Origin: Pseudomonadota bacterium
GTDB taxonomy: Bacteria > Pseudomonadota > Alphaproteobacteria > Rhodobacterales > Rhodobacteraceae
Assembly: GCA_020161655.1 (NCBI GenBank)
Contig: JAIUPC010000006.1
Location: 62,001-126,000, forward strand
Direction of reading: 5' to 3'
Length of the DNA stretch: 64,000 nt
Positions 1 to 64,000 of the stretch are shown here, piece by piece (the first letter of the stretch is position 1; each line of letters opens with the position of its first letter). The translations under genes and the position numbers were made by a program. Under the pieces are notes generated by a model. It was not told the origin of the DNA, made no database searches, and saw nothing but the letters and a program-made list of their open reading frames with translations.

Positions 1-770
1 AAGGGGAAGAAAAGGCCCATGGCGTTCGAGCCGCCACCAATGGCCGCGATCACGGTATCGGGAAGCCGCCCCTCGCCTTCCTGCTCGGCCAGTTGCCAGC
101 GGACTTCCTTGCCGATGATCGACTGGAAGTCACGGACCATCGCCGGATAGGGATGCGGGCCGGCCACGGTGCCGATGCAGTAGAACGTGTCGCGCACATT
201 CGTCACCCAGTCGCGCAAGGCGTCGTTCATCGCGTCCTTGAGCGTGCCGCGCCCGGACGTCACCGGCACCACCTCGGCCCCGAGAAGCCGCATGCGGAAG
301 ACGTTCGGCGCCTGCCGCTCAACATCGTGCGCGCCCATGTAGACCACGCATTTCAGCCCGAACTTGGCGCAGACGGTCGCCGTCGCCACGCCATGCTGGC
401 CGGCGCCGGTTTCGGCGATGATGCGGGTCTTGCCCATGCGGCGGGCAAGGATGATCTGGCCGAGCACGTTGTTGATCTTGTGCGCGCCGGTGTGGTTCAG
501 CTCGTCCCGCTTCATGTAGATCTTGGCGCCGCCGAGGTGGTCGGTCAGACGCTCGGCGGAATAGAGGGGCGACGGGCGGCCGACATAATGCTTCCAGAGC
601 CATTCCATTTCCGCCCAGAAGGTCGGGTCGGTCTTGGCGTGGTTGTACTGCGCCTCAAGCTCAAGGATGAGAGGCATCAGCGTTTCCGAAACGAAGCGCC
701 CGCCGAAGATGCCGAACCGGCCGTTTTCATCGGGACCGGTCATGAAGGAATTGATGCGGTCTTCGGGCAT
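1..770 (-). CDS. trpB: tryptophan synthase beta chain (5' part, cut by window start)
   Basis: Final step of tryptophan synthesis: PLP-dependent condensation of indole with serine, as the beta subunit of the TrpAB complex in the cytoplasm. The first 256 residues are present. The N-terminal [15 protein letters not shown] block is typical of the family. The motif HTGAHKINN carries the PLP lysine at about residue 98, and the phosphate-binding GGGSN lies just before the window edge. About a third of the protein is outside. It starts 14 nt after the acetyltransferase gene in the ihfB-lapA-trpF-GNAT-trpB run, so it is probably co-transcribed with trpF. Confidence 0.97.
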
Positions 771-784
771 TGGCGCGGCTCCTC

Positions 785-1231
785 TCAGGACAGATCGCGT
801 TTAAAGCCAATATGCGACGCGGTAAAGCCAAGCCTTTCGTAGAAGCGCCGCGCGCGTTCGCGGGTGGCGTTCGACGTAAGCTGGATCAGCCCGCAGCCAG
901 CGGCGCGGGCCCGCGCTTCGGCATCGGCCATGAGGTCGGCGCCGACGCCCTGCCCGCGCAGGTCGCCCCTGACCCGGACACCCTCGATCTCGGCCCGGCG
1001 GGTGGCGCGGAGCGAAAGGCCGGTGATGAAGGTGATCTGGTAGGTGGCGACGATCCTGCCCGCGCGTTCGCCGACGATCAGGTGGTTCGCGCCTTCGGCC
1101 CGCATCGCGTCATAGGCGGCGAGATAGCCCGACAGCGCCCCCGTCTCGCGCTTCGCGCCAAGGTCGTCATCGGCCAGAAGTGCGACGACCGCCGCGACAT
1201 CCTCGCGCCGCGCTTCCCGGAAACGGATCAT
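785..1231 (-). CDS. GNAT-family N-acetyltransferase
   Basis: A 148-residue single-domain acetyltransferase of the GNAT fold, which moves the acetyl group of acetyl-CoA to an amine. The acetyl-CoA pyrophosphate loop is visible as [16 protein letters not shown] at about residues 86-102, followed by the C-terminal [14 protein letters not shown] helix and strand. The substrate cannot be told. The start overlaps the trpF stop by four bases (ATGA) and trpB follows after 14 nt, so it sits between two trp genes. A link to tryptophan metabolism is possible but not shown. Confidence 0.9.
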
Positions 1232-1872
1232 GCGTCGCCCCTTGCAGCAGCGATGAAGGCGCGGATCAGGGCCGCATCCTTGACGCCCGGCGCGGCTTCC
1301 ACGCCCGAGGAGACATCGACCTGCCGCGCGCCGGTCAGGCGGATCGCCTGGGCGACATTCTCAGGGGTAAGCCCACCGGCGAGCATCCAGGGGCAGGGCC
1401 AGTATTTCTTTGCGATGAGCCGCCAGTCGAAGGGAAGGCCATTGCCGCCGGGCAGCGTCGCGCCCTTCGGCGCCTTGGCATCGACCAGAAGCTGGTCGGC
1501 GACCTTGCCATAAAGCGCGATCCGCTCCACATCCTCCGGCCCGGCGATGCCGATGGCCTTCATCACCGGCAATCCGTAGCGGGCGCGCACCTCGGCCACC
1601 CGCTCCGGCGTCTCGGACCCGTGAAGCTGGAGCATGTCAAAGGGCGCGGCGCTGGTGATACGGTCAAGCTCGGCATCCGTCGCATCGACGGTGAGGGCGA
1701 CTTTCGCGACGCCTTCCGGCACCAGAAGCGTCAGAACTGCCGCCTCGGAGACCGAGACGAAGCGCGGCGACCAGGGAAAGAAGTTGAAGCCGAGGTAACG
1801 CGCGCCAGCCTCGACGGCGGCTTCGACATGGGCGGCCTCGCGCAGCCCGCAGATCTTGACCGGAATATCCAT
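1228..1872 (-). CDS. trpF: phosphoribosylanthranilate isomerase
   Basis: Isomerises N-(5-phosphoribosyl)anthranilate to CdRP in tryptophan synthesis. It is a TIM barrel of 214 residues, the normal length for a monofunctional TrpF. The N-terminal VKICGLRE motif holds the catalytic cysteine (about residue 8), the general-acid aspartate lies in LTVDATD, and the C-terminal phosphate-binding segments [10 protein letters not shown] and DVSSGVE are intact. The ATG at 1872 lies 9 nt after the lapA stop. trpF and trpB here sit downstream of ihfB, an arrangement common in Rhodobacterales. Confidence 0.96.
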
Positions 1873-1881
1873 GCCCGAGCC

Positions 1882-2244
1882 TTAGCGCGTGGCGCGGTCG
1901 CCCTCAAGCAGCGCGATCACATCGTCGTCGGGCTTGCGGTTCTCTGTCTTGAGCTTGGAGACCTCGCGGCGAAGCTGCCCCGCCTCGCGCTTGTGTTCGG
2001 CCAGGGCGCTGCGGTGCTTGGCCTCGCGGAACCATTCCCAGACGAAGCCGATGCCAAGCCCGGCAAGGATGCCGGCGAAGATCACGAGGAACAGCGGCAG
2101 TTCGATCTGCCAGTCGTTACCAAGGACCAGCGCCATGTCCTTCGGCAGCGCCCGCACCGTCACCGGATCGAGATTGGCCGAGGCCACGGCGAGAAGCGCT
2201 ATGCCGAGAAGGGCGAGAAAGAGGATACGCAGGAATCTGAGCAT
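1882..2244 (-). CDS. LapA-domain inner-membrane protein
   Basis: A small membrane protein of 120 residues from the ATG at 2244; a longer upstream extension would run into ihfB and lacks family character. An N-terminal hydrophobic helix (about 1-22) and a second one (about 45-68) are followed by a basic amphipathic or coiled tail (WREAKHRSALAEHKREAGQLRREV). This is the LapA/YciS topology, in which family members take part in LPS assembly control. The gene lies 10 nt downstream of ihfB, as in many proteobacteria. The cellular role is inferred from the family only. Confidence 0.85.
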   Translation of the reverse strand: MLRFLRILFLALLGIALLAVASANLDPVTVRALPKDMALVLGNDWQIELPLFLVIFAGILAGLGIGFVWEWFREAKHRSALAEHKREAGQLRREVSKLKTENRKPDDDVIALLEGDRATR

Positions 2245-2254
2245 GGCCGGGGGA

Positions 2255-2536
2255 TCAGTCTCCGTTGAGCCGGTCCCGCAGGAGCTTTCCGGTCTTGAAG
2301 AAGGGAACATGCTTTTCGTCCACCGGCACCGATTCCCCGGTACGGGGGTTGCGGCCGGTGCGGGCGTCGCGCTGCTTGACCGAGAAGGCGCCGAACCCGC
2401 GCAGTTCCACCCGGTCGCCGCGCGCCATCGCTTCCACGATCTCTTCGAAGATCGTGTTCACGATCCGCTCGACGTCACGCTGGAAGAGATGCGGATTCTC
2501 CTCCGAAATCTTCTGGATCAGTTCGGACCTGATCAT
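2255..2536 (-). CDS. ihfB: integration host factor subunit beta
   Basis: Nucleoid-associated DNA-bending protein, partner of IhfA, used in replication, recombination and sigma-54 promoters. The 93-residue product has the full HU/IHF fold. It contains the beta-arm signature [12 protein letters not shown], which carries the minor-groove-intercalating proline, and an F.PGK-like end written here as [12 protein letters not shown]. The ATG at 2536 gives the canonical [10 protein letters not shown] start; the open frame upstream is not coding-like. It follows rpsA, as in most proteobacteria, but with a terminator-like hairpin between them. Confidence 0.96.
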
Positions 2537-2779
2537 GGATGTTCCCCCCTGGCAGACCGTTTGGCGCGGCGCACGTGCTTTTCTTTGCCCGACTATAGCG
2601 CAAACATCCCGGCAAGGAACAATAAAGCCATTGGAATAAAGGGCTTTTTTCGCCGCACGATAGTGATTGCCCGACATATTCGACCCGCTTTCGACGCCGC
2701 GGCGCAGCAATTCCGCGCCGAAACGCCGCCGTCGCCGTCCTGCAGGCAAAGGGGCGGCAACACGATTCGCCAATGCAAA

Positions 2780-2804
2780 CGGCCCCGCCTTTCGGACGGG
2801 GCCG
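2780..2804 (-). terminator. stem-loop downstream of rpsA
   Basis: An 8-bp perfect GC stem (CGGCCCCG at 2780-2787 with CGGGGCCG at 2797-2804) around a 9-nt loop begins 25 nt after the rpsA stop. On the minus strand only three T follow, so termination may be partial and could let some transcripts read into ihfB. The remaining intergenic sequence (2537-2779) shows no gene. Confidence 0.6.
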
Positions 2805-2828
2805 CTGCGATTTCGCACTCAGGTGCGC

Positions 2829-4514
2829 TTAGCGGTCCGAAGACCCCTTCAGCGCCGCGCCGAGGATGTCGCCAAGCGAGGCGCCCGAGTCGGAGGAGCC
2901 ATACTGTTCGACGGCCTCCTTCTCTTCGGCGATTTCGCGCGCCTTGATCGACAGGCCAAGCTTGCGGGTCTTGGAATCGACGTTGGTGACGCGGACATCG
3001 ACGTGATCGCCAACCTGGAAGCGCTCGGGGCGCTGGTCGGCACGGTCACGGCTGAGGTCGGAACGGCGGATGAAGGACTTCATGCCGTTGTAGTCGACCT
3101 CGATGCCGCCTTCCTCGATCGCCGTGATGGTGACGGTGATGACCGAGCCACGCTTCACGCCGTCGATGGCTTCGGAGAAGGTGTCGTCGCCCAGAGCCTT
3201 GATGGAGAGCGAGATACGCTCCTTCTCCACGTCGACCTCGGTGACGGCGGCCTTGACCACGTCGCCCTTGCGGTAGTTCTGGATCGCCTCTTCCCCGCGC
3301 TGGTCCCAGCTGAGGTCGGACAGGTGAACCATGCCGTCGATGTCGTTCTCAAGGCCGACGAACAGACCGAATTCGGTGATGTTCTTGACTTCGCCCTCGA
3401 TCTGCGAACCGACCGGATGGGTTTCCGCAAAGACTTCCCACGGGTTGCGCATGGTCTGCTTGAGGCCAAGCGAAACGCGGCGCTTCGCGGTGTCGATCTC
3501 CAGCACCATGACGTCCACCTCCTGCGAGGTGGAGACGATCTTGCCGGGATGGACGTTCTTCTTGGTCCAGGACATTTCGGAGACGTGGACCAGACCCTCG
3601 ACACCGGCTTCCAGCTCCACGAAGGCGCCGTAGTCGGTGATGTTGGTGACGCGGCCCTTGTGGACCGAACCGATCGGGAACTTCTCCTCGACCGAATCCC
3701 ACGGGTCGGACAGAAGCTGCTTCATGCCGAGCGAGATGCGGTGCGTTTCCTTGTTGATCTTGATCACCTGGACCTTGACGGTCTCGCCGATGTTCAGGAT
3801 CTCGTTCGGGTGGTTCACGCGGCGCCAGGCCATGTCGGTGACATGGAGAAGGCCGTCAACACCGCCGAGGTCAACGAAGGCACCGTATTCGGTGATGTTC
3901 TTGACCACGCCGTCCACAACCTGACCTTCGGTGAGGTTGCCGATGACTTCGGCGCGCTGTTCGGCGCGGCTCTCTTCGAGGATCGCGCGGCGCGAGACAA
4001 CGATGTTGCCACGGCGACGGTCCATCTTGAGGATCTGGAACGGCTGCTTCATGCCCATGAGCGGGCCGGCATCACGCACCGGACGCACATCGACCTGGCT
4101 GCCCGGAAGGAAGGCCACGGCGCCGCCGAGATCGACGGTGAAGCCGCCCTTGACGCGACCGAAGATGGCGCCATCGACGCGCTCTTCCTTGGCATAGGCC
4201 TGCTCGAGACGGTCCCAGGCCTCTTCGCGGCGGGCTTTCTCGCGCGACAGCACGGCTTCGCCGCGGACGTTTTCGACGCGGTCGAGATAGACCTCGACTT
4301 CATCGCCGATGCTGATGTCGGGCGTTTCGCCGGGGTTTGCGAATTCTTTCAGATCGACGCGGCCTTCCATCTTGTAGCCGACGTCGATGATGGCCTGGCC
4401 CGCCTCGATGGCGATGACCTTGCCTTTGACGACCGAACCCTCATCCGGGGTGTCGATCTCGAAGCTTTCCTTGAGGAGGGCTTCGAATTCCTCCATCGTG
4501 GCTTTAGCGCACAT
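2829..4514 (-). CDS. rpsA: 30S ribosomal protein S1
   Basis: Largest ribosomal protein. It binds mRNA leaders and delivers them to the 30S subunit. The 561 residues contain six S1/OB repeats. The first two are diverged (starting SVVKGKVIAIEAG and VDGAIFGRVKGG), the next three are the well-conserved GxVxxITxYGAFVxL type at about residues 195-440, and the sixth is degenerate. This matches the E. coli layout (557 aa). The start at 4514 gives MCAKATMEEFEALL. A sigma-70-like promoter (4685-4713) lies upstream. It sits in the aroA-cmk-rpsA-ihfB neighbourhood. Confidence 0.98.
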   Translation of the reverse strand: MCAKATMEEFEALLKESFEIDTPDEGSVVKGKVIAIEAGQAIIDVGYKMEGRVDLKEFANPGETPDISIGDEVEVYLDRVENVRGEAVLSREKARREEAWDRLEQAYAKEERVDGAIFGRVKGGFTVDLGGAVAFLPGSQVDVRPVRDAGPLMGMKQPFQILKMDRRRGNIVVSRRAILEESRAEQRAEVIGNLTEGQVVDGVVKNITEYGAFVDLGGVDGLLHVTDMAWRRVNHPNEILNIGETVKVQVIKINKETHRISLGMKQLLSDPWDSVEEKFPIGSVHKGRVTNITDYGAFVELEAGVEGLVHVSEMSWTKKNVHPGKIVSTSQEVDVMVLEIDTAKRRVSLGLKQTMRNPWEVFAETHPVGSQIEGEVKNITEFGLFVGLENDIDGMVHLSDLSWDQRGEEAIQNYRKGDVVKAAVTEVDVEKERISLSIKALGDDTFSEAIDGVKRGSVITVTITAIEEGGIEVDYNGMKSFIRRSDLSRDRADQRPERFQVGDHVDVRVTNVDSKTRKLGLSIKAREIAEEKEAVEQYGSSDSGASLGDILGAALKGSSDR

Positions 4515-4684
4515 GCGTTTACAGTTTCCTTTGTGACATGTTTTCAGGCCTGACGGTTGGCTCCGCCGGTCTTGGGTTGGTCTGGCCGCTGTGCCGGATC
4601 TTCAGAAAACAATCAGGGCCGGACATTTCCGACCCTGCCTATCCTCATCCGCCCCGGACACTTGCGGCCCGTTCGACGCTCGGG

Positions 4685-4713
4685 CGTATAGGCGGAAAGG
4701 GGGCGGAAGGCAA
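4685..4713 (-). promoter_or_regulatory. probable rpsA promoter
   Basis: On the minus strand TTGCCT (4708-4713) and TATACG (4685-4690) are separated by exactly 17 bp, matching a housekeeping sigma-70 promoter. It lies about 170 nt before the rpsA start, leaving a leader long enough for the S1 autoregulation known in other bacteria. The assignment rests on consensus match and position only. Confidence 0.5.
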
Positions 4714-4741
4714 GGGCGGTGGCCAAATGACCCCCGCCCTT
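4712..4741 (-). terminator. stem-loop after the nitroreductase gene
   Basis: An 8-bp perfect stem (AAGGGCGG at 4712-4719 with CCGCCCTT at 4734-4741) begins 9 nt after the nitroreductase stop. The tail is T-poor. It abuts the proposed rpsA -35 box, so it would separate the nitroreductase transcript from rpsA. Confidence 0.5.
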
Positions 4742-4749
4742 CTTTGGCC

Positions 4750-5382
4750 TCAGGCCACCAGCTTGACGAATTCGTCGCGCGGACGGCGCACCTTCTTGAG
4801 GTTGACGAGCCAGTCCTCGCCGGCGTCACGGTAGCCGATCGGCATGATGACGACGGACCGCAAGCCGCGCTCGCGCAGGCCGAGGATCTCATCGAACCTG
4901 TCGGCATCGAACCCTTCCATCGGCGTGGCGTCCACCTTTTCCGCAGCAGCCGCGACAAGTGCTATCCCGAAGGCGATATAGGCCTGGCGGGCGGCATGGT
5001 CGAAATTGGTCCGCTCATCGCGGGAAAAGTAGAAGGCCTTGAGGTTCTCGTAATAGGCGGTCAGGCCTTCGTTCTTCATGCCGCGATCGGTTTCCATCTG
5101 TTCGCGCACGGCATCGACCCGCTCGGTCGTGTAGTTGTCCCAGGCTGCGAAAACGATGAGATGGGAGCCATCCGTCACCTGCGCCTGATCGTTGGCGGCG
5201 GCGCGAAGCTGCGCGCGCGTCTCGGGGTTCTTCACGACGATGACTTCGAAGGGCTGGAGGCCGCTCGATGTCGGTGCGAGGGTGATCGCTTCAAGGATAC
5301 GCTCCAGCTTTTCGTCGGACACGGCCTTGGAGGGGTCCATCTTCTTGGTGGCATAGCGCCAGTTCAGAATGTCATTCAGCAT
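4750..5382 (-). CDS. NfsB-type nitroreductase / NAD(P)H-dependent flavin oxidoreductase
   Basis: A 210-residue FMN-binding protein of the nitroreductase fold. The FMN phosphate-contacting N-terminal block is LNWRYATKKMDPSK, followed by LAPTSSGLQPFEVIVV (about residues 37-52). The C-terminal flavin loop LRSVVIMPIGYRD is also clear. Family members reduce quinones, nitroaromatics or flavins as homodimers; the substrate here is unknown. It interrupts the common cmk-rpsA adjacency and seems to have its own terminator. The cmk start is beyond a 128-nt gap with no visible gene. Confidence 0.9.
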   Translation of the reverse strand: MLNDILNWRYATKKMDPSKAVSDEKLERILEAITLAPTSSGLQPFEVIVVKNPETRAQLRAAANDQAQVTDGSHLIVFAAWDNYTTERVDAVREQMETDRGMKNEGLTAYYENLKAFYFSRDERTNFDHAARQAYIAFGIALVAAAAEKVDATPMEGFDADRFDEILGLRERGLRSVVIMPIGYRDAGEDWLVNLKKVRRPRDEFVKLVA

Positions 5383-5510
5383 GATTTTCGTCCTTCAATA
5401 CATTGGTGAGCCGCAGAACACGTGGCTCTTGCTCCTTGATCTAAGGCCGTTGGGGGGGATCGGAAGGCTCCGTGACGCGGGGTAACGCCGGCGCGGGATC
5501 TTACGCTACG

Positions 5511-6098
5511 TCAGCGGCCAAGCCGCGCTGCGACGACCGCGAGTGCCGTCGCCACCGCTTCATCCGCCGCCATCTCCGATGTATCAATCACCATGGCATC
5601 CGACGCCGCCTTCAGTGGCGCATCTGCCCGGCCCATGTCGCGGGCATCGCGTTCCTTGACCTCGGCCAGCACCCGTGCTTCGTCGCCACCGACCTCAAGC
5701 CAGCGGCGATGGGCGCGGACCTCGGCGCTTGCGGTCACGTAAAGCTTTACCTCGGCCTCGGGGCAGATCACCGTGCCGATGTCGCGGCCATCGAGGACGG
5801 CGCCGCCTGCGCGCCGCGCAAAACGGCGCTGGAAGTCGAGAAGTGCGGCCCTGACCTCGGGGATCACGGCGACCCGGCTCGCCGCCTGTCCGGCTTCGAG
5901 CGTCCTGAGACCCTCGCGCGCAAGGTCGGCTTCGGTCAACGCCCGCGCCGCCATCACAGGATCGCCGCCCTTGGCGCCGACAGCCCGGTAGAGAAGCCCG
6001 GTATCGAGATGCGCAAAGCCGAAATGCGCCGCCACCGCGCGGGAAATCGTCCCCTTGCCCGCCGCCGCCGGTCCGTCGATGGCCACCGTGAAGATCAT
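5511..6098 (-). CDS. cmk: cytidylate kinase
   Basis: Phosphorylates CMP and dCMP with ATP in pyrimidine salvage and dNTP supply. The 195-residue product is somewhat short for the family. It shows the P-loop GPAAAGKGT at about residues 8-16 and the [12 protein letters not shown] nucleotide-binding stretch. The conserved [22 protein letters not shown] block and [15 protein letters not shown] follow. Upstream of the ATG at 6098 is a good GGGAGG ribosome-binding site. It follows the small membrane gene by 20 nt in the aroA operon. Confidence 0.96.
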
Positions 6099-6118
6099 CG
6101 CGCCTCCCTTGCCCAGCC

Positions 6119-6631
6119 TTAGCGTGGCACCCCGCCCCGGTCAAACCGGCGGCTCTGCCACCAGCTTGCGCCTGCGATCAGGAGAAGCGGCAGGAGAAGC
6201 GCCCATTTGAGCGTCGTCAGCCCGCTTGCCAGATAGGCAACCGCGTCGGGAAAACCCGCTTGCGGATCACTCAGCATCACCCGGACGACGGCATTCTCCA
6301 CATAGTCGACAACCAGGTAGCCAAGCGCCGCAGCGCGCAAAAGGCCAAGGTGCTGCGCCGGCGCCCAGCGCGTGAACCCCTCGCGGAGCGCCAGACAGAC
6401 CGTGACCGGCAGGATCAGGTCCAAAGGCTGCACGATCCACAGATAGCGCCAGATATCGGGCTGAATGGCGGTAAGGTACGCGCGGGCGGTCTCAGGCCGA
6501 TAGGGCAGCATCTGTGCGTCAAAGGAGCAAAGCCGCCAGACCCCGCCGCAATCGGAAGGGCCAAGCAGGGTCATGAGGAAAGGCAGGGCGAGCGATGCCG
6601 CGATCAGCGCGCGGAACCGCCCGTCGGTCAT
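6119..6631 (-). CDS. uncharacterised membrane protein between aroA and cmk
   Basis: The 170-residue product is not a family I recognise. Four hydrophobic segments are visible (about residues 7-24, 66-84, 100-118 and 137-158). A cysteine-containing loop, [17 protein letters not shown], follows the first segment and would face the periplasm if the N-terminus is inside. The ATG overlaps the aroA stop (ATGA) and cmk follows 20 nt later, so it is translationally coupled to aroA. Its position suggests co-expression, not function. Confidence 0.75.
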
Positions 6632-7977
6632 GCGTTGTCCCGTGTGATCTGCGCCCCCAGACCCGCCATCAGCCCCTCGAAGACCGGGAAGGACGTGGCG
6701 ATGGGCGAGCCGTCATCGACGCTGACCGGCTTTTTTGAAGCGAGGCCGAGGATCAGGAAGGACATGGCGATCCGGTGGTCGATATGGGTCTTCGCCGTCG
6801 CCCCGCCCGGCACACCGCCCGGCCCCATTCCGTGAACGATCAGCACATCCTCTTCCTCTTCGACCCTGACGCCGCAAGCCTCAAGCCCGCGCGCCATGGC
6901 GTCGATCCGGTCGCTTTCCTTGACGCGCAGCTCCTTCACGCCGCGCATCACCGTCACGCCCTCGGCGCAGGCGGCGACAACGGACAGGATCGGATATTCG
7001 TCGATCATCGACGCCGCCCGCTCCTCCGGCACCTCGATGCCCTTCAGCGCCGAGAACCGGACGCGCAGATCCGCGACCGGCTCGCCGCCTTCCTCGCGCG
7101 GGTTCTGGAAGGCGATGTCGGCACCCATCTCGACGAGCGTCGTGTAAAGCCCGTTCCGCGTCGGATTCTGGCTGACCCCCGGCACGAGGATGTCGGAGCC
7201 TTCGACGATCAGCGCGGCACAGACCGGAAAGGCCGCCGAGGAGGGATCGCGCGGCACGGCGACGGTCTGGGGCCGCAGTTCCGGCTGGCCGGTCAGGGTG
7301 ATGATCCGGCCCTCAGGCGCATCCTCCACCGTCAGCTTGGCACCAAAGCCGCGCAGCATCCGTTCGGAATGGTCGCGCGTCGGTTCCTTCTCGATCACCA
7401 CCGTCTCGCCCGGCGCGTTCAGCCCGGCCAGAAGCACAGCCGATTTCACCTGCGCCGAAGGCACCGGCACCGGATAACGCACCGGCACCGGATCGGCAGC
7501 GCCGACCACCGTCATCGGCAGCCGCCCGCCCTGCCGCCCGTAGGCTCGCGCGCCGAATAGCGCCAAGGGATCAGTCACCCGCCCCATCGGTCGCTTGTTG
7601 AGGCTGGCGTCCCCGGTAAAGGTCGCCGTCATCGCCGTCGTCGCCATCGCCCCCATGATGAGCCGGACGCCGGTGCCGGAATTGCCGCAGTCGATCACAT
7701 TGGCAGGCTCGGCAAAGCCGCCGACACCAACGCCGTGGACCGACCAGATGCCTTCGCCATGCCGTGTCACCTCGGCCCCGAAGGCGCGCATCGCCTTCGC
7801 CGTATCAAGCACGTCCTGCCCTTCCAGCAGTCCCGTCACCTTCGTCTCGCCCACAGCCATCGCGCCAAGGATCAGCGACCGGTGCGAGATCGACTTGTCG
7901 CCCGGCACTTCCGCCCGCCCCTTCAGCGGCCCGGACTTGCGGGCGGTCATCGGAATGGCGGTGCCGTGGCCGGACAT
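6628..7977 (-). CDS. aroA: 3-phosphoshikimate 1-carboxyvinyltransferase (EPSP synthase)
   Basis: Sixth step of the shikimate pathway: transfers the enolpyruvyl group of PEP to shikimate-3-phosphate. The 449 residues contain [48 protein letters not shown] and the late [10 protein letters not shown] motif, in the right order. The ATG at 7977 has a GGGAG ribosome-binding site; the frame runs a further 19 codons upstream without support. It contains GNSGTGVRL where class I enzymes have GNAGTA, which suggests a class II EPSP synthase. It heads the aroA-membrane protein-cmk operon. Confidence 0.97.
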
Positions 7978-8220
7978 GATTGCTCCCTCGCGAAACTCGC
8001 CCCGCTGATAGCGCAGGCGAACGGGGTGGTCCATCCGCCAATGCGCGCCGATGCGGCGGCACGATCACTGGCCTGTGAATTGACGGCAACGCGCCAGCCA
8101 GTTTTCACCAGTGGAAAGAATTGCCGTTCCCCGCGCCGGGAAAGTGCCGCAGTTTCGCCGCAGCGCCGGGGCAGCTGGCGATTGCAAGTGAACACTCTGG
8201 TTCGCTGAGGGAATAGAGCG

Positions 8221-9584
8221 ATGGCAACATTTTGCGGGGTCCGCGGGTCAGCGCTGGCGGCAGTGACATGCATGGCAATGATAGGCACCGGCGGCGCGGC
8301 CTGGGGCTTGGACAATACGTATGCTTTGCAGAACGTCATGCTCGGTACCTGCCCGGTGCATGTTCACAATGACATCCCCGTCGGCCATGTCGAATTGAGT
8401 GGGATGTGGGCGGGGGCAGCGACTATTTCGGACTTTTTGGGCCGCCTGTTCCGAATACCGGGTTCCCTTCAATCACCGTCGCGGGCATTCAGGCCTGTGG
8501 CCTGACCAACGTCACCAACCTGAACCAGAACGGCGCCGATTACCCCGATGCGTCGCTCGACAGCTACATGGGCTTTTCCTTCCGCGCCACCGACCCGGCC
8601 GACGGGCTGACCTATGACTACGAGTACGCGATCTCAGGCCTGACGGGCACGCAGACCGTCATCACCAAGGTGCTCGCCGCCCCTGCCGTCTCCCCCGCCG
8701 AAGGCCTGATTGCAGGCCTGCAAAGCCAGCGGATGAACCAGTTGATCGGCAACCAGCCCGACCTGACGCATTTCCTTGACGCCATGGACAGGCCGCAGGT
8801 CTCCATGTCCGCGCTCGATGGCACCGGGAATGTCGACGCAAGCTTTGCCACCGGCCCGTTCTGGGGCCAGATCACCGCAAGCTGGGCCGATGCCGACACT
8901 GCCGAAAGCCGTTATGTCCTCGGCTCGGCGGGCGCACAAAAGAAACTGTCGGACAATGCGGCGGTCGGCCTGATGGCTGAGTTCGACCATATCAAGTTCG
9001 ATGACCCCATGGGCCGCGCCAAGGGTGACGGCTGGCTCGTCGGACCCTATGTGGTGGCTCGCGTACCGGATCATGAGCTTTACTTCGACGCCCGCGCGCT
9101 CTGGGGCCGCACCGATAACGAAGTGACCGCCACGGGCTCGACAACCGACAACGTGGACGGCATCCGCAGCCTCCTCATGGTTCGCGCCTCGACAAGGCTG
9201 GATGCCGGCCCCTATCAGATCAGGCCGCGGATCGAGCTTGCCCGCGCCCGGGAAAGCACCGGCACCTTCATCGATGGCGTCGGCACCACGGTTCCGGCCA
9301 TCAAGGGCGCGATCAACCAGGCGGCGGTCGGTCTGGTGGTGTCACGCGACATCGACACGGCGGCGGGCAAGTTGAGCCTTTCCGGCGCAGTCGATGGCAT
9401 CTGGACCAACACCACGAACGGCCCGGACGCAACCTATGAGAACGGCCGCGGGCGGGTCGCGTTCGGGTTGAATTACGTCACCAGCGCGGCCGGCACATTC
9501 TCGGCCAGCGCCTTCTTCGACGGCATCGCGCAGGACGGCTACGAAGGCTGCGGCCTGTCGCTGGCCTACAACCTCAGGTTATGA
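8221..9584 (+). pseudogene. autotransporter-type outer-membrane beta-barrel protein, split by a one-base frameshift
   Basis: The first frame (from ATG 8221, ribosome-binding site GAGGG) gives a signal peptide ending near GGAAWG and about 60 further residues. The rest, up to 9584, is in a frame shifted by one. That second frame holds an alternating hydrophobic/aromatic beta-barrel of roughly 270 residues resembling the autotransporter barrel domain. There is no long passenger. A run of five G at 8412-8416 lies exactly at the break; a sixth G would read MWAGGSDYFGLFG straight through. The gene may therefore be genuinely broken, phase-variable, or mis-sequenced. The last residue is Leu, not the usual Phe or Trp. 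Confidence 0.65.
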
Positions 9585-9607
9585 CCGGCAAAGACCCGGC
9601 GCGGAGA

Positions 9608-10309
9608 TCAGCCCCCGCGCCGCAGGAAACTCAGGTAATGCGGCACCCGCCCCTCGCGCAATGCCTTCTGCTCATATCGCGTCGAAAGCCAGTCCGCCCA
9701 GGGTTCGGCACTTTCCAGGACCAGGTCGAACCCCGCCTTCGGTACTTCCTCAAGCGCCTGGCGCACATAGTCGGGAATGTCGGTGGCGATGCGAAACTCC
9801 GCCCCCGGTCGCATGACGCGGGCAAGCGGGACGAGGTGATCCTGCGTCACGAAGCGGCGGCGGTGATGGCGGCGCTTCGGCCAGGGGTCGGGGTAGTTGA
9901 GGAAGGCCTTCGCCACCGAAGCCTCCGGCAGCACCTCCAAGAGGTCGCGCACATCGCCGGGATGGACGGCAAGATTCTCCACCCCCGCCAAGCGGATCTT
10001 GCCAAGAAGCATGGCGATGCCGTTGACGAAGGGCTCGGCCCCGATGATCCCGATATCGGGATAACGCGCCGCCATATGCACCAGATGCTCACCGCCGCCG
10101 AAGCCGACCTCAAGCCAGACCGGGCGGTCGTCGCCGAAGATGGCTGCGGGATCGACGGGTCCGCGATCGGGGTTTTCCGCTCGGGTGACGTCCCGCGGCC
10201 TCAAGCTGTCGAGATCCTCCGACAGATAGACCTTCTGCGACGGCCGCAGCGTCTTGCCGTGGATGCGGCCATAGAAGTTGCGCCGCTCGGGCTTGTCTGT
10301 CTCTGTCAT
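9608..10309 (-). CDS. trmB: tRNA (guanine-N7-)-methyltransferase
   Basis: Makes m7G46 in tRNA variable loops using SAM. The 233-residue product has the SAM site LEVGFGGGEHLVHMA, the GAEPFVNGIA stretch and the family signature NYPDPWPKRRHHRRRF. Either ATG at 10309 (MTETDK, AAGGCG upstream) or ATG at 10318 (MKAMTETDK) could start it; a hairpin at 10325-10345 lies just before both. queF lies 80 nt upstream in the same direction. Confidence 0.95.
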   Translation of the reverse strand: MTETDKPERRNFYGRIHGKTLRPSQKVYLSEDLDSLRPRDVTRAENPDRGPVDPAAIFGDDRPVWLEVGFGGGEHLVHMAARYPDIGIIGAEPFVNGIAMLLGKIRLAGVENLAVHPGDVRDLLEVLPEASVAKAFLNYPDPWPKRRHHRRRFVTQDHLVPLARVMRPGAEFRIATDIPDYVRQALEEVPKAGFDLVLESAEPWADWLSTRYEQKALREGRVPHYLSFLRRGG

Positions 10310-10324
10310 CGCCTTCATTGCGCC

Positions 10325-10345
10325 GCCCCGGACGTGATCCGGGGC
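10325..10345. repeat. REP-like perfect hairpin between queF and trmB
   Basis: GCCCCGGA (10325-10332) and TCCGGGGC (10338-10345) form a perfect 8-bp stem with a CGTGA loop. Similar CCCCGGA/TCCGGGG hairpins are abundant between genes in many alphaproteobacteria. It could end the queF transcript or shade the trmB start. Confidence 0.6.
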
Positions 10346-10389
10346 CTCTACCTTTCCTGCCGGATCAGTGCAAGCCGGTGCAGGCCCGG

Positions 10390-10854
10390 TCAGCCCCGGC
10401 CGCGATAGGGTTGGACGCCCTGATCGGGGATCCAGACGCCGTCCGGCGCAACTCCCGTTTGCCAGAAGACGTCGATCGGGATGCCGCCCCGTGGATACCA
10501 ATAGGCACCGATCCTCAGCCATTCGGGGTCCAGCAGCGCAACCACCCGCTTGCCGATGTCGATGGTGCAGTCCTCGTGGAAGGCGCCGTGATTGCGGAAG
10601 GAATGGAGGTAGAGCTTGAGGCTCTTGCTCTCCACCAGCCAGTCGCGGGGGATATAGTCGATGACGAGATGGGCGAAATCGGGCTGCCCGGTCATCGGGC
10701 AGAGCGAGGTGAATTCGGGCGCGGTGAAGCGCACGACGTAAAGCGTGCCGGCATGCCCAGCCGGCACCTTCTCAAGCACCGCCGCTTCGGGCGAGTCGGG
10801 AAGCCCGGCAGCCCGACCGAGCTGGGTAAGGCCGGAAACGTCAGTCTTGGTCAT
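10390..10854 (-). CDS. queF: NADPH-dependent 7-cyano-7-deazaguanine reductase
   Basis: Reduces preQ0 to preQ1 in queuosine synthesis. The 154-residue product is the short, single-domain type. The nucleophilic cysteine that forms the thioimide is in [14 protein letters not shown] (about residue 50). The diagnostic QueF motif appears as [21 protein letters not shown], immediately followed by the second conserved stretch. The ATG at 10854 fits the family; the frame continues upstream through non-coding sequence. It pairs with trmB as a tRNA-modification locus. Confidence 0.96.
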
Positions 10855-10969
10855 GGCAGATGTCCTCGAAGTGAACGGCGGGCTAGTGGGCCCGCCCCCA
10901 AAGTGCCGATCGAAGGGACTTTCGGGCACTATACTCCCGGCATCGGCATCCCTGCCAGAGCGGCCAGTG

Positions 10970-12271
10970 TCAGCCTGCCGCCACCGCCAGCCGGTTTTCG
11001 ACAAAGTCCCTGAGCGCCGCGGCGCTGTCCGCGGCGATCTGGATGGGCGATACTTCGGGAAACGCTTCGGTGAGAATGTCGCAGATCTCGTCCAGGGTGA
11101 GCGGCTCGGCGATGAGGTGCCAGACCGCCAGCGCGCCGGCATTGAGGCGATGGATGCCCTGCCCGGAGGCGTCGGCAAGATAGCGGTCGCCGGCGAGTTC
11201 TACGTCGTGGATGCCGTCGGCTCGGACGTAAGCCGTGGCGGGATCGAAAGCTGCCGCGGGTGCGGTGAAGTCTGCTTCGTCCACCCGCCGGAATGCCGGC
11301 GCGTCCTGGTGGATGGCCGGTTCGTCGGGCCAGTCGGCGAACCTTTGTTCAAGAAATTCCGCCGCCGCCTCCGCCGATCCGTAGGAAAGCCGGTAGGCCG
11401 GAACCGTCGCAAACAGCGCCTCGGTCGTGGCGAGCACTGTCCCGGAATGTACCTCCCGGGCGAAGTTCTGGTGAAGAAGGGCGGCCACGGCATCGGCGGT
11501 GGCCATCGGCGATAGGTCCGGCGCGGCGGCCTCGCGCCGGTCCAGAAAGACCATAGCACCAAGGGCCAGGGCCGTGCCGTGCGCCGGCACCTCCGGCAGG
11601 GAGAGATATTTGTAGCGGTGGTTGCCGTCGCCTTCGTTGCGGGCGACCCAGTCTTGGAAACCTGCGCTGAAACTCTCTGGCACCGGCAGGCGAAGACGCG
11701 GCAGGATGCCCGTCGCATGGCCGAGAAGATGCCCCTTGGCGGAGATGCTCACCGGAAAGAAATCGTCGCTGAAGATGCGGTGACCGCGCGCGGCAAGGCA
11801 GGCGGTCAGTGTGCTTTTGCCAGCGCGGCGGATATTGGGCAGGATGACGAGCCGCCCTGCCACCTCGATGGCGGCGGCATGCAGGCACATCAGCCACTCG
11901 CCCGACCGGTTGAGTTCAAGCGAAAGCTCGACGATCAGGTCGCAGACCGCATCGACGGCGTCATAGCGTCGCTCCTTGCCGGGCATTCCGAGGGTGCTTA
12001 TCAGGTAGCGGTCGTGGCCGTCCGGCCGGATCGTCGCGACCGGTTGCAAAGACGCATCGGCCGGGGCAGTCGTGAAGGGCCAGCCCGGCGCCATGCGCGC
12101 CACGGTGTCGATGATCTCGGCGCAGCCATCAAGAAGGATCGGCGCGGCTAGGCCGGCGAAGCGGAGGTGAAGCGCGGCACTGTGATCACCAACGACAACG
12201 GAAGACCCGCAGGCGGAAACATCCGCCTGCGGGGAGTTGTCTGGCACGTGGGGATCACTCAGGCGCCGCAA
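10970..12271 (-). CDS. HPr-kinase-like protein fused to a PqqD/RRE domain
   Basis: A two-domain protein of up to 433 residues. The middle resembles HPr kinase/phosphorylase: LHAAAIEV (about 130-137), a P-loop N146-IRRAGKST, then [13 protein letters not shown] (162-174), which matches the RGHxxxxDD element of the family. The first P-loop glycine is Asn. The last 90 residues (about 345-433) are PqqD-like: [27 protein letters not shown], then a helix. PqqD/RRE domains bind leader peptides of RiPP precursors, and HPrK-like kinases occur in some lasso-peptide clusters. The start is uncertain: TTG at 12271 overlaps the small Ser-rich gene by 13 nt, GTG at 12247 is the alternative. Substrate unknown; the neighbouring peptide is the obvious candidate. 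Confidence 0.75.
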
Positions 12272-12552
12272 CCCGCGTCGTCGTCGGTCGGGCCGGAGCA
12301 GACGCTCGGGCGGTCAAAGCTGGACGAGTCATCCGGTCCGGACGAGCTGGACGCCCCGGTAGAGCCGGACGACCCGGTGCTGCCGCTGCTGCTACCGCCG
12401 CCATCACCGCCGCTGCCGGAGGAGCCGGAGCCCTTCGCCTCGGCCATGCTGAGGGTGGTCAGGGCTGGCACGGTATAGGCAACGAGAGCAAGCGCTCCGA
12501 GCCGGAAAAGCGCCTTGCGTCGCGAGTTGGGATCAATGATTTCCCGTTTCAT
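12259..12552 (-). CDS. small Tat-exported Ser/Gly-rich peptide
   Basis: Encodes 97 residues from the ATG at 12552 (AAGGA ribosome-binding site). Residues 10-16 are SRRKALF, a twin-arginine motif, followed by a hydrophobic stretch and an AEA site at 37-39. The predicted mature part (40-97) is 58 residues with 20 Ser and many Gly and Asp, in irregular GSSGSTG units, and ends with two cysteines (85 and 95) in an acidic tail, [13 protein letters not shown]. No known family was recognised. The kinase/PqqD gene overlaps its 3' end, so the two are translationally linked. A role as the modified substrate is inference. Confidence 0.7.
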   Translation of the reverse strand: MKREIIDPNSRRKALFRLGALALVAYTVPALTTLSMAEAKGSGSSGSGGDGGGSSSGSTGSSGSTGASSSSGPDDSSSFDRPSVCSGPTDDDAGCGA

Positions 12553-12626
12553 TTTGGTCGTCCTTGGCTGGTTGATCGGGTGCAGGATCACGGACACCAG
12601 AATAGCAAAGGACGGGAGGCCGGGAA

Positions 12627-12640
12627 CGGACCAAGGTCCG
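12627..12640. promoter_or_regulatory. palindrome upstream of the Ser-rich peptide gene
   Basis: CGGACC-AA-GGTCCG is a perfect 6-bp inverted repeat with a 2-nt centre, 75-88 nt before the peptide start. On the gene's strand it follows a TTGACC. It could be an operator; no regulator is adjacent. Confidence 0.35.
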
Positions 12641-12662
12641 GTCAATTTTCGGACCCAGGGAG

Positions 12663-12685
12663 GGGCCGGGAGCATGTCCCGGCCC
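12663..12685 (-). terminator. stem-loop after metK
   Basis: GGGCCGGGA (12663-12671) and TCCCGGCCC (12677-12685) form a perfect 9-bp stem with a 5-nt loop, 11 nt after the metK stop. There is no T-run on the minus strand, so it may act as a Rho-assisted or 3'-stabilising structure. Confidence 0.55.
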
Positions 12686-12695
12686 GTCACCCGGT

Positions 12696-13862
12696 TCAGA
12701 CGGCTTTCTTCAGCGCCTCGACCAGATCGGTCTTTTCCCAGCTGAAGCCGCCCTCGGCATCCGGCGCGCGACCGAAATGGCCGTAAGCGGCGGTGCGCTG
12801 GTAGATCGGCTTGTTGAGGCCAAGATGGGTGCGGATGCCGCGCGGCGTCAGGTCCATGACCCGGGCCACAGCCGTTTCGATCAGGGCCGCGTCGACCGTG
12901 CCGGTGCCATGGGTATCGACATAGATCGACAGCGGCTTGGCGACGCCGATGGCATAGGAAAGCTGAAGCGTGCAACGCTCCGCCAGCCCTGCGGCCACGA
13001 CGTTCTTGGCAAGGTAGCGCGCGGCATAGGCCGCCGAGCGGTCGACCTTGGTCGGGTCCTTGCCCGAAAACGCGCCGCCGCCATGGGGGGCAGCACCACC
13101 ATAGGTGTCGACGATGATCTTGCGGCCCGTAAGCCCGGCGTCACCGTCCGGCCCGCCAATGACGAACTTGCCGGTCGGGTTGACGTGCCATTCGGTCCTT
13201 GCGGTCAGCCAGCCTTCCGGCAGCACTGCGCGGATATGCGGCTCCACGATTGCGCGCACATCGGCGGAAGAAAGCGATGGGTCGAGATGCTGGGTCGACA
13301 GCACCAGCGACGTCACCTCGACCGGCTTGCCATCCACATAGCGGATCGAAAGCTGCGACTTCGCGTCGGGGCCAAGCTTGGGCTCGGTGCCGTTCTTGCG
13401 CACTTCGGCCAGCCGGCGCAGCATCGCATGGGCATAGAGGATCGGCGCCGGCATCAGTTCCGGCGTCTCGGTCGTGGCGTAGCCGAACATGATGCCCTGA
13501 TCGCCCGCGCCTTCATCCTTGCTGCCCGAGGCATCGACGCCCTGGGCGATGTCGGCAGACTGCGCGTGCAGGTAGCTGTCGACCTTCAGGTTGGCCCAGT
13601 GAAAGCCCTCCTGCTCGTAACCGATATCGCGCACGCATTCGCGGGCGATCTGCTCAACGCGCTGGATGACGGTCGCGGGGCCGCGCACCTCGCCGCCGAT
13701 CACGACGCGGTCGGTGGTGGCGAAGGTCTCGCAGGCCACGCGGGACTGCGGGTCCTCGGTCAGGAAGGCATCGAGGACGGCATCGGAAATCCGGTCGCAC
13801 ACCTTGTCGGGGTGTCCCTCCGCAACGCTTTCGGAGGTGAAGATGTAATTCTGTCGGGACAT
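12696..13862 (-). CDS. metK: S-adenosylmethionine synthetase
   Basis: Makes SAM from methionine and ATP as a tetramer. The 388 residues contain [18 protein letters not shown], the loop hexapeptide [13 protein letters not shown] and [18 protein letters not shown], all characteristic. The ATG at 13862 is preceded by GGAG; this ribosome-binding site is itself part of the riboswitch-like element at 13867-13915. A TTGACC/TAGGCA promoter overlaps the end of lnt, so metK can be transcribed apart from the lnt operon and repressed by its own product. Confidence 0.98.
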
Positions 13863-13866
13863 GAAA

Positions 13867-13915
13867 TGCTCCATTGGGTTCAGCCCCGTCACGCCAGGAA
13901 GCCGTTGTGACGGGG
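13867..13915 (-). promoter_or_regulatory. SAM/SAH riboswitch of metK
   Basis: On the minus strand CCCCGTCAC (13907-13915) pairs with GTGACGGGG (13884-13892) in a 9-bp stem. Between them is AACGGCTTCCTGGC, and downstream comes AATGGAGCA, which contains the metK ribosome-binding site. This order and these bases agree with my memory of the SAM/SAH riboswitch described upstream of metK in Rhodobacterales. There the loop pairs with the GGAGC segment to hide the ribosome-binding site when SAM or SAH binds. Here CGGCTTCC could pair with GGAGC in the same way. Confidence 0.88.
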
Positions 13916-13924
13916 GATCGGCCC

Positions 13925-13953
13925 TGCCTAGCCCTTCACCCTGTCAGGGTCAA
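13925..13953 (-). promoter_or_regulatory. probable metK promoter
   Basis: TTGACC (13948-13953) and TAGGCA (13925-13930) on the minus strand are 17 bp apart, and the predicted start would fall just before the riboswitch stem. The spacer holds a 13-bp palindrome, ACCCTGTCAGGGT (13938-13950), that may also act in termination of lnt. The -35 overlaps the lnt stop codon. Confidence 0.5.
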
Positions 13954-15479
13954 CCGCGTTCGCGCCGCCCGATGAGCCACAGCGCCAATGCCGCCACAAC
14001 CAGAAGGATTGTCGCTGGCAGGTCGCCAGTGCGGGAATAGAGCGTCGGCGAAAGCGCAGGTGGCACCACGGCGTCGATCACCCCGTCGGTATCGAGCGGC
14101 AGCGACTGAAGGACGCGGCCATGCGCGTCGATCACCGCCGAGACGCCGGTATTGGCGGCGCGCAGAAGTGGCAGGCCCTGTTCGATGGCGCGGAGGCGGG
14201 CCTGTGCCAGATGCTGATAGGGTCCGGCGAGGTCGCCGAACCATGCGTCGTTCGTGATCTGCAAGATCCAGTCGGCGCGTACGGGGGCCGCATTCAGGTC
14301 CTGCGGGAAGACCGCCTCGTAGCAGATGAGCGGCAGGACTTTCCCGACGCGGCCAAGCGGCAGGACTTTCGCCCCCTCCCCTGCCGAGTAGCCCATGCCT
14401 TCGCGTGCGGCGAAGGCCGAGATGCCGACATAGGAGAGAAGATCGCCGAAGGGGATGTATTCGCCGAAGGGCACGAGGTGCCATTTGTCATAGGTCGCCG
14501 TCACCGTCCCGCCCGGACCGATCACCGCGAGGCTGTTGTAGTAGCGCGTCCCGTCACGGCGCTGGATGCCAAGCGCCACGGGGATGCCGGCCGAGACCAT
14601 GGCCACGTCCTGGAGAAACGGCTGGGCGCGTTCCAGAAGCCAGGGCACCGAGGTTTCCGGCCAGACGATGAGGTCGGGGCGTGGCCCGTCACCCGGCGCG
14701 CTGGCCCGAAGCTGACGGTCGAGGAAAAGCTGCCACATGTCCTCGCGCCATTTCAGCTCCTGCCGGGCATTGGGCTGGACAAGGCGAACGCGGATTTCAG
14801 GGTCCCGCGGCTGGACCGGCTGGGCAAGGCGCGCGGCCCCGTCCGCCCAAACCGCGGCGATCAATCCTGCGGCCAGCGCAGCGAAACCGCCTCTGAAAGC
14901 CGCACGCGCCGCGAGAACCGGCAGCGCCGAGGCCAGCATCGTCAGGGCGCTTAGTCCCAACGGACCGGTGTAGGCGGCCATCTGCGCCACCGGCGTGCCA
15001 ATCCAGATGTGGCCGGCGAGCGCCCAGGGAAAACCGGTCAGGACATAGCCGCGCAGAAGATCAGTCGCCGTGAGGCCGATGGCGAAGCCAAGCGCGCGCG
15101 TGATGCGGCCACGGCCAAATCCGGCCAAGGCCGCCGCCAGACCCCAGAAAAGGGCCATGCCCACCGCCATGAACAGCACGGCAAATGGCGCCATCCAGCC
15201 GTAAATGTCAGCCTCGACCTGAAACGGCTCATAGATCCAGAAGAGTGCCGCCGCGAAATAGCCGCTCCCGGCAAGCCATCCGGCCCAGATCATCTGGCCG
15301 AGGCTGGCGCGGCGGACCACAAGTTCGGTCAGGAGCGCGAAGGAGCCAAGGCTCAGCCACCAGAGGTCAAGCGGGGCCTGCCCCGTCGCCGCAACCGCGC
15401 CGAAGGTCGCCGCCAAGGCCAGAACCGTCCACTCCGGCCGGACAGGCGGCCGGAAGGCCCTTCGCCAGTTGGTCGGCAT
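13950..15479 (-). CDS. lnt: apolipoprotein N-acyltransferase
   Basis: Adds the third acyl chain to lipoproteins in the inner membrane. The 509 residues begin with about six to seven hydrophobic helices (to residue 205), then a periplasmic nitrilase domain. The catalytic triad is visible as Glu in WPETSVP, Lys in the DKWHLVPFGEY stretch region, and Cys in ICYEAVFP; a final membrane helix precedes the basic end. The ATG at 15479 lies 4 nt after the CorC-like gene, so it belongs to the miaB-to-lnt run. Confidence 0.96.
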   Translation of the reverse strand: MPTNWRRAFRPPVRPEWTVLALAATFGAVAATGQAPLDLWWLSLGSFALLTELVVRRASLGQMIWAGWLAGSGYFAAALFWIYEPFQVEADIYGWMAPFAVLFMAVGMALFWGLAAALAGFGRGRITRALGFAIGLTATDLLRGYVLTGFPWALAGHIWIGTPVAQMAAYTGPLGLSALTMLASALPVLAARAAFRGGFAALAAGLIAAVWADGAARLAQPVQPRDPEIRVRLVQPNARQELKWREDMWQLFLDRQLRASAPGDGPRPDLIVWPETSVPWLLERAQPFLQDVAMVSAGIPVALGIQRRDGTRYYNSLAVIGPGGTVTATYDKWHLVPFGEYIPFGDLLSYVGISAFAAREGMGYSAGEGAKVLPLGRVGKVLPLICYEAVFPQDLNAAPVRADWILQITNDAWFGDLAGPYQHLAQARLRAIEQGLPLLRAANTGVSAVIDAHGRVLQSLPLDTDGVIDAVVPPALSPTLYSRTGDLPATILLVVAALALWLIGRRERG

Positions 15480-15483
15480 GATA

Positions 15484-16365
15484 TCAGCCTCTGGCCTCGG
15501 GCAGACGCACCCTAAGCCGCTTGATGCGGCGGGGATCGGCGTCGACGATCTCGAACTCGGCACCGGTTTCATGCGGGATGACCTCGCCGCGCGAAGGCAC
15601 ACGTCCAAGCCACATGAAGAGTAGGCCGCCGAGCGTATCGACCTCTTCATCCTCCGCCTCACCGGCAAGCTTCAGCCCGATCTCGTTCTCGAAGTCATTG
15701 AGCGGCGCGCGGGCCTGCACGAGGTACTGCCCTGGCTTTTCCAGCACCCAGAGCCCGTCTTCGGAGGTGTCGTGTTCATCCTCGATTTCGCCGATCACCG
15801 TCTCGATCAGGTCCTCGATGGTCAAAAGCCCGTCGACCCCGCCGTATTCGTCGATCACCAGCGCCATGTGGATACGTTCGGACTGCATCTTCTGCAAAAG
15901 CACGCCGATCGGCATCGAAGGCGGCGCGTAAAGCAGCGGGCGCAACATCTTGCGCAGGTTGTAGCGCGGCTTCGGATCGGAAAACGCCTGTTGCAGCGCG
16001 AGATCCTTCAGATGGATCAGGCCGAGCGGGCTGTCGAGCGTGCCCTTGAAGACGGGAAGGCGCGAGAAACCGTTCTCGCGGAACGCCGCCACAACTTCAT
16101 CCAGCGTCGCCGTCACCGGCAGGGCGATGATCTCGGCCTTCGGGATCGCCACATCCTCGACCCGCATCCGGCGAAGGTTGCCGATGCCGGGCAAGCTGCC
16201 CTGTGCCGAAGGCGCCGTCGCCTGAGCGCGGGCGCCTGCGTTTGCATCCGGGTCGGAAGGCGACAGGGCATCTATGATCCGGCCGAAAAAGCCGCGCTGC
16301 CCGCTACTGTCCGAAGGGTCGGGCGCGTCTTGCACCCCGGTAGACCCGTCCAAGCTATCGCCCAT
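15484..16365 (-). CDS. CorC/TlyC-type CBS-domain protein
   Basis: A 293-residue cytosolic protein with a disordered acidic N-terminus, paired CBS domains (about residues 70-190, including IPKAEIIALP, FSRLPVFKGTLD and MALVIDEYGGVDGLLTIEDLIETVIGEI) and a C-terminal CorC_HlyC FAD-fold-like domain. It lacks the DUF21 membrane part, as E. coli CorC does. CorC relatives influence Mg/Co efflux. The ATG at 16365 has the site AAAGGAACG and overlaps ybeY by 11 nt; the longer ATG at 16422 is less likely. lnt follows directly. Confidence 0.93.
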   Translation of the reverse strand: MGDSLDGSTGVQDAPDPSDSSGQRGFFGRIIDALSPSDPDANAGARAQATAPSAQGSLPGIGNLRRMRVEDVAIPKAEIIALPVTATLDEVVAAFRENGFSRLPVFKGTLDSPLGLIHLKDLALQQAFSDPKPRYNLRKMLRPLLYAPPSMPIGVLLQKMQSERIHMALVIDEYGGVDGLLTIEDLIETVIGEIEDEHDTSEDGLWVLEKPGQYLVQARAPLNDFENEIGLKLAGEAEDEEVDTLGGLLFMWLGRVPSRGEVIPHETGAEFEIVDADPRRIKRLRVRLPEARG

Positions 16366-16924
16366 CGTTCCTTTCCAGTTCATCGGGCGCCCATCCGGCG
16401 CCGGCCCAGACATATGGATCATTCACACCCAGTTTCGCAAGTATCCTCACCTCGGTCGCTTCCATAAGGTCGCCGTCGGCGTCGCGGACGTGGTCGTAAC
16501 CAAGAAGGTGCAAAAGCCCGTGGACCAGAAGATGCGTCACGTGATCCTGCATCGCCTTGCCCTGTTCGGCGGCCTCCCGATCGCAGGTATCGAAGGCGAT
16601 GGCGATGTCGCCAAGCTCTTCCGGCATTCCTTCAGGCCCCGGCCTCGGGATCGCCGGGCGGCCGCCATCGGGCTTCGCGCCACGTTCCTCGGACGGCCAT
16701 GAGAGCACGTTCGTGGGCACGGGCTTGCCGCGGAAATCCTCGTTAAGGGCAGCGATGCGGCGATCGTCGCAGGCGAGAAGGCTGACCTCGAAGCCTTCGC
16801 CCGGCAGGCCATGCTCGGCCATGACCGCCTGCGCCACCGTTTCGGCAAGATCGTCGATGCCGATGGCCTGCCATCGGGCATCCTCGATCAATGTATCAAC
16901 CAGCGGCTCCATCGTCGCGGTCAT
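16355..16924 (-). CDS. ybeY: endoribonuclease YbeY (16S rRNA maturation)
   Basis: A zinc-dependent RNase-like protein for 16S rRNA 3'-end maturation and ribosome quality control. The 189-residue product contains the metal-binding HGLLHLLGYDH motif (H-G-x-L-H-L-x-G-Y-D-H) at about residues 135-145 and the TNVLSWPSEE block. The start at 16924 overlaps phoH by 29 nt; an ATG five codons later (16912) would shorten the overlap. The phoH-ybeY-corC-lnt order is conserved widely. Confidence 0.96.
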   Translation of the reverse strand: MTATMEPLVDTLIEDARWQAIGIDDLAETVAQAVMAEHGLPGEGFEVSLLACDDRRIAALNEDFRGKPVPTNVLSWPSEERGAKPDGGRPAIPRPGPEGMPEELGDIAIAFDTCDREAAEQGKAMQDHVTHLLVHGLLHLLGYDHVRDADGDLMEATEVRILAKLGVNDPYVWAGAGWAPDELERNDGR

Positions 16925-17915
16925 ACGCCTCGATTATGCGCGCCACAAGCTGGTGGCGGACCACGTCCTTGGCGGTGAAGTAGTTGAAGCTGATCCCCTT
17001 CACCCCGTCAAGGATACGCTCGGCATCGGCAAGGCCCGAAGAGGTCCCCCGGGGCAGGTCGATCTGCGTCCTGTCGCCCGTCACCACCATGCGGCTGCCT
17101 TCGCCAAGGCGGGTCAGGAACATCTTCATCTGCATGGTCGTGGCGTTCTGCGCCTCATCCAGCACGACGAAGGCATTCGCCAGCGTGCGCCCGCGCATGA
17201 AGGCCAGAGGCGCGATCTCGATGCGCTTTTCCTCCATCAGCTTCTGCACCTGCTTGGCGGGCAGGAAGTCGTTCAGCGCGTCATAGAGCGGCTGCATGTA
17301 GGGATCGACCTTTTCCTTCATGTCGCCGGGCAGGAAGCCGAGCCTTTCGCCCGCCTCCACCGCCGGACGGCTGAGGACGATGCGGTCGACATGGCCGCCG
17401 ATCAGCATGGTCACGCCGACGGCGACAGCTAGATAGGTCTTGCCGGTGCCCGCCGGGCCGATGCCGAAGGCAAGCTCGTTCTGGAAGAGGTTCTTGACAT
17501 AGGCCTTCTGCGCCTCGGTCCTGGGCTCCACCTGCTTTTTCCGGGTGCGCAGCTCGTAGCGCCCGCCCGCGAACATTTCGAGCTGTTCGTCAAGGTTCAT
17601 CGGCTGCGCCGGGCCGCCGAGGCCAAGTCGGATCACGGCATCAATCTCGCCCGCGTCGATGGGCCGGCCGGATTCGAGCTTGGAATATAGGGTCTGGAGA
17701 ACGGCGGCGGAACGCCCCCGCTGCTCGGCACTGCCGACGACGGCAATCTGGTTGCCGCGTCGCAGGATATGGACCCCAAGCTGGTGTTCGATCTGCGCCA
17801 GATTGCGGTCAAACTCACCGCAGAGGTCGATCAACAGCCGATTGTCGGAAAATTCCAGAAGAGTCTCGTGCAGGTCTTCGGGACGCGGCGGCGGGGTCAG
17901 TGCGCTGATGCCCAA
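16896..17915 (-). CDS. PhoH-family ATPase
   Basis: A 339-residue P-loop protein of the PhoH (PhoL-like) family, found linked to ybeY in most bacteria and thought to act in RNA or ribosome metabolism. An N-terminal KH-like region (about residues 20-110) precedes the ATPase domain, with Walker A GPAGTGKT (about 153-160), Walker B VVLDEAQN and a sensor region VVTGDRTQID. The start codon is TTG at 17915, chosen because AAAGGAG lies at ideal spacing upstream. Preceded by a 159-nt gap with no visible gene. Confidence 0.95.
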   Translation of the reverse strand: MGISALTPPPRPEDLHETLLEFSDNRLLIDLCGEFDRNLAQIEHQLGVHILRRGNQIAVVGSAEQRGRSAAVLQTLYSKLESGRPIDAGEIDAVIRLGLGGPAQPMNLDEQLEMFAGGRYELRTRKKQVEPRTEAQKAYVKNLFQNELAFGIGPAGTGKTYLAVAVGVTMLIGGHVDRIVLSRPAVEAGERLGFLPGDMKEKVDPYMQPLYDALNDFLPAKQVQKLMEEKRIEIAPLAFMRGRTLANAFVVLDEAQNATTMQMKMFLTRLGEGSRMVVTGDRTQIDLPRGTSSGLADAERILDGVKGISFNYFTAKDVVRHQLVARIIEAYDRDDGAAG

Positions 17916-18074
17916 GAATATCTCCTTTGAGCGGAGTGGCTACTAGGTATGGTGCTACCACACAGGATTCAACGCAAGCGTCCTCAGTCCGGTTGCATCA
18001 GAAAGTGAAGGATTGTGCGGCATATCGGCCATATCGCCCAGATAAACCGCCGATTGTAACAATCCGGTGCAGAT

Positions 18075-19391
18075 TCAGGCGGCAATGACCGTCCCGGCGA
18101 GCGAATTCGTGGAGCTTGCGTCGACCCGCACCCGGATGATGTCACCGGGCGCTGCGTTGCTGAGGACATGGACGGCATGGAGGTATTCGGACTTGCCGAC
18201 CATCTGGCCCGGCAGCCGTCCGGGCTTTTCGACAAGCACGGCAACCTCTCGCCCGACCATCGCGACCTGCGCGGCGCGCTGCTGCTGGGTCAGAAGCGCC
18301 TGAAGTGTCTGAAGCCGCGCATCGGCCACGTCGTTCGGAACCGGCGGCTTTTCTGCTGCCGGCGTGCCGGGGCGGGCGGAATACTTGAAGGAATAGGCCA
18401 TGCCGTAGTTGACGGCGCGGATCAGCTCCATCGTCGCCTCGAAATCGGCATCCGTTTCACCGGGGAAGCCGACGATGAAATCGCCCGACATCATCATGTC
18501 GGGCCGTGCGGCACGGATGCGTTCGATCAGGCGCAGATAATCCTCGGCACTGTGCTTGCGGTTCATCGCCTTCAGGATGCGGTCCGACCCCGACTGCACC
18601 GGCAGATGCAGATAGGGCATCAGCTTCGGCTCTTCGCCATGGGCGGCGATGAGGTCGTCTTCCATGTCATTGGGATGCGAGGTCGTGTAGCGGATGCGCT
18701 CCAGCCCGTCGATCTTCGCCAAGGCACGGACCAGCCGCGCCAGCGACCAGTCGCCGCCCTCGCCCGCGCCGTGATAGGCGTTGACGTTCTGACCGAGAAG
18801 CGTGATCTCCCGCACGCCCTTTTCAACGAGACCCCGCGCTTCGGACATGATCCGGGTGGCCGGGCGCGAAACTTCCGAGCCGCGCGTATAGGGCACCACG
18901 CAGAAGGCGCAGAACTTGTCGCAGCCTTCCTGCACCGTCAGGAACGCGGTCGGGCGGATCGCCGACTTCGGGCGCTCCGGCAGATGCTCGAACTTGTCTT
19001 CCTCGGGGAAGTCGGTGTCGACCGACTTCTTGCCGGCTTCCGCCGCCTTGGCCATAGCCGGCAACCGGTGATAGCTCTGCGGCCCGACGACGAGATCGAC
19101 AAGCGGCATCCGCTTCAGGATCTCGGCGCCCTCGGCCTGCGCCACGCAGCCGGCGACGCCGATCTTCAGACCGGGCTTCGCGGCCTTCAACGGCCGCAAC
19201 CGGCCAAGGTCGGAATAGACCTTCTCCGCCGCCTTTTCCCGGATGTGGCAGGTGTTGAGAAGGACCATGTCCGCCTCTTCCGCCACCTCGGTCGTTACAT
19301 AGCCCTCGGCGCCCATGGCTTCGGCCATGCGCTCGCTGTCATAGACGTTCATCTGACAGCCATAGGTCTTGATGTAGAGCTTCTTGGTCAC
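18075..19391 (-). CDS. miaB: tRNA-2-methylthio-N6-dimethylallyladenosine synthase
   Basis: Radical-SAM methylthiotransferase that converts i6A37 to ms2i6A37 in tRNA. The 438 residues show the three domains. The N-terminal UPF0004 domain has three cysteines (in [17 protein letters not shown] and GVAGCVAQ). The radical-SAM cluster motif is CDKFCAFC, and the TRAM domain follows at the end. The GTG at 19391 gives the standard [20 protein letters not shown] start. It heads the miaB-phoH-ybeY-corC-lnt group. Confidence 0.97.
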
Positions 19392-19507
19392 GGGTTCCGT
19401 CCGCCGCGAGGATCGGCGGTTCCTAACGCAAAGAACCCCGCGCGGCAATGGCCGGGCCTGCCGGGCGGCTTGAAACGGCGCGCGTTCTCGGGGAATGTGC
19501 GGGCCTG

Positions 19508-20377
19508 ATGACGACCTATTCCTCTCTCGCCGATCTTGTCGCGAAAGGTGCCGGCCTTCTTGCCAAGGGGCCGGTCGCGCTGATCTTTGCCGAGGACGCT
19601 GTCGAGATCGGTTCGACCGTCGCCCATCATGCGGCGCTTGGCTTTCGCTCCGTCCTCGCCTTCCTGCCGCCGGCGCTGACCCCGCCCGAAAGCCCTGGCC
19701 CTGCGGTCCATTGGGTCAGCTACGACACCCGCGCCCCCGATGCGGTCCCCGAGGCGGTCAACGCTCTCATCGCCGCCGCGCCGGCGACCTGGTTCTACTA
19801 CGGCTATAACGCCGAATACCTCCACTTCCCCTTCTGCGAGCATCGCAGCATCAGCGAGATGCTGGCCTTTCATACCGAGGAACGCCGCGACGCGATGCTG
19901 ACCTTCGTGGTCGATCTTTACGCGCCGGACCTCTCCCAGTTTCCGAACGGGGTCGACCGCGAAAGCGCGCAGATCGACCGGTCCGGCTATTACGCGCTTG
20001 CCCGTCACGACGTAGCGACGGGACTGCCGAAGGAACGCCAGCTCGATTTCTTCGGCGGCCTCAGGTGGCGGTTCGAGGAACATGTGCCGTGGGAAAGGCG
20101 CCGGATCGACCGGATCAGCCTGTTCCGCGCCCAGCCGGGGGTGAAGCTGCGCCCCGACCACACCTTCAGCGACGACGAATACAATACCTACGCCTGTCCC
20201 TGGCACCACAACCTGACCGCCGCTGTCGCTTCCTTCCGTGCGGCGAAGGCGCTTCGGACCAATCCCGGCAGCCGCTACGCCATCCATAACTTCAACTGGC
20301 ACAACTCCGCCCGTTTCGAATGGGGTTCGCAGCAGTTGATGGACCTCGGGCTGATGGAGCCGGGGCAGTGGTTCTGA
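19508..20377 (+). CDS. conserved protein of unknown function
   Basis: A 289-residue soluble protein from the ATG at 19508. I do not recognise the family. It is rich in aromatic residues and histidine in its second half ([52 protein letters not shown]). The central [27 protein letters not shown] is hydrophobic and regular, suggesting an alpha/beta fold. The His/Trp/Asn-rich C-terminus might bind a metal or a sugar. No signal peptide. It is divergent from miaB with 116 nt between starts. Confidence 0.75.
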
Positions 20378-20473
20378 CCCTGCCGCCGATTGACAGGAAC
20401 GGCGGCCCCGCCTAGCCTTCGGCCATTCATCGCCAAGGGAAAGGCCGGGCGTGCGGAACTTCGTTCGGGATCA

Positions 20474-20548
20474 CAGGTTCGGGCCTGTCTCTGCCCTGCA
20501 ATCGCGGTTGCAGGGCTGATAGGACATAGCCCAAAGGGAAGCTTTCCC
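20474..20548 (+). promoter_or_regulatory. three successive hairpins in the leader of the ABC-F gene
   Basis: ACAGG/CCTGT (20474-20489), a perfect 9-bp GCCCTGCAA/TTGCAGGGC (20494-20517) and GGGAA/TTCCC (20536-20548) follow each other in the 255-nt stretch before the ABC-F start. Many ABC-F genes are controlled by ribosome-sensing attenuation in such leaders. No convincing leader peptide is seen, so this is suggestive only. Confidence 0.45.
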
Positions 20549-20632
20549 ATCCGGGGCTCGCGTCATGTCAGCCGAGGTCCGGCGCGCTGCGTCATAGGCA
20601 GTGCGCGTCCATCCAGACGATGAGAAATTCCC

Positions 20633-22141
20633 ATGTCCCTGATCACACTCAATTCCGTCGGCGTCACGCTGGGCGCCCTGCTCTTTGCCGCACTTGACCT
20701 GGCGATCCAGCGCGGCGACCGCATCGGCCTTGTCGCCGCGAACGGGCGCGGCAAGTCCACGCTTTTGCGGCTACTGGCGGGCGAGATTGCCCCGGATAGC
20801 GGCGAGTTGACTTTGGCCCGCAACCTGCGCGTCGCCCTGATGCCGCAGTCGGTGCCCGGACCCCTCCTGCCCCTGCCCTTTCGCGATGCAGTGCTTGAGG
20901 CGCTGCCCGCCGAAAGCCGGGACTGGGAGGAATGGCGCGTCGATGTGGCGCTCGATGACCTCCAGGTGCCTGAGGATCTCCGCGCCCGGCCCCTGTCGGG
21001 CCTCAGCGGCGGCTGGCAGAGGTTCGCGCTTCTGGCGCGCGCCCTCATGCACAAACCCGATGTCCTCTTGATGGATGAGCCGACGAACCATCTCGACCTG
21101 ACACGGATCGCCATGCTCGAACGCTGGATCGCCGCGCAGGGGCCGGGCATCGCCTGCCTGATCGCCAGCCATGACCGCGCCTTTCTGGATGCGGTAACGA
21201 ACCGGACGCTGTTCCTGCGGCCCGACCGCTCCGCCGACTACGCCCTGCCCTATGCCCGCGCCCGCGCCGCACTTGCGGAACATGACGCCGCCATGGCCCG
21301 CAGCCATGCCAACGACCTGCGCGAGGCCGGCCAGTTGCGGCGGCAGGCACAGAAGCTGAAGAACATCGGCATAAATTCGGGATCGGACCTTTTGCTGAAC
21401 AAGCACAAGTACCTGACCGACCGCGCCGAACGGATCGAGGCGGCGGCGCAGCCTGCGCACCGCGAACGTTCGGCGGGCCAGATAAGGCTCGCGGGCGCCG
21501 ATAGCCACGCCCGCGCGCTCCTGACGCTCGACAATGCCGAGGTTCGGGCGCCGGATGGCCGGCTTTTGTTCCGGGCCGGGCAGAAGTGGATTGCCCCCGG
21601 CGAAAGGGTGATCCTTCTCGGGGCCAACGGTGCGGGCAAGTCCTGCCTGATGACCGCAGTTGCCGCCGTGGCGGCGGGCGGCACCGCCGGGGGCATAAGG
21701 CTGGCCGGGTCGGCCCTTGCCGGGATCGTCGATCAGGGCCTGACCCGGATCGCTCCGGATGCCACACCCTTCGGCCTGCTCTCGGCACGCTTCCGGCAGG
21801 GGGATGCCCCGCTCCGCTCGCTTCTCTCCGGAGCCGGCATCAACCATGACTGGCAGTCCCGCCCGGTGGCTGCGCTGTCGGGCGGCCAGCGCGCCCGGCT
21901 CGCCATGCTGGTCCTGAGGCTCGAACGGCCGAACTTCTACCTGCTTGACGAACCGACAAACCATCTCGACATCGAGGGGCAGGAAGCGCTTGAGGAGGAA
22001 CTGACCCGGCGCGAAACGGCCTGCCTCATCGTCTCGCATGACCGGAGTTTCGTGCGGAACGTCGGCACGCGCTTCTGGGAAGTGGTGAAGGGGAACTTGC
22101 AGGAACGCGACGACCCCGAAGCCTTCTTCGCCGCCGCCTGA
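20633..22141 (+). CDS. ABC-F family ATPase
   Basis: A 502-residue soluble protein with two ABC domains and no membrane part, the ABC-F architecture whose members act on ribosomes in translation control or antibiotic protection. Domain 1 has ANGRGKST, LSGGWQRFALLARAL and LLMDEPTNHLDL. Domain 2 has GANGAGKSC (Cys instead of the usual Thr after the P-loop Ser), LSGGQRARLAML and LLDEPTNHLDI. The interdomain linker (about 220-290) is charged and helical, as expected for a P-site tRNA-interacting arm. Subtype not determined. Confidence 0.93.
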   Translation: MSLITLNSVGVTLGALLFAALDLAIQRGDRIGLVAANGRGKSTLLRLLAGEIAPDSGELTLARNLRVALMPQSVPGPLLPLPFRDAVLEALPAESRDWEEWRVDVALDDLQVPEDLRARPLSGLSGGWQRFALLARALMHKPDVLLMDEPTNHLDLTRIAMLERWIAAQGPGIACLIASHDRAFLDAVTNRTLFLRPDRSADYALPYARARAALAEHDAAMARSHANDLREAGQLRRQAQKLKNIGINSGSDLLLNKHKYLTDRAERIEAAAQPAHRERSAGQIRLAGADSHARALLTLDNAEVRAPDGRLLFRAGQKWIAPGERVILLGANGAGKSCLMTAVAAVAAGGTAGGIRLAGSALAGIVDQGLTRIAPDATPFGLLSARFRQGDAPLRSLLSGAGINHDWQSRPVAALSGGQRARLAMLVLRLERPNFYLLDEPTNHLDIEGQEALEEELTRRETACLIVSHDRSFVRNVGTRFWEVVKGNLQERDDPEAFFAAA

Positions 22142-22146
22142 CGGGG

Positions 22147-22551
22147 TCAGCCGCGCTTCAGCCGGATCACCACGTCGACCCGCGACAGCGCCGCCCCTTC
22201 GGGCAGGCGCGGCAACTGGGTGATCCTGAGTTCCTCGGCGGGGGCATCGGTCAGAATGCCCTCGTCCTCCCAGAAGAAATGCGGGTGGTCGTCAAGCCGC
22301 GTGTCGAAATAGGACCGCGACCCGTCGACCGAAATTTCGTTGATGAGGCCGGCATCACAGAAGGTCTTCAGCGTGTTGTAGACGGTGGCGAGCGAGACAG
22401 GCTCCCCCTTCGCCTCGGCGGCGGCATGAAGGCTTTCGGCGGTGACATGGCGGTCGCGCCCGTCGCCGACCAGAAGCTCGGCGAGGCAGAGACGCTGCCG
22501 CGTCGGTCTGAGACCGGCCTTGGTAAGCCAGTGCGCCCCGCGTTCCGTCAT
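22147..22551 (-). CDS. irr: Fur-family iron-response regulator (Irr-like)
   Basis: A 134-residue Fur-family repressor. LRPTRQRLCLAELL and VSLATVYNTLKTFCDAGLI form the winged helix; the dimer domain begins at GSRSYFDTRLDDHPHFF. The RPTRQR and YFDTR signatures and the position next to fabA suit Irr, the alphaproteobacterial heme/iron regulator. The usual HHH motif reads HPHFF here. The ATG at 22551 with AAGGA is preferred over GTG at 22566. It is convergent with the ABC-F gene (5 nt apart) and divergent from fabA. Confidence 0.85.
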   Translation of the reverse strand: MTERGAHWLTKAGLRPTRQRLCLAELLVGDGRDRHVTAESLHAAAEAKGEPVSLATVYNTLKTFCDAGLINEISVDGSRSYFDTRLDDHPHFFWEDEGILTDAPAEELRITQLPRLPEGAALSRVDVVIRLKRG

Positions 22552-22597
22552 GTGATCCTTCGCCACGTGCCGATGACCTTCTTTCCTTCCGCCACCA

Positions 22598-22627
22598 TAT
22601 ATAGAGCGTGCGACCCCAGGATTTCAA
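22598..22627 (-). promoter_or_regulatory. candidate irr promoter
   Basis: TTGAAA (22622-22627) and TATATA (22598-22603) on the minus strand are 18 bp apart, 47 nt before the irr start. The AT-rich TATATATAG core lies in the shared irr/fabA intergenic region. Confidence 0.4.
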
Positions 22628-22730
22628 CGCTGAATGCCCCGGGCGGCGCGAGGGCTCCACCCTTGCCGAAGGACCGGACCGGGTGATAGAGGGTTTTGGA
22701 ACAGGGCAGGGTCAGACGGGGCGGGGAAAT

Positions 22731-23240
22731 ATGACCAGATATCCGAGCAGCTTCGGCAAGGAAGATTTGCTGAAATGCGCGCGTGGCGAGCTTTTCGGGC
22801 CGGGCAATGCCCAGCTTCCGGCGCCGCCGATGCTGATGATGGACCGCATCACCGACATTTCCGAAGACCGCGGCGAACATGGCAAGGGCCATGTCGTGGC
22901 CGAGTTCGACATCACGCCGGATCTCTGGTTCTTCGACTGCCACTTTCCCGGCAACCCGATCATGCCGGGCTGCCTTGGCCTTGACGGCCTCTGGCAGCTC
23001 ACCGGCTTCAACCTCGGCTGGCGCGGCTGGGAAGGGCGCGGCTATGCGCTTGGCGTCGGCGAGGTCAAGCTGACCGGCATGGTCCGCCCCGACCGAAAGA
23101 AGCTGGCCTACTTCGTCGATTTCACCAAGGCGCTGCAAACCCGCCGCCTGACAATGGGCGTGGCCGATGGCCGGGTGGAAGCCGATGGCGAGACGATCTA
23201 TCTTGTGAAGGACATGAAGGTCGCGCTGTCTGCCAGCTGA
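22731..23240 (+). CDS. fabA: 3-hydroxydecanoyl-ACP dehydratase/isomerase
   Basis: Dehydrates 3-hydroxydecanoyl-ACP and isomerises the product to the cis-3 form, the branch point of anaerobic-type unsaturated fatty-acid synthesis. The 169-residue hot-dog protein has the active histidine in [21 protein letters not shown] (His about 70, Asp about 84). The ATG at 22731 begins [14 protein letters not shown]; the frame upstream is not coding-like. Followed 24 nt later by fabB and then fabI. Confidence 0.98.
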
Positions 23241-23264
23241 CCCTGAAGGAAGAGGAGTGCGCCC

Positions 23265-24494
23265 ATGCGCCGCGTCGTCATCACCGGAATGGGGATCATC
23301 TCTCCGATCGGCAATTCGGTTGCCGAGGTCGAAGCGAGCCTCCGCGCCGGCAAGTCCGGCATCATCTTCGCCGAGGATTATGCCGAACACGGATTCCGCA
23401 GCCAGGTGAAGGGCCAGCCGCAGATCGTGCTGGAAGACCATATCGACAAGCGGAACCTGCGCTTCATGGGGCCGGGTGCCGCCTACAACTTCCTCGCCAT
23501 GCAGCAGGCCATCGCCGACAGCGGGCTTGAGGAAGCCGATATCTCGAACGACCGTACCGGACTCATCATGGGATCGGGCGGGCCCTCGACCTCCAACTTC
23601 TTCGTGGCCTTCGACACCGTCATCAACAAGGGCGCGCCGAAGAAGATGGGCCCCTTCATGGTGACGCGCTGCATGTCGTCGACGAACTCGGCCTGCCTTG
23701 CGACGCCCTTCAAGATCAAGGGCGTGAACTATTCGATCACCTCGGCCTGCTCGACCTCGGCTCATTGCATCGGCAACGGCACCGAACTCATCCAGATGGG
23801 CAAGCAGGACATCGTCTTTGCCGGCGGCGGCGAGGAACTGGACTGGACGCTTTCCTGCCTCTTTGACGCGATGGGCGCGATGTCGTCGAAATACAACGAT
23901 GCGCCGTCGACCGCATCGCGCACCTATGACGCGACGCGGGACGGCTTCGTCATCGCCGGCGGCGGTGGTGTGGTGGTGCTTGAAGAGCTTGAGCACGCCC
24001 TCGCCCGAGGCGCGAAGATCTACGGCGAGGTCACGGGCTACGGCGCCACCTCGGATGGCTACGACATGGTTGCCCCTTCGGGCGAAGGCGGCGAACGGTC
24101 GATGCGGCTGGCGTTGTCGACCCTGCCGAAGGGCCGCAAGATCGACTACATCAATTCCCACGGCACCTCGACGCCCGTCGGCGACGTGACGGAGATGGAG
24201 GCGGTTCGCCGCGTCTTCGGCAAGGGCACGACCCCGCCCGTCGCCTCGACCAAGTCCCTCACCGGCCATTCGCTTGGCGCGACCGGGGTGCATGAGGCGA
24301 TCTATTCGCTCATCATGATGAACAAGGATTTCATCGCGGCTTCCGCCAATGTCACCACGCTCGACCCCGCGCTCGACCCGGCCGAGATCGTGACGGAACT
24401 GCGCGAAGGCGTGAAGCTCGACTCGGTCCTCTCCAACTCCTTCGGCTTTGGCGGGACCAACGCGACATTGGTGATGTCGAAATACCAGGCTTGA
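23265..24494 (+). CDS. fabB: 3-oxoacyl-ACP synthase I
   Basis: Condensing enzyme that elongates unsaturated acyl-ACPs with malonyl-ACP. The 409-residue thiolase-fold protein carries the nucleophilic cysteine in [12 protein letters not shown] (about 163), the two catalytic histidines in [11 protein letters not shown] and [10 protein letters not shown], and the final glycine-rich [11 protein letters not shown]. The start [16 protein letters not shown] is standard. With fabA and fabI it makes a complete unsaturated fatty-acid operon. Confidence 0.98.
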
Positions 24495-24519
24495 TTTCAG
24501 AACGTAACAGGGGGCCCGA

Positions 24520-25308
24520 TTGGCTGATCTTATGAAGGGCAAGCGCGGGCTTGTCATGGGTGTGGCCAACGAACGCTCCATCGCCTGGGGCATCGCCGCG
24601 GCACTGGCCGCCGAGGGCGCGGAACTGGCGTTTTCCTATCAGGGCGAGGCCTTCGGCAAGCGGGTCGAACCGCTGGCGGCCTCGGTCGGGTCGGATTTCC
24701 TCGTCGATGTCGACGTGACGAATGACGAAAGCCTCGACGCCTGTTTCGGCGCGCTGAAGGACCGCTGGGGGACGATGGATTTCCTCGTCCATGCCATCGC
24801 CTTTTCCGACAAGAACGAGCTGACGGGCCGCTTCATCAACACCTCGCGCGGGAACTTCGCCAATTCGCTGACGATCTCCTGCTTTTCCTTCATCGACGTC
24901 AGCCGCCGCGCCGCCGAACTGATGCCTGAGGGCGGCAGCCTCGTGACCCTGACCTATGGCGGGTCGAACCGGGTGACGCCGAACTACAACGTGATGGGGG
25001 TCGCGAAGGCCGCGCTGGAAAGCGCTACGATCTACCTTGCGAATGACCTCGGCCCGCAGAAGGTCCGCGTCAACGCCATCTCCCCCGGCCCGATGAAGAC
25101 GCTGGCGGGGGCCGCCATCGGCGGCGCGCGGGCGACCTTCCGCCATACCGAGGCCAATGCCCCGATGCGGAGCAATGCCACGCTTGAGGCGATCGGTGGC
25201 ACTGCCGTCTATCTCCTGTCGGATTACGGCGCCTGTACCACGGGCGAGATCATCCGTGTGGACGGCGGATATCACATCCTCGGGATGCCGCAGGCGGAGA
25301 ACCTCTGA
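24520..25308 (+). CDS. fabI: enoyl-ACP reductase [NADH]
   Basis: Last step of the fatty-acid elongation cycle. The 262-residue SDR protein has the divergent FabI cofactor site GLVMGVANERSIAWGIA and the catalytic YNVMGVAKAALE (Y-x6-K type), with LVHAIAFSDK and VNAISPGPMKTLA typical of FabI. The start is TTG at 24520 with CAGGGGG upstream; the first ATG, at 24532, gives the shorter alternative. It lies 25 nt downstream of fabB. Confidence 0.96.
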   Translation: MADLMKGKRGLVMGVANERSIAWGIAAALAAEGAELAFSYQGEAFGKRVEPLAASVGSDFLVDVDVTNDESLDACFGALKDRWGTMDFLVHAIAFSDKNELTGRFINTSRGNFANSLTISCFSFIDVSRRAAELMPEGGSLVTLTYGGSNRVTPNYNVMGVAKAALESATIYLANDLGPQKVRVNAISPGPMKTLAGAAIGGARATFRHTEANAPMRSNATLEAIGGTAVYLLSDYGACTTGEIIRVDGGYHILGMPQAENL

Positions 25309-25386
25309 TCCCGCGCCCTTTGTGCGCGTGACAATTCCGCCCTTGCCCCTGCCAAGCCCAGCCGCCACTCTGGCGACTGAGGCACC

Positions 25387-26070
25387 ATGACCATCACCAC
25401 CTGCATCTTCGACGCTTACGGCACGCTCTTCGACGTGTCCTCCGCTGCCCGCGCCGCTGCGGCGGAGCCGGGGCGCGAGGCTTTGGCGCAGGTCTGGCCG
25501 GTTCTCTCGGAAAACTGGCGGCGCAAGCAGCTGGAATACACCTGGCTTCGTGCGGTCATGGGGGCGCATTGCGACTTCTGGCAGGTGACGCAGGACGGGC
25601 TCGACTGGGCGATGGAAGCAGCGGGGCTGGACGACGCTGGCCTCCGCGAACGCCTGTTGGCGCTTTATCGCGAACTTGCCGCCTATCCCGAAGTGCCCGC
25701 CATGCTCGCCGCGCTGAAGGCGCGTGGGCTGGCGACCGCGATCCTGTCGAACGGCTCGCCTTCGATGCTGGACGATGCGGTGCGCTCGGCTGGGATCGGG
25801 GGGCTGCTCGACGACCTCCTGTCGGTCGAAAGCGCCGGCGTCTACAAGCCCCATGCCCGCGTCTATGCCCTCGTCACCGAACGCTTTTCCTGCCTGCCAG
25901 ATGAGGTTCTCTTCGTCTCCTCGAACGGCTGGGATGCTGCCGGGGCCGCAGCTTTCGGCTTCACCACCGCCTGGGTCAACCGGGCCGGCCTGCCGATGGA
26001 CCGGTTGCCTGCGAAACCGCAGTACATCCTTCCCGACCTGACCCCGATCCCCGATCTGGTATCCCCATGA
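25387..26070 (+). CDS. haloacid dehalogenase, type II (L-2-haloacid dehalogenase-like)
   Basis: A 227-residue HAD-superfamily hydrolase. Motif 1 is DAYGTLFD with the nucleophilic aspartate, motif 2 is SNGSPSML, motif 3 has the lysine of KPHARVY and motif 4 is SSNGWDAAGA. The SSNGWDAxGA motif separates haloacid dehalogenases from phosphatases. It hydrolyses 2-haloacids in characterised members; the natural substrate here is unknown. Overlaps the following hydrolase by 4 nt in a three-gene run. Confidence 0.9.
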   Translation: MTITTCIFDAYGTLFDVSSAARAAAAEPGREALAQVWPVLSENWRRKQLEYTWLRAVMGAHCDFWQVTQDGLDWAMEAAGLDDAGLRERLLALYRELAAYPEVPAMLAALKARGLATAILSNGSPSMLDDAVRSAGIGGLLDDLLSVESAGVYKPHARVYALVTERFSCLPDEVLFVSSNGWDAAGAAAFGFTTAWVNRAGLPMDRLPAKPQYILPDLTPIPDLVSP

Positions 26071-26894
26071 CATTGCAGCATTTCACCGCTTCCGACGGCG
26101 CCCGCCTCGCCTATCGAGACGAGGGCAAGGGGCTGCCGCTTCTTTGCCTTGCCGGCCTCACACGCGCCTCGACCGATTTCGATTTCGTAGCGCCGCACCT
26201 CTCCGGCCTCCGCCTGATCCGCCCCGACTATCGCGGGCGCGGCGGGTCGGAATGGACCGGCGCCGCCACCTATACCGTCCCGCGCGAGGCGCAGGATGTG
26301 CTGGAGCTTCTCGACCATCTCGGCATCGCGCAGGCCGCGATCCTTGGCACCTCGCGCGGCGGGCTGATCGCGATGGCGTTGGCGGCCATGGCGCATCCGC
26401 GCCTGCTTGGCATCGCCTTCAACGACATCGGCCCGGTGATCGAACGATCCGGGCTTGAGAAGATCTTCGACTATGTCGGGCGCAACCCGGCGGCAAAGAC
26501 CATGGACGATCTGGTCGCCAAGCTGCCGCGCACCATGCCGGGCTTTGCCAATGTGTCGGAAAGCCGCTGGCGTGCCTTTGCGGAGCGGCTTTACACCGAG
26601 ACCGACCGCGGCCTCCATATCCGCTACGACCCGGAATTGCGGACAAGCTTCGTCGCCGGTTTCGATGGACCGCCCGTCGATCTCTGGCCGTTCTTCGACG
26701 CCTCAGCCGGCCTGCCCCTCGCCCTGATCCGGGGCGCGAATTCCGACCTCCTGTCTCCCGAAACGGCGGATGAGATGCGCCGCCTCCGCCCCGACATGGA
26801 TTTTGCCGAGGTTCCCGACCGCGCCCATGTCCCCTTCCTCGATGAGCCGGAAAGCCTTGCTGCGCTGAAAGCCTGGCTGGAGAAGATGCGATGA
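26067..26894 (+). CDS. alpha/beta hydrolase
   Basis: A 275-residue alpha/beta-hydrolase-fold enzyme. The nucleophile elbow is GTSRGG (Ser about 96), the oxyanion region precedes at LLCLAGLTR, and the catalytic histidine is in PDRAHVPFLDEPE near the end. The substrate is not evident. The ATG overlaps the dehalogenase stop and its own stop overlaps the dehydratase start (both 4 nt), so the three genes are translationally coupled. Confidence 0.92.
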   Translation: MTLQHFTASDGARLAYRDEGKGLPLLCLAGLTRASTDFDFVAPHLSGLRLIRPDYRGRGGSEWTGAATYTVPREAQDVLELLDHLGIAQAAILGTSRGGLIAMALAAMAHPRLLGIAFNDIGPVIERSGLEKIFDYVGRNPAAKTMDDLVAKLPRTMPGFANVSESRWRAFAERLYTETDRGLHIRYDPELRTSFVAGFDGPPVDLWPFFDASAGLPLALIRGANSDLLSPETADEMRRLRPDMDFAEVPDRAHVPFLDEPESLAALKAWLEKMR

Positions 26895-27868
26895 ACATCG
26901 AGATGATCGAAGCCGCGGAGGAGCGACTGAAGGGCCGCGCCATCGCTACACCGCTTCTCAACTCGCCCTTCCTTGACGAGATTTCCGGGCGTCGGGTCTT
27001 TGTGAAGGCGGAGTGCCTGCAAAAGACCGGCTCCTTCAAGTTCAGGGGCGGCTGGTCGGCGGTTTCCGCCCTTTCTCCCGATGTCCGGGCGCGTGGCGTC
27101 ATCGGCTATTCCTCGGGCAACCACGCGCAGGGCGTTGCCTTGGCCGCGCGGCTGCACGGGGTGCCTTGCGTGATCCTGATGCCCGCCGACGCGCCGCGCG
27201 TGAAGATCGACAACACCCGCGCCCTTGGCGCCGAGGTCGTGCTTTATGACCGCACCACCGGCGACCGTGACGCCATCGGCGGAGCCTTGGCGGAAGAACG
27301 CCGGCTGACGCTGATCCGGCCCTATGACGAGCCGCAGGTGATCGCCGGCCAGGGCACCACCGGGCTTGAGATCGCGCGGCAAGCGAAAGACGCCGGGATC
27401 GACCGCGCCGATGTGCTGGTCTGTTGCGGCGGCGGTGGCCTGACCTCGGGCATCGCGCTGGCGCTTCAAGCCCACGGCCCCGGCCTTCGCGCCCGGCCCG
27501 TTGAACCCGAGGGCTTCGACGATGTGAAACGCTCGCTCGCCAGCGGGAAGGTCGAGCGCAACGCCCGGCTTGGCGGATCGCTCTGCGATGCCATCGTGAC
27601 GCCGCAACCGGGTGAACTGACCTTCCCGATCCTGAAGCGCCTCGCCGGGCCGGGGATCGCCGTCAGCGAGGATGAGGCACTGGCCGCCATGGCCGCCGCC
27701 TTCAGCCGCCTTCGCATCGTGCTTGAACCGGGTGGCGCCGTCGCATTGGCCGCGGCCCTTTTCCGCAAGGATGAGGTGGAAGGCGATGCGGTGATCGCCG
27801 TCGCCTCGGGCGGCAATGTCGATCCGGGCGTGTTCCGGCAGGCGCTCGACCGGTTCCCGACGCTCTGA
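26891..27868 (+). CDS. PLP-dependent threonine/serine dehydratase-like enzyme
   Basis: A 325-residue fold-type II PLP enzyme. The PLP lysine is in KTGSFKFRGG (about 50), the phosphate-binding glycine loop in VCCGGGGLTSG, and SSGNHAQGVALAA is the typical substrate-loop motif. There is no ACT regulatory domain, so it is the short catabolic type (threonine or serine dehydratase, or serine racemase-like). The substrate cannot be settled by reading. Last gene of the coupled trio; the polyprenyl synthase converges on it. Confidence 0.92.
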   Translation: MNIEMIEAAEERLKGRAIATPLLNSPFLDEISGRRVFVKAECLQKTGSFKFRGGWSAVSALSPDVRARGVIGYSSGNHAQGVALAARLHGVPCVILMPADAPRVKIDNTRALGAEVVLYDRTTGDRDAIGGALAEERRLTLIRPYDEPQVIAGQGTTGLEIARQAKDAGIDRADVLVCCGGGGLTSGIALALQAHGPGLRARPVEPEGFDDVKRSLASGKVERNARLGGSLCDAIVTPQPGELTFPILKRLAGPGIAVSEDEALAAMAAAFSRLRIVLEPGGAVALAAALFRKDEVEGDAVIAVASGGNVDPGVFRQALDRFPTL

Positions 27869-27870
27869 GG

Positions 27871-28872
27871 TCAGTTCACGCGCGACACGACGTAGTCGGC
27901 AAGGTCGGCGAGCATGTCGCGCAGCTCATGCGGCGGCAGGGACGTGAGCGCAGCCTTGGCCTTCGCCGCCCAGGCCAGCGCATCCGCCTTCGTCCGCTCC
28001 ATCGCCCGGTGTCGGGCCATGATCGCAAGCGCTTCATCGAAATCGCCGTCGGCCTGCTGGCCCTTCTCGATCGTCCGCCGCCAGAAGGCGCGTTCAGCCT
28101 CATCCGCCGCCGCCACCGCCTTGATGACCGGCAGCGTCAGCTTCCGTTCGCGGAAATCGTCGCCAATGTTCTTGCCGATGACGGTGCTCGACCCGCCGTA
28201 ATCCAGAAGGTCATCGACGATCTGGAAGGCGATCCCCAGCGCATCGCCGTAGACGTGAAGCGCGCGGACCTGATCCTCGGGCGCGGCGGCGATCACGCCG
28301 CCAACCTCGGTGGCCGCAGAGAACAGCGCCGCCGTCTTGCCGCGCACCACCTGGAGATAGACCTTCTCATCGGTGCGCAGGTCCTGCGCCGCCGTGAGTT
28401 GCAGCACCTCGCCTTCTGCAATCGTCGCCGAGGCATTGGCAAGGATGTCGAGCACGCGCAGCGATCCGGTCTCTACCATCAGCTGGAACGACCGCGAGAA
28501 AAGGTAATCGCCGACAAGGACCGAGGATTTGTTGTCCCAGAGAAGGTTCGCCGTCGGCCTTCCGCGCCGCTGGCGGCTTTCATCGACCACGTCGTCATGC
28601 AGCAAGGTCGCCGTGTGGATGAACTCCACCGTCGCGGCGAGCTTCAGGTGATGCTCGCCCTCGTAACCGCAAAGCCGCGCGGCGGCGAGCGTCAGCATCG
28701 GCCTTAGCCGCTTTCCCCCCGCCTCGACCAGATGGGCCGTCACTTCCGGGATGCGCGGCGCATGTTCCGACGCCATGCGGTCACGGATGAGGGCATTCAC
28801 GGCCGCAAGATCGGCAGCGAGGTAGGCGGCCATCCGGTCATGTGGCTTATGTGCGGCTTCGTCCAGACTCAT
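27871..28872 (-). CDS. long-chain polyprenyl diphosphate synthase (ubiquinone side chain)
   Basis: A 333-residue trans-prenyltransferase that elongates farnesyl diphosphate with isopentenyl units. The two aspartate-rich motifs are LLHDDVVDESRQRRG (FARM) and FQIVDDLLDYGG (SARM), with GGKRLRPML and the lysine of GKTAALF. The small residues before the first motif (TATLLHDD) favour long products, so octa- or decaprenyl diphosphate for quinones is likely. The start at 28872 (MSLDEAAHKP) is divergent from the DUF2007 gene, 54 nt away. Confidence 0.93.
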   Translation of the reverse strand: MSLDEAAHKPHDRMAAYLAADLAAVNALIRDRMASEHAPRIPEVTAHLVEAGGKRLRPMLTLAAARLCGYEGEHHLKLAATVEFIHTATLLHDDVVDESRQRRGRPTANLLWDNKSSVLVGDYLFSRSFQLMVETGSLRVLDILANASATIAEGEVLQLTAAQDLRTDEKVYLQVVRGKTAALFSAATEVGGVIAAAPEDQVRALHVYGDALGIAFQIVDDLLDYGGSSTVIGKNIGDDFRERKLTLPVIKAVAAADEAERAFWRRTIEKGQQADGDFDEALAIMARHRAMERTKADALAWAAKAKAALTSLPPHELRDMLADLADYVVSRVN

Positions 28873-28926
28873 CGGCGTCCCGTGCTTACTCGACAAACCC
28901 CGCGGGCAGTCCTTAAGACTTGGATT

Positions 28927-29142
28927 ATGAAAGAGCTTCTGCGCACCAACGACCCAACCGTAATCGCATTCGCGACCGCTCTCCTTGAGGGTGAGGGTAT
29001 AGCGGCCTTTCAGATGGACGTCCACATGAGCGTGCTCGAAGGTTCCTTGGGCATATTGCCACGCAGGCTGATGGTGGTCGACCGCGACCTCTTTCTTGCC
29101 CGCGCCATCCTTGCCGACAACGGCATCGAGACGGGCCTCTGA
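28927..29142 (+). CDS. DUF2007-family small protein
   Basis: A 71-residue protein (MKELLRTNDPTVIAFATALL...) of the DUF2007 signal-transducing-like family, a small ferredoxin-like fold of unknown role. The segment GILPRRLMVVDRDLFLARAIL is conserved in the family. The stop lies 1 nt before the methyltransferase start, so the two are probably translated together. Confidence 0.85.
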   Translation: MKELLRTNDPTVIAFATALLEGEGIAAFQMDVHMSVLEGSLGILPRRLMVVDRDLFLARAILADNGIETGL

Positions 29143-29143
29143 G

Positions 29144-29911
29144 ATGTTCCCCGACGACACCCTCACCTGCGACGGTTTCCTTGGCGGCACGCTCAGGATC
29201 TGGCAGCCGAAGGCGGGCTACCGCGCGGCAATGGACCCGGTCTTGCTGGCCGCTGCCGTGCCGGCCCGCGCTGGCGAAACCGTGCTGGAACTCGGCTGCG
29301 GTGCGGGGGTGGCGAGCCTTTGCCTCGCCCGCCGCGTGGCTGGCCTCGGCATCGCCGGGATCGAGCGGCAGGCGGAGTATGCCGATCTCGCGCGCCGGAA
29401 TGCTTCTGAAAACGGCCTCGCCTTCGACGTGACCGAGGGCGACATCGCCCGGATGCCAGCCGCTTTGCGCGCCCTCTCCTTCGACCAAGTCATCGCCAAT
29501 CCGCCCTATTTCCCGAAAGGCGGCGGCACGCCGGCCCGTGACTGCGGCCGCGAGGCGGCGCAGCGCGAGGATCTGTCCCTGGCCGAATGGCTTCGCGTCG
29601 GCCTGAAGCGGCTCCGCCCCGGCGGCTGGCTGACGCTGATCCAGTCCGCCGACCGGCTGCCCGATCTTCTCGCCGGCCTCGGCCCCGGTGCGGGCAGCAC
29701 CGTTGTCCTGCCCATTGTGCCGCGTGACGGGCGGCCGGCAGGGCGGGTGATACTGCAGACCCGCAAGGGCGGCCGCGCCGCCTTTCGCCTTCTCGCCCCT
29801 CTGGTCATTCATTCCGGCGCGGAGCATCTGAAGGATGGCGACGACCAGACACCCGAGTCGCGCGCCATTCTGCGGGACGGTTCCGCGCTCGATCTGCAGG
29901 GCGGGCGTTAA
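29144..29911 (+). CDS. SAM-dependent methyltransferase (TrmN6-like)
   Basis: A 255-residue class I methyltransferase. The SAM loop is VLELGCGAGVASLCLA and the catalytic N6-methyltransferase motif is IANPPYF, as in the family that makes m6A37 in tRNA1(Val). PKAGYRAAMDPVLLAAAVP before the SAM loop is typical of this group. The ATG at 29144 directly follows the DUF2007 stop; the frame runs upstream over that gene but without a site. The exact RNA target is not known. Confidence 0.9.
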   Translation: MFPDDTLTCDGFLGGTLRIWQPKAGYRAAMDPVLLAAAVPARAGETVLELGCGAGVASLCLARRVAGLGIAGIERQAEYADLARRNASENGLAFDVTEGDIARMPAALRALSFDQVIANPPYFPKGGGTPARDCGREAAQREDLSLAEWLRVGLKRLRPGGWLTLIQSADRLPDLLAGLGPGAGSTVVLPIVPRDGRPAGRVILQTRKGGRAAFRLLAPLVIHSGAEHLKDGDDQTPESRAILRDGSALDLQGGR

Positions 29912-30030
29912 CCATCCGGCAAGGTTCAGCCCGTCATCTTTGCTGCGGTCGGATGCCGCGCAACTCGGGCGTGACACGACTCAAGTAATGTGATGGGATT
30001 GTGACAGAGTTCACAGGAGAGGAGACCCCG

Positions 30031-30198
30031 ATGTCGCTTGGTTCGCACCTGCAAGAACTTCGCAAGAAGCATCAGAACTTGTCCGAAGCCGTGGAAGAGG
30101 CCCAGCGCCATCCCGGCTCCAACGACCTCGCCATTGCGGAGATGAAAAAGCAGAAACTGCGTCTCAAGGAAGAAATATCGCGCCTCACGGAGGCCTGA
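30031..30198 (+). CDS. YdcH-family small protein (DUF465)
   Basis: A 55-residue, highly charged, two-helix protein. The HLQELRKKHQNLSEAVEEA and IAEMKKQKLRLKEEISRL helices are typical of DUF465/YdcH, a small family of unknown function. The ATG at 30031 has a GGAGAGGAG site 5 to 13 nt upstream; the earlier GTG at 30001 is less likely. Convergent with the EamA gene. Confidence 0.88.
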   Translation: MSLGSHLQELRKKHQNLSEAVEEAQRHPGSNDLAIAEMKKQKLRLKEEISRLTEA

Positions 30199-30202
30199 CG
30201 CA

Positions 30203-31066
30203 CTAGCGCCGCGCGCCGGCCCGCGCCGCGACCCACGCGCCGCCCGTGATGAGGGCGGCGGCAATGGCGATTTGCGGCGTTGCCGGCGCGAGGCCTGCGG
30301 CCAGAAGCACAAGCGTCGAGATCAACGGAGCGGCATAGGCCGACACTCCCAGAAGTTGAATGTCGCCCCGCTTGACCCCGATGTCCCAGATGTAGAAGGC
30401 GAGGCCCACCGGGCCGAGGCCGAGGGCGATGCATGACGCCCAGCCGAGCGTGCTTTGCGGCCAGACGGTCGTCTCCAAAGCGAGATGTGCGGCTGCAGAC
30501 AAAAGTGCCGTCCCGAGACAGAATACCGTGACCGAGGCTGTCGGCACCGCGCCAAAGCAGCGCGACACCACCGAATAGGTGGCCCAGGTCAGTGCCGCGA
30601 AAAAGGCGAGTATCAGCCCCTTGGTATGGGCGGGATCAAATCCGCCACCCGACCGCATCACGATCAGCGCAGCGCCCGCAAAAGACAGAAGCGCGCCGAT
30701 GACATGGCCGGCCGTCAGCCTTTCCCCCGGCAATAGGCCCGAGAAAAGCACGATGAAAAGCGGCCAGAGATAGGCGATCAGGCTCGCCTCCGCCGGTGGC
30801 GCCAGGCGCAGGGCGGAGAAGTAAAGGAAGTGGTAGCCGAAAAGCGCAGCCGTGCCGAACAGGTAGACCGCCGGGCGGACGGATCGCAACTGGCCCGCGC
30901 TGCCCGAGGCGATGGTCCAGACCACGCCCAGCGCGCCGCCGATAGCAAAGGTGATGGCGTTCAAGAGCAGTGGCGGCACCGGCGCCGAACCGACGGTGAA
31001 CAGCGCCAGAAGCGACCAGAGAAGAACCGCCCCGAAACCGATCGCCGTTGCCCTGCCGCGTGTCAT
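30203..31066 (-). CDS. EamA/DMT-family exporter
   Basis: A 287-residue inner-membrane protein with about ten hydrophobic helices in two EamA repeats of five. The first repeat includes RLAPPAEASLIAYLWPLFIVLFS and the second GPVGLAFYIWDIGVKRGDIQLLGVSAYAAPLIS, which resembles aromatic-amino-acid exporters of the YddG type. The ATG at 31066 is preferred over the start at 31123. The substrate is inferred from similarity only. Confidence 0.88.
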   Translation of the reverse strand: MTRGRATAIGFGAVLLWSLLALFTVGSAPVPPLLLNAITFAIGGALGVVWTIASGSAGQLRSVRPAVYLFGTAALFGYHFLYFSALRLAPPAEASLIAYLWPLFIVLFSGLLPGERLTAGHVIGALLSFAGAALIVMRSGGGFDPAHTKGLILAFFAALTWATYSVVSRCFGAVPTASVTVFCLGTALLSAAAHLALETTVWPQSTLGWASCIALGLGPVGLAFYIWDIGVKRGDIQLLGVSAYAAPLISTLVLLAAGLAPATPQIAIAAALITGGAWVAARAGARR

Positions 31067-31179
31067 CCCTGCCCCCGTTCCTGCCCTTGCAGCCGCATAG
31101 CCGACCGGCGAGGCCCGCCGCAAGACGCCATGAAAAAGGCCGCCCCCGAAGGACCGGCCCCGATGCTGTGTCGCCGCGG

Positions 31180-31902
31180 TCAGACGAAGAACTGCGCGCC
31201 GTTGGCCGAGATGGTCGAACCGTTGATGAAGCCCGCATCGTCCGAGACGAGGAAGGCTACGCAGCGCGCAATCTCCTCAGGCTCGCCCAGACGGCCAGCC
31301 GGGATGCCGGCGATGATCGATTCGCGCACCTTTTCCGGCACCGCCATCACCATTTCGGTGGCGATGTAGCCGGGGCAGACCGCGTTGGCGGTGATCCCGG
31401 CCCGCGCGCCTTCCTGTGCAAGGCTCTTGACGATGCCAAGATCGCCGGCCTTGGTCGCGGCATAGTTCACCTGGGCGAACTGCCCTTTCTGGCCGTTGAT
31501 CGACGAAATCACCACGACGCGGCCGAACTTGCGGTCACGCATCCCCGGCCAGACCGGATGGACGGTGTTGAAGACGCCCGTCAGGTTGGTGTCGATCACC
31601 TGATGCCACTGCTCCGGCGTCATCTTGTGGAACGGCGCGTCACGGGTGATGCCGGCATTGGCGACGATGATCTCGACCGGGCCGAGATCGGCCTCGACCT
31701 TGGCGATACCGGCCTTCGAGGCCTCGTAGTCGCCGACGTTCCACTTGTAGGTCTTGATCCCGGTCTCGGAGGTGAACTTGGCCGCAGCCTCGTCATTGCC
31801 GGCATAGTTCGCCGCGACGGTATAGCCCTTGTTCTTCAGCGCCTGCGAAATCGCCGCGCCGATGCCGCGCGAACCGCCGGTGACCAAAGCAACTCTCGAC
31901 AT
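31180..31902 (-). CDS. phbB: acetoacetyl-CoA reductase
   Basis: Reduces acetoacetyl-CoA to (R)-3-hydroxybutyryl-CoA with NADPH. The 240-residue SDR protein has TGGSRGIG at the cofactor site, NAGITRD and the catalytic S-Y-K set in ISSINGQKGQFAQVNYAATKAG, with GFINGSTISANGAQ at the end, all typical of PhbB. With phbA (104 nt upstream, same strand) it serves polyhydroxybutyrate synthesis and the entry of the ethylmalonyl-CoA pathway. No PHA synthase is in the window. Confidence 0.96.
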   Translation of the reverse strand: MSRVALVTGGSRGIGAAISQALKNKGYTVAANYAGNDEAAAKFTSETGIKTYKWNVGDYEASKAGIAKVEADLGPVEIIVANAGITRDAPFHKMTPEQWHQVIDTNLTGVFNTVHPVWPGMRDRKFGRVVVISSINGQKGQFAQVNYAATKAGDLGIVKSLAQEGARAGITANAVCPGYIATEMVMAVPEKVRESIIAGIPAGRLGEPEEIARCVAFLVSDDAGFINGSTISANGAQFFV

Positions 31903-32006
31903 GATTCTTCCTCCTTGAGGTGGGTGCTTGAAATCCTGTTATCGAAACGGGAATCCGGGCGCAACATTATTGCGTCCGGATTTCGCGTTTGCAGAAACTT
32001 TGCGCC

Positions 32007-33182
32007 TCAGGCCCGCTCAAGGCACATGGCAACGCCCATGCCGCCGCCGATGCAAAGCGTGGCGAGGCCCTTCTTCGCGCCCGAACGCTGCATCTCGAAC
32101 AAGAGCGTGTTCAGGATGCGGGCACCCGAGGCGCCGATCGGGTGGCCGATGGCGATGGCGCCACCGTTGACGTTCACCAGCGCCGGGTCCCAACCCATGT
32201 CCTTGTTGACGGCAAGCGCCTGGGCCGCGAAAGCCTCGTTCGCTTCGATCCGGTCAAGGTCGCCGATCTTCCAGCCGGCTTTTTCCAGCGCCTTGCGGCT
32301 GGCGAAGATCGGGCCGACGCCCATGATCGCCGGATCAAGGCCGGCCGTCGCGTAGGAGGCGATGCGGGCCAGAGGCTTCAGGCCCCGTTTCGCCGCTTCC
32401 TCTTCCGACATCACCAGAACCGCCGCCGCGCCGTCATTGAGGCCCGAGGCATTGCCGGCGGTGACGCTGCCGTCCTTGGCGAAGGCTGGGCGGAGCTTGG
32501 TCATCGCGTCGATGGTCGCGCCGTGGCGGATGTATTCGTCGGCATCCATCACGACGTCGCCCTTGCGGGTCTTGATGGTGAAGGGGATGATCTCGTCCTC
32601 GAACTTGCCGGCCTTCTGTGCCGCTTCGGCCTTGTTCTGGCTCGCCAGCGCGAATTCGTCCTGCGCCTCGCGGCTGATCTGCCACTGGCGCGCGACGTTC
32701 TCGGCGGTGGTGCCCATGTGATAGCCGTTGAAGGCATCCCAGAGCCCGTCCTTGATCATCGAGTCGATGAAGTTGAGGTCGCCCATCTTCTGGCCGGCGC
32801 GCAGATGCGCGACATGGGGGGAAAGCGACATGCTTTCCTGCCCGCCCGCGACGACGATGGCCGCATCGCCAAGCTGGACGTGCTGGGCGGCAAGCGCCAC
32901 CGCGCGGAGGCCCGACCCGCAGACCTGGTTGAGCGACCAGGCAGCACTTTCCTTCGGCAGGCCGGCGTTGATATGCGCCTGACGGGCCGGGTTCTGGCCC
33001 TGACCGGCGGTCAGCACCTGACCGAGGATCGTCTCGCTCACATCGGCCTTGTCGATGCCGGCGCGGGCGACGACGCCGTCGATCACCGCGGCGCCAAGAT
33101 CATGGGCGGCGGTATTGGCGAAAGAGCCATTGAAACTTCCAACCGCCGTACGGCCGGCCGATACGATTACGACATTGGTCAT
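32007..33182 (-). CDS. phbA: acetyl-CoA C-acetyltransferase (beta-ketothiolase)
   Basis: Condenses two acetyl-CoA to acetoacetyl-CoA. The 391-residue thiolase has the nucleophilic cysteine in [15 protein letters not shown] (about 88), the histidine in [12 protein letters not shown] and the second cysteine in LCIGGGMG. The ATG at 33182 begins [17 protein letters not shown]; the frame upstream is not coding. It supplies acetoacetyl-CoA to phbB, next on the strand. Confidence 0.97.
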
Positions 33183-33318
33183 GAGACAATCCTCCCTCGC
33201 GGCGATGGGCACGGCGTCACGAGGTCCCCCTCTCGCCGCTACGCAGAATGAGGTAAGGGACCGGCGCGTCAAGTGCAACGTCACAATTGCCGCCCTTGGG
33301 ATCGGCCGGGCGATGGCG

Positions 33319-34158
33319 TCACGCGGTCCGGGCTGCTGCGGGCAGTTTCCACGGTGGCGTGACGGTCGGGGCGCCGAAGTAATAGCCCTGCATGCAGTCG
33401 ATGCCGATCCCGGCGAGGTATTCGGCCTCGCGCGCGGTTTCGACCGATTCGGCCACCGCGAACATGTCGAGATGCCGGGCGACCGCCAGGATCGCCTGGG
33501 CCATGACCTGATTGTCGGCATTGTCGGCGATGCCACGGATGAAGCCGCCGTCGATCTTGATCATGTCGAAGTAGAAGCCGCGCAGATGCCGGAACGAGGT
33601 CAGCCCGGCCCCGAAATCATCGAGAGCAAAGCTGATGCCTTCGCCCTGAAGCCGGGCCATGAAGGTCGTCACCAGTTCCGGCATCAGCATCGCCGATTGC
33701 TCGGAAATCTCAAGGATCAGCCGCTCACCCGCCGTCGGGCAGCGGCGGAGACCCTGATGCAGCGTGCGGGTGAAGTTCGGATAGCCGATGGAACGGGCCG
33801 ACATGTTCACCGAAAGCCTGAGCTTGGGGTCATGCGCCAGCGCCTCGAACCCGAGGTTCAGCGCGAGGCAGTCGATCTCGCGACCGATCTCGGTCGTTTC
33901 GATCGCCGAGACGAAATCCCGCGCCGGAATGATGACGCCGCTTTCATCGGTGACGCGGATCAGCGCCTCGTGAAAGGCCGTGCCGCCCTGCTTGGACGCC
34001 TGAACGACGGGTTGATAGGCCAGAAGGACGCTGCGCCGCCGCACCGCCTCTGTCACCATGCGGATCACATCCTGGCCGCGCTGCGCCACCGCGGCGCTGA
34101 TGGGGCTGTCGTCGGCCGGGTCGATCAGTTGCCGACGCCTGAATCTTGCCCCCGCCAT
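33319..34158 (-). CDS. stand-alone EAL-domain cyclic-di-GMP phosphodiesterase
   Basis: A 279-residue protein, essentially one EAL domain with no GGDEF, sensor or membrane part. The family residues look intact: HEALIRV (EAL), NMSARS, EISEQSA, the metal site DDFGAG, KIDG, VAESVE and QGYYFG. It is therefore probably active in hydrolysing cyclic-di-GMP. The first 35 residues are polar. It is a single gene between phbA and tag, so its pathway is not shown by context. Confidence 0.92.
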
Positions 34159-34236
34159 CCCGCGATCTCCTCCGCTGCCATTGGCACCTTGCGGGCAAAG
34201 CGATAAGAACCGGTAAATCGCAACAAGGGGGCGGCG

Positions 34237-34806
34237 ATGGCAGAGCGCTGCGGCTGGTGCGGGACCGACCCGCTATACGTCGCCTATCACGACCACGAAT
34301 GGGGCGTGCCGGAACGCGATGCCCGGGCGCTTTGGGAAAAGCTCGTCCTCGACGGGTTTCAGGCCGGGCTTTCCTGGATCACGATCCTGAAGAAGCGCGA
34401 CAATTTCCGCGCTGCCTTCGAAGGCTTCCGGCCCGAGGTCATCGCCCGCTGGGGCGAGGATGACATCGCGCGCCTGCTCGCCGATCCCGGGATCATCCGG
34501 TCACGGTCGAAGATTGAGGCGACGATTGGCAATGCCCGCGCCTATCTCACCATCGCGGAGCGTGAGGGCTTCGACCAGTTCCTCTGGCGCTACCTTGACG
34601 GCAGACCCCTGCAGAACCGCTTCGCCACCAAGGCCGAGGTTCCGACCGCCACGCCCCTGTCCGAGCGCATCTCGAAGGACCTGAAGAAAGCCGGCTTCCG
34701 CTTCTGCGGGCCGACGATCACCTATGCCTTCATGGAGGCGGTGGGCATGGTCAATGACCACATCGTGACCTGCCCGGCGCATGGCAGGGTGGCGGCTCTG
34801 GGTTAG
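34237..34806 (+). CDS. tag: DNA-3-methyladenine glycosylase I
   Basis: Removes 3-methyladenine from alkylated DNA. The 189-residue product begins [20 protein letters not shown] and ends with HIVTCPAH, which contribute the zinc-binding Cys and His residues of the family. [17 protein letters not shown] carries the conserved glutamine/tryptophan pocket. The stop overlaps that of the TlpA-like gene on the other strand. Confidence 0.96.
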
Positions 34807-35357
34807 CCCTTCTCGGCCACCAGCGCCGCCACGATGGCCCGCGCGCTTTCGCTGTCCCATTCGGCATCGCCGGACATGCGGGCAACCTCCTGCCCTTCGC
34901 GGTTCAGGAGGATGGAGACGGGCAGGCCCAGCACCCCCATCTCGCGCGAAAGCTGGAGCTTCGGGTCAAGGTAGACGGGCAGCGTCTTGACGCCCACCTC
35001 TTCGAACAGCCGGGTGATGGCGGGCTGCGGGTTGCGCCCGGTGGCGATGGTGACGACCTCGAAATCCTCGCCGCCAAGGTCGCGGTTCAGGGCATCGAGC
35101 GCGGGCAGTTCCTTCCGGCAGGGCGCGCACCATGTCGCCCAGAAGTTCACCAGCACCACCTTGCCCTTCCAGTCGGCGAAGCCATACGCGCGCCCTTCTG
35201 CATCGGTGAAACTCGTCGCCGGAACCTCCAGCGGGGTCTCATGCACGGCAAGCTTCAGCATCGAGCCGTCGCGCAAGCCGGCGATGTCGGCGGCAGCCCC
35301 GGCGTTTGCACCAAGGCCAAGGGCCGTGTAGAGGACGACGGCAAGCAGATGACGCAT
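34803..35357 (-). CDS. TlpA-like thiol:disulfide oxidoreductase
   Basis: A 184-residue periplasmic or membrane-anchored thioredoxin-fold protein. An N-terminal signal sequence (about 1-22) precedes the domain. The redox motif is [16 protein letters not shown], and the cis-proline is in [13 protein letters not shown]. TlpA-like proteins reduce cytochrome oxidase or cytochrome c assembly partners. ATG at 35357 (GGAGG site) is preferred to TTG at 35360. Divergent from argH, 24 nt apart, a neighbourhood also seen in other Rhodobacterales. Confidence 0.9.
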
Positions 35358-35381
35358 CAAAGGGGCCTCCGGGGGCAGACG

Positions 35382-36773
35382 ATGACAGACAAGACCCAGA
35401 ACGCGATGTGGGGCGGGCGCTTCGCCGCCGGGCCGGACGCGATCATGGAGGCGATCAACGCCTCGATCTCATTCGACAAGCGGCTCTATGCCCAGGACAT
35501 CGCAGGGTCCCGCGCCCATGCGGCGATGCTCGCCGCGACAGGCATCATCAGCGATAAAGATGCCGAGGCGATCCGGGAAGGGCTGCTCACGGTCTTGTCA
35601 GAGATCGAGGGCGGAAACTTCGCCTTTTCGACCGCGCTTGAAGACATCCACATGAATGTGGAGGCGCGGCTGAAGGAGGTGATCGGCGCGCCGGCCGGGC
35701 GGCTGCACACGGCGCGGTCGCGAAACGATCAGGTGGCGACCGACTTCCGGCTTTGGGTCCGTGACCAGTGCGATGCGGCAATCGAAGGCCTGACAGCGCT
35801 GCAAAAGGCACTTCTGGCGCAGGCCGAGGCGGGGGCCGACTGGGTCATGCCGGGCTTCACCCATCTTCAGACCGCGCAGCCGGTGACCTGGGGCCACCAC
35901 ATGATGGCCTATGTAGAGATGCTGGCCCGCGACAAGAGCCGCTTTGCCGATGCGCGGAAGCGGATGAACGAAAGCCCGCTTGGTGCGGCGGCACTGGCCG
36001 GCACCGGTTTTCCCATCGACCGGGCGATGACGGCGAAAGCGCTCGGCTTCGACCGGCCGATGGCCAATTCGCTCGACGCCGTCAGCGACCGCGACTTCGC
36101 GCTCGAATTCCTTTCGGCGGCGGTGATATGTGCGGTCCACCTCTCGCGCTTCGCCGAAGAACTGGTGATCTGGTCCTCGGCGCAGTTCCGCTTCGTGACG
36201 CTTTCCGACCGCTTCTCCACCGGCTCCTCGATCATGCCGCAGAAGAAGAACCCCGATGCGGCAGAGCTGATCCGTGCCAAGATCGGCCGCATCCTCGGCT
36301 CGGCAGTGGCGCTTTTCACGGTGATGAAGGGCCTGCCGCTCGCCTATTCCAAGGACATGCAGGAAGACAAGGAACAGGTCTTCGACGCTGCTGACACGCT
36401 GATGCTGGCGCTGGCGGCGATGACCGGCATGGTCGCCGACATGACGGCCAATCGCGCCAATCTGGAAAAGGCCGCATTGTCGGGCTTTTCCACCGCCACC
36501 GATCTTGCCGACTGGCTGGTGCGCGAGGCGGGCCTGCCGTTCCGCGATGCGCACCACGCCACCGGCGCGCTGGTGGCGCTGGCGGAAAAGAAGGGCTGCG
36601 ACCTTCCCGACCTTTCCATCGGCGAGATGACCTCCGTCCATCCTTCTATCACGCAGGACATCTATTCCGTCCTCGGCGTCCAGAACTCCGTCGCCTCGCG
36701 CAAAAGCTACGGCGGCACGGCGCCCGACCAGGTGCGCGAACAGGTGGCCCGCTGGAAGGCTCTCATCGGATGA
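35382..36773 (+). CDS. argH: argininosuccinate lyase
   Basis: Splits argininosuccinate into arginine and fumarate, the last step of arginine synthesis. The 463 residues contain the family signature [15 protein letters not shown] and the [15 protein letters not shown] block, with MWGGRF at the start. The ATG at 35382 begins [14 protein letters not shown]; the frame extends 47 codons upstream into the tlpA-like gene. The stop overlaps a tiny lipoprotein gene by 4 nt. Confidence 0.97.
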
Positions 36774-36931
36774 ATCACGCCGTTGTAATGCTTTCGGCGG
36801 CCCTCTGCCTGCTTGCCGCCTGCACCCAGCCGCGCGCCCATGCGGCCTTGCGCCTGACCGACGGCGGCGTCAGGGTGACGCCGACATTATCAACCTCAAT
36901 CGCCGGGATCGGCGTATCGGTGAGTCAATGA
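36770..36931 (+). CDS. tiny lipoprotein 1 downstream of argH
   Basis: Too short to be found easily: 53 residues from the ATG at 36770, which overlaps the argH stop (ATGA). A lipoprotein signal is clear: a short hydrophobic run, then LLAAC with the lipobox cysteine at 18. The mature part, about 35 residues, is not a known domain ([21 protein letters not shown]). Its stop overlaps the next tiny gene by 4 nt. Confidence 0.65.
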
Positions 36932-37074
36932 AACGAATTCTTCCGGCCCTTGGCCTTCTGTCCTTCCTCGCGGCCTGCGGCGTCGATGGCGCGCCGGTTC
37001 CGCCGGAACCGAAGCCGGCGTCCGCAGTCACGATTAGTGGTGAGGGCCGCATCGGCGCCGTCGCCAAGCTCTAA
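36928..37074 (+). CDS. tiny lipoprotein 2 downstream of argH
   Basis: 48 residues from the ATG at 36928, overlapping the preceding gene by 4 nt. The lipobox is FLAAC with the cysteine at residue 16; the mature part is a proline-rich linker (GAPVPPEPKPA) and VTISGEGRIGAVAKL. Similar tiny lipoproteins often follow argH and precede lysA in Rhodobacterales, which is where lysA may once have been. Confidence 0.7.
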   Translation: MKRILPALGLLSFLAACGVDGAPVPPEPKPASAVTISGEGRIGAVAKL

Positions 37075-37076
37075 GG

Positions 37077-37463
37077 TCAGGCGGCTGCTTCCGTCGGGAA
37101 GCGGTCGATGTTCTCTTCGATCCAGCCGGTCAGCAGGCCAACCCGCGCGGCCATCTCGCGGCCAAGCGGGGTCAGCGAATAGACCACATGCGGTGGCACG
37201 ACCGGGAAGGATTCCCGGTGGACAAGGCCATGCCCCGCAAGATCCTGCAGCGTCTTCGACAGCATCCGCTCACTGACGCCGCCGATGGTGCGGCGCAGGT
37301 CGGAAAACCGCATCTCGCCCTTGTTGAGCACGATCAGGCAGAGGACCGACCACCGCGTCGTCACCTGCCTGAGGATCGTGCGCGAGGGGCAAAGCTCGGA
37401 CAGGACATTGCCCGCCATCATCGCCGCCTCGACGGGATTCCTTACGATTTCCGCATCCGGCAT
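37077..37463 (-). CDS. HxlR-family transcriptional regulator
   Basis: A 128-residue winged-helix regulator. The helix-turn-helix is in MRFSDLRRTIGGVSERMLSKTLQDL and the wing in VVPPHVVYSLTPLGREM; the cysteine of SELCPSRTILRQV precedes it, a position used for redox or electrophile sensing in some relatives. It is divergent from the NmrA-type reductase and shares a 96-nt region with a perfect ATGTA-N6-TACAT dyad (37488-37503), the likely operator. Confidence 0.92.
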   Translation of the reverse strand: MPDAEIVRNPVEAAMMAGNVLSELCPSRTILRQVTTRWSVLCLIVLNKGEMRFSDLRRTIGGVSERMLSKTLQDLAGHGLVHRESFPVVPPHVVYSLTPLGREMAARVGLLTGWIEENIDRFPTEAAA

Positions 37464-37487
37464 GGTCTGGCTCCAAAACTAACAAAT

Positions 37488-37503
37488 ATGTACGTACTTA
37501 CAT
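37488..37503. promoter_or_regulatory. candidate HxlR operator
   Basis: ATGTA-CGTACT-TACAT is an inverted repeat with 5-bp arms and a 6-bp centre between hxlR-type and nmrA-type divergent genes. The spacing suits dimeric winged-helix binding. Position alone supports control of the reductase gene. Confidence 0.5.
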
Positions 37504-37559
37504 TTCATAAGCATGTCAAATAGGTTCCTGCCATCATCCGATTGCAAAGGACCAGACCC

Positions 37560-38408
37560 ATGATCACCGTTACCGGCGCCACCGGCCAGCTTGGCCGCCA
37601 TGTCATCGACGCCCTTCTCGCCCGCGTGCCGGCGAGTGAGATCACCGCCGCCGTGCGCGACCCCGCCAAGGCCAGCGACCTTGCGGCCAAGGGCATCCGC
37701 GTTGTCGCGGCGGATTACAACAAGCCCGAGACCCTGGCAGAAGCCTTCAAGGGCACCGACCGTCTCCTCATCATCTCGGGCAATGAATTCGGCCAGCGGG
37801 TCGAACAATACGAACGCATCATCGCGGCGGCGAAGGCGGCGGGGGTGGCGTTCATCGCCTATACCTCCATCGTGAATGCCGATGGCAACCCGATGTATCT
37901 TGGCGTCGACCACAAGGTCGCCGAAAGGCTGATCGCCGCCAGCGGCATCCCGCACGCCTTCCTGCGCAACAGCTGGTACAATGAGAATTACGTCACCTCG
38001 ATCCAGGGCGGCGCGGCACATGGCGCATTCATCGGCGCCTCGGCCACCGGCAAGATCTCCTCTGCCGCCCGTAAGGACTATGCCGAAGCGGCAGCAGCCG
38101 TGATGGCCGGTGCCAAGGCCGGCACCTTCGAGCTTGGCGGGTCGAGCGCATACACGCTGGCCGATCTGGCGGTGATGATCGGCGAAGCCACCGGCAAGCC
38201 CGTCGCTTTCCACAACGTCGCCCCGGCGGAATATGCCGCGCAGCTCAAAGGCTACGGCGTGCCGGAAGGCATGGCCGAGGCGCTGGCCGACAGCGACCGT
38301 CACGCCGCCGATGGCTGGCTTTTCACCGAAAGCAAGGATCTTGAGACCCTGATCGGCCGCAAGTCCACGCCGATGGTGGAGACAGTGCGGGCGGTTCTGG
38401 CGGGCTAG
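37560..38408 (+). CDS. NmrA-type NAD(P)-binding reductase (QorB-like)
   Basis: A 282-residue extended SDR-type protein of the NmrA/QorB group. The Rossmann motif is VTGATGQLGRHV at residues 4-15, and YTSIVNADGNPMYLG with RNSWYNENY matches quinone reductase 2-like proteins. The catalytic role is probably NAD(P)H quinone reduction; it may sense redox state instead. Start ATG at 37560; the TTG at 37542 is less likely. Paired with the HxlR regulator, an arrangement also found for QorB. Confidence 0.88.
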   Translation: MITVTGATGQLGRHVIDALLARVPASEITAAVRDPAKASDLAAKGIRVVAADYNKPETLAEAFKGTDRLLIISGNEFGQRVEQYERIIAAAKAAGVAFIAYTSIVNADGNPMYLGVDHKVAERLIAASGIPHAFLRNSWYNENYVTSIQGGAAHGAFIGASATGKISSAARKDYAEAAAAVMAGAKAGTFELGGSSAYTLADLAVMIGEATGKPVAFHNVAPAEYAAQLKGYGVPEGMAEALADSDRHAADGWLFTESKDLETLIGRKSTPMVETVRAVLAG

Positions 38409-39544
38409 TCCAGCGTGCGGCGGAACCGGGCCAGCGCGAAACCGGCATAGACAGCGACAAAAAGCGTGAGCGCCGCCATCGGCTGCGCCACGCCGGCATA
38501 ATCCGACCCTTTCAGCATGATCGCCCGGATCAGGCGCAGGAAATGGGTGAGCGGAAAGATCTCACCCAGGGCCTGCGCCCAGCCGGGCATCCCCCGGTAG
38601 GGGAACATGAAGCCCGACAGAAGAAGCGACGGCAGGAAGAAGAAGAACGTCAGCTGCATCGCCTGCATCTGCGTACGCGCCAGGGTCGAAATGAGGTAGC
38701 CGAGGATCACCAGCGAGGTGACGAAGACGAAGACGCCAAGGAGGAGAAGCGGCAGTGCGCCGACGAAGGGAACGCTGAAGATCAGCTTCGAGGCGACAAG
38801 CACCACCACGACCTGCACCGCGCCGACGCCAAGGTAGGGCAGCACCTTGCCCAGCATGATCTCCACCGGGGTCGCGGGCATGGAGAGGAGGTTCTCCATC
38901 GTCCCCCTCTCGATCTCGCGGGTCAGCGCCATCGAGGTCATCATCACCATGGTCATCTGGAGGATCACCCCCAGAAGCCCCGGCACGATATTGTACTGGG
39001 TGATGCCCTCGGGGTTGTAGCGCTTGTGGACGATGACCTGCATCCGCGACACTGCCGCCTCCGCCGCCGCCGCCTCGCCCCCGGTTTCGCGCAAGAGGGC
39101 CTCCGACGCCACAGTGCCGAGGGTGGAGATGGCGCCCGAAGCGACCGAAGGGTCGGTCGCATCCGCCTCGATCAGGATCTGCGGCGCATCGCCGCGCTGG
39201 ACACGGCGGCCGAAGTCCGATGGCACGGTGACGACGAAGGACACCTCTCCCCGCGTGATAAGCGCCTCCGCCTCCGCGGCCGAGGCATCGGGATGGGTGA
39301 AGCGGTAATAGCCCGTCAGTTCCAGCGCCGTGACCATGGCGCGGGTGAAGCGGTCCTGCGTCGGCGCCACAAGGGCGGCGGGCAGCCCCTTCGGGTCGGA
39401 GTTGATGGCAAAGCCGAAGAGCATCAACTGGAGCAGCGGGATGCCCAGCATCATCGCGAAGGTGATGCGGTCGCGCCGCATCTGGATCAGTTCCTTCCTC
39501 AGCAGTGCCGCCAGCCGGGTCAGGGAAAAGAACCGCGCGTTCAT
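38405..39544 (-). CDS. ABC-2-type transporter permease
   Basis: A 379-residue inner-membrane protein. An N-terminal helix, a long periplasmic loop (about residues 45-175), and about five further helices after LLGVILQMTMVMMTSMALTREIERGT give the YhhJ/YbhS-like shape. Family members form drug-efflux complexes with an ATPase and an HlyD-like partner. It overlaps the ATPase gene by 4 nt and converges with the NmrA-type gene. Only one permease is present, so it may form a homodimer. Confidence 0.92.
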   Translation of the reverse strand: MNARFFSLTRLAALLRKELIQMRRDRITFAMMLGIPLLQLMLFGFAINSDPKGLPAALVAPTQDRFTRAMVTALELTGYYRFTHPDASAAEAEALITRGEVSFVVTVPSDFGRRVQRGDAPQILIEADATDPSVASGAISTLGTVASEALLRETGGEAAAAEAAVSRMQVIVHKRYNPEGITQYNIVPGLLGVILQMTMVMMTSMALTREIERGTMENLLSMPATPVEIMLGKVLPYLGVGAVQVVVVLVASKLIFSVPFVGALPLLLLGVFVFVTSLVILGYLISTLARTQMQAMQLTFFFFLPSLLLSGFMFPYRGMPGWAQALGEIFPLTHFLRLIRAIMLKGSDYAGVAQPMAALTLFVAVYAGFALARFRRTLD

Positions 39545-40461
39545 TGCATGTTGTCCTTCGAGGCACCCATGAGCTGGATGAACACATCTTCAAGGCTCGT
39601 CTCGGCTTCGGTCATCCGCACCCCGGTTTCCGCCGCCACCCGTTCCGCCGAGGCGCGGAGCGCCGTGCCGTCCCGTCCCACGACATGCAGCGTGTTGCCG
39701 AAGGGCGCGATCTGCTCCACCCCCGGCGCATCGCGCAGCAACTCCGCCGCCCGGGGCGTCTCCAGCCCCTCCAGCACCACGGTCGTCAGCGCCGCATCGC
39801 GCACCACCTCGGCCACGGTCCCCTGGGCGACGAGGCGGCCATAGGAGATATAGTTGATGCGGTGGCAGCGCTCCGCCTCGTCCATGTAATGGGTGGAGAC
39901 GAGCACGGTCAGACCGTCCGCCGCGCGCTGGTGGATCTCGTCCCAGAAGTCGCGCCGCGCCTTGGGGTCGACGCCTGCCGTGGGTTCATCCAGCATCAGA
40001 AGGCGCGGCTTGTGCATGATGCAGGCAGCGAGCGCCAGGCGCTGCTTCCAGCCGCCCGAGAGCGACCCCGCCAACTGCCCCTTCCGCGTGGTCAGGCCAA
40101 GGTCGGCCAGCGTCTCTGCCACCGCCCCGCGCGGCAATCCGTAAAGCCCGGCGACGAAGGCGAGGTTTTCCTCGATCGTCAGGTCCTCGTAGAACGAAAA
40201 GCGCTGGGTCATGTAGCCGACCTCGCGCTTGATCGCATTTCCTTCGGTGCGGATGTTGTGGCCAAGGACGGTGCCTTCGCCCTCATCCGGGGTCAGAAGT
40301 CCGCACATGAGGCGAATCGTCGTGGTCTTGCCCGACCCGTTCGGCCCGAGGAACCCCGCGATCTCGCCCTTCTCGACGCTGAGGGATACATGATCGACCA
40401 CCGCCCTGCCTCCAAAACGCTTCACAAGGTCACGGACCGCGATGGCCGGCGCTTCGGTCAT
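39541..40461 (-). CDS. ABC transporter ATP-binding protein
   Basis: A 306-residue ATPase. Walker A is GPNGSGKTTT, the signature LSGGWKQRLALAACIMHKP, Walker B LLMLDEPTAGVD, and VLVSTHYMDEAERC holds the switch histidine. It has a C-terminal extension of about 80 residues like YbhF or CcmA-type exporters. It energises the permease encoded next; both ends overlap neighbours by 4 nt. Confidence 0.95.
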   Translation of the reverse strand: MTEAPAIAVRDLVKRFGGRAVVDHVSLSVEKGEIAGFLGPNGSGKTTTIRLMCGLLTPDEGEGTVLGHNIRTEGNAIKREVGYMTQRFSFYEDLTIEENLAFVAGLYGLPRGAVAETLADLGLTTRKGQLAGSLSGGWKQRLALAACIMHKPRLLMLDEPTAGVDPKARRDFWDEIHQRAADGLTVLVSTHYMDEAERCHRINYISYGRLVAQGTVAEVVRDAALTTVVLEGLETPRAAELLRDAPGVEQIAPFGNTLHVVGRDGTALRASAERVAAETGVRMTEAETSLEDVFIQLMGASKDNMQ

Positions 40462-41414
40462 TCGCCGGCACCGGGCAGCGCCACATCGACAATCTGGCCG
40501 GGCTTCAGCGCATGGCTGCCGTCATCGGGCCGGGCCTCGATCAGGTAGACGAGCGTCTGGCGGTTCTGCAGCGAATAGATCACCGGCGGGGTAAACTCGG
40601 GCGCGTCCGAGATATAGGTCACGGTCGCCGTCTCCCCAGCCGCGCAACCGTCGCAGTGGACATCGAGCCTTGTGCCCAGCGCCACGGCGGCGATCGAAGG
40701 TTCGGGGACATAGAGCCTGAGCTTGACCGCACCATCAGGCAGCATCGACAGGACCGGCGCCGAAGGCCCGGCAATCTCGCCGGCATCGCGGATAGTATCG
40801 AAGATGACGCCCGGCGCCGGGGCGGTCAGTTCACGCTCCGAAAGGTTCCAGGTGGCCTTCTCCTTCGCCGCCCGCGCGCCTTTCAGCGCTGCCTCGGCGG
40901 CGGCAATTTCCTGCGGGCGGGCGGGAAGCTTCGCCACGGCAAGGCTCGCCTCCGCCTCGGTCACGAGGGCGCGGGCGACGCTGGCGGCGGTCGCGGCATC
41001 TTCGGCCTGCGCTGTGGTGGCGGCGCCGCGCGCGGCAAGGCTTTGGGCGCGGGCTTCCGACCGCTCCGCCTCGGTCAGCTTCGCTTCCGCCGAGGCCAGC
41101 GTCGCCTCGATCACGCGAATCTCCTCGGGCCGGCGGCCTTCCAGAAGGTTTGCGAGCTGGCTTTCCGCCTGCGCCTCGGCGGCCTCGGCCTCGCTCAGCG
41201 CGATCTCCGCATCGCGCTTTTCCATCTCGACCAGCGCCTGCCCGGCCACGACGCGATCCCCGCGCCCGACCGCCAGACTGTCGATCTGCGCCGTGGCAAC
41301 CGGTGCAATCAGCACATATTCGCCCTCGACATAGCCGGTGGCAAAGGGCGCCACCGGCGCGCAGGCGTTGAAAAGCGCCGAGACCAAGGGAATGGCGCAG
41401 AGAAGCCCGGTCAT
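40458..41414 (-). CDS. HlyD-family periplasmic adaptor
   Basis: A 318-residue membrane-fusion protein. An N-terminal anchor (NACAPVAPF, which might be a lipobox-like LFNAC) is followed by the biotinyl-lipoyl half motif (IDSLAVGRGDRVVAGQALVEME), a long Ala/Glu-rich coiled-coil hairpin (about residues 70-175) and the second lipoyl half and beta-barrel. ATG at 41414 (ATGA overlap with the regulator) is preferred to GTG at 41423. It would connect the ABC pump to an outer-membrane channel. Confidence 0.9.
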   Translation of the reverse strand: MTGLLCAIPLVSALFNACAPVAPFATGYVEGEYVLIAPVATAQIDSLAVGRGDRVVAGQALVEMEKRDAEIALSEAEAAEAQAESQLANLLEGRRPEEIRVIEATLASAEAKLTEAERSEARAQSLAARGAATTAQAEDAATAASVARALVTEAEASLAVAKLPARPQEIAAAEAALKGARAAKEKATWNLSERELTAPAPGVIFDTIRDAGEIAGPSAPVLSMLPDGAVKLRLYVPEPSIAAVALGTRLDVHCDGCAAGETATVTYISDAPEFTPPVIYSLQNRQTLVYLIEARPDDGSHALKPGQIVDVALPGAGE

Positions 41415-42055
41415 GGCCGACACTCTCTTTCGATGATGGCGTGAAGGTTGCTGATGAGGATGTCCGCGACCTGCCCTGCTTCCTCCGCGCCGGTGTCTTT
41501 CCAGCCCATGCGGCGTTCGACGATGGGCCGACCGATGCGGAAGTAGAGAAGCTGGCCGATCAGCGAAAAGACCAGAAGCCGCGTCCTTTCGCTTTCGGCC
41601 GGCGCCCCGGTGAGCGCCGACCAGAGCCGGCAGAGCCGGCCATGCAGGGGCGCGAACATCGTGGTGTAGACTTCGTCAAGGACGGGGCCATTCTCGGCAA
41701 GTTCGCGCAGCATGAAGGGCACGATGTCATCCGCCTCGCGCCGGGCGAGGAGAAATCCGGCCATGGCGCGGATCACGCCTTCGATGGCCGCGACAGCCAG
41801 TGCAGGCGGCGGCTCTGCCCCTGCCGGACCAAGCACGGCACCGACGCGCCTTATGACCTCTTGCCCGCAGGCCCGGCGCAGCCCGTCCTTGCCGCCGAAG
41901 TGGTAGGCGATGGAGGCAACATTGGTATTGGCGGCGGCGGCGATTTCACGGGTCGAGGTGGCGGCGAACCCCTTCTGGCCGAAGAGACGCAGCGCGGCGG
42001 CGATCAGTTCGGCGGCGGTGCCTTGCGGTTTCTCGGTATCAACAGAATCGGGCAT
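41411..42055 (-). CDS. TetR-family regulator (CecR/YbiH-like)
   Basis: A 214-residue repressor. The HTH reads TREIAAAANTNVASIAYHFGGKDGL (about residues 30-54), and the C-terminal part, with RLWSALTG and GQLLYFRIGRPIV, is like the YbiH/CecR group. This regulator controls the ybhFSR-type ABC efflux operon in E. coli and heads the same kind of operon here. ATG at 42055 with GGAG at 6 nt is preferred; ATG at 42067 is the alternative. A dyad at 42077-42098 is the likely operator. Confidence 0.92.
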   Translation of the reverse strand: MPDSVDTEKPQGTAAELIAAALRLFGQKGFAATSTREIAAAANTNVASIAYHFGGKDGLRRACGQEVIRRVGAVLGPAGAEPPPALAVAAIEGVIRAMAGFLLARREADDIVPFMLRELAENGPVLDEVYTTMFAPLHGRLCRLWSALTGAPAESERTRLLVFSLIGQLLYFRIGRPIVERRMGWKDTGAEEAGQVADILISNLHAIIERECRP

Positions 42056-42076
42056 CGGGTTCTCCATCCTCCAGAT

Positions 42077-42098
42077 TTTAATCAAACGATTGATCAAA
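42077..42098. promoter_or_regulatory. candidate TetR operator
   Basis: ATCAA-ACGA-TTGAT (42081-42094) extends, with one mismatch, to 9-bp arms (TTTAATCAA/TTGATCAAA) over 42077-42098. It lies 22-43 nt before the TetR start, where autorepression would be expected. Confidence 0.5.
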
Positions 42099-42184
42099 TG
42101 CAAGCACACCGTCGCCGCTTCCCCTGCCGGGGGCGATGTTCTACACCCTCCCAGCGACTTACGAGAGCCGGGGGACGTCAGGCG

Positions 42185-43450
42185 ATGGATCATTTCCTCT
42201 ACCGCGAGGGCAGGCTTCATGCCGAGGATGTGGCGCTGGCCGAGATTGCCGCTTCCGTCGGCACCCCCTTCTACGTCTATTCGACGGCAACGCTCCAACG
42301 CCACTACCGGCTTTTCGAGGAAGCGTTGACGGGGATGGATCACCTCATCTGCTTCGCGCTCAAGGCATCTTCCAACCTCGCCGTGATCCGCACGCTCGCC
42401 AATCTCGGCGCTGGGGCGGATGTGGTTTCCCTTGGCGAGTACCTGAAGGCCAAGGCGGCGGGCGTGCCGGGCGACCGCATCGTCTTTTCCGGCGTCGGCA
42501 AGACGAAGGATGAGATGCGGGCGGCCCTTGAAGGCGGCATCCGACAGTTCAACGTTGAAAGCGAGCCCGAGCTTCTGGCGCTGAACGAGGTCGCCCTGTC
42601 CTTGGGCAAGCGCGCACCGATCACCGTGCGGGTCAACCCGGACGTGGATGCCAAGACGCATGAGAAGATTGCCACCGGCAAGAAGGAAAACAAGTTCGGC
42701 ATCCCGATCAGCCGCGCCCGCGCGGTCTACGCCGAAGCCGCCGCCTTGAAGGGGATCGAGGTCGTCGGCATCGACGTTCATATCGGCAGCCAGTTGACCG
42801 ACCTTGCGCCCTTCGCGGAAGCCTACGGCAAGGTCGCCGAACTGACCGAAGTGCTTCGCGCCGACGGGCACAACATCCACCGGCTCGACCTTGGCGGGGG
42901 CCTCGGCATTCCCTACGAACGCTCCAACACCGCCCCGCCCTTGCCCATCGAATACGGCGCAGTGATCCGCGATAAGCTCGGCCATCTCGGCTGCGAGATC
43001 GAGATCGAGCCGGGCCGCCTGATCGCCGGCAATGCCGGCATCATGGTCTCGCGCGTGATCTACGTGAAATCGGGCGAGGAGCGGGATTTCCTCATCCTCG
43101 ATGCGGCGATGAACGACCTTGTGCGCCCGTCGATGTACGGCGCGCATCACGACATCCTGCCCCTGGACGAACCCCAGCCCGGCACCCTGCCGCAGCCCTA
43201 TGACGTCGTGGGCCCGGTGTGTGAAACCGGCGACACCTTCGCCAGGCAGCGCCCCCTGCCGCCGATGGTAGCCGGCGATCTCGTCGCCTTCCGCTCCGCC
43301 GGGGCCTACGGCGCCGTCATGGCCTCGGAATACAACACGCGGCCCCTGATCCCGGAAGTGCTTGTGAAGGGGGATCAATTCGCTGTCATCCGGGAACGTC
43401 CCACCTATGACGAGATGATAAAGCGCGATAGCATCCCTTCGTGGCTCTGA
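42185..43450 (+). CDS. lysA: diaminopimelate decarboxylase
   Basis: Decarboxylates meso-diaminopimelate to lysine. The 421-residue fold-type III PLP enzyme has the PLP lysine in CFALKASSNLAV (about 60), the HIGSQLTDLAPF and LDLGGGLGIPY phosphate-binding motifs, and the cysteine in GPVCETGDTFA from the partner subunit. The ATG at 42185 begins MDHFLYREGRLH. Divergent from the TetR gene by about 130 nt; the TIGR02302-type gene follows. Confidence 0.97.
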   Translation: MDHFLYREGRLHAEDVALAEIAASVGTPFYVYSTATLQRHYRLFEEALTGMDHLICFALKASSNLAVIRTLANLGAGADVVSLGEYLKAKAAGVPGDRIVFSGVGKTKDEMRAALEGGIRQFNVESEPELLALNEVALSLGKRAPITVRVNPDVDAKTHEKIATGKKENKFGIPISRARAVYAEAAALKGIEVVGIDVHIGSQLTDLAPFAEAYGKVAELTEVLRADGHNIHRLDLGGGLGIPYERSNTAPPLPIEYGAVIRDKLGHLGCEIEIEPGRLIAGNAGIMVSRVIYVKSGEERDFLILDAAMNDLVRPSMYGAHHDILPLDEPQPGTLPQPYDVVGPVCETGDTFARQRPLPPMVAGDLVAFRSAGAYGAVMASEYNTRPLIPEVLVKGDQFAVIRERPTYDEMIKRDSIPSWL

Positions 43451-43499
43451 CGCGCGATCCCGTGCGGCTGGCCGTCAGCCGGAGAATTGCCAAGGGCCG

Positions 43500-46151
43500 A
43501 TGACCGAACCGAAAGCCATTCCCGAGGGGGCGCTCCGGCGTCTTGCCTGGCCCATGCGTCTGACGCGGGCGGGAATGGTTGCCGAGCGCGTGACGCGCGG
43601 CTTCTGGCCGGTCTGGACCATCCTCTTCGCCATCATAGCCGCCCTCGCTTTCGGGCTGCATGACTGGCTGCCGGTCGAAGTTCTTTGGATCGGCTCGGTC
43701 CTTGTGCTCGCGGTGCTCATCTGGTCGCTCTACCGTGGCATCCGCCAGTTCCGCTGGCCGACGCAGGGCGAGGCGCTGGCACGGCTGGACGCGCGCCTGC
43801 CCGGACGGCCCATCGCCGCCCTGACCGACGCGCAGGCGCTTGGCGCCGACGATGCCGGCTCGCTCGCGGTCTGGCGCGCCCATGTCGCGCGGATGACCGA
43901 GCGCGCGACGAAGGCCCGCGCCATCATGCCGGACCTGAGGCTGGCCACGCGCGATCCCTTCGCGCTCCGCTATGCCGCGCTGACGGCACTTGTCATTTCC
44001 GTGGTCTTCGGATCGCTCTGGCGCATCGCCGACGCGCCAAGGGTCGCCGCAGGCGGCTTGCCTGGCGATGGCGCGGCCGCCGGCCCGTCATGGGAAGGCT
44101 GGGCCGAACCGCCGGGCTATACCGGCAAGCCGAGCATCTACCTCAACACCCTCGATGCCGCCGACCTCTCCTTGCCCGAGGGAAGCCGCATCATCCTGCG
44201 CCTTTACGGCAGGCCGGATGAAATATCCTTGGCAGAAACAGTCTCCGGCAAGCCCGCCGCCGCACCGCCGCCAACGGACGCGAGCGTGCAGGCAATCGAG
44301 TTTGAGGTGGTCCGCTCCGGCAGGCTCAGCATTTCCGGCCCGGATGCGCGCGAATGGGCGCTGACGGTCCTTGCCGACCTGGCACCCACCGTCAGCATCG
44401 AGGGCAGCATTTCGCGCGAAGCCGACGGCACCATGTCGCAGCCCTTCGCCGCGAAGGACGACTACGCGGTGACGGCAGGCCGCGCGCTGATCGAGCTTGA
44501 CCTCAACAAGCTTGACCGCCGCTACGGGCTTGCCGCCGCGCCCGAACCGCGCGATCCCCTGGCCTTCGACCTGCCGCTGCCGATCACCGGCTCGCGCGCC
44601 GATTTCGCCGAGACGCTGGTCGAGGATGCCTCGAAGCACGCTTGGTCCAACCTGCCCGTCCGCATGACCTTCGAAGTGACCGACGGGCGCGGCCAGACCG
44701 GCAAGAGCGAAACGGTGGAGCTTGCGCTTCCCGGTCGGCGCTTCTTCGACCCCGTGGCGAATGCCGTCGCCGAACTGCGCCGCGACCTTCTCTGGACCCG
44801 CGACAACGGCGCCCGCACGGCACAGGTCCTTCATGCCATCACCCACCGCCCCGAAGGGCTGTTGCGTAGCGAGCGCGCCTACCTCATGCTGCGCGTCGCC
44901 ATGCGGCGGCTGGATGCGGCGGTGGCGCAGGGGCGGCTCAGCACCGATTTCAGGGACGAGACGGCCGAAGCGCTCTGGCAGGTTGCGCTACTGATCGAGG
45001 ATGGCGGTCTGGCCGATGCGCTTGAGCGGATGCAGCAGGCGCAAGAACGCCTGTCGGAAGCAATCCGCAACGGCGCCTCACCGGAAGAAATCCAGAAGCT
45101 GATGGACGAGCTTCGGCAGGCGACCAACGACTACATCCGCCAGCTTGCCGAGAACATGGAACGCAAGGGCGCCGACGAGCCGTCGCAGCAGGCCGACGCG
45201 GGCCAACAAATCACCGGCGACCAGCTTCAGCAGATGATGGATGAGATCCAGCGCCTGATGGAGGAAGGCCGCATGGCCGAGGCGCAGGAGCTTCTCGACC
45301 AGTTGAGCCGGATGATGGAGAACATGCAGGTCACCGAAGGCCAGGGCGGCCAGCAGGGTCAGCAGGGACCGGGCGAGCAGGCGATGAACGGCCTACGCGA
45401 CACGCTCCGCCAGCAGCAGGGCCTGTCGGACGAAACCTTCCGCGGATTGCAGGAACAGTTCGGCTCGCCGCAGGGGGGCCAGCCGGGTCAGCAGCAACAG
45501 CCGGGTCAGGGCGGCAACCAGTTCAGCCAGCAGCAAGACGGGCAAGGTGGCCAGCCGGGCCGACCCGGCCAAAGGCAGCCGGGCCAGCAGAACGGTGAGC
45601 CGCGCCCCGGGCAGGACAGCGGCCAGAATCCGAACGGGCAGTCCGGGCAACCGGGCGGCAGCCTTGCCGACCGCCAGCAATCGCTGCGCGAAACGCTGCG
45701 CCAGCAGCAGGGCGCCATGCCCGGCGACGGATCGCCCGAAGGCGACGCGGCGCGGCAGGCGCTTGAGGACGCCGGACGCGCGATGGACGGCGCTGAAGAC
45801 GCGCTGCGCCGGGGCGATACATCCGAAGCGATAGACCGTCAGGCCGAGGCGATCGAGAACCTCCGCGAGGGCATGCGCAATCTTGGACAGGCGCTGGCCC
45901 GGAACAACCAGGGCGAAACCGGCGAACAGGGTCAGGTCACGCGCGAGGCCAACCGCGAGATGCCGCGCGATCCCTTGGGCCGCACCACCGGCCAGTCGGG
46001 ACGGGTCGGCACCGACGAGAACCTGATGCAGAGCGAGGATGTCTACCGCCGGGCGCGGAACCTGCTTGACGAGATCCGCCGCCGGTCGGGCGACCAGGAA
46101 CGCCCGACGCTGGAACTCGATTATCTCAGGCGTCTTCTGGAGCGGTTCTGA
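43500..46151 (+). CDS. TIGR02302/DUF4175-family membrane protein
   Basis: An 883-residue protein of the alphaproteobacterial TIGR02302 family, function unknown. Two N-terminal transmembrane helices (about residues 37-54 and 60-80) and a third near 160 anchor it. The middle is a predicted extracytoplasmic region. From about 540 the sequence is helical, then a Gln/Gly-rich low-complexity stretch of roughly 130 residues (for example GGQPGQQQQPGQGG), then a helical C-terminus. The length is usual for the family. It follows lysA, as in related genomes. Confidence 0.85.
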   Translation: MTEPKAIPEGALRRLAWPMRLTRAGMVAERVTRGFWPVWTILFAIIAALAFGLHDWLPVEVLWIGSVLVLAVLIWSLYRGIRQFRWPTQGEALARLDARLPGRPIAALTDAQALGADDAGSLAVWRAHVARMTERATKARAIMPDLRLATRDPFALRYAALTALVISVVFGSLWRIADAPRVAAGGLPGDGAAAGPSWEGWAEPPGYTGKPSIYLNTLDAADLSLPEGSRIILRLYGRPDEISLAETVSGKPAAAPPPTDASVQAIEFEVVRSGRLSISGPDAREWALTVLADLAPTVSIEGSISREADGTMSQPFAAKDDYAVTAGRALIELDLNKLDRRYGLAAAPEPRDPLAFDLPLPITGSRADFAETLVEDASKHAWSNLPVRMTFEVTDGRGQTGKSETVELALPGRRFFDPVANAVAELRRDLLWTRDNGARTAQVLHAITHRPEGLLRSERAYLMLRVAMRRLDAAVAQGRLSTDFRDETAEALWQVALLIEDGGLADALERMQQAQERLSEAIRNGASPEEIQKLMDELRQATNDYIRQLAENMERKGADEPSQQADAGQQITGDQLQQMMDEIQRLMEEGRMAEAQELLDQLSRMMENMQVTEGQGGQQGQQGPGEQAMNGLRDTLRQQQGLSDETFRGLQEQFGSPQGGQPGQQQQPGQGGNQFSQQQDGQGGQPGRPGQRQPGQQNGEPRPGQDSGQNPNGQSGQPGGSLADRQQSLRETLRQQQGAMPGDGSPEGDAARQALEDAGRAMDGAEDALRRGDTSEAIDRQAEAIENLREGMRNLGQALARNNQGETGEQGQVTREANREMPRDPLGRTTGQSGRVGTDENLMQSEDVYRRARNLLDEIRRRSGDQERPTLELDYLRRLLERF

Positions 46152-46169
46152 GGCTTTGGGGCCGAAGCC

Positions 46170-47042
46170 CTAGCCGTCCGACATCGAGGCGGTCAGCCCG
46201 CGCAGCGCGTTGTCGAGCCAGTTCCTGAAACCGTCTATGGCACCGACGAAGGTCTCCAGCGCCGGGGCTGTTGCGGGTGCCTTGGCGGCGATGGCGGGTG
46301 CAAGCACGTAGAGCAGCAAGATGACCGCCGCGACCAGAACCGCCGTGGAAAAGCCCATGCGGAAGCCGCTGCGGCGGCGACGCAGGGTTTCCGGCGCATC
46401 CACCGAAGCCGCCTCGCCGCCCCGGTCCGAGGTGGCGCGGAGCGTGGAGTTGATTTCCTCGATGTCGGGCAAAAGCTCGCGCCGCGAGGCCCGCGAGATC
46501 ACGGCGTCGTCGCCTTCCATCCCGTCTCGGGAAATCTCTGAATCGTCGGGGTCGGTAAGGTCGGGCGCCATGGCAGAGCCCGCCGCCGCGACAGCCGCCA
46601 CCGCAATCACTTCCGGATCTGACGCCGGCGCAGAGCCTTCCGCCTCGCGCGCGCGCCGCTCCCGGTCGGCCTCCTCGCGGAGAACGTTCATCACCGCATC
46701 GTCGAGCGTCTTGCGCTTCGGTTCCGGCTCTGCCGCCTCGGGCGGTGAAGGTTCGGCCTCCACCGGTTCGGCCGCAGGCTCGGGCGGGGCAACCTCGGCG
46801 ACCTCGACCAGCGCCTCTTCGGCCTCAGGCTCCGGCTCTTCCGGTTCATCCCATTCTTCGGTGCCTTCAGGCGCTTCCGCCTCGGCCGCGGCGGCCTCAG
46901 CCTCCTGCGCCCTGATCTGGCTTGCCGACATCTGGAACCAGGCCTGGCCGCAGTTGGAACACTGCACGTCCCGGCCAACATCGGGGATGACGCTTTCGTC
47001 AACCTCGTATTGCGCACCACAATTCGGGCAAATCAAACGCAT
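46170..47042 (-). CDS. zinc-ribbon (MJ0042-type) membrane protein
   Basis: A 290-residue protein. The first 40 residues form an MJ0042 zinc ribbon, with CPNC and CSNC pairs (LICPNCGAQYEVDES... VQCSNCGQAWF). A long Glu/Pro/Ala-rich acidic linker (about 45-120) follows, then a charged helical region and one transmembrane helix near 230-252. The role is unknown; it is divergent from ftsE, a neighbourhood common in Rhodobacterales. ATG at 47042 chosen because the ribbon begins there. Confidence 0.82.
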   Translation of the reverse strand: MRLICPNCGAQYEVDESVIPDVGRDVQCSNCGQAWFQMSASQIRAQEAEAAAAEAEAPEGTEEWDEPEEPEPEAEEALVEVAEVAPPEPAAEPVEAEPSPPEAAEPEPKRKTLDDAVMNVLREEADRERRAREAEGSAPASDPEVIAVAAVAAAGSAMAPDLTDPDDSEISRDGMEGDDAVISRASRRELLPDIEEINSTLRATSDRGGEAASVDAPETLRRRRSGFRMGFSTAVLVAAVILLLYVLAPAIAAKAPATAPALETFVGAIDGFRNWLDNALRGLTASMSDG

Positions 47043-47210
47043 CTGGTCCCAACCCGCTCCGACAGCCTCACGCCAAGCCCGTTCAAGCTTTCTGGCCATT
47101 CTTGTTAACGTGTTGTAGCAAGCAACTCCAAATCGGCCAAGCTTTTGTCACCGAAGTCGAAAAATCGACAGAAGGCGCGGCAGATTGGCACCGGCGGCGG
47201 AGATCGGGCA

Positions 47211-47881
<671 letters not shown>

Positions 47882-47882
<1 letters not shown>

Positions 47883-48796
47883 TGGCCGCCCTGCCCGCCT
47901 TCCTTGGCCGCGCCACCGCCCTTGTGACGGGCGAGTCGCGTGCCGACCGCGTGGTGCCGCCGTCGGGCGCCGCCGCATGGCTGACGCTGCTGACCGCCGC
48001 AGCCATGGCCTTTCTCGCCGTCTTCGCGCTGGCGCTGACCGTCGCCACCGGGCGGCTGGCCGACCGCTGGTCAAGCGCGCTTGCCAATGGCGCCACGGTC
48101 CGCATCTCGGCCCCGGCCGACCAGATGGCGGCGCAGACAAGGCTTGTCCTCGACATCCTCGCCGCGACGCCGGGCGTCGACAGCGCCCGCGCGCTCGACC
48201 CGGCGGAAACACGCGCGCTGCTCGCCCCCTGGTTCGGGCCGGACCTGCCGGTCGAGACGCTGCCGATCCCGCAGCTCATCGAACTTCGCGAAATCGACCA
48301 GGGCTTCGATGCCGAGGGGCTGCGGCTCAGGCTCTCCGCCGAGGTGCCGGGCGCGGTCCTTGACGATCACCAGCGCTGGCGAAAGCCTCTTGTGGCGGCA
48401 GCGGGTCGCATCCGCGCCTTCGGCCTTTTCTCCATCGTCCTTATCGGCGTGGCGACAGCGGCGATGGTCACGCTCGCCGCCATGGCGGCGCTCTCGGCCA
48501 ACCATCAGGTGATCCGCACCCTGCGCCTCATCGGCGCGCGCGACCGCTACATCGCCCGCGCCTTCGTGCGCCGCTTCACGCTTCGCACGCTCGCCGGTGC
48601 TGCCGCCGGCACCGTCACGGCGATGGCCGCCATCGCACTGATGCCCGAGGCCGGCGAAGCGGGCGGTTTCCTTGCCGATCTTGGTTTTCAGGGCACCGAA
48701 TGGCTCTGGCCGCTGGCGATTCCGCCGCTGGCCGCTATCGTGGCCTTCGCGGCCACCCGAACCGCCGCGCTCCGTTCGCTGAAAGGCGTGCTATGA
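47882..48796 (+). CDS. ftsX: cell-division membrane protein FtsX
   Basis: Four-helix permease-like partner of FtsE. Of its 304 residues, a helix near 36-56 is followed by a periplasmic domain (about 57-175), then three helices (SIVLIGVATAAMVTLAAM, LAGAAAGTVTAMAAIAL and LWPLAIPPLAAIVAFAA). The stretch VIRTLRLIGARDRYIARAFV matches the coupling helix region. Starts at the FtsE stop (TGATG) and its stop overlaps plsC (ATGA). Confidence 0.93.
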
Positions 48797-49527
48797 GAAC
48801 CGCGCTCCAATATGTCCTCTCCTTCGTCTTCATCGTCCAGATGTATGTCTCCATGTTCGTCATGGCGATCTACTGGACACCCATTGCGATGTTTCGCAAG
48901 AATGCCGCCTTCGACGCGGTCCACAGCTATTGCCGCTGGGTCCGCGCCTCGGCGGCCTTCCTTGTCGGCCTTAAGTCCGAAATCCGGGGCGAGGTGCCGA
49001 TGGACGAGGTCATCATCGCCGCCAAGCACCAGTCCTTCTTCGACATCATCATGATCGTCTCGGTGGTGTCGCGCCCGAAGTTCATCATGAAGAAGGAACT
49101 GCTCTGGGCGCCCATCGTCGGCTGGTACGCCAAGAAGATCGGCTGCGTCCCTGTCGATCGCGGCCGGCGCAGCGAGGCGATGAAGAAGATGGTGGCGGAT
49201 GTGAAGGCCGGGGCGGCCAAACCCGGCCAACTTATCATCTATCCGCAAGGCACCCGCGTCGCCGCCGGGGCGAAAAAGTCCTACAAGGTCGGCGTCGGCG
49301 TCCTTTATGCCGAGCTTGGGCAGGACTGCGTGCCTGCCGCCACCAATGTCGGCGTCTTCTGGCCGCGCCACGGCATCCTGAGGAAACCCGGCCTTGCCGT
49401 GGTCGAGTTTCTGCCGAGGATTCCGGCGGGCGGCAGCGTCGAGACCTTCATGGCCAGGATCGAGCCTCTGGTCGAAGGCGCATCGGACCGGCTGGCAGCA
49501 GAGGCGGGTTTCACCGGAAAGGGCTGA
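48793..49527 (+). CDS. 1-acyl-sn-glycerol-3-phosphate acyltransferase
   Basis: A PlsC-type enzyme of 244 residues, acylating lysophosphatidate. The catalytic HX4D motif is KHQSFFD (His about 76), and the second motif reads YPQGTR, with Gln where most PlsC proteins have Glu, a known natural variation. One N-terminal transmembrane helix (about 8-28) anchors it. Its ATG overlaps ftsX by 4 nt, so the ftsE-ftsX-plsC trio is co-translated. Confidence 0.92.
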   Translation: MRTALQYVLSFVFIVQMYVSMFVMAIYWTPIAMFRKNAAFDAVHSYCRWVRASAAFLVGLKSEIRGEVPMDEVIIAAKHQSFFDIIMIVSVVSRPKFIMKKELLWAPIVGWYAKKIGCVPVDRGRRSEAMKKMVADVKAGAAKPGQLIIYPQGTRVAAGAKKSYKVGVGVLYAELGQDCVPAATNVGVFWPRHGILRKPGLAVVEFLPRIPAGGSVETFMARIEPLVEGASDRLAAEAGFTGKG

Positions 49528-49657
49528 GCCAAGGAGTTCATCGCATCGGCCGAAGAGCTTCAAGGTCAACACGGCACCCCCGGCGAGGCATCGCTTCTGA
49601 AGGTCGCGCGGCGGTTGGCGCCCGCCCGCCCGCGCCGCCAAGACCATGTGGCAGGCG

Positions 49658-50617
49658 TCAGGCCGCGAGGCCGGTACTTCCCATAGACAGGAACTTCTGC
49701 CGCCGTTCCTTCACCAGATCGGCAGGTTTCTTGCCCGAAAGCTCCTTCAGCATCGCGCCAATTTCGCGGCCGACACTCTGGATCACGTCGGCCTTGTTGC
49801 GCTGCGCGCCGCCCAGGGGTTCGGTGATGATCCGGTCGATGATGCCAAGCTTCAGAAGGTCCTGCGCTGTCAGGCGCAGCGCCATCGCGGCTTCCTTCAT
49901 CCGCTCCGCATCCTTCCACAGGATCGAGGCGCAGCCTTCCGGCGTGATGACCGAATAGATCGAATGTTCCAGCATCGCCACGCGGTTGGCTGAAGCCAGC
50001 GCCACTGCGCCGCCGGAACCGCCTTCGCCGATCACCACCGAAATCAGCGGCACGCCGATCTCAAGGCATTTCTGGGTGCAACGGGCGATCGCCTCGGACT
50101 GGCCGCGTTCCTCGGCGCCCTTGCCGGGATAGGCGCCGGGCGTGTCGACAAGCGTGATGACCGGCAGGCGGAAACGGTCGGCAAGGTCCATCAGCCGGAT
50201 CGCCTTCCGGTAGCCTTCGGGGCGCGCCATGCCGAAGTTGCGTTCGATCCGGGTCTTGGTATCCGATCCCTTTTCCTGCCCGATCACCACCACCGGCTGG
50301 TCGTTGAACCGCGCGAGGCCGCCCATGATTGCGTGATCCTCGGCAAAGTTCCTGTCACCGGCGAGCGTCGTGAACTCGCTGAACAGGGCCTCGATGTAAT
50401 CCCTGCAATGCGGCCGGTCGGGGTGGCGCGCGACCTGGCATTTGCGCCAGGGGTCGAGCGTCTTGTACATGTCGCGGAGCATGTCGGCGGCCTTCTTGTC
50501 CAGCGCCGCCGCCTCTTTCTCGACATTCATCCCCTCGGACTTCCGCGCCATCGCGCGAAGCTCTTCGGCCTTGCCTTCGATCTCGGCCAGGGGCTTTTCG
50601 AACTCGAGGTAATTCAT
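49658..50617 (-). CDS. accA: acetyl-CoA carboxylase carboxyltransferase subunit alpha
   Basis: Alpha subunit of the carboxyltransferase that makes malonyl-CoA. The 319 residues show the family landmarks: an N-terminal helix pair, [54 protein letters not shown] and GEGGSGGA with [15 protein letters not shown]. The ATG at 50617 begins [16 protein letters not shown]; the extension upstream is not supported. The 130-nt gap to plsC has no gene. Confidence 0.97.
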
Positions 50618-50710
50618 GATCTGCTCCCCTCTGGGTTCGCGCTTATATGGCGCGGTCCACGGCCAAATGCAACTTGGCAAGATTTGCGGTCAGGGCCGGT
50701 GGCAGGGTGA

Positions 50711-50987
50711 ATGCGGAAGAGCGAAGGGGTGCCGCTGATGGGACCGCATGAAGGCAGGCTTCGGAGGGTGATCGACCATATCCACGCCAATCCGGCCGGC
50801 GATCTGTCACTCGACGCGCTGGCGGATGTTGCGGCCTTGAGCCGGTTTCACTTTCACCGGGTCTTTCACGCGATGACCGGGGAAACCGCCGCCGATGCGG
50901 TGCGAAGGGTGCGGATGCACCGCGCCGCCCGCCGACACCGCGCCGGACGATCTTCTGACCGATGTCTGCATGTCATTGAAAAGCTAG
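50711..50987 (+). pseudogene. AraC-family regulator with GyrI-like domain, internally deleted
   Basis: The frame from 50711 encodes an intact first half of an AraC helix-turn-helix (RVIDHIHANPAGDLSLDALADVAALSRFHFHRVFHAM...DAVRRVRMHRAA) and then loses similarity. In another frame, 50934-50987 reads DTAPDDLLTDVCMSLKS and stop, which is the usual C-terminal end of AraC/GyrI-like regulators. The second HTH half and most of the GyrI domain (about 200 residues) are gone. So this is a deletion remnant. The open frame continuing past it is not coding. Confidence 0.8.
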
Positions 50988-51034
50988 GGCTTCTTCGTTG
51001 CTTAAGTATCCTGCAGGGGTCGTTCATTGGTGCG

Positions 51035-51056
51035 CCATTGGTTCGGGAACCAATGG
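51035..51056. repeat. perfect 10-bp inverted repeat
   Basis: CCATTGGTTC (51035-51044) and GAACCAATGG (51047-51056) form a perfect 10-bp stem with 2 nt between. It lies between the araC remnant and mcl1 and could be a terminator or the mark of an earlier rearrangement. Confidence 0.7.
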
Positions 51057-51061
51057 ACGAC

Positions 51062-51078
51062 GGGGGCGCAAAGCCCCC
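51062..51078 (-). terminator. stem-loop after mcl1
   Basis: GGGGGC and GCCCCC (51062-51067, 51073-51078) pair around a 5-nt GCAAA loop, 8 nt after the mcl1 stop. There is no T-run on the minus strand. Confidence 0.5.
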
Positions 51079-51085
51079 ACTGCCG

Positions 51086-52042
51086 TCAGCCAGCAATCAG
51101 CTCCGCCTGCCGCACGATCACCTCGGCCTGCTTGATCGAGGCGATGTCCACGAGCCGGCCCTTGTAGACCGTCGCCCCCTCGCCCCGCGCCTTGGCGGCT
51201 TCCATGGCAGAGAGGATCTCTCGCGCCTCGGCAACCTGGGTTTCGGACGGCGTGAAGACCTCGTTGCAAAGGGCCACCTGCTTCGGATGAATCGCCCATT
51301 TGCCGACCATGCCGAGCGTCGCCGACCGGCGGGCCTGGGCGCGGAAGCCCTCATCGTCGGAGAAGTCGCCGAAAGGCCCGTCGACGGGCAGGATGCCATG
51401 GGTGCGGCAGGCGGCGACGATGGCGGCCTGGACCCAGTGCCAGGGGTCGGACCAATGCTTAACCTCTTGGTTCAACATGTAATAATTCTCCTGCGTGCCG
51501 CCAATGCCGGTGGTCTGCATACCCATGGAGGCGGCAAAATCGGCAGCGCCGAGGCTCATCGCCTGAAGGCGGGGCGAGGAGGCCGCGATTTCCTCGACAT
51601 GGGCGATGCCGGCGGCGGATTCGATGATGACCTCGAAGGCGATGCGCTTCTTGCGGCCCTTCGCCGCCTCGATGGCGGTGACGAGGGCATCGACAGCATA
51701 GACATCCGCCGCGCAGCCGACCTTGGGGATCATGATCTGGTCGAGCCGGTCGGAGGCGCTTTCCAGCAGGTCGACCACGTCGCGGTACCAGAAGGGCGTG
51801 TCCAGGCCATTGATCCGCACGGACAAATGCTTCCCGCCCCAGTTCACGTCGCCGATCGCCTGAATGATGTTCTTCCGCGCCTCGGGCTTGTCAGAAGGGG
51901 CGACGGAATCCTCAAGATCAAGGTTGATCACATCCGCCGCCGAGGCTGCCATCTTCTCGAAAAGTGCCGGACGCGAGCCGGGGCCGAAAAGCTGGCAGCG
52001 GTTCGGGCGGGCGGGGGCGGCGGGCTGGAGACGGAAGCTCAT
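51086..52042 (-). CDS. mcl1: L-malyl-CoA/beta-methylmalyl-CoA lyase
   Basis: Cleaves beta-methylmalyl-CoA to glyoxylate and propionyl-CoA and makes malyl-CoA from glyoxylate and acetyl-CoA in the ethylmalonyl-CoA pathway. The 318-residue TIM-barrel CitE/HpcH-family protein starts MSFRLQPAAPARPNRCQLF and contains NLDLEDSVAPSDK, IMIPKVGCAADVY, FEVIIESAAGIAHVEE and MVGKWAIHPKQV. From memory this closely resembles R. sphaeroides Mcl1 in length and sequence. Single gene; an inverted repeat and a tandem repeat lie in its upstream region. Confidence 0.95.
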   Translation of the reverse strand: MSFRLQPAAPARPNRCQLFGPGSRPALFEKMAASAADVINLDLEDSVAPSDKPEARKNIIQAIGDVNWGGKHLSVRINGLDTPFWYRDVVDLLESASDRLDQIMIPKVGCAADVYAVDALVTAIEAAKGRKKRIAFEVIIESAAGIAHVEEIAASSPRLQAMSLGAADFAASMGMQTTGIGGTQENYYMLNQEVKHWSDPWHWVQAAIVAACRTHGILPVDGPFGDFSDDEGFRAQARRSATLGMVGKWAIHPKQVALCNEVFTPSETQVAEAREILSAMEAAKARGEGATVYKGRLVDIASIKQAEVIVRQAELIAG

Positions 52043-52108
52043 GGGCAATTCCTTCGGCAAGGAAGTTTCGTTCATGGTTTCCGTTCGGATAGAATATTGC
52101 GCTACGCT

Positions 52109-52134
52109 CTGCAAGTATCCTTTCGCAGTTGCAG
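52109..52134. promoter_or_regulatory. inverted repeat upstream of mcl1
   Basis: CTGCAA (52109-52114) and TTGCAG (52129-52134) are exact inverted 6-mers with a 14-nt centre, 67-92 nt before the mcl1 start. Such a spaced dyad could bind a dimeric regulator of acetyl-CoA assimilation genes. No regulator is adjacent, so this is tentative. Confidence 0.3.
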
Positions 52135-52153
52135 CAAAATGCGGGGCGCGGAC

Positions 52154-52197
52154 CGTATGGCATCCGTCCCGACACGCGTATGGCATCCGTCCCGACA
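52154..52197. repeat. two tandem copies of a 23-bp unit
   Basis: The 19-mer TATGGCATCCGTCCCGACA occurs at 52156-52174 and 52179-52197, in direct repeat with a 23-bp period. A 14-bp part, CATCCGTCCCGACA, is found again at 62945-62958, downstream of pheT. They lie between the divergent mcl1 and aminotransferase genes, in a 237-nt stretch with no gene. Confidence 0.75.
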
Positions 52198-52279
52198 GCG
52201 AACGGATGCGGTCGGGGCCACTTGACGTCGCGGCCGCGACCGCCGATGAGTTCCGCCACTTTCCTTGAGGAGGCCGACC

Positions 52280-53143
52280 ATGAGCCGCATCGTCTATGTC
52301 AACGGGGATTATGTGCCGGAAGCGGAGGCGAAGATCTCGGTCTTTGACCGCGGGTTCCTGATGGCCGACGCGGTCTATGAGGTGACGAGCGTCCTTGGCG
52401 GCAAGCTCATCGACTTTGCCGGCCATGTCGCGCGGTTGCACCGGTCCTTGGGTGAGCTGGAGATGGCGCAGCCGGTGACGGATGAGGCGCTTCTGGCCAT
52501 TCACCGCGAGCTGGTGGCGCGGAACGGCATCACGGACGGGCTGATCTATCTTCAGGTGACGCGCGGCAATCCCGGCGACCGCGATTTCCTTTTCCCCGAT
52601 CCGGCGGCGACGCCTTCGGGCATCGTGCTTTTCCCCCAGTCGAAACCGGGACTGGCCAATGCACCTGCCGCGAAGACCGGCTGGCGGGTGATCTCCGTCC
52701 CCGACGTCCGCTGGGGCCGCCGCGACATCAAGACGACGCAGCTGCTTTATCCGTCGATGGGCAAGATGATGGCGAAGAAGGCCGGCTGCGACGATGCCTG
52801 GTTCACCGAAGAGGGCTTCGTGACCGAGGGCACCTCGAACAATGCCTATATCGTCAAGGGCCGGCGGATCATCACAAGGGCGCTGTCGAACGACATCCTG
52901 CATGGCATCACCCGCGCCGCCGTTCTGCGCTTTGCCAAGGAAGCGCAGATGGAGGTCGAGGAGCGCAGCTTCACGCTGGCCGAAGCACAGGCGGCGGACG
53001 AGGCCTTTGTCACCTCGGCCTCCGCCTTCGTGATGCCGGTGGTGGAGATCGACGGGGCGGTGCTTGGTTCGGGCAAGCCGGGGCCGGTCTCGGTCAGGCT
53101 GCGCGAGATTTATCTGGAAGAGAGCATCAAGGCCTCTGTCTGA
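52280..53143 (+). CDS. class IV aminotransferase (D-amino-acid transaminase-like)
   Basis: A 287-residue fold-type IV PLP aminotransferase. The PLP-lysine segment is RRDIKTTQLLYPSMGK, then the cofactor ring motif FVTEGTSNNAYIVKG and the class IV signature toward ALSNDILHGITRAAVLRFA. The N-terminal VFDRGFLMADAVYEV is characteristic of D-alanine aminotransferases, which make D-Glu or D-Ala. ATG at 52280 has GAGGAGG upstream. Branched-chain specificity cannot be excluded. Ends with a strong terminator. Confidence 0.9.
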   Translation: MSRIVYVNGDYVPEAEAKISVFDRGFLMADAVYEVTSVLGGKLIDFAGHVARLHRSLGELEMAQPVTDEALLAIHRELVARNGITDGLIYLQVTRGNPGDRDFLFPDPAATPSGIVLFPQSKPGLANAPAAKTGWRVISVPDVRWGRRDIKTTQLLYPSMGKMMAKKAGCDDAWFTEEGFVTEGTSNNAYIVKGRRIITRALSNDILHGITRAAVLRFAKEAQMEVEERSFTLAEAQAADEAFVTSASAFVMPVVEIDGAVLGSGKPGPVSVRLREIYLEESIKASV

Positions 53144-53156
53144 GAAAGACAGTTGC

Positions 53157-53181
53157 CGCGCCGTTCCGGCGCGATGGTTTT
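53157..53181 (+). terminator. intrinsic terminator after the aminotransferase gene
   Basis: CGCGCCG (53157-53163) and CGGCGCG (53167-53173) form a 7-bp stem with a TTC loop, followed by GGTTTTTA on the plus strand. This is a good terminator of the gene ending at 53143. Confidence 0.75.
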
Positions 53182-53218
53182 TATCTCGCCTCCGCCTTGC
53201 GGCTCCGGCTCGGCGTGC

Positions 53219-53236
53219 CTCCGGCGGGAGTATTTT
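53219..53236. repeat. Rhodobacterales-type CTCCGGCGGGAGTATTTT intergenic motif
   Basis: CTCC-GGCG-GGAG followed by TATTTT ends 14 nt before the PAQR stop. I recall this hairpin-plus-T motif as widespread between genes in this order. It may serve as a bidirectional terminator here. Confidence 0.5.
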
Positions 53237-53249
53237 CGGGCAGAAAGTG

Positions 53250-53900
53250 TCAGGCGGTCTGGACGACCTGCAGCGTGACGGCGGCATAGAAGACGAGGCT
53301 CGCCACCAGGACGAAGACGTGCCAGATCGTGTAGTGAAAGGGCAGTCTTTCGCTGAGGTAGAAAGCCACCCCGGCGGTGTAGAGCAGCCCGCCGGTCACG
53401 ATGAGGGCGATGACCGGGGTCGAAAGGGTGGCGAAGAATGTGCCGCCCGCCAGAAGCCCGGCCCAGCCCATGCCGAGATAGAGCGCGATGGCGAGGGGGC
53501 GGAAGCGGTCGGGGGCTGCGAGTTTCAGCCCGACACCGGTGAGGGCCGCGCCCCAGAGAAGGGCGAGGAGCCAGAGGCCCTGGCCCGAGAGCAGCGTGAA
53601 GGGCGTGTAGGTGCCGGCGATCTTGACGTAGATCGCCGAGTGGTCGAGCCGCTTCAGCACATGGCCCCAGCCGGGGCTTGCGATCATGTTGTAGAGCGCC
53701 GAGCAGAGGATCATCGCGATGAGCGTGGCGCCGTAGACGGAGATGGCGAAAAGGGCCGTCACATCGCCGCGCTGGAAGGCCGTGATCGTGATGAGCGTGG
53801 GCACGGCGACGAGGACGATGACCACGCCGGAGACATGGATCACCGCATCCGAGAGCCACTCGGCGCGGGTATAGTCCTGACGTTTCTCCAGTAGCCGCAT
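53250..53900 (-). CDS. PAQR/hemolysin-III-family membrane protein
   Basis: A 216-residue protein with about seven hydrophobic helices and the family's metal-site histidines: SDAVIHVSGVV near the start, DHSAIYVKIAGTYTPF in the middle and PFHYTIWHVFV near the end. Bacterial members are termed hemolysin III but their usual role is unclear. The start may be ATG at 53900 or GTG at 53918; neither has a clear ribosome-binding site. Confidence 0.88.
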   Translation of the reverse strand: MRLLEKRQDYTRAEWLSDAVIHVSGVVIVLVAVPTLITITAFQRGDVTALFAISVYGATLIAMILCSALYNMIASPGWGHVLKRLDHSAIYVKIAGTYTPFTLLSGQGLWLLALLWGAALTGVGLKLAAPDRFRPLAIALYLGMGWAGLLAGGTFFATLSTPVIALIVTGGLLYTAGVAFYLSERLPFHYTIWHVFVLVASLVFYAAVTLQVVQTA

Positions 53901-53990
53901 GATGGGAAAGGGTAACACCGTGGCGCAGGTTCCCCCATCCGGGGATCGCGCACATTGTGTTTCCGGGGTGTCACAAATTCATGGCGGCGC

Positions 53991-54305
53991 TCAGCGCTTT
54001 TCGCCGACATTCTCGCGGAAGGCTTTTTCGAAGGCCTGCTGCTTTTCCGGGCTGGCCTCGGTCTGCTGGGCGGCGCGCCAGTCATCGTAAGGCATGCCGT
54101 AGAAGATCTCGCGCGCTTCGTCCTTGGTCATGGTGAGGCCACGCTCGTTCGCCGCCTCCTGATACCAGCGCGAGAGGCAGTTGCGGCAGAAGCCGGCAAG
54201 GTTCATCAGGTCGATGTTCTGCACCTCAGGGCGCTTTTCCATCAGGTGATGGCGAAGGGCGCGGAAGGCTGCGGCCTCAAGCTCGATGCGGGTGGCGTCG
54301 TCCAT
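53991..54305 (-). CDS. DUF1244-domain protein
   Basis: A 104-residue soluble protein of the DUF1244 family. The conserved core is FRALRHHLMEKRPEVQNIDLMNLAGFCRNCLSRW; the CRNC pair may bind a metal. The tail, EASPEKQQAFEKAF, is helical. Function unknown. ATG at 54305 has GGAGGGACGAC upstream. The HAD gene lies 13 nt upstream on the same strand. Confidence 0.88.
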   Translation of the reverse strand: MDDATRIELEAAAFRALRHHLMEKRPEVQNIDLMNLAGFCRNCLSRWYQEAANERGLTMTKDEAREIFYGMPYDDWRAAQQTEASPEKQQAFEKAFRENVGEKR

Positions 54306-54318
54306 GTCGTCCCTCCGT

Positions 54319-54972
54319 TCAGCCGAGAAGCCCGGCGCGGCGGGCGCCGTCGAGCAGGTTTTCGGCGATGAGATGGTCGCCGCCCGTTGCCGGGTGGCTC
54401 ATGTCCGGAATCTGCACGACGCGCATCCCTGCAGCAAGGGCGGCGGCGACGCCGATGGCGGAATCCTCGAAGACGAGGCAGTGCGCGGGGTCGGCGTCAA
54501 GCCGGCGGGCGGCTTCGAGGAAAAGGTCGGGGGCGGGCTTGGCGCGGGCGACGGCATCGACGCCGACGACATTGGCTTCGCCGAAATGGTGCAGAAGGCC
54601 GGCGCTGCCGAGCTTGGCGAGGGCGCCGGCGGTGCGGCTGTTCGTCGCAACGGCGCGGGGGAGGTCGAGGCTCGCCAGCGCATCGAGGAGCGTGTCGGCG
54701 CCGGTCATCAGGGGCACGCCGGTGGCGAAGGCGGCTTCGGCCTCCTCCTCCCAGACCCGCGCGAAGGCTTCGACGTCGAAGCCGGGACCGGCGAGGTTCT
54801 GGAGCCGCCGCCGGCCCTCGCCACCGTCGACGCCGACGAGACGGGAGAGGATGGCGTGGCCGTCGACCACGCCCATGCCGCCAAGAAGCCGGGCGCCGAC
54901 ATCGAGAGCGATGCTTTCGGAATCGATGAGGGTTCCGTCGAGGTCGAAGATAACGGCGGCAGGGCGGGTCAC
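54319..54972 (-). CDS. HAD-family phosphatase (beta-phosphoglucomutase-like)
   Basis: A 217-residue HAD hydrolase of subfamily IA. Motif 1 DLDGTLIDSE holds the nucleophile, motif 2 is in VATNSRTAGAL, motif 3 KPAPDLFLEA and motif 4 FEDSAIG. It is probably a small-molecule phosphatase or phosphomutase. It starts with GTG at 54972, which overlaps the amidohydrolase stop by 4 nt. Confidence 0.9.
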   Translation of the reverse strand: MTRPAAVIFDLDGTLIDSESIALDVGARLLGGMGVVDGHAILSRLVGVDGGEGRRRLQNLAGPGFDVEAFARVWEEEAEAAFATGVPLMTGADTLLDALASLDLPRAVATNSRTAGALAKLGSAGLLHHFGEANVVGVDAVARAKPAPDLFLEAARRLDADPAHCLVFEDSAIGVAAALAAGMRVVQIPDMSHPATGGDHLIAENLLDGARRAGLLG

Positions 54973-55709
54973 AGGGCGGACTCCTTCAGGACTTCGGTGA
55001 GGATCGGCGCGAGCCTGTCGGCCCAGGCAAGCTGCCCGGCCTCATCGCGGATGAGGTCGTTGCGAAGCTCGATCAGGACATTGGGCCGGCCCGGTTTCAG
55101 CGCATGGGTGTCGATGGAATCGCCGTCGAGATGGCCCTCGTAAGGCTCATTATCGCCGGTTTCGATGCCTTCGGCGCGGAGGAGCGCAATGAAGGGGACG
55201 GCAAGGCGGGTGTCGAGATGGGAATAGAGGACGCCGACATGCCAGGGCCTTGGCCCGCGGCCATTGAGCCGGGGCGTGAAGCTGTGGATGGCGCAGATCA
55301 CGGTGTCGTCGCGCCGCGCCGCAAGCCCTTCGAGCGCCGCGTGATAGGGGCGATGGAAGGCGTTCAGGCGGCGGTCCGTCTCGGCGGCATCGACGTGGCG
55401 GTTGGCGGGGATCAGGGTGCCGTCGTAAAGCTTCATCACGAGGGTCGGGTCATCCTCGCCCCGGTTGGGGTCGATGACGAGGCGCGAGAAATCCGAGAGC
55501 ACCGCCGGTGCGCCGAGGCGGTCGGCAAGATGGCGGGCAAGGCCCGCCGCACCGACGTCATAGGCGATGTGACGCTCCATGTCGGCGGGCGCGATGCCGA
55601 GCGAGCCGCCGCCCACGTCGGGCGGCACCCGGTTCGTCGCATGGTCGCAGGTGACAAGCCAGCGCGAGGCGCGTTCACCGTGATGGATATGAAAGGGCTT
55701 GGCTGTCAT
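54969..55709 (-). CDS. N-formylglutamate amidohydrolase-family protein
   Basis: A 246-residue zinc hydrolase of the HutG/N-formylglutamate deformylase type. Family landmarks are LVTCDHATNRVPPDVG (metal-ligating Asp-His), SDFSRLVIDPNR, ICAIHSFTP and ELRNDLI. It might deformylate N-formylglutamate in histidine breakdown or act on a related N-formyl compound; no hut genes are near. First gene of the amidohydrolase-HAD-DUF1244 run. Confidence 0.9.
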   Translation of the reverse strand: MTAKPFHIHHGERASRWLVTCDHATNRVPPDVGGGSLGIAPADMERHIAYDVGAAGLARHLADRLGAPAVLSDFSRLVIDPNRGEDDPTLVMKLYDGTLIPANRHVDAAETDRRLNAFHRPYHAALEGLAARRDDTVICAIHSFTPRLNGRGPRPWHVGVLYSHLDTRLAVPFIALLRAEGIETGDNEPYEGHLDGDSIDTHALKPGRPNVLIELRNDLIRDEAGQLAWADRLAPILTEVLKESAL

Positions 55710-55843
55710 GCATTCGTGATGGTCGGATGGGAATTTTCGGTTTAGACGACAGTTGCCGAAAGCGCCAGTTGTCGCGGGCCGAGAATTCCGCCATATAGCC
55801 GCACAGCCGATGGTAGCGCAAACATACTAAGGGGACACCGGGG

Positions 55844-57292
55844 ATGAGACGACAGCGCAACGTGAAAATCGTGGCCACTCTGGGTCCGGCGTCGAGCACT
55901 TACGAGATGATCCGGGCGCTTTTCGAAGCCGGCGCCGACGTGTTCCGCCTGAACATGAGCCACGGCACCCATGACGAGCAGAAAAAGCGCTACGACATCA
56001 TCCGCAAGATCGAGAAGGACGTGGGCCGGCCGATCGGTGTGCTCGCCGACCTTCAGGGGCCGAAGCTGCGCGTGGGCGCCTTCAAGAACGGCTCGGAAGA
56101 CCTCGTCGAGGGTGCTGCCTTCCGCTTTGACCTTGATCCGAAGGAAGGCGATGCGACCCGCGTCTGCCTGCCGCACAAGGAAATCTTTGCCGCGCTGACG
56201 CCGGGATCCTCGCTTCTGGTCAATGACGGCAAGATCCGCCTCAAGGTGGAAAAGTGCGGTCCGGACTTCGCCGATTGCACGGTGACGATCGGCGGCACGA
56301 TTTCCAACCGCAAGGGCGTGAACGTGCCCGACGTGGTGCTGCCGCTGGCGGCGCTTTCCGAGAAGGACCGGGGCGATCTGGAGTTCGCCTGCCAATTGGG
56401 CGTCGACTGGCTCGCGCTTTCCTTCGTGCAGCGGCCCGAGGATGTGCTTGAGGCGCGCGAACTGGCCAAGGGCCGCGCGGCGATCCTGTCGAAGATCGAA
56501 AAGCCCGCCGCGGTGAATGCCTTCGCCGGCATCCTTGCCGTGTCGGATGGCATCATGGTTGCGCGTGGCGATCTGGGCGTGGAACTTCCCGTGCATTCGG
56601 TGCCGCCGATCCAGAAGCGGCTGGTGCGCACTGCGCGGGCCGCAGCCAAACCGGTGATCGTGGCAACGCAGATGCTGGAAAGCATGATCGAAAGCCCGAT
56701 GCCGACCCGTGCCGAAGTGTCGGACGTCGCGACCGCGATCTACGAAGGCGCGGACGCGGTGATGCTGTCGGCCGAATCCGCCGCCGGGAGCTATCCGGTC
56801 GAGGCGGTGACGACGATGGACAACGTCGCGAAGTCGGTCGAGCGCGACCCGATCTACCGCGAGGTCATCGAGGCGAGCCGCAAGGTCGCCCGCAGCACCG
56901 TGGCCGACGGCATCGTCGCCGCCGCGCGTGAGATCGCCGAGGCGACGAACATCAGCGCCATCTGCTGCTTCAGCCAGTCGGGCACCACCGCCTCGCTCGT
57001 CGCTCGCGAAAGGCCGAGCGTGCCGATCATCGCGCTGACACCGATCGAGCGGACGGCGCGGCGGCTTTGCCTGACCTGGGGCGTTCACTGCGTCTTTTCC
57101 GACGAGATCATCGACCGCTTCAAGATGGCGGTGGTGAGCGCGGCCAAGGCGGCGCGTGAATACGGTTTCGCCACCGAGCGCGACCAGATCGTCGTGACCG
57201 CCGGCGTGCCCTTCAATGTCCCCGGCACCACGAACATCCTGCGCGTCGCCCCCTGCGACGAACGGCTGATCTTCCGCACCGATCCCGAATAG
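55844..57292 (+). CDS. pyk: pyruvate kinase
   Basis: Last glycolytic step, from PEP to pyruvate with ATP. The 482 residues contain KIVATLGPAS, FRLNMSHG, the active-site ILSKIEKPAAV, IMVARGDLGVELP and a C-terminal alpha/beta domain with FSQSGTTASLVARERPSVPIIALTP. The length and the ATG at 55844 (GGGG upstream) are normal. Divergent from the amidohydrolase. Followed by a tiny membrane gene after 127 nt. Confidence 0.97.
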   Translation: MRRQRNVKIVATLGPASSTYEMIRALFEAGADVFRLNMSHGTHDEQKKRYDIIRKIEKDVGRPIGVLADLQGPKLRVGAFKNGSEDLVEGAAFRFDLDPKEGDATRVCLPHKEIFAALTPGSSLLVNDGKIRLKVEKCGPDFADCTVTIGGTISNRKGVNVPDVVLPLAALSEKDRGDLEFACQLGVDWLALSFVQRPEDVLEARELAKGRAAILSKIEKPAAVNAFAGILAVSDGIMVARGDLGVELPVHSVPPIQKRLVRTARAAAKPVIVATQMLESMIESPMPTRAEVSDVATAIYEGADAVMLSAESAAGSYPVEAVTTMDNVAKSVERDPIYREVIEASRKVARSTVADGIVAAAREIAEATNISAICCFSQSGTTASLVARERPSVPIIALTPIERTARRLCLTWGVHCVFSDEIIDRFKMAVVSAAKAAREYGFATERDQIVVTAGVPFNVPGTTNILRVAPCDERLIFRTDPE

Positions 57293-57419
57293 GGCGCGCC
57301 TGCGCGGCCTGTGTCTTGCCAGTAGCAGGCCCGGACAGGCTTGCCGGCCCCGGTTGCCTTGGGGGCAACTTGCCGGCTAGGCTTGCCTCCGGGTGTGGCA
57401 GGTCGCGTGGAGGGCGGTG

Positions 57420-57641
57420 ATGACAGCTGACCTTCTGATCGTGTTCGGTCTGGCCTGCGTGCTGATCGGCCTGATCCGGATGATTTCGTCCTTTTCAACC
57501 GATGAACCGCTGACCGGCGCCGCGATCATGGGCGGCCTCGGCTTCGCGATCATGATGGCGGGCAGCGCGATGAACCCGATGGGCTTCGATCCGACGGACA
57601 TTCCCGCCGCGGTGATGCGGGTGGTGGACCGGTTCGGCTGA
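57420..57641 (+). CDS. small two-helix membrane protein
   Basis: A 73-residue protein with two hydrophobic helices (LLIVFGLACVLIGLIRMI and AAIMGGLGFAIMMAGSAMN). The ATG at 57420 has GGAGGGCGG at 5-8 nt. No family recognised. It follows pyk in the same direction and converges with another tiny membrane gene. Confidence 0.7.
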   Translation: MTADLLIVFGLACVLIGLIRMISSFSTDEPLTGAAIMGGLGFAIMMAGSAMNPMGFDPTDIPAAVMRVVDRFG

Positions 57642-57662
57642 TACGGCCGGGCGTGCTGCCTT

Positions 57663-57860
57663 CTATGATGTGACGCCCCAACCCTCGTGGCGCCGCGCCT
57701 CGGCCGAACCGAACTGCCAAAGCGCAGAGACCAGGGTGATGCAAGCGCCGGAGAGACCGTAGCCGATGAAGGCCAGCCAGAGCGGACTGCCGGAAACGTA
57801 AAGCAGCGAGCCAACGACGATGCCGAAGAAGATGCCGGCAGCAAGATGCGCGATGAACAT
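57663..57860 (-). CDS. small membrane protein
   Basis: A 65-residue protein with two hydrophobic helices (MFIAHLAAGIFFGIVVGSLLYV and LWLAFIGYGLSGACITLVSALW) and a charged tail. ATG at 57860 with GAGGTTCCCG upstream. No known family. It converges with the 57420-57641 gene. Confidence 0.65.
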   Translation of the reverse strand: MFIAHLAAGIFFGIVVGSLLYVSGSPLWLAFIGYGLSGACITLVSALWQFGSAEARRHEGWGVTS

Positions 57861-58086
57861 CGGGAACCTCTTACAATCGAGTCTTTCAATAGGCCAATTC
57901 CACTGGAAGTTGTTTGCGCGCCAATCGCGGCACGAATGTGTTCCTGATCGGCAGCCGGTGAACCCGTCCCCAACGTCGAAACAGTCGGCAAGGGACGGGC
58001 GTTTTCGCGATGCCTGCCTGACAAAGCTGACGGCCTGACGCCGCGTCGGCGATCGGGTCGCGCGGCTGCCCACGCCCCTGCCCCCC
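57861..58086. other. intergenic stretch without a gene
   Basis: Part of a 331-nt gap before rpmI. I see no coding pattern or strong repeat before the promoter at 58087; the upstream region of the 57663-57860 gene is here too. Confidence 0.5.
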
Positions 58087-58115
58087 TTGCCAAACCGCCC
58101 CCCCGCGCGTATAGG
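58087..58115 (+). promoter_or_regulatory. probable rpmI-rplT promoter
   Basis: TTGCCA (58087-58092) and TATAGG (58110-58115) are 17 bp apart, about 76 nt before the rpmI start. This closely resembles the proposed rpsA promoter (TTGCCT-17-TATACG), consistent with a shared housekeeping consensus for ribosomal-protein genes. Confidence 0.6.
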
Positions 58116-58191
58116 GCGCCTCTCGAATACCCCGCGGGGCCGGCCAAGTGGCATTGCCGAGTCGCGCGTTCACTCTGATACGGAGACAGAA

Positions 58192-58392
58192 ATGCCCAAG
58201 ATGAAGACCAAATCCGCTGCGAAGAAGCGGTTCAAGATGACGGCCTCCGGCCGCGTCAAGGCTGGTGTCGCCGGCAAGCGGCACGGCATGATCAAACGCT
58301 CGACGGACTTTATCCGCAAGGCCACCGGCACCATGCTGCTGTCCGACCCGGATGCGAAGATCGTCAAGAAATACATGCCGTACAACCGCTGA
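58192..58392 (+). CDS. rpmI: 50S ribosomal protein L35
   Basis: A 66-residue basic ribosomal protein: [20 protein letters not shown] and the KRHGMIKRS region are diagnostic of L35. ATG at 58192 is preceded by ACGGAGACAGAA. It is followed 12 nt later by rplT, the usual rpmI-rplT pair that precedes pheST. Confidence 0.98.
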
Positions 58393-58404
58393 GGAGAGTG
58401 ACAC

Positions 58405-58767
58405 ATGGCTCGCGTTAAATCCGGCAAGGTCACGCATGCCCGTCACCGCAAGGTGATCAAGGCTGCGAAAGGCTACTATGCCGCCCGTTCGACGAACTTC
58501 CGCACCGCCACCCAGGCGGTCGACAAGGCCAACCAGTACGCCACCCGCGACCGCAAGACCCGCAAGCGCAACTTCCGCGCGCTGTGGATCCAGCGGATCA
58601 ACGCGGCGGTGCGTCTCGTTGACGCCGAAATGACCTATTCGCGTTTCGTGAACGCCCTCGGCAAGGCCGGGATCGAGGTGGACCGCAAGGTTCTCGCCGA
58701 TCTCGCCGTGCATGAGCCGGCGGCGTTCGGCGCCATCGTCGAAAAGGCGAAGGCCGCACTCGCGTAA
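58405..58767 (+). CDS. rplT: 50S ribosomal protein L20
   Basis: A 120-residue basic protein that binds 23S rRNA early in assembly. [25 protein letters not shown] and [18 protein letters not shown] are diagnostic. Ends at a strong terminator; in E. coli L20 also autoregulates this operon. Followed by pheS after about 130 nt. Confidence 0.98.
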
Positions 58768-58792
58768 TTCCTCGAACCCGAGGGACAGTTGG

Positions 58793-58830
58793 AACCCCGC
58801 GAGTGCCAGAACGGCGCCGCGGGGTTTTTT
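58793..58830 (+). terminator. intrinsic terminator after rplT
   Basis: AACCCCGCG (58793-58801) pairs with CGCGGGGTT (58818-58826) over a 16-nt loop, and a run of six T (58825-58830) follows. It ends the rpmI-rplT transcript 25 nt after the rplT stop. Confidence 0.9.
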
Positions 58831-58895
58831 CTTGGTGCCTTGCAATGGCGGGGCGCCGTGGGTAGCACGGGGGCCGGCAGGTCCCGGAGGATCAG

Positions 58896-59974
<1,079 letters not shown>

Positions 59975-59978
<4 letters not shown>

Positions 59979-60505
59979 GTTGGCTCACAGATATTGAGCC
60001 AGAGCTTCTTCGAGCTTCAGTGACAGTCGCAACTGCCGCTCTTGCATCTTTGACAGCACTCTTAATCGCGTTCGTGGCGTACCCGTGGCAAAGGGCGCTT
60101 GATCGTGAGACGCAATTGCAGTCTGACCTTCGCAAAATGCACGGAGAGTTTCTGAGCTTGTTTGAGAAGGCTCAAATACTGGCGCTTGACCAAGATTTCG
60201 ATGACGACCACGAGATCGCAATCAAGCTGCGGGCAGCAGTGGGCTATTTTGAGCTTTTTGCGGAAGTTAAGGTTGCTGCTGCGGCAAGTGATCTCGCCGA
60301 GAATGTCCGGACTCTTCAATTTGTTATGGGAGCGGCACCAGAAGAGCTCACCAGTGAAGAGTGGAATAAAGCACGTGCAGAGAATTTTAGCGAGCTAACT
60401 CGGCACACTAAAGAATACGTTGAGGCTGTCCGAGGCTCAAGCGTTGCCCAGCTCCAACTCTTGTCTAAGGCAGTTCGCGAAAGATATCAGGGTAAAATAG
60501 CATGA
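59975..60505 (+). CDS. uncharacterised membrane-anchored protein inserted between pheS and pheT
   Basis: A 176-residue protein starting with GTG at 59975, which overlaps the pheS stop by 4 nt; its own stop overlaps the pheT ATG by 4 nt. A transmembrane helix spans about residues 11-31 ([20 protein letters not shown]), followed by a mostly helical, charged cytoplasmic part. No family recognised. GC is about 52 per cent over 60001-60480 by my count, well below the high-GC neighbours, so it was probably acquired. The context suggests it is translated with pheST. Confidence 0.8.
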
Positions 60506-62910
60506 AATTCACCCTCTCCTGGCTGAAGGACCATCTCGACACCGGGGCGACCCTGGACGAGATCACCTATGCGCTGACCGACCTTGGCCTTGAGGTCGAG
60601 GAGGTCGTGGACCGGGCGGCGCGGCTTCGTCCCTTCACTCTGGCGAAGGTGCTGGATGCAAAGCAGCACCCGGATGCCGACAAGCTCCGCGTCTGCACCG
60701 TCCTGACCGACGAGGGCGAAAAGCAGATCGTCTGCGGCGCGCCGAATGCGCGGGCGGGGATCACGGTCGTCCTTTGCAAGCCCGGCGACTATGTGCCGGG
60801 GATCGACGTGACCCTTGGCGTCGGCAAGATCCGGGGCGTCGAGAGCCATGGCATGATGGCCTCGGAGCGCGAGCTGGAGCTTTCGGACGAGCATAACGGC
60901 ATCATCGAACTGCCCTCGGGCGAGGTCGGCGACAGGTTCACCGACTGGCTCGCGGCGAACCGGCCCGAGACGGTCGATCCGATGGTCCATATCAAGATCA
61001 CGCCGAACCGCCCGGATGCGCTCGGCATCCGCGGCATTGCCCACGACCTTGCGGCGCGGGGGCTGGGGGTGCTGAAACCGCTGGACATTCAGCCGGTCAA
61101 GGGCGGGTTCAAAAGCCCGATCGGCGTCAGGATCGACGCTGCGCTGAAGGACAAGGGCTGCCCGCTCTTCGCTGGCCGGGTGATCCGGGGCGTGAAGAAC
61201 GGTGCCTCGCCGGCATGGTTGCAGGCGCGGCTGAAGGCGATCGGCCTCAGGCCGATCTCGGCGCTTGTCGACATCACCAACTTCTTCACTTTCGACCAGA
61301 ACCGGCCCCTGCACGTCTTCGACGCGGACAAGGTGAAGGGCGATCTTTCGATCCATCCGGCGAAGGGCGGCGAGGAATTCCTGGCGCTCGACGGCAAGAC
61401 CTATGCGCTGCCAGCCGGGACGATGGCAATCACCGATGATACCGGCGTCGAGAGCCTTGCCGGGATCATGGGCGGCGAAGCGACCAGCTGCACCGAGGAG
61501 ACGGTCAATGTCTTCCTTGAAAGCGCCTGGTGGGACCCGATCACTGTTGCCGCGACGGGCCGGAGCCTTCGCATCCATTCCGACGCGCGCTACCGGTTCG
61601 AACGCGGCGTCGACCCCGCCTTCACCCTGCCGGGGCTTGAGGCGGCGACGCGGATGATCCTCGACCTTTGCGGCGGCGAGGCGTCGGAGGTGGTGCTGGA
61701 CGGTGCCGTGCCCGTGGTGGACCGCGCCTATCGGCTCGACCCGGCACGCGTGGTCAGCCTCGTCGGCATGGACATTCCTGAGGCCGAGCAGCGCCGGACG
61801 CTGGAGGCGCTTGGCTTCACGCTGAAGGGCGACATGGCGACGCCGCCGACCTGGCGGCCCGATGTCCTCGGCGAGGCCGACCTGATCGAGGAAGTGGCGC
61901 GGATCGCCTCCTTGACGAAGCTTGAGGGCAAGCCGATGCGGCGGGCGAAACCCGGCGTGCCGAAGCCGGTGCTGACGCCGATCCAGGTCCGGGAGAAGGC
62001 GGCGCGGCGGACGCTGGCGGCCCTCGGCTACAACGAATGCGTGACCTATTCCTTCATCGACGCCGCCTCCGCCGAGCTTTTCGGCGGCGGGGCCGAGGCG
62101 ACGCGGCTGGAAAACCCGATCTCATCCGAGATGACGCACATGCGGCCCGATTTGCTGCCGGGCCTCTTGCAGGCCGCAGCGCGCAATCAGGCGCGGGGCT
62201 TCATGGATCTGGCGCTCTTCGAGGTCGGGCCGGTCTTTGCCGGCGGTGAGCCGGGCGAGCAGGCCCTGCAGGCGACGGCGCTGCTGGTCGGCGCCACCTC
62301 GCCTCGCGACCCCTTCGGCTCGCGCCGTCCGGCGGACCTTTATGATTCCAAGGCGGATGCCGAGGCGGTGCTGGCGGCCATTGGCGCCCCGGCGAGGGTG
62401 CAGATCAGCCGCAAGGCCGCCGCATGGTGGCATCCCGGCAGGTCCGGCGTGATCGGCCTTGGCCCGAACGTCATCGCAACCTTCGGCGAGGTGCATCCGC
62501 GCGTCTTGAAGGCGATGGACGTGAAAGGCCCGGCTGTGGCCCTGACCATCCGGGTCGAGGCGGTGCCCTTCCCGAAGGCAAAGACGACAACGCGCGCCGC
62601 CCTCGGCCGGTCCGACCTGCAACCGGTGGAGCGTGACTTCGCCTTCGTCGTCGACAAGGGCATGGAGGCGCTGGCGCTGGTCAACGCGGCGCAGGGGGCG
62701 GACAAGGCGCTGATCGATTCCGTCGCCGTCTTCGACCAGTTCGCAGGTGACAAGGCCGAGGCGCAGATGGGGCCGGGCAAGAAGTCGCTGGCCATCACCG
62801 TGCGCCTGCAGCCCCGCGACAAGACCCTCACGGATGAGGAGATCGAGGCGGTGGCCACGAAGATCGTCGAGAAGGTGACGAAGGCGACGGGCGGCACGCT
62901 CAGGGGCTGA
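60502..62910 (+). CDS. pheT: phenylalanyl-tRNA synthetase beta subunit
   Basis: The larger subunit: tRNA recognition and editing. The 802 residues contain the EMAP/OB-fold (VLDAKQHPDADKLRVCTV, about residues 50-67), the B5 domain, the editing B3/B4 region (NRPDALGIRGIAHDLAA and onward) and the C-terminal FDX-ACB anticodon-binding domain (ERDFAFVVDKGM). Length is typical. Starts with ATGA overlapping the inserted gene. Confidence 0.98.
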   Translation: MKFTLSWLKDHLDTGATLDEITYALTDLGLEVEEVVDRAARLRPFTLAKVLDAKQHPDADKLRVCTVLTDEGEKQIVCGAPNARAGITVVLCKPGDYVPGIDVTLGVGKIRGVESHGMMASERELELSDEHNGIIELPSGEVGDRFTDWLAANRPETVDPMVHIKITPNRPDALGIRGIAHDLAARGLGVLKPLDIQPVKGGFKSPIGVRIDAALKDKGCPLFAGRVIRGVKNGASPAWLQARLKAIGLRPISALVDITNFFTFDQNRPLHVFDADKVKGDLSIHPAKGGEEFLALDGKTYALPAGTMAITDDTGVESLAGIMGGEATSCTEETVNVFLESAWWDPITVAATGRSLRIHSDARYRFERGVDPAFTLPGLEAATRMILDLCGGEASEVVLDGAVPVVDRAYRLDPARVVSLVGMDIPEAEQRRTLEALGFTLKGDMATPPTWRPDVLGEADLIEEVARIASLTKLEGKPMRRAKPGVPKPVLTPIQVREKAARRTLAALGYNECVTYSFIDAASAELFGGGAEATRLENPISSEMTHMRPDLLPGLLQAAARNQARGFMDLALFEVGPVFAGGEPGEQALQATALLVGATSPRDPFGSRRPADLYDSKADAEAVLAAIGAPARVQISRKAAAWWHPGRSGVIGLGPNVIATFGEVHPRVLKAMDVKGPAVALTIRVEAVPFPKAKTTTRAALGRSDLQPVERDFAFVVDKGMEALALVNAAQGADKALIDSVAVFDQFAGDKAEAQMGPGKKSLAITVRLQPRDKTLTDEEIEAVATKIVEKVTKATGGTLRG

Positions 62911-62944
62911 GCGCCCGTCCCGCCGCCGTCACATCTGCGTCGGA

Positions 62945-62958
62945 CATCCGTCCCGACA
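62945..62958. repeat. partial copy of the 52-kb tandem repeat
   Basis: CATCCGTCCCGACA, identical to 14 bp of the units at 52156-52197, lies 34 nt after pheT. The flanks here (GTCGG before, CCGAC at its end) make it a small hairpin. Suggests a dispersed motif, not a promoter element of mcl1 alone. Confidence 0.6.
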
Positions 62959-63035
62959 GGCGTCGGGCGTGCGCCGCGTCAAGGCGGCGGCAAGATGCTT
63001 GGGCGAGACTGGCCACCCTGCGCCAAGGAGCCGCC

Positions 63036-63542
63036 ATGACCCGCCCCAGATCCGGCAAGGAAGCCGCCGCCTACCATCACCTCGCCGGGACGCTCCGCGG
63101 GCTGGAGGAGGACCTGCGCTGGGGCCTCGACGGCTCGCCCCGCATCCCCGCAGGGTGGGAGGCGATCCTGCGCGAGGTGACGGCGCCCGCCAAGGTCAAG
63201 CTGACGCTGCGGCTTGATGCCGATGTGGTGAAGTTCTTCCGCGCCATGGGGGCCGGGCACCTGCCGCGGATGAACGCGGTGCTGCGCGCCTTCATGCTGG
63301 CGCGGCTGGCGGGGGTGCTGAAGGGGGCGGAGGCGGTGGACTATGCGCCGACCCATGAGGACGAGGCCAACGGGCTGCGGCGAGAGATCATGGCGCTGAT
63401 GCAGGAAGAGGAGGCGCGGCGGGAGAAGGCCGCGAAGGAGGCGATGGTTGATCCGGCGTCGCGGGCGATCCGGTTGAGGGCGCTCAGGGAGATGCGGGAG
63501 GAAAGGGTAGCGAGGAAGCTGGGGGACAGGGGGCGGCGGTGA
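63036..63542 (+). CDS. DUF4415/BrnA-like protein
   Basis: A 168-residue protein whose middle (about residues 50-90: VKLTLRLDADVVKFFRAMGAGHLPRMNAVLRAFM) resembles the BrnA antitoxin ribbon-helix-helix domain (DUF4415). The C-terminal half is a long charged helix. No BrnT toxin is adjacent, so it is an orphan antitoxin-like regulator or an independent DNA-binding protein. AAGGAG ribosome-binding site before the ATG at 63036. Confidence 0.7.
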   Translation: MTRPRSGKEAAAYHHLAGTLRGLEEDLRWGLDGSPRIPAGWEAILREVTAPAKVKLTLRLDADVVKFFRAMGAGHLPRMNAVLRAFMLARLAGVLKGAEAVDYAPTHEDEANGLRREIMALMQEEEARREKAAKEAMVDPASRAIRLRALREMREERVARKLGDRGRR

Positions 63543-63555
63543 GGGGGGGCGGAGA

Positions 63556-63573
63556 GTCGGGGTGAACCCCGAC
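63556..63573. repeat. perfect REP-like hairpin
   Basis: GTCGGGGT and ACCCCGAC (63556-63563, 63566-63573) pair perfectly around GA, followed by CTACGGGGT. This GTCGGGGTGAACCCCGAC form is a common intergenic repeat in Rhodobacterales as I recall. It follows the DUF4415 gene and precedes ccdA. Confidence 0.6.
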
Positions 63574-63636
63574 CTACGGGGTTGCGAATGCACGGGTTTA
63601 TACGCATATTTATCTGCATGATAGATGGAGGCGATC

Positions 63637-63864
63637 ATGTCTGTTGCCCGCAAGGCTGCCAACCTGACGATGGATTCCGCGCTTCTGGATGAGGCCCGCG
63701 CCTATGGCGTCAACCTGAGCCGCGCGGCGGAGGCGGGTCTGCGCGAGGCGGTGCGGGCCGCGAAGGCGGAAGCCTGGCGGCGGGAGAACCGGGCAGCACT
63801 TGAAAGCGCCAATGCCTGGGCCGAGGCGAACGGGTTGCCGCTGGCCAAGCACCGGCTCTTCTGA
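63637..63864 (+). CDS. ccdA: CcdA-family antitoxin
   Basis: A 75-residue type II antitoxin. The ribbon-helix-helix N-terminus (ARKAANLTMDSALLDEARAYGVNLSRAAEAGL) and C-terminal toxin-binding tail (ENRAALESANAWAEANGLPLAKHRLF) match CcdA. ATG at 63637 has GGAGG at 5 nt; ATG at 63625 is less likely. The ccdB gene starts on the last base of its stop. Confidence 0.92.
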   Translation: MSVARKAANLTMDSALLDEARAYGVNLSRAAEAGLREAVRAAKAEAWRRENRAALESANAWAEANGLPLAKHRLF

Positions 63865-64000
63865 TGGCGCGCTATGACCTCTACCGGGCGCCCGAGGGGC
63901 CGGGCTGGTGGCTCGACGTGCAGGCGGATGTGCTGGACGCGCTGAGCACGCGGGTCGTGGTGCCGATCCTGCCGGAGGCTCAGGCGCCGGTTCCGGCGAA
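63864..64000 (+). CDS. ccdB: CcdB-family toxin (5' part, cut by window end)
   Basis: Gyrase poison of the CcdAB module. The first 45 residues are present: MARYDLYRAPEGPGWWLDVQ and LSTRVVVPILP are typical of CcdB. It starts TGATG on the ccdA stop. The rest, including the C-terminal gyrase-contacting residues, is outside the window. Confidence 0.88.
   Translation, partial: MARYDLYRAPEGPGWWLDVQADVLDALSTRVVVPILPEAQAPVPA

Follow-up and report, generated by a model that had tools for sequence, protein, structure and literature searches.

What could connect a small serine-rich peptide carrying a twin-arginine export signal with the protein encoded by the gene that it overlaps, in which a part resembling HPr kinase is joined to a PqqD-like domain? 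A sequence-only reading of this locus had proposed that the fused domain brings the peptide to the kinase, which would phosphorylate it before export. Following up this proposal by comparing both genes with their relatives, we argue for a two-gene module of pre-export peptide phosphorylation, in which an RRE would dock the Tat signal, the kinase would phosphorylate the repeats of the peptide and the Tat machinery would export the product. We give this reading a probability of roughly two in three, and the core of the earlier idea is supported at the level of sequence comparison.

A peptide gene and a kinase-RRE fusion gene

The window (i.e., the whole analysed stretch of 64,000 nucleotides) contains two minus-strand genes located between neighbours that resemble metK and queF (named by eye). 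The candidate substrate gene (12259..12552, minus strand) has an ATG start and codes for a Ser-repeat peptide of 97 residues, consisting of a leader, henceforth referred to as the head (residues 1-39; 12436..12552, minus strand), and a Gly-rich core with 20 serines (residues 40-97; 12262..12435, minus strand). The second gene (10970..12271, minus strand) codes for a 433-residue HprK-like kinase-RRE fusion protein and starts either with GTG at 12247 or with TTG at 12271, in which case the two ORFs overlap by 13 nt. Both ORFs exist as the sequence-only reading had described them, with the peptide upstream of and overlapping the kinase ORF, and its account of the peptide (97 residues, a twin arginine and a 58-residue remainder with 20 serines and two cysteines) was also accurate. 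Between the peptide stop and the start of kinase homology lies a perfect hairpin (12-bp stem, 4-nt loop; 12206..12233, minus strand), which falls inside the kinase ORF if TTG is the true start. A 12-bp stem was reached by none of 60 mononucleotide shuffles, and perfect stems of at least 8 bp were found in 13 of the 58 loci tested (58 of 71 peptide-kinase intergenic stretches, namely those of 35 to 200 nt). The window hairpin is a possible attenuator, perhaps lowering the expression of the kinase relative to that of the peptide.

The fusion protein was modelled with AlphaFold2 (AF2) from a 40-row alignment (mean pLDDT 90.3, pTM 0.86). Its C-terminal RRE (PqqD) domain (residues 345-433; 10973..11239, minus strand) matched PF05402 at residues 369-428 (33.6 bits vs. 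a gathering cut-off of 23.4), and in the AF2 model it adopts an RRE fold with three strands (355-376) and three helices (378-425), with block pLDDT values >90. When a profile of 64 kinases (alignment A2) was compared with solved structures, the best matches were the lasso RRE TbiB1 (E 1.3e-10) and a PqqD-family protein (7.6e-9), with further matches to a lasso PqqD chaperone (1.7e-6) and TfuB1 (5.2e-6); an NCBIfam lasso PqqD model matches 33 of the 64 kinases at E<=0.01. The PqqD assignment made from the letters alone thus stands, as the Pfam cut-off is passed and lasso RREs are found by profile search.

For the kinase part (about residues 33-313; 11333..12175, minus strand), which has a predicted HprK/PEPCK-like fold, Foldseek found matches to PEP carboxykinases (PEPCK) and HprK/P, and the A2 profile matched HprK 3tqf (E 4.4e-4) after the lasso RREs. 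The single-sequence scores are low, namely 17.7 vs. a cut-off of 33.3 for Pfam Hpr_kinase_C, 58.4 bits vs. 200 for TIGR04352 (HprK_rel_A) and 15.9 bits vs. a curated cut-off of 240 for TIGR00679 (bifunctional HprK/P). The probable likeness to HprK is therefore weak by single sequence and clearer by profile and predicted fold. Residues invariant in 64/64 kinases include H131 (11879-11881, minus strand), G151, K152, S153 and the HprK-type Asp pair D169-D170 (11762..11767, minus strand), as well as R192, R194, P196, Y220, R245, A303 and W384. The P-loop (residues 145-154; 11810..11839, minus strand) is atypical, its first glycine being absent; this position is Gly in 16 of the 64 kinases and Asn (25), Ala (8), Asp (6), Glu (5) or Ser (4) in the others. 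The earlier description of a kinase-PqqD fusion hence holds for both of its parts, with PqqD over the Pfam cut-off and the kinase HprK-like by profile and fold, but its P-loop is one without the first glycine.

By spacing, the conserved kinase residues correspond to positions reported as important in BsfK, except for G163 (PMC10368454). Counted from the Lys, the first P-loop glycine position is that of G163, one of the BsfK residues whose change lowers activity (PMC10368454), and the missing glycine is the main reason why our confidence is not higher. An alternative is that the P-loop fold works without phosphorylation, ATP use serving to keep the peptide bound or to set it free, or that serine is modified in another way. 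The replacement of the first glycine in 48 of the 64 kinases and the low scores against HprK models would fit this alternative, which we nevertheless consider quite unlikely given that the His, the Lys, the Ser and both Asp residues are invariant in 64/64 and that LppK, BsfK and the paeninodin-type kinases, which are HprK-like and RRE-partnered, are reported to phosphorylate peptide serines (PMC13381572, PMC10368454).

Co-occurrence, surroundings and spread of the pair

Relatives were drawn from a set of 61 relatives, 39 named loci and three genome sets (394 from the family, 385 from the class and 398 from the phylum). The 39-locus set (query A1) is biased to [RHW]R[AS]GKS P-loops because one short pattern was used, and a single-protein query against genome contigs found no relative. 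The resulting 101 kinase loci comprise 72 RRE-fused ones (including one pair of identical kinases, L054 and L129) and 29 non-fused ones (among them L095, which has a frameshift, and three that all come from genome G052). Heads were detected with an HMM in which the six columns of a motif discussed below (YxxPxL) were masked. A head was found upstream and on the same strand in 71 of the 72 fused loci, with 3 to 336 nt (median 76) between the peptide stop and the start of kinase homology; in the 72nd (L045) the head is present in a run-on frame. Heads also lie upstream in 15 of the 29 non-fused loci, and the remaining 14 loci belong to 13 genomes, 12 of which have heads elsewhere at E<=2e-8 (G411 has none).

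Within the family (394 genomes), the fused kinase occurs in 29 genomes and a head at E<=1e-7 in 30, with an overlap of 29, both searches being assumed from the equal number and matching handles to cover the same genomes. In the head-only genome (G240) the fetched stretch ends inside a kinase gene. Kinase matches were found in 34 family genomes, from which the count of 29 excludes four partial matches (G085, G089, G091 and G198; E 1e-11 to 1e-14) and the non-fused G411; ten genomes with weak heads (best E 1.6e-5 to 8.5e-4) likewise lie outside the count of 30. One genome counted among the 29 (G167) carries the frameshift at L095, which splits the kinase into two frames and leaves the peptide intact.

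At class level, heads were found in 27 genomes (of 318) and kinase matches in 41 (of 385); 26 of the 27 are also in the kinase set, and the kinase match of the 27th, the complete genome G526, is only partial (E 1.6e-5). Heads are present in 33 of the 41 kinase-matching genomes (the 26 together with G570, G728, G768, G783, G791, G787 and G792), and none was found at E<=1e-3 in the other eight (G516, G597, G607, G655, G722, G735, G757 and G770), whose kinase matches are weaker or partial (best E 2.5e-35). The match of G498 is also weak (3.4e-30), yet a head is present, and no head was found near the still more distant loci L131-L138. Given that eight of the 41 class genomes are headless, distant kinase relatives are not bound to the head: the association of peptide and kinase is close in the fused family and weakens as relatives become more distant. 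Kinase homologues without the peptide, which the sequence-only reading had named as evidence that would speak against it, were not found for the fused form (71 of 72 loci plus the run-on frame of L045; 29 of 29 genomes) and do occur among the distant relatives (8 of 41 class genomes).

The surroundings of the pair differ between genera. We classified 79 flanking proteins of relatives (79 of 127 nearby ORFs, from 240 picked, with peptide ORFs, short ORFs and near-duplicates omitted) and found no family in more than 9 of them, the commonest being the tRNA-synthetase set (9), GGDEF (8), response regulators (4) and S8 peptidases (3). The remark that this would be an unusually small system is in keeping with this lack of any recurrent flanking family (at most 9 of 79). 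Peptide and kinase were absent within 1.5 kb either side of metK in 9/9 congeners, where queF comes next in 6/9 and trmB was found in 7/9, and one congener (G021) has the pair elsewhere in its genome. The pair is also present in named Alpha-, Beta- (Limnobacter) and Gammaproteobacteria, a recurrence that argues against chance. One could still suppose that a Tat peptide and a kinase with an unrelated signalling role are adjacent by accident of gene order, as some copies have response regulator or sigma factor genes nearby and some weaker kinase relatives lack a head. Against the genome-level co-occurrence of the fused form, the heads found elsewhere in 12 of the 13 genomes with a headless non-fused locus and the retention of the pair in unrelated surroundings, we find this explanation barely credible.

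In a tree of 102 kinases (built with a quick method), a Limnobacter copy falls among Paracoccaceae, and Guyparkeria and Halothiobacillus copies group with Halomonadaceae; these placements suggest transfer, and the pair may be a cassette. Six plasmid records (Paracoccus and Shinella) contain a relative annotated as 'PqqD family protein'. In the record of a Paracoccus marcusii plasmid (L246, about 2976-3430), the reading frame of the peptide gene is lost inside the head. Elsewhere, a small ORF near an HprK-type kinase ORF (L026, 794-1021) has a twin Arg, a hydrophobic stretch and two Cys (by eye) and might encode the target of a different HprK system.

A motif in the head and repeats in the core

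The head of the window peptide contains the sequence features of a Tat substrate, with a twin Arg at residues 11-12, a hydrophobic stretch and a probable AEA cleavage site (AxA) at residues 37-39 (all by eye). It matches the head profile at E 1.1e-16 and is the only head in its own genome at E<=1e-3. These features make the peptide a probable Tat export substrate, as had been read from the sequence; what that reading missed is a Y-x-x-P-x-L inside the same signal. The proposed RRE docking motif, Y26-T-V-P29-A-L31 (YxxPx[LIVFM]; 12460..12477, minus strand), lies within the hydrophobic stretch of this signal.

The masked HMM, which is blind to the motif, allowed us to count it independently. Y-x-x-P-x-[LIVFM] was present in 71/71 heads upstream of fused kinases and in 15/15 heads upstream of non-fused kinases, in both cases 14 to 21 residues past the twin Arg, and in 18 of 19 additional head matches in the same loci. 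By contrast, among ordinary Tat signals from the genome that contains the window (22 TIGR01409 matches, 21 of them readable), 0 of 21 had the full motif and 4 of 21 the bare Y..P. An alignment of 60 heads (A4) also has invariant Y, P and RR columns; this is not evidence, as its sequences had been selected with a pattern requiring these residues. A cruder count based on the nearest Tat-like frame found YxxP in 63 of the 70 peptides found in 72 loci and was replaced by the masked-HMM count; all seven misses were shadow frames, with real peptides present (six loci and L099). YxxP is among the published RRE recognition sequences for lasso peptides (PMC12710340), and the form [Y/W]xxPx[L/V/I/A/F/Y] is reported in PMC13381572. 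Since the motif is embedded in its hydrophobic stretch, the Tat signal seems to double as a RiPP leader.

Possible docking was probed with the natural DNA of locus L048, where the kinase follows the peptide in the same frame, by modelling the product of reading through the stop (alignment A6). In this tethered AF2 model, the head is ordered (block pLDDT 65-85), residues 4-22 forming a helix and residues 36-39, directly past Y31-V-A-P34, a strand; core residues 41-110 are not ordered (pLDDT 33-36). As no other strand precedes residue 119, the strand must pair with the folded part, and Foldseek matched the tethered model to the TbiB1-leader complex (target TM 0.80, E 1.4e-3). The model, for which the tool does not give the pairing partner of the strand, is only suggestive of an RRE docking the head.

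The cores behind the fused-system heads were compared in 70 of 71 peptides (L075, with masked residues, was left out). Their Ser content is 23.3%, vs. 5.1% in the 79 flanking proteins, and the combined share of Ser and Thr has a median of 26% and spans 11% to 57%. In 43 of the 70 cores, no residue is more enriched than Ser; in the other 27, that place goes to Gly, His, Tyr, Arg, Lys or Pro, and several cores have only 10-13% Ser. A unit with Ser or Thr is seen at least three times in 65 of the 70 (e.g., SGS, SEP, SSNSGP, SRPSY or SRG), 4 have no repeated unit and 1 has a unit lacking Ser and Thr. The hydroxyl residue of the unit is kept across lineages and the remaining unit residues vary; in L092 and L093, Thr takes the place of Ser in many units. 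In the non-fused branch, many cores are not Ser-rich, and several are short and contain two Cys, the first of them in a P-[ST]-x-C that closely follows the signal. This P-[ST]-x-C recalls the single S3 target reported for LppA (PMC13381572) and BsfA (PMC10368454). We therefore dropped Ser repeats as a feature of all relatives, non-fused cores being often Cys-containing and Ser-poor. In genome G428, a separate head peptide with SYSRPSYSRP repeats (L205, 776-1222) lies on a contig other than that of the kinase. Genomes with a non-fused kinase and a separate RRE have head peptides away from the kinase (L209-L228); several of these peptides occur as tandem pairs, and several contain P-[ST]-x-C together with a second Cys.

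These cores bear on how many residues would be phosphorylated. With the same docking, the kinase could load a single serine with several phosphates, the Ser repeats acting only as a flexible spacer; such multiple phosphorylation of one residue is reported for LppK, on S3 of its substrate (PMC13381572), and for paeninodin-type kinases, and several peptides of non-fused genomes do have P-[ST]-x-C instead of repeats. We regard this as unlikely for the window system, given that Ser or Thr is part of the repeated unit in 65 of the 70 fused cores and that Thr can replace Ser (L092, L093). The two cysteines near the C-terminus of the window peptide, shared by part of the relatives, could alternatively point to a lanthipeptide-like route, in which phosphate is an intermediate that another enzyme eliminates to give dehydro residues reacting with the Cys. 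The cysteines singled out by the sequence-only reading are not general, though: Cys is absent in many fused systems, and we dropped two Cys as a defining core feature. With many cores lacking Cys and no lyase or cyclase among the 25 flanking families listed (79 proteins; 32 rarer one-protein families lie outside the list), we consider this route very improbable, mainly for want of a recurrent lyase. Phosphorylation of Ser or Thr in the repeats remains our preferred reading.

The head is not restricted to small peptides, and some genomes have two or three heads. In genomes of the family, proteins that combine a head, a Ser-rich stretch and a PepSY-like end are encoded downstream of the kinase; in a PepSY scan of seven such proteins, L072 was over the cut-off, L040 and L070 were below it, and no match was found in L033, L034, L041 and L079. 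In L032, L034 and L040, the gene next after the head-bearing PepSY-like protein codes for an OmpR-type response regulator. Heads also occur on S8 subtilases (L059, L201, L202, L203, L204, L207, L246 and L247), followed by a low-complexity stretch that is Ser/Gly-rich in most; the one in L201 lies on a contig other than the kinase's. A sigma factor gene sits beside the cassette of S8 peptidase, peptide and kinase on a Paracoccus plasmid (L246, 1032-1547) and a Shinella plasmid (L247, 1098-1616). The heads on S8 subtilases and PepSY-like proteins are the basis for reading the head as a general tag: the kinase-RRE might read YxxPx[LIVFM] and phosphorylate the Ser-rich stretch behind it, before export, in Tat substrates including both the peptide and the larger head-bearing proteins (S8 subtilases and PepSY-like proteins next to two-component genes). 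This extension is tentative, and we put it somewhat short of even odds; were it true, the export signal itself would be an address label for modification.

The proposed module and its relation to known systems

The computations establish the pair and its co-occurrence, the motif, the folds of the two domains, catalytic residues that are conserved save for one glycine, and the Ser/Thr repeats. From these we infer docking, phosphate transfer with the number and place of its sites, Tat export and any function of the product as follows. The C-terminal RRE would bind Y-x-x-P-x-[LIVFM] inside the twin-arginine signal. While the peptide is still in the cytoplasm, the tethered HprK-like kinase would use ATP to phosphorylate Ser (or Thr) of the repetitive core. 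Before the Tat machinery can take up the signal, the RRE would have to let go of it; a signal peptidase would then cut the signal off, leaving a phosphoserine-repeat peptide in the periplasm or outside the cell, where our guess is that it binds metal ions or the cell surface. Several points count against the module, including the first P-loop glycine being Gly in only 16 of 64 kinases, the low-Ser cores in the fused and non-fused branches, the head of G526 with its weak partial kinase match, the eight headless class genomes, and the required release of the RRE ahead of Tat export.

If the module works as proposed, it would be among the smallest RRE-guided peptide modification systems, with one substrate gene and one enzyme gene, and it would show that a peptide kinase can use an export signal as its leader. 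HprK-type peptide phosphorylation would then extend from lasso peptides and LPPs to Tat-exported Ser-repeat proteins of Pseudomonadota, raising the mechanistic question of how Tat takes over a signal to which an RRE is bound. Genes annotated as 'PqqD family protein' and 'hypothetical protein' become a testable enzyme-substrate pair.

Among published systems, the LPP (Linear Polyphosphorylated Peptide) system of Bacillota (LppA, LppK and LppB; PMC13381572) shares with the window system an HprK-like kinase and a lasso-type RRE whose substrate is a linear precursor with YxxP in its leader, without a macrolactam cyclase. LPP is described as having a discrete RRE, a SpI-like leader peptidase, an NTP transferase, an MsbA-like exporter and phosphates on one Ser (PMC13381572), whereas the window system belongs to Pseudomonadota and has two genes, an RRE fused to the kinase, a Tat-signal leader and a Ser-repeat core. 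None of the SpI-like peptidase, NTP transferase and MsbA-like exporter was recurrent near relatives (one ABC_tran protein in 79), and the main text of PMC13381572 contains no word starting with 'Tat', 'Pseudomonadota' or 'Proteobacteria'. Lasso-peptide kinases (BsfK and the paeninodin type), which work with a B1 RRE, share the HprK-like kinase and the YxxPxL leader, and the RRE is reported to speed phosphorylation (PMC10368454, PMC5067487). The window system differs in its single kinase-RRE protein, its predicted Tat export and a core in which no lasso features were seen; no lasso cyclase (macrolactam synthetase) or B2 protease was among the 25 flanking families listed (32 rarer ones lie outside the list), and the window neighbours include no lasso or LPP partner genes (by eye).

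Bufferins (MNIO enzymes with a DUF2063-RRE; PMC12452194) also combine a RiPP precursor bearing an export signal with an RRE fused to another domain, but their enzyme is reported to be oxidative and not a kinase (PMC12452194); for DUF2063/DUF2282 pairs, Sec-type signals and no specific RRE motif are reported (PMC12710340). The related partners TIGR04352 and TIGR04353 (HprK-related kinase A and PqqD_rel_X) have matches at E<=0.01 in 63/64 and 13/64 kinases; at 58.4 vs. the cut-off of 200, the window protein is not a TIGR04352 member (the model being compared by name and score). By the features tested, the window system is neither an LPP nor a lasso cluster and, by score, not a member of TIGR04352 or TIGR00679. 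Among the literature matches listed, mostly outside subscription journals, we found no fused HprK-RRE and no Tat signal acting as leader. Judged from its sequences, the window system is probably a variant of RRE-guided, HprK-like peptide phosphorylation, whose closest published relatives are the lasso-peptide kinases and the LPPs and from which it would differ in its fused RRE, its Tat-embedded tag, its two-gene size and the reuse of its head on other proteins.
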